NCBI GenBank assembly: GCA_913042105.1
Contig: CAJWIK010000005.1
Coordinates: forward strand, 1-32,688
Origin: an uncultured Gammaproteobacteria bacterium
Lineage (GTDB): Bacteria; Pseudomonadota; Gammaproteobacteria; Magnimaribacterales; Magnimaribacteraceae
Direction of reading: 5' to 3'
Length of the DNA stretch: 32,688 bases
Shown here: in pieces, positions 1 to 32,688 of the stretch
How positions within the stretch are numbered: position 1 is the stretch's first letter
Layout: each line of letters begins with the position of its first letter
Program-made: the position numbers and the translations under genes
The notes under the pieces: model-generated
The model's database searches: none
What the model was told of the DNA's origin: nothing
The model's input: only the letters and a program-made list of their open reading frames with translations

Positions 1-1392
1 AGCGGCATCAGTAAAATCCATTCTATTCATATCTTTGTAACCGTTGCCTGCTCGTGCTGAGTGCGTATCGCTAGAGCCTATAAAACCGAACTTAAATCTT
101 TCAATCGTGTCATTGGGATCGAAATTCCTTAAAGCCAATATATATTGCGCCGATCCTTTGGGTTTCATATTAAAAGCCGGCAGGAAGCAATCTTGGCATT
201 GATTTGCATCTAGCCATTCTGTTGGATCTTCATTATAAACAGTAGCTTGGCCTGCGTTTCCAGCATCAGCATAATTTTGTCTTGCCTGTTTAGCTCTTTT
301 ATCACATTCTCTTTTGGATTCGCCTTCGTTTAAACATCTTTCCTCTATGATGACACCTGCTTGCCAGCAAGCCGGAAGATAATTTTCAGAAGGACTGGGG
401 CAAATTGCTTGACCGTTTTCGTCATAAAGTGTGCTTCTCCATTTGCGATGAAGTTCTGAATTACCATGCCCAGAATAAACTTCTATTAATGTTTGATAGT
501 TTGGATCATGAAATTCTTCGGTTAATTGTTTTTTCCAATCGCTCTCTGGAGGCGTATAAGCTCCCCATGCAGTTCCATGAGGAATGACTACTGCTTCATG
601 CCCCCACTCATTCAATTTATCAAAAAGCACTCCTGGATTATCCGCATATTCTCTGCAGTCATTTGGTAAATCACGAACTGAAACTCCTGGTTCGCAAGGT
701 GTAGTTGCTCCATCTCTTGCATAGGTCATTAAGTCTTGAGCTCTTCCATCAAAGGCCCTTAAGGCTGACAATCCAAGCTTTGCTGGAAAAGGCATATTAG
801 CAAATCCTGATTGAGGTGCTGCTATTGGCCTTGCAGGTATTTTACTTTCCTCTAAATCCTTTAAGATAATATTTTTATGTCCATAGTGCTGTTCACCAAA
901 TCCTCCCACTTGAGTCCACTCCCAGCCTAAAAAAGCAATAGTATCTTGCTGACCTTCTCCACTGACTTGATTGCACTGCCTAACAGTATCTTTAATTTCT
1001 TGCCAATCTTGGGGGGTTAGATCTTCGGCATGATCTGTATTAGACCAAAAATCTAAAGACGAACAATATCTAGCAAAATCGCATGCATCTGCCGGAGGAT
1101 GAGTTCCCTCGCCTGCCATTAATGGCAAACTAAAAAGAAAAGCATCTGATGAATAAGTGGTATGTACATGCAGGTCTCCAAATAAAATTAACTTTTTATC
1201 ATTAATACCAACTTTACTTTTATCATCTAATTGTTTTTGTATTCGTGAGCTGACTATTTCCTTTGGAGTTGAAGTATTTGAAATCTCGCCTGGCCCTTCA
1301 TAGCTACCTACGGATCCTATGGCGACTAGATAGACGAATCCAGAATAAAATAATGCTACGATTAAAACAGAATAAAAAGACTTCCTTATCAT
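1..1392 (-). CDS. DUF3604 domain-containing protein, C-terminus truncated by window edge
   Basis: Minus-strand reading from ATG at 1392 gives MIRKSFYSVLIVALFYSGFVYLVAIGS...KLILFGDLHVHTTYSSDAF; the FGDLHxHTxYSxDA motif is typical of DUF3604. Runs off the left edge, so it is absent from the ORF track. Confidence 0.85.
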   Translation of the reverse strand, partial: MIRKSFYSVLIVALFYSGFVYLVAIGSVGSYEGPGEISNTSTPKEIVSSRIQKQLDDKSKVGINDKKLILFGDLHVHTTYSSDAFLFSLPLMAGEGTHPPADACDFARYCSSLDFWSNTDHAEDLTPQDWQEIKDTVRQCNQVSGEGQQDTIAFLGWEWTQVGGFGEQHYGHKNIILKDLEESKIPARPIAAPQSGFANMPFPAKLGLSALRAFDGRAQDLMTYARDGATTPCEPGVSVRDLPNDCREYADNPGVLFDKLNEWGHEAVVIPHGTAWGAYTPPESDWKKQLTEEFHDPNYQTLIEVYSGHGNSELHRKWRSTLYDENGQAICPSPSENYLPACWQAGVIIEERCLNEGESKRECDKRAKQARQNYADAGNAGQATVYNEDPTEWLDANQCQDCFLPAFNMKPKGSAQYILALRNFDPNDTIERFKFGFIGSSDTHSARAGNGYKDMNRMDFTDAA

Positions 1393-1489
1393 TTATCCAT
1401 TTTAACAAAATTCTAAACATATAGTTCTGCTATGTACTTTTTCTAAAAAGAATCTAGGATAGACTGCTGATTAATATTAGGGAGAAATT

Positions 1490-2254
1490 ATGTTTGATTT
1501 AACAGGAAAAACAGCAATCATTACCGGTTCCTCAAGAGGTATAGGTAGGTCCATTGCCACGCAAATGGCTCTTCATGGGGCTAAAGTAGTGGTCTCAAGT
1601 CGTAAAGTGGAAGCTTGCCAAATAGTAGCAGACGAAATTAATGAGGCGTGTAAAGATTCAGAGGGAGGAGCTATCGTCATACCCTGCAACATATCTGATA
1701 AAACTGCACTACAGATGCTAGTTGATGAAACTAAAGAACAGCTTGGAAAGATTGATATCTTGGTTTGTAATGCAGCCTCTAACCCCTTCTTTGGATCTAT
1801 GATGGATATTCCTGAAGAAGCCTTTGATAAGGTTATGAACAATAATATCAAGAGCAATCATTTACTTTGTCAGATGGTCATACCTGAAATGAAAGAAAGA
1901 AAAGATGGCAGCATAATTATCGTGTCATCAATTGGAGGACTACAGGCCAGTACTGTCATAGGTACTTACAACATATCTAAAGCAGCAGATATTATGCTAG
2001 TTAAAAACCTAGCAGCTGAATTTGGCCCTGATAATGTAAGAACTAATGCAATCGCTCCAGGTCTATTTAAGACAGATTTTGCTAGAGCCTTATGGGAGAA
2101 TCCTGAGATCTTAAAACAATCTACTGCTACATGTCCCCTTAGGAGAATAGGCGAACCAGATGAAATTGGTGGAGCGGCAGTTTTTCTTGCGTCTAACGCA
2201 GGAACATTTGTAAATGGCCATACTCTTGTAATCGATGGTGGATCAACTGCTTAA
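1490..2254 (+). CDS. SDR family oxidoreductase
   Basis: TGSSRGIG cofactor motif, catalytic YNISK, C-terminal VIDGGSTA; GGGAG SD upstream of ATG. Confidence 0.93.
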   Translation: MFDLTGKTAIITGSSRGIGRSIATQMALHGAKVVVSSRKVEACQIVADEINEACKDSEGGAIVIPCNISDKTALQMLVDETKEQLGKIDILVCNAASNPFFGSMMDIPEEAFDKVMNNNIKSNHLLCQMVIPEMKERKDGSIIIVSSIGGLQASTVIGTYNISKAADIMLVKNLAAEFGPDNVRTNAIAPGLFKTDFARALWENPEILKQSTATCPLRRIGEPDEIGGAAVFLASNAGTFVNGHTLVIDGGSTA

Positions 2255-2263
2255 GGAAATATT

Positions 2264-3079
2264 ATGAATGATGCTGTTTTATTAAAGAAAGAAGATGGTG
2301 TGGCTGTTGTTACACTTAACAGACCTGATAAATTAAATTCTGTTACTGCAGAAATAAGAGCAGGTCTCAGAGAAAAGCTCGATGATGCTTGCAAGGATGA
2401 TGATGTAAAAGTCATTGTGCTAACAGGTGCTGGAAGAGGGTTCTGTGCCGGTGCAGACATGGATGGATTGGCAAACACCAGTCAAGGTAAATCAAGAGAA
2501 GAAATTGTGCCGGAAGAGAGGGATTATGCCAAAAATGATGTTGAAGGTTTTGATGGAGGTTTTAGCTACTTCCCTACTTTACCTAAGCCAGTAATTGCAG
2601 CTATTAATGGTCCTGCAGCTGGCGTGGGATTCATTATGGCTCTTTATTGCGATATCCGGTTTGCCAAAGAGAGTGCTATTTTTACAAGTGCCTTTTCTAA
2701 AAGAGGCTTAATAGCCGAATGGGGTGTAGGTTGGATTTTGCCTAGATTAGTTGGAATTGCCAGAGCAAACGATATATTATTTTCTGCGAGAAGAATATCT
2801 GCTTCGGAAGCAGCTGATATGGGAATTGTTAATAAAACCTTCAAAGATGAAGAATTTGATGATGAAGTAATGGCTTATGCAAAAGAACTAGCAAAATCAG
2901 TTTCGCCTAGGTCAATTAAAATAATGAAAGAGCAAATTTACAATGCACAGAAAGAAACTATTGATGAAAATCTAAATAGCTCAATGAAAGCAATGTTAGA
3001 AAGTTTCGAATCTGAAGATTTTAAAGAAGGCGTCAATCATTACATGGAAAAAAGGGAACCTAAATTTACAGGAAAATAA
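2264..3079 (+). CDS. enoyl-CoA hydratase/isomerase (crotonase) family protein
   Basis: GRGFCAGADMDGL and AAINGPAAGVGFIMALYCDIRFA crotonase motifs. Confidence 0.92.
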   Translation: MNDAVLLKKEDGVAVVTLNRPDKLNSVTAEIRAGLREKLDDACKDDDVKVIVLTGAGRGFCAGADMDGLANTSQGKSREEIVPEERDYAKNDVEGFDGGFSYFPTLPKPVIAAINGPAAGVGFIMALYCDIRFAKESAIFTSAFSKRGLIAEWGVGWILPRLVGIARANDILFSARRISASEAADMGIVNKTFKDEEFDDEVMAYAKELAKSVSPRSIKIMKEQIYNAQKETIDENLNSSMKAMLESFESEDFKEGVNHYMEKREPKFTGK

Positions 3080-3083
3080 AATT

Positions 3084-4802
3084 ATGGATATTAAAGAGTT
3101 TGTTAATAAGGAAGCACGTGAAAACTTAGCGAGGGAATTTACGAAAGAAGGTTTATTTGAACTAAAAGAAGAGACCATTCGAGGAAATAAATATCATGTT
3201 TTTGCCAATTTACCCCAAAATTTAAGAGATTATTTTCAATTTCCATTGATCCATGGTGAGTGGGATTTTTTAGCTTATGAAGATGATACCTATACATATC
3301 AAGAAGTATTAAATACTTCTGCGGGGCTTGCCCATACTTTAGTTTCGAATTACGGAGTCAAGAAAGGAGATAAGATTGCTTTTTCAATGAGAAATTATCC
3401 CGAGTGGATATACACTTATATGGCGGTAACTTCGATAGGCGCGGTCGCTGTGCCATTAAACTCATGGTGGCAAGGTGAGGAACTCGAATATGGTGTTACG
3501 CATAGTGAATCTTGTTTGTTCATAGGTGACAGTGAAAGACTTCAAAGACTTGAAGGTTATATTGATGATATTCCTAGGATTAGTGTTCGCTGTGATGCAA
3601 GTCAATACACTAATACTGTTGCATTTGAAGACATAGTTTCTCCTATGGAAGCTTTTCCAGAAGCAGAAATAGATCCAGAAGATGATGCAAGCATCATGTA
3701 CACATCCGGTAGTACAGGATATCCAAAAGGTGTTGTGTCAACTCATAGAGGTGTAGTTTCTGCACCTGAGACTTGGGCTTTAATGGGACAACTTGCAGCC
3801 TTAATTGAGGTGGATGGTGTTGCACAAGCGTCACCTGTTGCAGGTGCAAACCCATGCACACTTGCAGCTGTTCCTTTATTTCATGTAACAGGCTCTCATG
3901 CGGTTTTTCTATTATCATTAGTTACTGCAAGGAAAATCGTTTTTATGTATAAATGGGATGCAACGACTGCCCTTTCTTTAATAGAAAAACATAAAGTAAC
4001 AGATATGACTGGTGTTCCGACTATGTCATGGGAAATTTTGCAGGCTCATAAAGAAAATCCTGATATCGATATTTCTAGTTTAAAAGGACTAGGATCAGGT
4101 GGAGCTGCAAGACCACCGGAGCAAATTAAAGCTCAAGAAAAAGAGCATCCAGATACAATAGCTACTGTTGGCTATGGCCTTACAGAAACAAATGCACATG
4201 CCACTAATGCAAGCGGTATGCTCTTGTATGATCGCCCAAGCACAGCTGGCTTTGCTACTCCTTTCTTAAATCTAATAAAAGTTGTTGGAGAGGATGGATC
4301 GGAACTAGGACCTAACGAAATTGGTGAAGTGGCCATTAAATCTACCTGTAACTTCAGATGTTATTTAAAAAATGAAGAAGCTACTAATGAAGTGCTGGAC
4401 GATGAAGGCTGGTTTAGAAGTGGTGATGTAGGAATAATTGATGAAGAAGGCTTTCTGTTCATTAAAGACAGAATTAAAGATATCGTTATTAGGGGAGGAG
4501 AAAATATAGCCTGTCTTGAGATTGAAGCTGCGATTTATGAACATCCCTCAGTAAGAGAAGCATCTGTTTTTGGCGTCCCCGATGAAAGACTAGGCGAAAA
4601 ACTCGCAACTCGCATTTCTTTGAATCCTGGAGCAGAACTTTCACAAGAAGAATTGTCTTCTTTCTTGGCAGAAAAAATAGCTAAATTTAAAGTTCCTGAA
4701 TATGCTTGGTTTCAAGCCGATGAGCTGCCAAAAGTAGCAGCAGGCAAGATTGCTAAAAAGCAAATGAGAGAGGAAGCAATTAAAGAACTGGAATTAGACT
4801 AA
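3084..4802 (+). CDS. class I adenylate-forming acyl-CoA synthetase/ligase
   Basis: MYTSGSTGYPKGV P-loop, GYGLTET, GWFRSGDVG, RIKDIVIRGGENI motifs. Confidence 0.93.
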   Translation: MDIKEFVNKEARENLAREFTKEGLFELKEETIRGNKYHVFANLPQNLRDYFQFPLIHGEWDFLAYEDDTYTYQEVLNTSAGLAHTLVSNYGVKKGDKIAFSMRNYPEWIYTYMAVTSIGAVAVPLNSWWQGEELEYGVTHSESCLFIGDSERLQRLEGYIDDIPRISVRCDASQYTNTVAFEDIVSPMEAFPEAEIDPEDDASIMYTSGSTGYPKGVVSTHRGVVSAPETWALMGQLAALIEVDGVAQASPVAGANPCTLAAVPLFHVTGSHAVFLLSLVTARKIVFMYKWDATTALSLIEKHKVTDMTGVPTMSWEILQAHKENPDIDISSLKGLGSGGAARPPEQIKAQEKEHPDTIATVGYGLTETNAHATNASGMLLYDRPSTAGFATPFLNLIKVVGEDGSELGPNEIGEVAIKSTCNFRCYLKNEEATNEVLDDEGWFRSGDVGIIDEEGFLFIKDRIKDIVIRGGENIACLEIEAAIYEHPSVREASVFGVPDERLGEKLATRISLNPGAELSQEELSSFLAEKIAKFKVPEYAWFQADELPKVAAGKIAKKQMREEAIKELELD

Positions 4803-5584
4803 TGCAAATTAAAGATAAAAGAGTCGTAATAACTGGAGCAGCTAGTGGTATAGGAAAAGCATTATGTGAAGCCTTTAATAATGCTGGTGCAAAATCAATA
4901 GTTTGTGTTGACATGAATATTGATGGTGCAACCGAAACAGCTAATGATGTTGGAGGGTTAGCCGTTAAGGCTAATGTTGGTCAAGAAGCCGATATTATAA
5001 ATGTCATTGAAAAAGCAAATGAATACTCAGGTGGAATTGATATATTTTGTTCTAATGCAGGTATTGGCGGCGTCCACGGTTTCTTTGAAGTTGAAACAAA
5101 TGATTGGCAAAATATTTGGGAGGTCAATGTTCAATCTCATATCTTCGCTGCCAAACATGTTTTGCCTCAAATGTTGGAAAGAGGTGAAGGTTACTTAATG
5201 AATACCTCGTCTGCTGCAGGTCTACTAACTCAAATTGGTTCAGCTGGTTATTCAGTAACTAAGGCAGCCGCTGTTAGTTTCGCTGAATGGATAAAAATCA
5301 CTTATGGAAATAAAGGCATTGGTGTCTCCTGTTTATGTCCACAAGCTGTAAAAACTGCCATGACTGCACAAGGAGCAGGAGTAGCAGGTGTAGATGGAAT
5401 GATTGAAGCGGATGAAGCTGCTGCTGATGTTCTTGATGCCATAGAAAAAGAAAGGTTCTTAGTCACTCCTCACGCAGAAGTCTTGGAGTATGTTTCTAGA
5501 AAAGGTAATGACCGAGATAGATGGATAACTGGTATGCAACGCTTACAAGAAAGATTTGAAGATTGGAAACCAGAGGAAGTTTAA
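4802..5584 (+). CDS. SDR family oxidoreductase
   Basis: TGAASGIG, SNAGIGG, YSVTK; TAATG 1-nt overlap with the upstream stop codon. Confidence 0.92.
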   Translation: MQIKDKRVVITGAASGIGKALCEAFNNAGAKSIVCVDMNIDGATETANDVGGLAVKANVGQEADIINVIEKANEYSGGIDIFCSNAGIGGVHGFFEVETNDWQNIWEVNVQSHIFAAKHVLPQMLERGEGYLMNTSSAAGLLTQIGSAGYSVTKAAAVSFAEWIKITYGNKGIGVSCLCPQAVKTAMTAQGAGVAGVDGMIEADEAAADVLDAIEKERFLVTPHAEVLEYVSRKGNDRDRWITGMQRLQERFEDWKPEEV

Positions 5585-7036
5585 ATGACTAGTATTTATC
5601 AACTTTCTGCTTCGGAGCTTGCCAAAAAAATAAAATCTAAAGAGATTAGTTCTGTAGAACTAACACAAACTTACATCGATAGAATTGAAAAGTATGATGA
5701 TTCAATCAATGCAGTAGTTGTGAGAATATTTGATAAAGCTTTAGAGGATGCCAATAAAGCAGATAAGGCTCTAGAGAATGGCGAATACTGGGGACCGCTG
5801 CATGGTCTGCCTATGACCATAAAAGAATCATATAAAATCAAGGATACTAAAGCTACTTGGGGCAATGAGGCTTATCGGAATAATATGGCTGACTCTGACG
5901 GCTTAGCGGTCCAAAGATTTAAGAATGCCGGTGCTCATTTTCTTGGTAAAACTAATGTTCCTTTAGATTTAGCTGATTTTCAAAGCTACAACACCATTTA
6001 CGGTCAGACTAACAATCCTTGGGATATATCAAAAATACCGGGTGGTTCATCTGGTGGCAGTGCAGCAGCATTAGCTGCAGGTTTTACAGGCCTAGAAGCG
6101 GGATCTGATATTGGAGGTTCTATAAGAAATCCTGCACATTATTGTGGTGTATATGGACATAAACCTACCCATGCAATCGTTCCTTCAACTGGACATGAAC
6201 TGGTTCCAAATGTTCCGGAGCCTGATTTGAGTGTTTGTGGCCCTCTAGCGAGAAGTGCTGAAGATCTTGGATTGGCTCTAGATATTATGTCGGGTCCTTA
6301 TGGAGAAGAGGCAGTGGGTTGGAAACTAGAACTCCCAGAGCCTCAGTTCAAAGAATTAAAAGATTTAAAGGTCGCTATATGGTCCACAGATGAAATGGCA
6401 CCCGTTGCGAGTGAAATTTCGGAAAGAGCCTCAATGGTTGGAGAAAAACTCGCTAGTCTTGGTGCTACTGTATCTTTTGAAGCAAGACCTTCATTTGACA
6501 CCCTGCATCAAGAAATCGTTTATCAAACTCTACTGCAATCTGTAATGAGTGTTTCTATGCCTAAAGATGAAATAGAAAAGGTGCAAGAGATAGTAAATAA
6601 TTTACAACCCGAAGATATGTCTGCAGAGGCTTTACTTGCTAGAGGCTCCGTACTTTCACATAGAAATTGGATAAGAACTAACTATCAAAGAGAACAAATA
6701 AAAATTGCATGGTCTGAATTCTTTAACGAATGGGATATTTTAATATGTCCTCAACAAGCAACTACAGCATTCCCTCATAATCATGCCAAGTTTAGTGAAA
6801 GAAAAACAATAGTAGATAATCAAGAGCAACCCTATTTCCAACAAATTTTTTGGGCTGGAATGATTGTTAATGCGCATCTGCCAAGTACAGTATTTCCAAC
6901 AGGGCCATCAAGCGAGGGACTTCCTATTGGTCTACAGGCAGTAAGTGGTCTCTATCAAGATAAAAAAACAATTAAATTCAGTGAGTTACTTGCAAAAGAA
7001 ATAGGAGGATTTACTCCGCCACCGGACTATAAATAA
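5585..7036 (+). CDS. amidase signature family protein
   Basis: GGSSGGSAAALAAG...GSDIGGSIRNPAHYCGVYGHKPT and TIKESY catalytic Lys region. Confidence 0.93.
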   Translation: MTSIYQLSASELAKKIKSKEISSVELTQTYIDRIEKYDDSINAVVVRIFDKALEDANKADKALENGEYWGPLHGLPMTIKESYKIKDTKATWGNEAYRNNMADSDGLAVQRFKNAGAHFLGKTNVPLDLADFQSYNTIYGQTNNPWDISKIPGGSSGGSAAALAAGFTGLEAGSDIGGSIRNPAHYCGVYGHKPTHAIVPSTGHELVPNVPEPDLSVCGPLARSAEDLGLALDIMSGPYGEEAVGWKLELPEPQFKELKDLKVAIWSTDEMAPVASEISERASMVGEKLASLGATVSFEARPSFDTLHQEIVYQTLLQSVMSVSMPKDEIEKVQEIVNNLQPEDMSAEALLARGSVLSHRNWIRTNYQREQIKIAWSEFFNEWDILICPQQATTAFPHNHAKFSERKTIVDNQEQPYFQQIFWAGMIVNAHLPSTVFPTGPSSEGLPIGLQAVSGLYQDKKTIKFSELLAKEIGGFTPPPDYK

Positions 7037-7037
7037 A

Positions 7038-7904
7038 ATGATGCAATACGAGAAAAAGTTTATAGAAGTTAAAAATAAATCTATGGGCTGTATTGATGTC
7101 GGCGAAGGAGAAGTATTTTTATTTCTGCATGGTAACCCTACTTCTTCTTTTTTATGGAGAAATATAGCTCCGCATGTTGAAGATTTGGGTCGAATTGTTA
7201 TCCCAGATCTTATTGGTATGGGAGACTCTGAAAAATTAGATGGGGTTGATAATGAGGATTATAAATATCACGGACAATATGGATATTTAACTAGCTTGAT
7301 AGATAAATTAGACCTCGGAAACAATATTCATTTGATTATTCATGATTGGGGTTCTGCAATGGGCTTTCAATTCGCGAGAGAAAATCCAGAGAGAATTAAG
7401 TCAATCACCTACATGGAAGCTATTGTTATGCCTTTAACTTGGGAACAATGGCCAGATCCTGCCACAAAAATATTTGGATTATTTAGATCTGAAGCTGGCG
7501 AAGAATTAGTCCTTCAGAAAAACTTTTTTGTGGAGAGAATACTGTTAGCAGATTCTTCAACTGGCTACACAGAAGAAGAGAAGACTGAATATATAAGACC
7601 TTTTAAGAATGAAGGAGAAGATAGACGCCCTACCCTTACTTGGCCTAGACAAATACCTCTCGATGGCGAGCCTAGTGAAGTAGTTGAAGAGATAGCTAAG
7701 AATGCTGAGTTTCATAAACATTCAGATATCCCTAAGTTATTCATAAACGCCGACCCTGGTTCAATCTTAATTGGAGATCAAAGAGAATTCGCAAGATCAT
7801 GGCCCAATCAAACAGAGGTCACGGTAAAAGGAAATCATTTCATTCAAGAAGACTCTTCTGAAGAAATAGGAATTGCACTGAGATCTTTCGTAGAAAGCCT
7901 CTAA
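7038..7904 (+). CDS. haloalkane dehalogenase-like alpha/beta hydrolase (HLD-II type)
   Basis: HGNPTSSFLWRN, IHDWGSAMGFQFA, YMEAIVMPLTWEQWP, GNHFIQEDSSEEIG: positions expected for the HLD-II catalytic pentad (Asn, Asp, Trp, Glu, His). Confidence 0.85.
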   Translation: MMQYEKKFIEVKNKSMGCIDVGEGEVFLFLHGNPTSSFLWRNIAPHVEDLGRIVIPDLIGMGDSEKLDGVDNEDYKYHGQYGYLTSLIDKLDLGNNIHLIIHDWGSAMGFQFARENPERIKSITYMEAIVMPLTWEQWPDPATKIFGLFRSEAGEELVLQKNFFVERILLADSSTGYTEEEKTEYIRPFKNEGEDRRPTLTWPRQIPLDGEPSEVVEEIAKNAEFHKHSDIPKLFINADPGSILIGDQREFARSWPNQTEVTVKGNHFIQEDSSEEIGIALRSFVESL

Positions 7905-8782
7905 ATTCTTTTTAGATAAGACTGTAGATCTTCAACTATTGAATCGGAAAATTCCATAGGCAAGAAATGTGAAGCTTTTTCGTAATACTTTGAGTGCCAG
8001 TTATGGCCTAAACGGAATAACACTCTTCTGGCTTGAGCTGAAAAAGTTGATCCAAATTTACCGTATACAACCATCACATCTATCTTAATCTTTTTTAGAT
8101 AACGCCAAGTATCCATTGAAGATGACCTGAATGTAGCTGCTTCCCATTCAGGTGAGCAGGAAAGTTCCACTCCAGATGATGTTTCTAATGTACCTCCTTC
8201 CAGATAATCTTCGATCCACTCCTTATCCCAAGTTGTAAATGCACCTCTTCCTGTATAAGAAGCCAAAGCATCTTCTATTGCAGGGAATTCTCTTCTGCGC
8301 TTAGCAGCACCATCAGCGATACTCAAACCTCGATTGTATTTTATAAATGACATAAATCTAAATTTTAAAGATTCAAATGGACCATAAAGAACTGGTTCTA
8401 TCATATAAAGATGGGATACCTTATCGGGATGTAACGAAGCTATTTTTGCAGCAATTATTGATCCCATTGAATGTCCTGAACATACAACTGATCCCTCAAT
8501 GGAATTGAGAAATTCATTTCCATCATCAACAAAAGTCTGCCAAGAATTTAATTCATTAGGATTAGCTTGTGCTGTAGATAAACCATGCCCACGTTGATCT
8601 AACGCATAGATACTTATTTCATTTCCGAAATGTTGCTTTAACTTCTCGAATAGAATTTGATAAGTTTTAGCATTAAAGCCTGTGGCATGAAAAAAAACTA
8701 AATTTATATTGCTGTTCTCAGATTTTTTTTCTAAAAAAGAGAAATTTTCTCCCGAGGAATTTGTAAAAGTTTTTCTTTCCAT
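7901..8782 (-). CDS. alpha/beta hydrolase
   Basis: FFHATGF, DQRGHG, CSGHSMGSIIA nucleophile elbow. Confidence 0.88.
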   Translation of the reverse strand: MERKTFTNSSGENFSFLEKKSENSNINLVFFHATGFNAKTYQILFEKLKQHFGNEISIYALDQRGHGLSTAQANPNELNSWQTFVDDGNEFLNSIEGSVVCSGHSMGSIIAAKIASLHPDKVSHLYMIEPVLYGPFESLKFRFMSFIKYNRGLSIADGAAKRRREFPAIEDALASYTGRGAFTTWDKEWIEDYLEGGTLETSSGVELSCSPEWEAATFRSSSMDTWRYLKKIKIDVMVVYGKFGSTFSAQARRVLFRLGHNWHSKYYEKASHFLPMEFSDSIVEDLQSYLKRI

Positions 8783-8844
8783 AGATTCTAATTTTATTGT
8801 GATGCCATATTAGAGATTTTTAAAAAAAATGATAATTATTATAA

Positions 8845-8857
8845 TGACATAATGTCA
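8845..8857. promoter_or_regulatory. candidate TetR-type operator TGACATAATGTCA upstream of the FAH operon
   Basis: Perfect 6+1+6 palindrome; the reverse complement is identical to the site at 15015-15027 beside the TetR gene. Confidence 0.6.
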
Positions 8858-8901
8858 CTATTTTGTAATGATACTATTATATAAAACAATTGGAGAGTTA
8901 T

Positions 8902-9807
8902 ATGTCGTTTAAATTAGGATCTATAAATAATCGAGCGGTACTATTATCAGAAGATGAGTATTTTGATTTAGAGACCATTTCTAAACATAAATTAAGTAAC
9001 AAAACTTCAGATGCTTTATTAAATATCGATCTACTTAATCACTTAAATGAGAACCTAAATGACCTAGAAGCTACTGGAAATCTTGAAGGAGTAGTATTCG
9101 ATTCTCCTGTATCTGAGCCAAAAAATTGTTATGCAGTTGGTCTGAATTACAGAAATCATGCTGAAGAGGCTGGTATGCAGATTCCCGAAGTCCCGATGAT
9201 TTTCACTAAGCATACGTCATGTCTAGTAGGCGCTAATACAGACATTGAAATGAGAAGTAATTATGTAGACTACGAAGCAGAATTAGTAGTTGTTATAGGT
9301 AAAAAAGGAAAAGATATATCTAAACAAGATGCATGGAATTACGTAGTAGGTGTGTGTGTCGGTCAAGATATCTCGGATAGGCCAACTCAATTTGCAGCAA
9401 CTCCAGCTCAGTTTAATCTAGGCAAATCATTTGATACCTTTGGGCCAATAGGTCCGTATTTGGTTTCTCCCGAGATGGTAAATGCTAAAGATGGTTTATC
9501 AATTGAGTGTCGCGTAAACGACGAAGTAAGACAAAGTGATAATACGAATGATTTAATCTTCAATGTCCAAGATATCATTGCTTATTTATCAGAAATAGTA
9601 ACTTTGAATGTAGGTGATATTATTTTTACTGGCACACCTGGTGGCGTTGGAGTGATGGAAGGAAAATTTCTAAAAGATGGTGATATCTTAAGTACCACTA
9701 TTGAAGGCCTCGGAACTATGACTAATAAATGTGTAAGAGTTAAAGATCATTCTAGGGCAGATTTCATTCCTGAAATGTTTAAACCTTTATTTGATAAAAA
9801 AGACTAG
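8902..9807 (+). CDS. fumarylacetoacetate hydrolase (FAH) family protein
   Basis: NCYAVGLNYRNHAEE, FTKHTSCLVG, DYEAELVVVIGK, TGTPGGVGVM. Start set to ATG 8902 (GGAGAG SD at 8892) rather than the ORF-track TTG at 8890. Confidence 0.92.
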   Translation: MSFKLGSINNRAVLLSEDEYFDLETISKHKLSNKTSDALLNIDLLNHLNENLNDLEATGNLEGVVFDSPVSEPKNCYAVGLNYRNHAEEAGMQIPEVPMIFTKHTSCLVGANTDIEMRSNYVDYEAELVVVIGKKGKDISKQDAWNYVVGVCVGQDISDRPTQFAATPAQFNLGKSFDTFGPIGPYLVSPEMVNAKDGLSIECRVNDEVRQSDNTNDLIFNVQDIIAYLSEIVTLNVGDIIFTGTPGGVGVMEGKFLKDGDILSTTIEGLGTMTNKCVRVKDHSRADFIPEMFKPLFDKKD

Positions 9808-9809
9808 AG

Positions 9810-10610
9810 ATGACTAATTTAACCCTTTACCACAATGGTCCATCTACCTGTTCGCAAAAAGTTAGATTAATTCTTGAACTAAAGAAATTAGACTATGAAT
9901 CAAAATCTATAGATCTAATGTCAGGAGAACAACATGACCCTGAATACGTTAAATTAAATCCTAATCATGTGGTTCCTACTGTAGTTGTTAACGATATGGC
10001 ATTAATTGAATCGTCTTTAATCAATGAATATCTTGAAGATACTTTTCCAGAAATAAAAGCTAGACCTAGAGATCCTTCATCTATACATAAAATGCGATTG
10101 TGGATTAAATATATTGATTCTTATCATCCCCAATGTGGATCTATTACTTATGGTATTGGTGTAAGAAATATAATTTTACAGAAAACAAAAGAAGAAATTG
10201 ATCAGGATGTTGCAAATATTCCTGATGTGGTTAAAAGAAAAAATAGAATTGATCTCTTGGAAAAAGGTCTTCAGGCACCTATTGTCATTGAAGGTATTAA
10301 ACAATCTAAAATTTTCTTAGATAAATTAGAAAATGAACTTGGAGAGAGTGAGTGGTTATACGGAGACAGTTTTGGCTTAGCAGATGCTGCCACAATCCCT
10401 TACATTATCCGAATGGATCAATTAGCTTTATCTTCTTTATTCAATGAAAGCACAAGGTCTAATATTTATTCTTGGTATAACAAAATACAAAAAATGGATA
10501 TTTTTCAAAAAGCAGTAACTGAATACATACCACAACCTTTAGTGGCAGTTCTAAATAAGTTTGGTGAAGATCAAAAAGATCAAGTTATAACAATTATGGA
10601 GAATGATTAA
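9810..10610 (+). CDS. glutathione S-transferase family protein, LigF/beta-etherase-like
   Basis: N-terminal thioredoxin-like GST domain (CSQKVRLILELK, NPNHVVPTVV, ESSLINEYLE) and a C-terminal region (RPRDPSSIHKMRLWIKYIDSYHPQCGSITYGIGVRNI) resembling LigF-type enzymes as recalled. Confidence 0.85.
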   Translation: MTNLTLYHNGPSTCSQKVRLILELKKLDYESKSIDLMSGEQHDPEYVKLNPNHVVPTVVVNDMALIESSLINEYLEDTFPEIKARPRDPSSIHKMRLWIKYIDSYHPQCGSITYGIGVRNIILQKTKEEIDQDVANIPDVVKRKNRIDLLEKGLQAPIVIEGIKQSKIFLDKLENELGESEWLYGDSFGLADAATIPYIIRMDQLALSSLFNESTRSNIYSWYNKIQKMDIFQKAVTEYIPQPLVAVLNKFGEDQKDQVITIMEND

Positions 10611-11620
10611 TGGCAATTATAAAAGCAACGAATGTGGCCTACCCGACCCTTCAATGTCCCGATTTAGACATACAAGAACAATTTCTGATACATTTTGGCA
10701 TGCATACTGTTTCTAAGACTGATGATACTTTGATCATGCGAGGGGATGGGCCTCAACAGTTCATAGAAATATGTAAAAAAGGTGAAAAGAAATTCATCTC
10801 TACGACATTTAATGCTGGATCAATGGGTGACCTTGAAAGACTCAGTCAAACAAATTCATTTAGCAGTATCGAAGAATTAACTACTCCTGGAGGTGGATAT
10901 GTTACTAAAGCTCAAGATCCTGATGGAATTGGAGTTGAAGTAGTTTTTGGTATTAAAGATAGAGAGATTGATAAATTACCTGAGCCCTTCCCTACCAATG
11001 AAGGTGGACAGATAAATAGAGTCAACCAATTAAAAAGATTTAATAAAGGCGATACACCAAGGATTATTAGATTTGGCCATTATGGAATCAACTCTCTTGA
11101 TATTGAAAAATCTTTGGAGTGGTATAACGAGCATTTAGGAATTATAGCTACTGATATTTTACAACCGCCCTCTCCTCCTGGAGAAGCGCCACTGACTGCA
11201 GGTATCTTTGCTAGATTAGATAAAGGATCTACTCCAACAGATCATCATTCAATTTTTTGGCTTAATGCTCATTTAGTGTCTGAAAGTATTCCGGGTTTAA
11301 ATCATGTCTCTTTTGAGATGTTAAATATCGATGATGTTTTTATGGGTCATGAGCTATTGAAAAGAAAAGCGAAAGAATACGACTATGAGTTAGAATGGGG
11401 TGTGGGTCGTCATTATCAAGGTAGCCAAATTTTTGATTATTGGAGAAGTCCTTTTAAACAAGTACACGAACATCAAACTGATGGAGATTACTTAGATAAT
11501 ACTATCCCACCACAAATAGTTAATCCCATGTCTGACGGAGATCCTGACTATCCTGAGTTTGGTCCTTCTCAATGGGGTGCTGCTATATCAGAAACATTTG
11601 GAAATAAAGAAGGTACATAA
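10610..11620 (+). CDS. two-domain VOC / extradiol ring-cleavage dioxygenase-like protein
   Basis: Candidate metal ligands in GHYGIN, LNHVSFE and QVHEHQTDGDYLD; two VOC modules. Confidence 0.8.
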   Translation: MAIIKATNVAYPTLQCPDLDIQEQFLIHFGMHTVSKTDDTLIMRGDGPQQFIEICKKGEKKFISTTFNAGSMGDLERLSQTNSFSSIEELTTPGGGYVTKAQDPDGIGVEVVFGIKDREIDKLPEPFPTNEGGQINRVNQLKRFNKGDTPRIIRFGHYGINSLDIEKSLEWYNEHLGIIATDILQPPSPPGEAPLTAGIFARLDKGSTPTDHHSIFWLNAHLVSESIPGLNHVSFEMLNIDDVFMGHELLKRKAKEYDYELEWGVGRHYQGSQIFDYWRSPFKQVHEHQTDGDYLDNTIPPQIVNPMSDGDPDYPEFGPSQWGAAISETFGNKEGT

Positions 11621-11622
11621 AA

Positions 11623-12393
11623 ATGAATATAAGCGAAAAACCTGTAGCAATAGTCACCGGAGGAAGTAGAGGAGTAGGAGCAGCCACAGCTAAACTTTTG
11701 GCCTCCAAGGGCTGGAATGTAACCATTACCTGTACTAGTTCGATTGAAGATGCAAATGTTGTAGTTCAAGAATGTGAGGGTTTAGGTGTAGAAGCACTAG
11801 CGATATCAGCTGATGTTGGAGATAACGAAGCCTGTGTAAAGACTGCAAATGAAACAATTGCTAAGTGGGGAAGAATCGATGCACTTGTAAACAATGCCGG
11901 TACGACTAAATTTGTTTTTAATCATGGTGATTTAGATGGGCTTGATGCTGAAGATTTTTTACATATATATAAAATAAATGTTGTTGGACCTTTTCAGATG
12001 GTGAGAGCTTGCAGGGCATCATTAGAGAAGAGCAATAATCCTAGTGTTGTGAATATATCGTCTATAGCAGGAATAAAGGGTATCGGAAGCAGCTTAGCTT
12101 ATGGCTGTTCTAAAGGAGCATTGAATACCATGACTATGTCTATGGCTAGAAATTTAGGGCCGATTAGAGTTAATGCCATATGTCCTGGTTTTATACAGGG
12201 TGAGTGGTTGAAGAACGGAATGGGTGATGATCTTTATAATGCAGCCCTCAAAAACTTAACTCAAAATACTCCTTTGAATCTTACCGTTACTCCCGATCAA
12301 GTTGCTGAAGGCATATATAGTTTTATTGGAATAAATAAAGTAGTAACCGGTGAAACAATGCTCATGGATGGTGGTCATCACCTAATCATATAA
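11623..12393 (+). CDS. SDR family oxidoreductase
   Basis: TGGSRGVG, NNAG, YGCSK, MDGGHH. Confidence 0.92.
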   Translation: MNISEKPVAIVTGGSRGVGAATAKLLASKGWNVTITCTSSIEDANVVVQECEGLGVEALAISADVGDNEACVKTANETIAKWGRIDALVNNAGTTKFVFNHGDLDGLDAEDFLHIYKINVVGPFQMVRACRASLEKSNNPSVVNISSIAGIKGIGSSLAYGCSKGALNTMTMSMARNLGPIRVNAICPGFIQGEWLKNGMGDDLYNAALKNLTQNTPLNLTVTPDQVAEGIYSFIGINKVVTGETMLMDGGHHLII

Positions 12394-12474
12394 GTTTCTT
12401 CATGAGGGAATCTTTTTCCGCAAGCTTCAACAAAATCTCTAAGAATAATTAGATAAAAAATGGTAATAAACATG

Positions 12475-12525
12475 AATGCCCTCCTTGGCAGGTACCTGGG
12501 GATTAGTACAGCCTAAAAGGGCATT
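12475..12525. other. compact two-tier inverted repeat in convergent intergenic region (terminator or structured RNA)
   Basis: AATGCCCT (12475-12482) / AGGGCATT (12518-12525) outer stem; inner GGC/GCC and GTAC/GTAC pairs. Confidence 0.6.
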
Positions 12526-12547
12526 TTGCTCCTCCTTGAGAAGTCCT

Positions 12548-14944
12548 TTAGAAGTTAGCTCTGAAGCTTACTCCAATTTCTTTTCCCGGCTCCCACATCA
12601 TGAAGTGTGATCCTGTTACTAACGGCAAATCAATACTTTGAGTACCCACTTGTTCATCAGTGATATTCCTGCCAAACAAGGCAAGTTCTAGACCATTGGC
12701 CATGGTAAGTGCAATTCTAGCTCCTATTTTTGTTGCAGAGTCATGCAATCCAAGAGGATCATTGTCACCATTAGAATAAAATTCATCTACATGGTTAGCA
12801 TTTATTGAAATAACCATTTGCCTGTTATTACTAAATGTTTGGAAATAGTCCATATACATAGAGGCTGATAATTCAGGTGCATAGTTTCCTGTTTGACCAG
12901 ATAAATCTTGAGAGCAGGCTCTGCTTCCTGTTGCAAGTCTATTGTCGACTTCTTGATCGGCTGTACATGCTGCTCCAACAAAAGATTTATAAGCAAAATC
13001 CAATGAAGTTATTGACCCACCTAAGACTAAATTATCTGTTGGTGCCCAAGTCAAATCTATTTCAATCCCATCTATTTCAGCTTGTGCTGCATTTGAAACT
13101 ACAAATGCTGAGCCATTGAATGCTGATACTTGTAGATCTTCATAGTCTGTTGTGAAGTATGCAATATTAGCTCTCAAAGACTTTTCAGGTATTTCTATCT
13201 TTGCTCCCACTTCGATTGTTGTAGCTTCTTCAGGATCAAATTGAAATGCGGCTGCAGGTGTAGATGGATTAATTTTTGCAGCATTCTCCGAACCATCAAA
13301 TCCTCCTGCCTTGTATCCGTCAGCTGCACTAAAATACAATCTGGTTGTATCGGTAGCTTCGTATAAAAATTTTATAGATGGTGTTGTATGGCTTTCTGAT
13401 CTTTCTTGTAGAGGAAAGTTGTAAGGAGATCTGTCTAATAATACTTTTATTACACCTAAGACTGGTGGAGCCATTGTAGGCTTATCAATACCAACTCCTC
13501 CTGTAGCAGAAGAACTAAATACTTGTGATCCTTTTACTTCCTTTTCATCCTCAGAGACTCGAACACCTGCTTTCATGGTTAATTTTTCATTCAAATACCA
13601 TGTGCCTTCAGCAAATGCAGATAAAGTTGTTGAGTTTTGGTCAAATAAGGTATGAGTTGCAGCTGTCTTTGCAGAAAATGCGCCTCTGGTTTGAAAGGCA
13701 AACAAATCTGGTGCTGGGAAAGTTTGACCAAATAATCCTCCGAAGTCTGTAGCAAAAGTACCATTATTCTGAGAAAAGTAATCAATATCATCGTAATAGA
13801 GCCCTGCAACATATTCAAATGTGTCGCTTGATGGTGAAGTTATTACAAATTCTTGAGTGACTGCAGAGAAATCATGAAAACTATCTGTTGAAAGAAAATC
13901 CATTGGTCCAAAATCAGCATCAAGACCCCAAGTATAGTCATAAGAAGAATATGAAGTGGTAGATTTAAACTCATGGTCCCCCCAAGAGGACGTAATATTT
14001 AAAATAGCATTATCAGTGTCTGTTGATCCTCCTGTGGGATTGACACCTTGGCCATTATTAACATAAGAAACACCTGGTTTTCCAGTCACTATATTTGGGA
14101 AATGTTTATTAGTGATACTAACTGCTAAAAATGCTCCTGTGTAACCATTCTGTGCCAGCACTGGCAGAGGTCTTGAAGTACGATAAACAGATATTCCACT
14201 TTCTTGTCCGCTCTTATCACTGGAAGACGATGTTAATTTTAAATTAACTTCTGTATTGTCTAGTTCCCAAAGGAATGTTGCTCTGACCGAAGTGGCTTCT
14301 GTTGAAGGTTCATCTGTATTTAAAAGTTGGTTTTCGATCCATCCATCTGATTCTTCGTAAGATGCAGCTAGTCTCATTGCAAACGAATCACTCATTGAAA
14401 TATTAGTTGCGCCTTGAAATTTTGTTGTATTCCATTCAGGTACGAATTCAACAGACATATTACTATCAGCCTCACCGCCTATTTGAGGAGATTTGCTTAT
14501 AACATTTATAACTCCACCAATTGTGTTTTTGCCAAAAAGTACTCCTTGAGTGCCTTTCAGCACTTCAATTCTCTCAATGTCCAATAGAGGTGCAAGGTAT
14601 TGCTGACCTTTCGATATAGGCATTCCATCAATAAATTGAGTTACAGACTGGGAAAAGCCTTTATTAGCTCCAGATCCCACGCCTCTCATATATATATTCC
14701 ATTCACCTGCTCCCTTAGTTACATGTAAACCTGGTACATGATTAGCAAGACTCTCAAACGAAGTTATACCTAGATCTGATATTCTATCTCCTGAAAGTAC
14801 CTGGATAGAAATAGGAACTTCAGCCAAACCTTCAGCTTTCTTTTGAGCAGTTACCACTATCTCATCTAGCCTAGAATCGCCATTTACATTAAATGATAAG
14901 GCAATTAGAAAAGATAAAAATGTAAAAAATTTTATTGAATTCAT
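12548..14944 (-). CDS. TonB-dependent receptor
   Basis: TonB-box-like DEIVVTAQK, plug domain (MRGVGSGANKG, LKGTQGVLFGKNTIGGVINVISK), beta-barrel ending in aromatic F (SFRANF). Confidence 0.95.
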   Translation of the reverse strand: MNSIKFFTFLSFLIALSFNVNGDSRLDEIVVTAQKKAEGLAEVPISIQVLSGDRISDLGITSFESLANHVPGLHVTKGAGEWNIYMRGVGSGANKGFSQSVTQFIDGMPISKGQQYLAPLLDIERIEVLKGTQGVLFGKNTIGGVINVISKSPQIGGEADSNMSVEFVPEWNTTKFQGATNISMSDSFAMRLAASYEESDGWIENQLLNTDEPSTEATSVRATFLWELDNTEVNLKLTSSSSDKSGQESGISVYRTSRPLPVLAQNGYTGAFLAVSITNKHFPNIVTGKPGVSYVNNGQGVNPTGGSTDTDNAILNITSSWGDHEFKSTTSYSSYDYTWGLDADFGPMDFLSTDSFHDFSAVTQEFVITSPSSDTFEYVAGLYYDDIDYFSQNNGTFATDFGGLFGQTFPAPDLFAFQTRGAFSAKTAATHTLFDQNSTTLSAFAEGTWYLNEKLTMKAGVRVSEDEKEVKGSQVFSSSATGGVGIDKPTMAPPVLGVIKVLLDRSPYNFPLQERSESHTTPSIKFLYEATDTTRLYFSAADGYKAGGFDGSENAAKINPSTPAAAFQFDPEEATTIEVGAKIEIPEKSLRANIAYFTTDYEDLQVSAFNGSAFVVSNAAQAEIDGIEIDLTWAPTDNLVLGGSITSLDFAYKSFVGAACTADQEVDNRLATGSRACSQDLSGQTGNYAPELSASMYMDYFQTFSNNRQMVISINANHVDEFYSNGDNDPLGLHDSATKIGARIALTMANGLELALFGRNITDEQVGTQSIDLPLVTGSHFMMWEPGKEIGVSFRANF

Positions 14945-14967
14945 TGAAATTTCCCCAAAATGTTATT

Positions 14968-14991
14968 CTAGTAAACACTAATTTTTACTAG
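14968..14991. repeat. perfect inverted repeat CTAGTAAA-N8-TTTACTAG upstream of the TonB-dependent receptor
   Basis: 8-bp arms 14968-14975 and 14984-14991, in the TBDT 5' region. Confidence 0.7.
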
Positions 14992-15010
14992 TTTTTAATA
15001 GTATGTACGT

Positions 15011-15042
15011 GTGATGACATTATGTCAATGACATTTCGTCAC
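15011..15042. promoter_or_regulatory. double candidate TetR operator in TBDT/TetR divergent region
   Basis: GTGATGACATTATGTCAATGACATTTCGTCAC: perfect TGACATTATGTCA (15015-15027) and imperfect TGACATTTCGTCA (15029-15041), centres 14 bp apart, nested in an overall dyad. Confidence 0.7.
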
Positions 15043-15097
15043 TGCTTTTTTTATGATACAGTCTGATTTTTACACCATTTAAAAATCAAAAAAATTT

Positions 15098-15718
15098 ATG
15101 CTTAGTACACACGACAAACTATTAAATGCTGCCTACAGTTTGATTGAAAAGGAAGGTTTTGAGGCAATAACAGCAGCAAAAATAACTACACAAGCTGATT
15201 TAGGATACGGTACGTTTTATAAATATTTCAAATCGACTGAAGATATTTTTAAAGAAGTTTTTAGACAGAAGTTAAAGGCTGTTTCTGAGAAGATCTTTGC
15301 CATTAATCAGAACGAAGACGACAAACTTTATGGTTATTTAAAAGGGCATGCCTTAATTTTTTATTATATCTGTGAAGGGAAATATACTAATTGGATTATG
15401 GAGAGACCTAATTATTTTATTGAAATAATATCTGATGCAGCAAGAGAACATGCCACTAGTGATCTTCGCGAAGCGATAGCAGTGAATCAATTAGATCAAT
15501 CTAGTTTTTTAGAATTTGAAGAAGAAATGTTTGTACTGGATGTATGGTTGATTATTGGCGCTCTAGATCTAATTGAAAAAGGCTCCGAAAGAAATAAAGT
15601 ATGTAGATCTCTTCTTAGATACGTTGCACCTCAGGTCTTATCTTCTTCTCTTACAGAAAGTCTTATAGATAGCATACTCTTGAATGTTGAATCTGATCTG
15701 CATCATCTATTAAATTAA
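15098..15718 (+). CDS. TetR/AcrR family transcriptional regulator
   Basis: N-terminal HTH: KLLNAAYSLIEKEGFEAITAAKITTQADLGYGTFYKYFKSTEDIF. Confidence 0.92.
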   Translation: MLSTHDKLLNAAYSLIEKEGFEAITAAKITTQADLGYGTFYKYFKSTEDIFKEVFRQKLKAVSEKIFAINQNEDDKLYGYLKGHALIFYYICEGKYTNWIMERPNYFIEIISDAAREHATSDLREAIAVNQLDQSSFLEFEEEMFVLDVWLIIGALDLIEKGSERNKVCRSLLRYVAPQVLSSSLTESLIDSILLNVESDLHHLLN

Positions 15719-16654
15719 ATGCCTTCAGGTCTTCAAAACAATCAAGTTGAAGAAACTTCAGATGAATGGGTTCTATATCATAATAATTTCTCCTTATGCT
15801 CTAGGAAAGTTCGGTTTTGCCTTGAAGAGTTAGGCTTGGATTATAGATCTGAGCAAATAGATTTAATTGAGACCGGGAAGTACGAAGTTGCTTCGAAAAA
15901 GTATTTGAAAATTAATCCAAACGCGACCGTACCAGTATTGCTGCATCAAGGAAGGCCAATATATGAATCTCATGAACAGATTTATTACTTACTAAAACAG
16001 TCACTTGATAAAAAAAATATTCTACCCTCTGAACCGAGTGAAAGTTTAGTTATGGATTATTGGATTGAAAAATCATCTCTAGTTGGTAATCCACTAGAAA
16101 ACCAAGATAAATATGCAGGTAATTGTTGTGGGCCTTTAACGTTTCCTTTATTTGTAACAATGATCAAATATGTGAACTTAAAAGAAATACTCAAAGGTCT
16201 TAAATCTCATCCCATGAAGGAAAGAGTAATAATTTTCTTAATTTTTAAAATATTGGGTTTAAAAGTTTTTAGCCGCCCTCTTCCATTTGCGAAATTATTA
16301 CAATCATCCTTTTTAAACTTAAACAAACATCTTTATGACTTAGAGAACCATCTGGAAGACCAAAAGACTCCTTGGATAGTTGGAACAGATCTCTCTTTAG
16401 CAGACATAAGTTGGGCGGCTATTCTTCACCGCCTCCATGAATGTGGATGGGAGAATATATTGTTATCTGATAAACCTAATATCAAGGAATATTATTCTAA
16501 TTTAATTATTAAAGATGCTTTTAAAAGAGCTTTCGATAGTCCTACACATCCTATTCTGCTTAAGGGAGTAGAAGATTTAAAACATGCTCTTAAGAATAAA
16601 TCCCCTATCACTAAGCTTCACAACAAAATAAGGAATAACTTACATGAATCATGA
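15719..16654 (+). CDS. glutathione S-transferase family protein
   Basis: LYHNNFSLCSRKVRFCLEELGLDY, NPNATVPVL, ESHEQIYYLL; C-terminal SLADISWAAILHRL. Confidence 0.87.
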   Translation: MPSGLQNNQVEETSDEWVLYHNNFSLCSRKVRFCLEELGLDYRSEQIDLIETGKYEVASKKYLKINPNATVPVLLHQGRPIYESHEQIYYLLKQSLDKKNILPSEPSESLVMDYWIEKSSLVGNPLENQDKYAGNCCGPLTFPLFVTMIKYVNLKEILKGLKSHPMKERVIIFLIFKILGLKVFSRPLPFAKLLQSSFLNLNKHLYDLENHLEDQKTPWIVGTDLSLADISWAAILHRLHECGWENILLSDKPNIKEYYSNLIIKDAFKRAFDSPTHPILLKGVEDLKHALKNKSPITKLHNKIRNNLHES

Positions 16655-18164
16655 TTACGATATAGGAATAGTGGGTCTAGGACCGGTTGGAAGTTTTGCT
16701 GCTTTATTGTTGGAAAAAAAAGGGCTAAAAGTACTAGCCATAGATAAAGATCAGGACATCTATTCCCTACCTAGAGCTGTCAGTATTAGCGACCAAGGAC
16801 TAAGAATGACCCAAGAGGTAAATATAGATGATATTTATATTGAGAATAGTACAGAGGTTGGCGGTGCTGGATTTGTAGACAAAGATCTCAACTTTATAGG
16901 CGATCCGATAGAATTAAAAGGTTTCACTACTCCAAATGGTTGGTCTCCAATGCGCTTCTTTCATCAACCTTATACCGATAAAAAAATAAGACAAAGGCTA
17001 GAACAATCTTCTATAACGATCTTGTTAGAGACTGAACTTGTAAGTGTTATTGATGAAATTGAAGGTGTGAAATTTAATACCAAGAACCTTGTAGACTCTA
17101 CTGAAAAACAATATTCCTGTAAGTATCTAATTGGTGCGGACGGAGGGTCAAGTGCTCTTAGAAAGTTATTAGAAATCACTCAGGAGGATCTTAATTATAA
17201 TCGTGATTGGGTGGTGGTTGACGTTGAATTAACTGGAAAAAATAGACTTGATGACAAGGCTATACAGATATGTGATAAAGAAAGAATTGGAACTTTTATA
17301 CCATCTCATCTGCCATTTCGTAGATGGGAGTTCATTATTTATGATGATGAAAATAAGAAAGATTTTCAGGATGATAAAAAAATTCAAGAACTGATTGGAA
17401 GGTGGTTAAATCCAAATGAATACAAGATAATTAGGAAAGCTATTTATCAATTTCATTCAGTATTGGCACATGATTTTAAAAAAGGAAATTGCTTCTTAAT
17501 TGGTGATGCGGCCCATCAAAACCCCCCATTTATGGGTGAAGGTATGATGTCTGGATATAGAGATGCTTTTAACCTTGCATGGAAAATTGCCTATGTAATT
17601 AAAAATAATTTTTCTTCAAACCTTTTAGATACTTATCAAGAAGAAAGGAGGCCTCATGCAAAATTTGTAGTTGAAAATTCTGCAGGTATTGGAGAATTGA
17701 TGGAAGCCTATGCAAATGCAGATGATCCAAAAGATGTGCCCTCAGAATTAGTTGCAAAAGGATACGGATCATTCATCTTACCTAACTTAGATGAAGGTTT
17801 ATTCTATGGAGGTAAGGCAGATGATTCTATGGCAGCTGGGCAATTTTTTCCTCAAATAGCATCATATAAAGATGGATTAATCGAAGAACACCAAGACTAT
17901 TTATTGGGAGATGGGTTTGCCTTTTTATCAAAACAGGAAATTGAGATAAGTGAGGAGCATAAAGAATTTTTAGATAAATTGAATTGTTGTTTCGTCACTC
18001 TAGAAAAGGATGTAATTGAATCCAATCCCTGGGTGGCTGGATTTTTAGAACTGGGTGATACTTTTATTATTAGACCTGATAAATATATTTATGGATGTAG
18101 CTCCAATAATGTATCTTTAGATGAGTTAATCGAAGATTTAAAAAGTAGAATGTCCTTAAACTAA
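16644..18164 (+). CDS. FAD-dependent aromatic hydroxylase, MhpA-like (3-(3-hydroxyphenyl)propionate hydroxylase family)
   Basis: GIVGLGPVGS Rossmann motif; LIGDAAHQNPPFMGEGMMSGYRDAFNLAWKIAYV GD motif characteristic of group A flavin monooxygenases. Confidence 0.9.
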   Translation: MNHDYDIGIVGLGPVGSFAALLLEKKGLKVLAIDKDQDIYSLPRAVSISDQGLRMTQEVNIDDIYIENSTEVGGAGFVDKDLNFIGDPIELKGFTTPNGWSPMRFFHQPYTDKKIRQRLEQSSITILLETELVSVIDEIEGVKFNTKNLVDSTEKQYSCKYLIGADGGSSALRKLLEITQEDLNYNRDWVVVDVELTGKNRLDDKAIQICDKERIGTFIPSHLPFRRWEFIIYDDENKKDFQDDKKIQELIGRWLNPNEYKIIRKAIYQFHSVLAHDFKKGNCFLIGDAAHQNPPFMGEGMMSGYRDAFNLAWKIAYVIKNNFSSNLLDTYQEERRPHAKFVVENSAGIGELMEAYANADDPKDVPSELVAKGYGSFILPNLDEGLFYGGKADDSMAAGQFFPQIASYKDGLIEEHQDYLLGDGFAFLSKQEIEISEEHKEFLDKLNCCFVTLEKDVIESNPWVAGFLELGDTFIIRPDKYIYGCSSNNVSLDELIEDLKSRMSLN

Positions 18165-18187
18165 AAATTTACAATCTCAATACAATT

Positions 18188-18712
18188 ATGAAATTAGAAG
18201 TATCACATACCATCTTAAACATTAAAGACTCAAATATAATCATTGAGTTTTATTCAAAGGTTTTAGGCTTCAAAGTGAGCGATCAAGGGCTGATTGGCGG
18301 AGCGGGGCCAGAAATTATCTTTATGAGTCAAGATGAAAATGAGCATCATCAAATAGGATTTTCAGTTCAACGTGAAAATTTGGATCATTCCACTCAATTA
18401 AATCACATCTCTTTTAGAGTAAGGACATTCGATGAAGTTCAGGAAGTTAAGAATGCGTTAGAGGCAAAAGATTTCGAATATCTACCTTTATGTCATGGCA
18501 ATTCTTTGTCGCTTTATTTTAATGATCCTGAAGGAAATACATTAGAAGTATTTTTCGATACTCCCTGGCACGTGATTCAGCCTCAAACTGAAATATGGGA
18601 TACTAATATGACTGAAGATGAAGCTTTGAAATGGGTTGAACTAACCTTTAAAGATAAACCTGATTTTTCAAAAATAGAAGATAGTAAGAAAGAATTTGTT
18701 AATCGAACTTAA
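18188..18712 (+). CDS. VOC family protein, extradiol dioxygenase-like
   Basis: SHTILNIKD, LNHISFRV, DPEGNTLEVFFDTPWHV; H-H-E ligand pattern of single-module VOC enzymes. Confidence 0.88.
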   Translation: MKLEVSHTILNIKDSNIIIEFYSKVLGFKVSDQGLIGGAGPEIIFMSQDENEHHQIGFSVQRENLDHSTQLNHISFRVRTFDEVQEVKNALEAKDFEYLPLCHGNSLSLYFNDPEGNTLEVFFDTPWHVIQPQTEIWDTNMTEDEALKWVELTFKDKPDFSKIEDSKKEFVNRT

Positions 18713-18727
18713 ATATAGGACTACTTT

Positions 18728-19507
18728 ATGGACTTAGGTATCGAAAATAGAAAAGCAATTGTCTGTGCATCCTCAAAAGGATTAGGGAAAGCATGTGCTA
18801 AAAGCTTGTTAGAAGAAGGAGTATCCGTTGTTATCAATGCCCGAGGAGAAGAAGCACTTCAAGAAACGTTCAGAGAATTGTCATTAATTGATAAAGACAA
18901 AGTATCCATGGTTATAGCTGATTTGAATACCGATGAAGGAAGGAAAAAACTTATAGAAAGCTGCCCTGATGCTGATATTTTAATTAATAATAATAGCGGC
19001 CCTCCTCCTGTTAATTTCCTGGAGACGGATAAAGAGGACTGGATGAAAGCACTTGATGCGAATATGTTATCTGCTATTTTCATGATTAAAGATCTTCTGC
19101 CAGGAATGATTGAGAGAAATTTTGGAAGAATAATAAATATCACCTCAGCAATGGTTAAGTCTCCCCATCCTTTAATGTCTCTTTCTACTTCTGCAAGAAC
19201 AGGACTCACTGCCTTCTCAAAAGGAATATCCAAAGACGTGTCAAAGCATAATGTAACAATTAACAACATGCTGCCTGAAAGATTTGATACAGATAGACAA
19301 GTTTTTATGACTGAAATGATTATGGAAAATCAAAATATTTCTAGAGATGAGGCCAGATCACAGATAGCAAGTACCATCGCAGCAAATAGATTTGGTAGAC
19401 CTGAAGAATTTGGAGCTACATGTGCTTTTTTATGCAGTGAACATGCAGGGTTTATTTCTGGTCAAAATCTTCAAATGGATGGTGGTTCTTATGAAGGCTT
19501 AATCTAA
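18728..19507 (+). CDS. SDR family protein with atypical active site
   Basis: SSKGLGKA cofactor loop, NNNSGPPP, QMDGGSYEGLI; canonical YxxxK replaced by STSAR. Confidence 0.88.
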   Translation: MDLGIENRKAIVCASSKGLGKACAKSLLEEGVSVVINARGEEALQETFRELSLIDKDKVSMVIADLNTDEGRKKLIESCPDADILINNNSGPPPVNFLETDKEDWMKALDANMLSAIFMIKDLLPGMIERNFGRIINITSAMVKSPHPLMSLSTSARTGLTAFSKGISKDVSKHNVTINNMLPERFDTDRQVFMTEMIMENQNISRDEARSQIASTIAANRFGRPEEFGATCAFLCSEHAGFISGQNLQMDGGSYEGLI

Positions 19508-19508
19508 G

Positions 19509-20039
19509 TCATCCCTTCCAGAACTTAAGCATATTAATGGTCGTAACATCCTTGACTATAAGGTGATGATAAATAGCAGCAAGAATATGAACTGCAATAA
19601 GGGCAATAATAGCATTGGTACAAAATTCATGGATTCCTCTTACTGTTAAAAACAAATCATCATTATGATTAGCAAAAGCAAGATCATAGGAACTAAATAC
19701 CATTATTGGATCTGACGCAAAATTAGCTGAAATTATTCCCGTCAGCATTAAAGCACCCATTAAAAAATATAGACCATAATGTCCTATTTGAGCTGCAGTA
19801 ACTTGCCATTTGGGCATTGAACTAGGAAGACTAGGCGCGCCGTAACGATATCTAAGAAATATTCTCAAGAGAAATAAAAAAGTAATGATTAAACCCATTG
19901 TTGCATGATCTGCTCGAGATTCTAATCGATCCCAAAGTTCCATTTCTCCACCAAATTTTTGAGCAACATTTAAATCCAGCATGATTGCAAAAGCCATTAG
20001 CCAATGTATCGTTTTTTGAATTATTTTGTAATCTTGCAT
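19509..20039 (-). CDS. cytochrome b561 family protein
   Basis: About four TM segments with His in IQKTIHWLM, GHYGLYFLMGALMLTG, IHEFCTNAIIALIAVHILAAIYHHLI. Confidence 0.87.
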   Translation of the reverse strand: MQDYKIIQKTIHWLMAFAIMLDLNVAQKFGGEMELWDRLESRADHATMGLIITFLFLLRIFLRYRYGAPSLPSSMPKWQVTAAQIGHYGLYFLMGALMLTGIISANFASDPIMVFSSYDLAFANHNDDLFLTVRGIHEFCTNAIIALIAVHILAAIYHHLIVKDVTTINMLKFWKG

Positions 20040-20043
20040 GATG

Positions 20044-20409
20044 CTAATTTACAGCACGACAGTCTTGTGCGTAGAGATAACTCAATATTAAAGAATTATC
20101 AACATAACCCCAGATTCTGCAGAAGGTTTTACCGTCTTGTTTTTTTCCAAATTCCAATTCTTTAACTTCTAATCGGTAGATTACTACATCAGTATTCTTT
20201 TTTATCACCTCATAAAAACCTTCTAGATAGATTTCATGACCAATAACATCAACTGCATAGATCATATCCATTGTATCGGAAGTAACATGCATAAAATCTG
20301 CATCGCCTTTCCAATAAGCACCTTTGGGAACTTGATTGTCAGAGCAAGCACTGATAATCAAAAAAATGGTAATTAAGAATTTATTTCTTATCTTTTGTTC
20401 TGTAATCAC
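20044..20409 (-). CDS. hypothetical lipoprotein
   Basis: GTG start with upstream AAGGA; signal FLITIFLIISAC gives a lipobox-like ISAC. Overlaps the upstream CDS by 29 nt. Confidence 0.65.
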   Translation of the reverse strand: MITEQKIRNKFLITIFLIISACSDNQVPKGAYWKGDADFMHVTSDTMDMIYAVDVIGHEIYLEGFYEVIKKNTDVVIYRLEVKELEFGKKQDGKTFCRIWGYVDNSLILSYLYAQDCRAVN

Positions 20410-21211
20410 CGAAATCCTTATCTCTTTTGGTTAAGGCTTCTTTTAGCCCAGAGGATAGTTCTTTTAAATGTTCTTTCGTAGATCGACTGTGCATGGCTAA
20501 GGCTTGTAATTCTGTTCCTGCTCTGATTCCATCTCTCATACCCATTATTTCCATTTGTCTATGTATAGATCGCTTATTTATAGCCTGAATATCAGAAGGT
20601 ACCTGTGCAACTTTAAAAGCAATCTTTTCAACCTCATGAGATATGAGATCGCTAGTGAAAGCTCTATTGGCAAATCCTTTTTCAGCTGCTTCAACTCCAG
20701 AAATTGATTCACCCGTCAACATCATCTCCATCGCATTCCTCATACCTAAAAGCCAAGGAAAGAATTGATTGTCTGGAGGACTCATAGATCTTACGACTGG
20801 ATAACCTATTTCGGCATCCTCCGTAACATAAACCAGATCACATGAAGCTGCTAATTCGGTACCACCGGCCAAACAATAACCATGAACTTCGGCAATAACA
20901 GGCGTAGATAGATCCCATATCTTGAAGGCACCTTCTACTACGTGTCGTGGCCAAAAACCATCTGATTTACTAGCATGGAAAGGAAGATCTTTACTGTTAT
21001 CGTAAGATAAGTCATAGCCTGCACAAAAACATGAACCCCTACCGGCTATTATGATTACTTTAACCTCAGGGTCTTCATCAAAATTATTTAAACAATCAAA
21101 TAATTCCTTTCTGAGGGGGTTACACAATGCATTTCTCTTCTCCGGACGGTTAAGATAGATACGCCTAACTGAGGACTCAAGCTCTTCACATTCTATAAAT
21201 TCATATTTCAT
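20381..21211 (-). CDS. enoyl-CoA hydratase/isomerase (crotonase) family protein
   Basis: GRGSCFCAGYDL, HGYCLAGGTELAASCDLVYV. Confidence 0.9.
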   Translation of the reverse strand: MKYEFIECEELESSVRRIYLNRPEKRNALCNPLRKELFDCLNNFDEDPEVKVIIIAGRGSCFCAGYDLSYDNSKDLPFHASKSDGFWPRHVVEGAFKIWDLSTPVIAEVHGYCLAGGTELAASCDLVYVTEDAEIGYPVVRSMSPPDNQFFPWLLGMRNAMEMMLTGESISGVEAAEKGFANRAFTSDLISHEVEKIAFKVAQVPSDIQAINKRSIHRQMEIMGMRDGIRAGTELQALAMHSRSTKEHLKELSSGLKEALTKRDKDFGDYRTKDKK

Positions 21212-21226
21212 ATCTGATTCTCCACT

Positions 21227-21550
21227 TTACTCTGAAACTGGTTTTTTAACACTGATAGACGTCCCTTCTACTTTTACTTCAAATGTAAGTAAATCTTCAA
21301 ATGCAGGGGGGGATTGAACAGATCCATCTGTTAAATCAAATACTGCACCATGAACAGGGCAGGAAATAAAATTTCCAGTTATTTGTCCACCACATAAAGG
21401 AATGTCCGCATGAGAGCATTTATCTTCGACAGCAAAAATACCTTCTTCGGTATTACAGATCAAGATATCAAATTCATCTAACTGGACTGATTGGGATTGA
21501 TTGAGATCGATATCAGTAATATCTGCCACTTGAATGAATTCATCATTCAT
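21227..21550 (-). CDS. Rieske [2Fe-2S] ferredoxin
   Basis: CSHADIPLCGGQITGNFISCPVHGAVFDLTDG: CxH...CxxH. Confidence 0.93.
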   Translation of the reverse strand: MNDEFIQVADITDIDLNQSQSVQLDEFDILICNTEEGIFAVEDKCSHADIPLCGGQITGNFISCPVHGAVFDLTDGSVQSPPAFEDLLTFEVKVEGTSISVKKPVSE

Positions 21551-22812
21551 TTTTCTACAGCCTTATTTACTTGAAACCCCATAAAAGAAATTAGTAAAGC
21601 AAACGGTAGTACTGCCCAAGTCACTGAAAGAACTGCTATGCCAGTACCAACCAAACCTCTTACAAACCAACCCCCAATAACATCACCAGATCTGGCAATG
21701 AAGGTATCTATAAAGACTGTAGATTTATACCTATCTTGCTGTGTAAGTCGGGTATAAATTGACTCTCTTGTTGGTTTGTTAAGTCCATATTCAAAGATTC
21801 GTAGACTTATAACAACCATCATTACCGTTGTAATAGTTGGATATAGAGCGTAAGCCATAAAGGCTATTGCAAATAAGACACCATAAATTGCAAGAATAGC
21901 CAAACTGCCAACCTTTCTTAATATGTAGGAGGCAACAAATAGCTGCATTAAAAGAGTAAGAGGAGTGACAATTTGCTCAATACGAGCAAATAAAGCTGTC
22001 CTCTCACATGGGTCCTGAGACCAGTCTTGAACTATGCCTAAAGATATCATCCATGAAACCGTCATTAACATTGTAAAGAGAATGACATAGATACCTAAAT
22101 TTCTTATTGCAGGATCATTGATAGTATTTTTTATGGCCTCGAGGCTCGAGCCCCCTATTTCTTCAGCTGGATTATTTTCTAAGTGACGTGGTTTAAATGA
22201 TCGTGAAAAATAGATCGCAAATAATAAAGAGAAAATAGAAAAAACTATAAGAGACATTGGTCCTAAATCTGAAATAGAAGAATTCCCACAAATTTCAGTA
22301 GAAAAATATCTTGCGACAGTTGATCCAAAAAAAGCGCCCAATGAACCGCCTGCACTAATGATTCCAAAGAATTTCTTAGAATCCGTGTGATCGAAAAAGT
22401 TGATCATAGTTACCCAAAATATAGATACCACAAAAAACGAATAAACATTTGCCCAGATATAGAATGCCCTTCCAGTCCAAATTCGGCCCTCATCTCCTGC
22501 AAATGACCACAGCAGTAAGAACATTATTAGATTAACTATAAAGAAAGAGTAGATATAGAGAATTATCTTATTCTGACTAACCCTAGATACAAGCCAAGCA
22601 TAAATTGGATTAATGATTAACATAGCTGCCATGACACCCATTAACAGCCAAGGTAAATTATAGATGCCCCCCTGAACCGCCAACTCATTCCTAACTGGCC
22701 TTAATGCATACCAGGAAGCTAAAACAAAAAAGAAGAATAAAAATGCTTTGAATAAAATTGAAGCTTCATTTTTATTAATTTGAGGAAAGAAACTAACTGA
22801 ATTATTATTCAT
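21547..22812 (-). CDS. ATP/ADP translocase (NTT)-like / MFS superfamily transporter
   Basis: About 12 hydrophobic segments; LRPVRNELAVQGGIYNLPWL, FFGIISAGGSLGAFFG and YKSTVFIDTFIARSGDVIGGW resemble the COG3202-type family. Confidence 0.75.
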   Translation of the reverse strand: MNNNSVSFFPQINKNEASILFKAFLFFFFVLASWYALRPVRNELAVQGGIYNLPWLLMGVMAAMLIINPIYAWLVSRVSQNKIILYIYSFFIVNLIMFLLLWSFAGDEGRIWTGRAFYIWANVYSFFVVSIFWVTMINFFDHTDSKKFFGIISAGGSLGAFFGSTVARYFSTEICGNSSISDLGPMSLIVFSIFSLLFAIYFSRSFKPRHLENNPAEEIGGSSLEAIKNTINDPAIRNLGIYVILFTMLMTVSWMISLGIVQDWSQDPCERTALFARIEQIVTPLTLLMQLFVASYILRKVGSLAILAIYGVLFAIAFMAYALYPTITTVMMVVISLRIFEYGLNKPTRESIYTRLTQQDRYKSTVFIDTFIARSGDVIGGWFVRGLVGTGIAVLSVTWAVLPFALLISFMGFQVNKAVEK

Positions 22813-22952
22813 AAAGTTATTATATTGTTGTAATTATAATCTTCCATATAGTGAGATAAATTTTTATAACCTAAATATGGTAGCTCAGCCTTTTGTAATA
22901 TTTGGGATAATACTTTTCTTTGCAATCTATTATCCATGTTAGTTATATTTTT

Positions 22953-23801
22953 CTAAGAAGGAAGGTGTTGAATAAGTAAAGTTGGAATATTGTGAGTATT
23001 TGATTTTACTGTTGCAACTAAAGTGTTGGGTTTTCTTCCTTCTATAACCGGAGTTATATCAAATCCTTCTTTACGCAACCTGTCATAAGTTTGTTTAATA
23101 TCTTTCACGTCCCAGGCCAGACCCCAAAGCTTATCTTTTGGACTCAAGCCATCTTCTTTTGCTATTACCTCTATTGTTGTCTTATTTAATCTAAAAAATA
23201 GCATTCTCCCTCCCCATTTCTCTACAGTTTGATCAAGAGCTAATCTTATTCCGTATACTTCTTTATACGATTTGATAAAGCCATCGGCATCATTTGTATT
23301 TATCACGACATGATCTAATTTATTAACAGCTGAATCAGGGACATTTTGAGGAGGAGATAAATGACCTTCTGTATGTTGAATGATGAATGAGAACATTCCT
23401 CTTGTTAGTTCTTGAGGCAAAAAGAGATTTTTCCAGTTTCTTATTTTTCCACTCTCAAAGTCTCCGCCTTCTCCCTCTGACATATGAGTTGAGTTATAAC
23501 CGCTAGCAGTAATATGTTCTTTTATCTGGCTGATATCATCGGTTCCCAGCACAAGTCCAGCCAGACCCTCTCCATTTTCACTTAAAGTCCTTTCCACTAG
23601 ATCTGCTCCAATTCCTTTGCCATTGGTAGCCAGAAGTTCAAGGTAGATATTGCTAAAGTTATAAAGTGAATTGATTGTTCCCAATTCTTTATGCTCACCT
23701 CTCCAAACAGGTTTATTACCAAATAGCTTAGTGTAATTACTTTCAGCTTCTTCGATATCTTTTACAGCAACAATTAAGTGATCAAGTCTTTTTATCATCA
23801 T
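22953..23801 (-). CDS. VOC/glyoxalase-like domain protein
   Basis: IKRLDHLIVAVKDIEEAESNYTKLFG...; second module VNKLDHVVINTNDADGFIKSYKEVYGI. Confidence 0.87.
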   Translation of the reverse strand: MMIKRLDHLIVAVKDIEEAESNYTKLFGNKPVWRGEHKELGTINSLYNFSNIYLELLATNGKGIGADLVERTLSENGEGLAGLVLGTDDISQIKEHITASGYNSTHMSEGEGGDFESGKIRNWKNLFLPQELTRGMFSFIIQHTEGHLSPPQNVPDSAVNKLDHVVINTNDADGFIKSYKEVYGIRLALDQTVEKWGGRMLFFRLNKTTIEVIAKEDGLSPKDKLWGLAWDVKDIKQTYDRLRKEGFDITPVIEGRKPNTLVATVKSNTHNIPTLLIQHLPS

Positions 23802-24096
23802 GCTTTCCTTTAATGAATTTTGATTTTACTAAATTGTAGTAATATTTAATTTTATTAACTATTTCTGGACCGGCTAAATAGATACCTGCCAATAAAAAAC
23901 CCCAACTTAATAAATATACTAAAATTGGATAGATGATTCTTTCGTTTGAGGAAAGGTCAGAGTCAGCTGCTAACGCAATCATGACTCCGTAACATAAATA
24001 ATTTAATACTAAAAAAATTACGCCTAAAAGACGCTTTAATATCGAAATTACCAAATTAGAATTTTTCATCCTGTCTATTCTAAAATATTTATACAA
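23782..24096 (-). CDS. hypothetical membrane protein
   Basis: Two hydrophobic segments; start may be the internal ATG at 24069 (MKNSNLV...). Overlaps the VOC start by 20 nt. Confidence 0.6.
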   Translation of the reverse strand: MYKYFRIDRMKNSNLVISILKRLLGVIFLVLNYLCYGVMIALAADSDLSSNERIIYPILVYLLSWGFLLAGIYLAGPEIVNKIKYYYNLVKSKFIKGKHDDKKT

Positions 24097-24125
24097 TAGA
24101 GAGGATAATTAAGTAATATTAAACA

Positions 24126-26216
24126 ATGTATAAGAACCTTATCCCTTTTCTAATTTTTTTTGTTTTAAGTTGTACAAACCAGGATGACAATATGAACCCA
24201 TTTCTATCAGAATACGTAACCCCTTTTCAAATACCACCTTTTGAAAAAATCGAATTTAAGCACTATGAACCTGCCTTCTCAATTGGAATGAAGGAACAAC
24301 AAGATGAGATAAATGACATAGCCTCCAATGCATCTGAACCAACCTTCGCAAACACAATAGAAGCACTCGAAAGGTCTGGAAATACATTAGATAAAGTCTC
24401 TAATGTATTTTTTAATCTGGTGGGCTCAAATACTAACGATGATATGGATGCTTTAGCAGTGAAGATTAGCCCTCAATTATCTGGCCATAATGATAAAATT
24501 CTTCTCAATAAATCTCTCTTTTCAAGAATAGAAATACTTGTAAATAAAAAATCATCTCTAGATCTATCTACCGAACAGTCAAGATTATTAGATGAAACTT
24601 ACAAAAGGTTTCAAAGATCTGGAGCAAATTTAGATGAGGTTTCTATGGAGAGATTAACAGCTATTAATAGCTCCTTGTCATCTCTATCGGTTCAATTTGA
24701 TCAAAATGTATTAAAGGAAACTAATGGCTACAGCATGGTTATTGATAATGCTGAAGATCTAGACGGCTTACCGGATGAAGAGATCAGACAAGCGGCTTTG
24801 TTAGCAGAATCAGAAGGAGAAAAAGGTAAATGGGTTTTTAAACCGACTCGAGTAAGCATGTACCCTTTTTTGACTTACGCTACTCAAAGAGACCTTAGAG
24901 AAGAGCTTTATAACTCCTATATTCAAAGAGGTGACAATGATAATGAATTTGATAATAAAGCCATCATAGCCAAGATGATAGGATTAAGAAAAGAAAAAGC
25001 TGCCCTAATGGGTTTTGATAGCCATTCCGAATATGTGCTTGATAATACAATGGCTAAAACTCCAGAAAATGTGAATGAATTACTTAATACTATCTGGGAA
25101 CCTGGCATTGAAAAAGCTAAAGGCGAAGTCAAAGCTTTACAAAATTTAATCTCAAGTGAAGGTGGAAATTTTAAACTTGCTGCATGGGATTGGTGGCATT
25201 ACTCCGAGAAATTAAGACAAGAGAAATTTGATTTCAAAGAAGAAGAAGTTAAACCTTATTTTAGTGAAGATAAGGTCTTACAAGGTGCCTTTGAAGTAGC
25301 TAATAAATTATTCGATATCACATTTGAAGAAAGTGCTGATCTTCCAAAATATAGAGATAATATCAAAACTTTTATTGTCAAAGATAAAAGTGAAAAGACA
25401 ATAGGAATTTTTTATACAGACTATACCTTAAGACCTAATAAGGGCGGTGGCGCCTGGATGAGTACCTTTCGTGATCAAAGTAAATTTGATGGAGAGATCA
25501 TTCCGTTAGTTGTTAATGTCTGCAACTTTCCTCCAGAAAATGCTGATGGAGTATCACTACTATCTTTTGAACAAGTTGAAACTCTATTTCATGAATTTGG
25601 GCATGGACTGCATGGGCTTTTATCTGAAGCACAGTATCCTAGTCTATCTGGGACATCTGTCACCAGAGATTATGTTGAGTTTCCTTCTCAGATGATGGAA
25701 AACTGGGCTAGAGAACCAGAAGTTATCAAAACTTTTGCTCAACATTATCAAACTGGAGAAACCATACCCGATGCACTATTAGAAAAAATATCAGCAGCTG
25801 GTACCTTTAATGAAGGATTTGCAACTACTGAATACGTGGCTGCGGCGCACTTAGATATGGCGTATCACACCAATCTAGATGAAATTAAAGATATTGATAA
25901 ATTTGAAGACAATGCTCTTAGTGACCTAGGTTTAATACCTGAGATCGAGACTAGATATCGAAGCACTTACTTCGGTCATATATTCGCAGGAGGCTATTCT
26001 TCAGGATATTACAGTTATTTATGGACGGAAGTATTAGAAGCTGACGCATTTGAGGCTTTTAAAGAAAAAGGTCTTTTTGACAAAGAAACAGCAGATAAAC
26101 TAAAAAAATATGTTTATTCGTCAGGCAATACAGATGATCTGATGACTCAATATGTCAGATTTAGAGGTAAAGAACCTGTAATAGAGCCACTGCTTAAAAA
26201 GAGAGGATTAAACTAA
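24126..26216 (+). CDS. M3 family metallopeptidase (oligopeptidase A/Dcp-like) lipoprotein
   Basis: HEFGHGLHGLLSEAQYPSLSGTSVTRDYVEFPSQMMENW zinc site; N-terminal lipobox FFVLSC. Confidence 0.93.
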   Translation: MYKNLIPFLIFFVLSCTNQDDNMNPFLSEYVTPFQIPPFEKIEFKHYEPAFSIGMKEQQDEINDIASNASEPTFANTIEALERSGNTLDKVSNVFFNLVGSNTNDDMDALAVKISPQLSGHNDKILLNKSLFSRIEILVNKKSSLDLSTEQSRLLDETYKRFQRSGANLDEVSMERLTAINSSLSSLSVQFDQNVLKETNGYSMVIDNAEDLDGLPDEEIRQAALLAESEGEKGKWVFKPTRVSMYPFLTYATQRDLREELYNSYIQRGDNDNEFDNKAIIAKMIGLRKEKAALMGFDSHSEYVLDNTMAKTPENVNELLNTIWEPGIEKAKGEVKALQNLISSEGGNFKLAAWDWWHYSEKLRQEKFDFKEEEVKPYFSEDKVLQGAFEVANKLFDITFEESADLPKYRDNIKTFIVKDKSEKTIGIFYTDYTLRPNKGGGAWMSTFRDQSKFDGEIIPLVVNVCNFPPENADGVSLLSFEQVETLFHEFGHGLHGLLSEAQYPSLSGTSVTRDYVEFPSQMMENWAREPEVIKTFAQHYQTGETIPDALLEKISAAGTFNEGFATTEYVAAAHLDMAYHTNLDEIKDIDKFEDNALSDLGLIPEIETRYRSTYFGHIFAGGYSSGYYSYLWTEVLEADAFEAFKEKGLFDKETADKLKKYVYSSGNTDDLMTQYVRFRGKEPVIEPLLKKRGLN

Positions 26217-26217
26217 C

Positions 26218-27099
26218 TTGAAACCTCCAATCCATCAGCCCTATATTGGAGGTAAAGGTGGAGTAGATATTGGTTTAAAGCCTATTGAAGAAAAAGCCTG
26301 GCTTGAAGTAGATGATAAATTTAACGAAGAAATACTTCTTAAAAAGAATTTATATAAACACAGAAAGGCAGAAGTTTTTATTTCTTCTCATGTATCAAGA
26401 AATATTCAACAAGACACTCTAAATAAAATTCTAGGGTATATGGATAAGTTTTATCCAAGTTCTTACAATATTCAGTCAGATTATGTTGAGGTTTTTCAAA
26501 GCGGTGATGTGTATAAATATGATGATTTTGAAAATCCTCTAGAACTTGCTTCATTGATTGTTCAAGAAGATTTAGTCCTTATGCATCCTGAAGAGAATGT
26601 CTTTAAACTAGAGGCGGCATCATTGTGTGCCCCTACTAGATGGTCACTACAAGAAAAATTTCAACAATCTCTATCAGATATACATGCTGGAGTACCAGGT
26701 TATAAGCAAAAAATAGACTCAAGGGTAAATAAGATTTTCTTAAATCTGCCACCAAACAGAATTTTTGAAAGATTTAATTGGTCTATCTTCGATAGCCCTA
26801 AACTTTTCCAACCAATTAGTAGCAAGTCCCTAGTTGAGATAGAAAATATTGAACCTGAAAGTCTTTATTTAAGGGTAGAAAGACAAACGATCAGACTTCT
26901 AGACAACCATAAGACAGTTCTATTCACTGTTCGAGTTCACAGTGATCCCATAACTTCAATATTAAATCATAAACAGTCAATAATAGATCTATTGAAGGCA
27001 ATACAGAATCTAGGTGACGATATGAAAAACTATAAAGTTATCAAACCATTTGAATCTAATTTAAAGCAATGGCTAAAGTCAAAAATAGAACATGAATGA
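26218..27099 (+). CDS. DUF3445 / heme-dependent oxidative N-demethylase-like protein
   Basis: GLKPIEEKAWLEVD, KLEAASLCAPTRWSLQEKFQQSLSDIHAGVPGY, ERFNWSIFDS; TTG start. Confidence 0.8.
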   Translation: MKPPIHQPYIGGKGGVDIGLKPIEEKAWLEVDDKFNEEILLKKNLYKHRKAEVFISSHVSRNIQQDTLNKILGYMDKFYPSSYNIQSDYVEVFQSGDVYKYDDFENPLELASLIVQEDLVLMHPEENVFKLEAASLCAPTRWSLQEKFQQSLSDIHAGVPGYKQKIDSRVNKIFLNLPPNRIFERFNWSIFDSPKLFQPISSKSLVEIENIEPESLYLRVERQTIRLLDNHKTVLFTVRVHSDPITSILNHKQSIIDLLKAIQNLGDDMKNYKVIKPFESNLKQWLKSKIEHE

Positions 27100-28729
27100 T
27101 TGGTGGAAAGAAGCTGTAATCTATCAAATTTATCCAAGATCGTTTCTAGATACTTCTGGAAATGGCATCGGTGACTTAGGCGGTATATCAAAAAAACTTC
27201 AGTACGTGGCAGATTTAGGTGTAGATGCTATATGGCTATCTCCTATTTTTTCATCACCTATGAAAGATATGGGTTATGACGTAAGTGACTATAAATCTAT
27301 AGATCCATTGTTTGGTACCATGGAAGACTTTGATTTTCTAATTTCCACTGCCCATGATAAGAATCTTAAAGTTATCATTGACCAGGTCTTATCTCATAGC
27401 TCAGACCAATTAGAGGCATTTCAAGAGAGCAAAAACAACAAAAGCTCCATTAAATCAGATTGGTTTGTTTGGGCTGACCCAAATGCAGACGGCTCACCTC
27501 CGAATAACTGGCTATCTGTCTTTGGAGGTTCAGCATGGGAATGGGAACCTAAACGCGGTCAGTATTATTTCCATAACTTTCTTCCCTCTCAACCAGACTT
27601 CAACTTCCATAACGAAGAAGTTCAAGATTTCTTATTGGATGTAGTGAAATTTTGGCTAGAGAAAGGGGTTGATGGGTTCAGGCTAGATACAGTTAATTAT
27701 TATTTCCATGATAAGCAATTAAGAAATAACCCACAAAGTCCAATAGAGTTTAAGCAGCCCCCTGTAAACCCCTATTACATGCAAAATCAGATTTTTTCTA
27801 TTAACCAAGATGAAAACTTAATATTTTTAAATAAATTCAGAATGTTATTAGATAGTTTCTCAGAAAAAACTTCCGTAGGTGAAGTTGGCGATTCACATAG
27901 AGCTATTGAGATAATGAAAAATTACACCAGCGAGTCAAGATTGCATATGGCTTATAGCTTCGAGTTGTTGGGTAATAAATTTTCGTCATCTCATATAAAA
28001 AAGACAATAGAGGAATTTCATGATTCTGAAAATAATGGAAACTGGCCTTGTTGGAGTTTTTCTAACCATGATGTAACCAGACATTTGTCTAGATGGGACC
28101 AAAATGAAAGTGAAGAATTTGCTAAGCTTACAGGAGCATTGCTTCTCTCTCTTAGAGGCACGCCTTGCTTGTATCAAGGTGAAGAATTAGGTCAGGTTGA
28201 AACAGATTTAGAGTTTGAAGAACTTACGGATCCACCGGGAATTCGTTTTTGGCCATTAAATAAAGGTAGAGATGGATGCAGAACTCCAATGACATGGGAT
28301 CATCAATTAAATAATGCTGGTTTTACAGAAGGACAACCTTGGCTTCCTGTGAAGAACAAACAACAAGATAGATCTGTAACTGTTCAAGAGAATAATGATA
28401 AATCAGTCTTAAATCTTTATAAAAAATTGATAAGATTTAGAAAGGAAAATGAGCCTTTAGTTAAAGGAAATCAGGTCTTCATTCATGATGAAAAAAATAT
28501 TCTCGTATTTCTTAGAGAATATAAATTATCCCAAGCTTTGTGTTTTTTTAATCTTAATGACAAAAAACATATTATTAATACAACATCTGAAATCAAACCT
28601 CATGAAGACTTGTCGTTCAATGCAGAGTTGAACAAAAATCAGATTGAATTAAATAAATTTGGATTTATGATTATCATAACTTCAGATTTAAAAGAGCAGC
28701 AATTAAGAAATGATATTAAGCTTTACTAA
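27092..28729 (+). CDS. GH13 alpha-glucosidase / alpha-amylase family protein
   Basis: WWKEAVIYQIYPRSFLDTSGNGIGDLGGI; catalytic motifs GFRLDTVNYY, SVGEVGD, FSNHDVTR. Confidence 0.94.
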   Translation: MNDWWKEAVIYQIYPRSFLDTSGNGIGDLGGISKKLQYVADLGVDAIWLSPIFSSPMKDMGYDVSDYKSIDPLFGTMEDFDFLISTAHDKNLKVIIDQVLSHSSDQLEAFQESKNNKSSIKSDWFVWADPNADGSPPNNWLSVFGGSAWEWEPKRGQYYFHNFLPSQPDFNFHNEEVQDFLLDVVKFWLEKGVDGFRLDTVNYYFHDKQLRNNPQSPIEFKQPPVNPYYMQNQIFSINQDENLIFLNKFRMLLDSFSEKTSVGEVGDSHRAIEIMKNYTSESRLHMAYSFELLGNKFSSSHIKKTIEEFHDSENNGNWPCWSFSNHDVTRHLSRWDQNESEEFAKLTGALLLSLRGTPCLYQGEELGQVETDLEFEELTDPPGIRFWPLNKGRDGCRTPMTWDHQLNNAGFTEGQPWLPVKNKQQDRSVTVQENNDKSVLNLYKKLIRFRKENEPLVKGNQVFIHDEKNILVFLREYKLSQALCFFNLNDKKHIINTTSEIKPHEDLSFNAELNKNQIELNKFGFMIIITSDLKEQQLRNDIKLY

Positions 28730-28783
28730 TATTACATAAGTTACTGATTAAATTGAATTTTAAATTATAAAATAAGGATAAAA

Positions 28784-29911
28784 ATGGAAATAAAGGGAAC
28801 TTGCGAAGATAATTTTTTAGAGGTGAAGGAGTTGTTTAAATCCTTACATGAATCAAATAGAGAAGTTGGATCTTCCTTTTCGGTATATAAAGATGGTCTG
28901 CCACTAATAGATATCTGGGGAGGATTTAAAAATCTAGATGAAACAGAGATATGGAATAGAAATACTCTTGCTACGGTCTGGTCTACAACCAAAGGTATAG
29001 CAGCAATTACAATAGCCTACGCATTTGAAAAAGGTCTTATAGATTATGAAGAGAAAGTTTCTAAGTATTGGCCTGAGTTTGGGTGTAATGGTAAGGAAGA
29101 TATTACGGTAGGCATGCTCCTCTCTCACCAAGCAGGAATATGTGGTTCAAAAACAAATAATGCAGAAGATTATTATTCTCAAAGCACTATGGCAAATGAA
29201 TTGGCCAATATGAAGCCTATATGGGAACCAGGAACAGCATCTGGATATCATTCTATGACATATGGCTGGTTAACATCTGAACTTATAATCAGAGTAACTG
29301 GAAAGACTTTAGGTGAATATTTTAGAGAAGAGATTGGAGATCCTAATGAGATAGATTTTCATATAGGTCTGCCGGAATCTGAAGAAGATAGAGTTGCTGA
29401 AATGATCCCCTTCCCTAAGGAAAATAACCAAGTAAGTACAGAACCTAATAAAGCACAAATGGCTTCAGGCAGTGGTCCTAATCTATTAAAGCATCAAAAT
29501 AGTAGAGAATGGAGAGCAGCAGAAATACCTTCTGCGAACGGTCAAGGCTGTGCTTCGGCAATTGCAAAACTCTATAGTCTTGTGGTTACAGACGATGTAA
29601 CTTTAAAGATACTGAATGATTCAACTATAGCAACCATGACCGCAGAAAGAATCACTAATAGAGACTTAGTGCTGGATGTAGTAACTAGATGGGGTTCTGG
29701 ATTTATTATGAATATGCATAAGGTGATATACGGGCCCGCAGAATCTGCATTTGGTCATTCCGGCTGGGGTGGATCTTGTGGTTTCGGAGATCCAGTAAAT
29801 AAGATAGGAATTTCTTATGTAATGAACAATATGAAAAATAATTTTGCAGCTGACGGAAGGTCCCTTGAGCTCATTAACAAGACTTATGAATGTATGAAAG
29901 GAGATAATTGA
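28784..29911 (+). CDS. serine hydrolase, beta-lactamase (class C)-related family
   Basis: WSTTKG SxxK motif, YHSMTYGWL, GHSGWGG (KTG-equivalent HSG). Confidence 0.9.
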   Translation: MEIKGTCEDNFLEVKELFKSLHESNREVGSSFSVYKDGLPLIDIWGGFKNLDETEIWNRNTLATVWSTTKGIAAITIAYAFEKGLIDYEEKVSKYWPEFGCNGKEDITVGMLLSHQAGICGSKTNNAEDYYSQSTMANELANMKPIWEPGTASGYHSMTYGWLTSELIIRVTGKTLGEYFREEIGDPNEIDFHIGLPESEEDRVAEMIPFPKENNQVSTEPNKAQMASGSGPNLLKHQNSREWRAAEIPSANGQGCASAIAKLYSLVVTDDVTLKILNDSTIATMTAERITNRDLVLDVVTRWGSGFIMNMHKVIYGPAESAFGHSGWGGSCGFGDPVNKIGISYVMNNMKNNFAADGRSLELINKTYECMKGDN

Positions 29912-29912
29912 A

Positions 29913-30710
29913 ATGGATAGATTAAAAGATAAAGTAGCCTTAATAACCGGTGGAACAAGTGGCATAGGGGCGGAAACAGCAAGATTATTTATTAAGGAAG
30001 GTGCAAGAGTAGTGATATCAGGAAGATCTGAAGAGAAAGGCGCAAATCTTGCATCAGAATTAGGAGAAAATGCCTCATATATCATGTCGGATATAACTAA
30101 AGAAGAAGACATAGAAAAGGCTATCAACTTTACAACAGACTCATTAGGTAAACTTGATATTCTCTTTAATAATGCTGGAGGTCCTGTAGGTGCCGGTCTA
30201 GAGAAAATCACCCAAAAGGATATAGATTATGGAGTTCATCTTCTACTGGCAAGTGTAATACTGGGTACTCGTTATGCAATAGAACCTATGAGGAAGAATG
30301 GAGGTGGATGCATCATAAACAACTCTAGTATTGCAGGTATAAGATACAGACAAGGTGATCCTCTGTATTCAGCTTTAAAAGCAGGCGTAACTCACTTTAC
30401 AAAAATGTCTGGCGTAGAGCTTGGCAAAGATAATATTAGAGTGAATGCAATCTCTCCAGGTGCTATAGCTACTCCAATCTTTTGGGGAGGATCCGGAGTT
30501 TCCAATACCTTAACTAAAGAAGAAAATGATAGAAAATTAGAAAAATTACAAAATAATTTAGCAAATGCAGTACCTCTTCAGAGATCGGGTTTAGCGTCAG
30601 ATATAGCAGAAGCAGCTCTTTATCTGGCAAGTGATGCCGGAAGTTTTGTAAGTTGCCAGGATATTGTTGTAGACGGTGGAAGAACGGCAATGTTTAACGA
30701 GAATGTATAA
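29913..30710 (+). CDS. SDR family oxidoreductase
   Basis: TGGTSGIG, NNAGGP, YSALK, VDGGRTA. Confidence 0.92.
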   Translation: MDRLKDKVALITGGTSGIGAETARLFIKEGARVVISGRSEEKGANLASELGENASYIMSDITKEEDIEKAINFTTDSLGKLDILFNNAGGPVGAGLEKITQKDIDYGVHLLLASVILGTRYAIEPMRKNGGGCIINNSSIAGIRYRQGDPLYSALKAGVTHFTKMSGVELGKDNIRVNAISPGAIATPIFWGGSGVSNTLTKEENDRKLEKLQNNLANAVPLQRSGLASDIAEAALYLASDAGSFVSCQDIVVDGGRTAMFNENV

Positions 30711-30722
30711 AACAGAAGAAAT

Positions 30723-30785
30723 GTGAGCTTAGATTTTTTAGATTCATATCCTGGGAAGGGATGGGTGAAATCTTGCTAAGCTCAC
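30723..30785. other. long inverted-repeat hairpin in convergent intergenic region (bidirectional terminator or ncRNA)
   Basis: GTGAGCTTAG (30723-30732)/CTAAGCTCAC (30776-30785), plus inner AGATT/AATCT and ATCC/GGAT stems. Confidence 0.65.
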
Positions 30786-30889
30786 TTTCAACCTACTTCC
30801 TTGTAGGACAGTCGTCCGTGAAGTGCGTAATTTAAACTAAGTAAGAAATTCTGCAATAGCTATAGAAACTAAAAGTTACAACTATAAAA

Positions 30890-31486
30890 TTACCCTTTTT
30901 TAACTTTGTCTTTAGCAGTTATAACATTGGGTAATTGGTCTTCACCAAAAATAGCCTTTGCCGATCCTGCAAATAATGTAATAAATTGATTAATTGAAGC
31001 AAGCCACTCTTTTTTCATACTAGCATTGGTTAATTCTTTATTGATATCCTCAGTAGATTGAAGACTTATGAAGCCAGCAGATTCAAGCATTCGATTTCGC
31101 CTCATCATAAAGCAATAGTCACCAACTTCTTGGAGTATTGATTCATCAAAAGAGTACATAGTCACTCGTTTATCGTTTTCAGATTTATAAGCTTCAATAT
31201 AACCCAAACTCAACCCTTCTCTAATTGTAGCTTTGATAGAATCTATTTTTAATCTTTGTGCGCCAATTTTTTCTGTCTGAGTTAAATCCGTATAACTTAC
31301 CATTGCGTCACTACCAAATTTCCATAAGAAGGTTTGAAAAATAGAATAGCGAGTTGCATTTCCTAAAAACCAAATGTACCAATCTTTATCAGTATAATAA
31401 TGTTGACCTGTAGAAGCATAATGCGTGAACTCGCCTTTTGCTAGAGATCTCATTTCTGAGTCCGACCAATGCCTTGTATTTTTCAA
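30890..31486 (-). CDS. hypothetical protein, probable MarR-like winged-helix regulator
   Basis: Central region SYTDLTQTEKIGAQRLKIDSIKATIREGLSLGYIEAYKSENDKRVTMYSFDE has a winged-HTH-like helix-helix-wing pattern. Confidence 0.6.
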   Translation of the reverse strand: MKNTRHWSDSEMRSLAKGEFTHYASTGQHYYTDKDWYIWFLGNATRYSIFQTFLWKFGSDAMVSYTDLTQTEKIGAQRLKIDSIKATIREGLSLGYIEAYKSENDKRVTMYSFDESILQEVGDYCFMMRRNRMLESAGFISLQSTEDINKELTNASMKKEWLASINQFITLFAGSAKAIFGEDQLPNVITAKDKVKKG

Positions 31487-31507
31487 TTTTACCTCTTGGT
31501 GTGTTAC

Positions 31508-31524
31508 TTAACTATAACAGTTAA
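31508..31524. promoter_or_regulatory. candidate operator TTAACT-ATAAC-AGTTAA
   Basis: Perfect 6-bp arms with 5-bp spacer in the divergent region between the winged-HTH-like gene and the MFS gene. Confidence 0.5.
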
Positions 31525-31592
31525 TTAGAATACATTTCAATTAATATTAATCTACTATTGCTATATTATGATTCATTTAAAAGGGGATTTCA

Positions 31593-32688
31593 TTGAACGC
31601 ATATAGACTGTTATTTTTCCTTACACTTCTCAATTTACTTAATTTTGTAGACAGACAGCTTATTGCTAGTTTTTCTAATTTTATTGTTCCAGATTTAGGA
31701 TTAACTGATACTCAATATGGCTTTCTAACTACAGTTCCCTTCATCATATTTTATTCAGTAGCGGGTCTCTTCATGGGTGTACTCGCTGATATGGTAAATA
31801 GACCAAAGCTCATTGCGTTTGGTGTGGTCATATGGAGTATTTTTACTGCCCTGACAGGAGCAGCTAAAGGCTTTGTAACTATGGCATTACCGAGAATGTT
31901 CATAGGTGTCGGTGAATCTATATTGACTCCTACATCAATGTCCCTCTTATCGGATTCTTTTCCAGCTAAAAGAATGGGTTTTGCTGCAGGTTTTTACTAT
32001 ATGGGTGTCCCGATTGGTGTGGGGGTTAGTTTGTTGATAGCCGGTTATCTTGGAGAATCTTTAGGATGGAGAAACTGTTTCTATTTGTTAGGGGCAATTG
32101 GGCTAGTCTTAGGGCTATGCGCCCTACTCTTCAAGGATAGAAAAAGGAAGAGTGATGTTGACGGCGAAATAAAGAAATCAGTCTCTAAAGAAAGCACATT
32201 AGAAATTATAAATACGTTGTTTTTAGCTTTAAAAACTTCTTCAGCTCTAAGATTTACCATTTTAGCTGGTGTCTTCTACCATATTATTTTAGGTGCATCT
32301 GGCTTCGAACAATTATGGTTAGTACAAGAACGAGGATTTGAAAGATCTGAAATAGCACAGTTAGTTGGATGGATAGGTGTATTCGCCGGTCTTGCTGGAA
32401 ATCTGATCGGAGGAATACTTAGTGATTGGTGGCAAGAGAATACAAGTCAAGGTAGGCCGATGTTTTTGTTTTGGCTAGCCTTGCTGACTCTTCCAATAGG
32501 CATCTACTATAGATTCGTAGAGCCTGGTTCATTAGTCTTTTGGATAGGAATTATCATTGGGTACTTTCAACTAGGGTGCTTCTTTGGACCAACCTTCTCC
32601 ACTGTCCAAGAATTAGTTCCGGATAATATCAAAGCAACTGTTGTTTCATTCTATATATTAACTCTAAACTTAATTGGCCTTACAATAG
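31593..32688 (+). CDS. MFS transporter, truncated by window edge
   Basis: TTG start with AAGGGGA SD; NAYRLLFFLTLLNLLNFVDRQLIASFSNFIVPDLGLTDTQYGFLTT...; reading frame open to the window end. Confidence 0.88.
   Translation, partial: MNAYRLLFFLTLLNLLNFVDRQLIASFSNFIVPDLGLTDTQYGFLTTVPFIIFYSVAGLFMGVLADMVNRPKLIAFGVVIWSIFTALTGAAKGFVTMALPRMFIGVGESILTPTSMSLLSDSFPAKRMGFAAGFYYMGVPIGVGVSLLIAGYLGESLGWRNCFYLLGAIGLVLGLCALLFKDRKRKSDVDGEIKKSVSKESTLEIINTLFLALKTSSALRFTILAGVFYHIILGASGFEQLWLVQERGFERSEIAQLVGWIGVFAGLAGNLIGGILSDWWQENTSQGRPMFLFWLALLTLPIGIYYRFVEPGSLVFWIGIIIGYFQLGCFFGPTFSTVQELVPDNIKATVVSFYILTLNLIGLTI

Follow-up and report, generated by a model that had tools for sequence, protein, structure and literature searches.

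A 13-bp palindrome, TGACATWATGTCA, occurs exactly at two places in the genome of an uncultured marine SAR86 bacterium and most probably marks the operators of a TetR-family repressor. This repressor would govern its own operon, a divergent TonB-dependent outer-membrane receptor (TBDT), an operon 6 kb away that encodes an FAH-family hydrolase, a glutathione S-transferase (GST1), a two-domain VOC protein (VOC2) and a short-chain dehydrogenase (SDR1), and possibly a divergent alpha/beta hydrolase, and would be released by an inducer. SAR86 bacteria populate the surface ocean in very large numbers and are difficult to culture. An isolate-based study of 2024 makes the case that they degrade aromatic compounds; neither TetR nor regulation came up when its text was searched by word (PMC11582366). 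We analysed a window of 32,688 nucleotides from an assembly of 1,318,488 bp. The assembly lies in 147 contigs and is ~75% complete, and further targets of the regulon may therefore be missing from it.

Palindromes and predicted promoters

The palindrome lies in front of the FAH gene and, as O1, between the divergent receptor and tetR genes, where an imperfect tandem copy, O2, is centred 14 bp from O1 (Table 1). The preliminary description had given the sequence and coordinates at 8844 correctly, and the palindrome there is exact. Its alignment of that site with 15028-15059 captured a real match at the second locus, but the copy so aligned is the imperfect O2, and the exact palindrome is O1. 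In the whole assembly there are two exact copies, both inside the window, compared with 0.07 to 0.04 expected from Markov models of order 1 to 3; the pair exceeds chance. No copy with one mismatch occurs anywhere in the assembly. Allowing up to two mismatches yields 32 places, comprising the three window sites, 28 intragenic sites and one non-coding site; that is, 28 of the 29 other two-mismatch sites fall within open reading frames. The genome-wide scan that had been suggested earlier did not produce random intragenic copies in large number, the outcome that would have counted against the proposed regulon. The non-coding site, on contig C104, was considered as a further target and set aside, being weak, poorly palindromic and near the contig end. 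A scan of the window also bore out that the palindrome is absent before the operon at 1490. A hairpin or terminator role was rejected, with terminator-like sites absent at both places. Viral contigs gave no match.

Table 1. Genes, predicted promoters and putative operators, in window positions unless a locus is named
Feature	Position	Strand	Remarks
Alpha/beta hydrolase (ABH)	7901-8782	-	Divergent; possible third target
Predicted promoter of divergent ABH	8829-8858	-	GTGACA-18 nt-TATCAT; 10/12 consensus match; -35 box inside 8845-8857 operator
Predicted FAH-operon promoter	8844-8872	+	ATGACA-17 nt-AATGAT, TG before AATGAT; 9/12; -35 box inside operator
Operator of FAH-GST1-VOC2-SDR1 operon	8845-8857	.	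Exact palindrome TGACATAATGTCA; unchanged in two relatives; putative
FAH-family hydrolase	8902-9807	+	First gene, target operon 1; GGAGAG precedes ATG at 8902
GST1, glutathione S-transferase	9810-10610	+	Closest solved structure by sequence: LigF
VOC2, two-domain VOC protein	10610-11620	+	Extradiol-dioxygenase-like
SDR1, short-chain dehydrogenase	11623-12393	+	Last gene, target operon 1
TBDT, outer-membrane receptor	12548-14944	-	Divergent from tetR
Predicted TBDT promoter	15000-15028	-	TTGACA (15028-15023)-17 nt-CATACT; 10/12; -35 box overlaps O1
Operator O1	15015-15027	.	Exact palindrome TGACATTATGTCA; kept in L060 and L062, with a single change at the centre in L061; putative
Predicted tetR-operon promoter	15028-15057	+	ATGACA-18 nt-TATGAT; 10/12; -35 box inside O2
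Operator O2	15029-15041	.	Imperfect, TGACATTTCGTCA; conserved in three relatives; putative
TetR-family regulator, 206 aa	15098-15718	+	Proposed repressor
GST2, glutathione S-transferase	15719-16654	+	Start immediately past tetR stop
FAD aromatic hydroxylase	16644-18164	+	MhpA-like
VOC1, single-domain VOC protein	18188-18712	+	Extradiol-dioxygenase-like
SDR2, short-chain dehydrogenase	18728-19507	+	Last gene, tetR operon
MatE/bacteriorhodopsin-family palindromes	L103:7602-7614, L105:8034-8046, L109:7110-7122		Pfam on L103 only

By sigma-70 consensus matching, promoter-like -35 boxes overlap all of the sites. At the FAH operon, the stretch ATGACATAATGTCACT begins at 8844 and is followed, after a 17-nt spacer, by AATGAT at 8867-8872; the proposal of such a promoter, with the operator over its -35 box, holds as a consensus match. 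An effect on the divergent hydrolase, raised at the same time, is plausible but weaker, the GTGACA/TATCAT match overlapping the palindrome. At the second locus, the -35 boxes predicted for the receptor and for tetR abut back to back (15023-15033) under O1 and O2. Shuffled sequences yield one to two such promoter matches per region, with no clear excess in the real ones, and consensus matches taken alone would lend weak support.

The regulator and its candidate targets

The regulator carries an N-terminal TetR_N helix-turn-helix domain (PF00440, E 1.4e-10, residues 8-54). Its predicted model consists of helices only, 11 being listed, in a two-domain fold (pLDDT 73, low at 118-146), and most of its Foldseek matches are named as TetR-family regulators. 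The nearest solved relatives by sequence are of the FadR type, namely Bacillus FadR (3whb) and the archaeal SaFadR (6el2/6en8), with E values of 1e-7 to 5e-6; the highest TM-scores among the matches listed (0.60-0.63) belong to the resorcinol regulator RolR (3aqt); the sequence likeness to these proteins lies chiefly in the DNA-binding domain. Because the model is only moderately confident, the ligand class cannot be read from it. As sequence, the palindrome stands in the promoter of tetR itself and in the divergent and neighbouring target promoters (O1, O2 and the 8845 site).

Among solved structures, GST1 matches LigF (4xt0) with an E value of 4e-21 over residues 3-198. LigF, its closest solved relative, is the beta-etherase (beta-aryl-etherase) of the sphingomonad beta-aryl-ether pathway; the relationship is distant and the likeness one of sequence only. 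Compared with the Lig pathway, GST1 is LigF-like and SDR genes are adjacent, while glutathione S-transferases in general are diverse. The same search with GST2 returned no Lig-named chain among the best 60 matches. In G066, a sulfatase belongs to the same gene run. From the gene names, our guess is that the pathway substrate is aromatic and perhaps ether-linked or sulfated.

Two side observations concern these genes. A long antisense open frame (18859-19269) runs within SDR2, is open too in L061 and L062, and is probably a side effect of the coding strand. The genome also has a second FAH homologue (L059; G000:C110:101-985), 57% identical to the first, and in the ~100 nt available upstream of it there is no site with fewer than four mismatches.

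We propose that the TetR dimer would recognise TGACA-N3-TGTCA and that, without inducer, it would occupy the -35 boxes and keep RNA polymerase from three or four promoters, those of its own operon (O2), the divergent receptor (O1), the FAH operon (8845) and, as a possible fourth, the divergent hydrolase. TetR would leave the DNA on binding the pathway substrate, probably an aromatic compound and possibly one with an aryl-ether bond, or an early product of it, and the genes for uptake and for breakdown would be switched on jointly. Repression, direct binding and an aromatic inducer are what we infer here, with the ligand response and repression taken from the TetR family.

Conservation of regulator and proposed operator within SAR86

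Three loci carry close copies of the regulator (100%, 95% and 83% identity in L060, L061 and L062, respectively), and all three keep O1 and O2; like all relatives here, they count as non-independent observations. The tandem operators of L061, TGACACTATGTCA and TGACATTCCGTCA, contain two base changes, both within the middle three bases. The FAH site is unchanged in L060 and L061, and L062 ends short of the FAH promoter. We note that the L062 contig (PADT01000073.1), a SAR86 locus filed under a Flavobacteriaceae MAG, is probably mis-binned. In the genus of the window, only TetR-bearing genomes have the exact site, and only at this locus.

Across 203 genomes of the SAR86 order, the regulator (threshold E<=1e-25) is found in nine, the exact palindrome in seven, and both in five (hypergeometric 9e-7, shared ancestry not removed). 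At the same threshold, a sample of 369 genomes of the class contained no such TetR outside SAR86. All nine TetR-bearing genomes have a TGACA-N3-TGTCA-type site at pathway promoters. This core is the informative part of the operator, the half-sites being near-constant across relatives and the middle three bases variable. Five of the nine TetRs belong to genus g16, of another SAR86 family; their overall identity to the window TetR is 31-35%, with 65-70% in helices 2-3 and 23-26% in the ligand domain. Each of these five genomes has sites of this type 34-36 nt ahead of GST1 and also at the promoter of the TBDT. That promoter is divergent from SDR2 in four genomes, SDR2 being absent from the stretch read in the fifth (G067). 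G024 carries the site CGACATTATGTCA at the promoter that separates FAH-VOC2-tetR from SDR1-GST2. For ten regions (nine from g16, one from G024), the observed match was reached by 0 to 4 of 1000 shuffles. The single region scored for G067, of 208 bp, was represented by its best match and also contains the listed TBDT site.

Homologues at TetR-less loci serve as controls. The site precedes GST1 in 5/5 genomes with TetR (the g16 family) versus 0/12 without it (250 nt upstream, <=1 mismatch allowed; Fisher 1.6e-4, shared ancestry not removed), and no site within the same mismatch limit lies in the 200 nt directly upstream of FAH homologues that lack TetR. At about -225, the place of the divergent hydrolase if spaced as in G005, two of the TetR-less FAH loci do have a one-mismatch site, and because of these two a combined Fisher test of 9 TetR-bearing and 33 TetR-less loci was set aside. 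A further candidate, TGACATTTTGTCA, ~5 kb from the FAH gene of G005, was dropped, as it sits in a coding region; similar copies occur in G008, G009 and G015.

In G049, FAH-VOC2-SDR1-GST2-FAD-VOC1-SDR2 form a single run in which SDR1 and GST2 are 12 bp apart, with neither receptor nor TetR gene in the gap; a decayed copy of the site, TCACTTAATGTCA, stands at the corresponding position between the operon halves. This single relic may point to loss of the cassette there and not to insertion in the window genome. The fused run of G005 is shorter than that of G049 and lacks the site. We put forward, as a possibility somewhat short of probable, that the regulator-operator pair, so far seen in SAR86 only, has been kept across families with its two-site layout over receptor and GST/dioxygenase pathway while the ligand domain and the receptor diverged, and that some relatives later lost the receptor-TetR cassette, which joined their operon halves and left a decayed operator behind.

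Similar palindromes of varying centre occur elsewhere in g16. In G065, G070 and G071, which have no TetR hit, TGACA-N3-TGTCA lies between MatE transporter and bacteriorhodopsin-family genes. In G064 and G071, the same type stands before a carboxylase-domain gene (L081:6161-6173 and L107:7333-7345; Pfam on L081) and before a large gene with an outer-membrane-receptor-like start (L082:5973-5985 and L108:7150-7162).

Alternative readings and known systems

Three other explanations bear on these data. A different DNA-binding protein acting at the palindrome, with tetR nearby only incidentally, would fit the g16 palindromes before unrelated genes (proteorhodopsin-like, carboxylase subunit, large receptor-like), part of which lie in genomes with no TetR hit; the motif may therefore be used more widely there, by the same or another regulator. 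We consider this very unlikely for the window, where the exact site in the genus is limited to TetR-bearing genomes and this locus, and TetR-less FAH and GST1 homologues have no promoter-proximal copy. The likeness of the promoters might instead reflect recent duplication of a single promoter region with no shared regulator, as the similarity extends past the operator to the -10 region. This is scarcely credible, in that distant TetR-bearing genomes, when checked, proved to have conserved palindromes at the same kinds of promoter, though the middle three bases and flanks differ, and a bare copy would not persist over such distance.

TetR could also act at the same sites as an activator or a mixed regulator, for instance repressing its own operon from O2 and activating the receptor from O1; two unequal tandem sites between divergent genes could serve different promoters. 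Each site, however, overlaps a predicted -35 box and does not lie upstream of it, the position of a blocking repressor, and TetR-family members studied so far are mostly repressors, which makes this alternative very unlikely. One regulator behind both gene groups is very likely, because the exact site occurs nowhere else in the assembly and relatives that keep TetR keep the site. The split regulon proposed in the preliminary description, linking the FAH operon, the receptor and the TetR operon, is backed by phylogenetic footprinting and by the way site and TetR occur together in SAR86 genomes. The two-operator layout is conserved as well.

CymR of Pseudomonas putida F1 is a TetR-family protein that offers a parallel in layout. 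It is one repressor of two separate aromatic-catabolism operons, with similar inverted repeats, one perfect and one imperfect, in both promoter regions, and cumate as ligand releases it (PMC1654148). The SAR86 regulon, known here from DNA letters, would likewise have one regulator and an exact palindrome at two catabolic operons and nowhere else in the assembly. The comparison is of layout and not of sequences, so that the regulon would work like that of CymR without being one; the pathway differs, and the consulted part of the CymR source mentions no TonB-dependent receptor (PMC1654148). PheR, a repressor of Sphingobium sp. SHPJ-2, couples uptake through the outer membrane (TonB system genes) to the catabolism of aromatic compounds (PMC13273656); the proposed regulon would share this coupling, but PheR is of the IclR family, not TetR, and has another operator. 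A literature search with the motif text gave as its sole match an unrelated microRNA paper.

In sum, the SAR86 case adds a new and well-supported example to a familiar class of local regulons. A mapped operator tells which genes serve one substrate, assigns to a TonB-dependent receptor its particular catabolic genes, and offers a ready biosensor route to the substrate.
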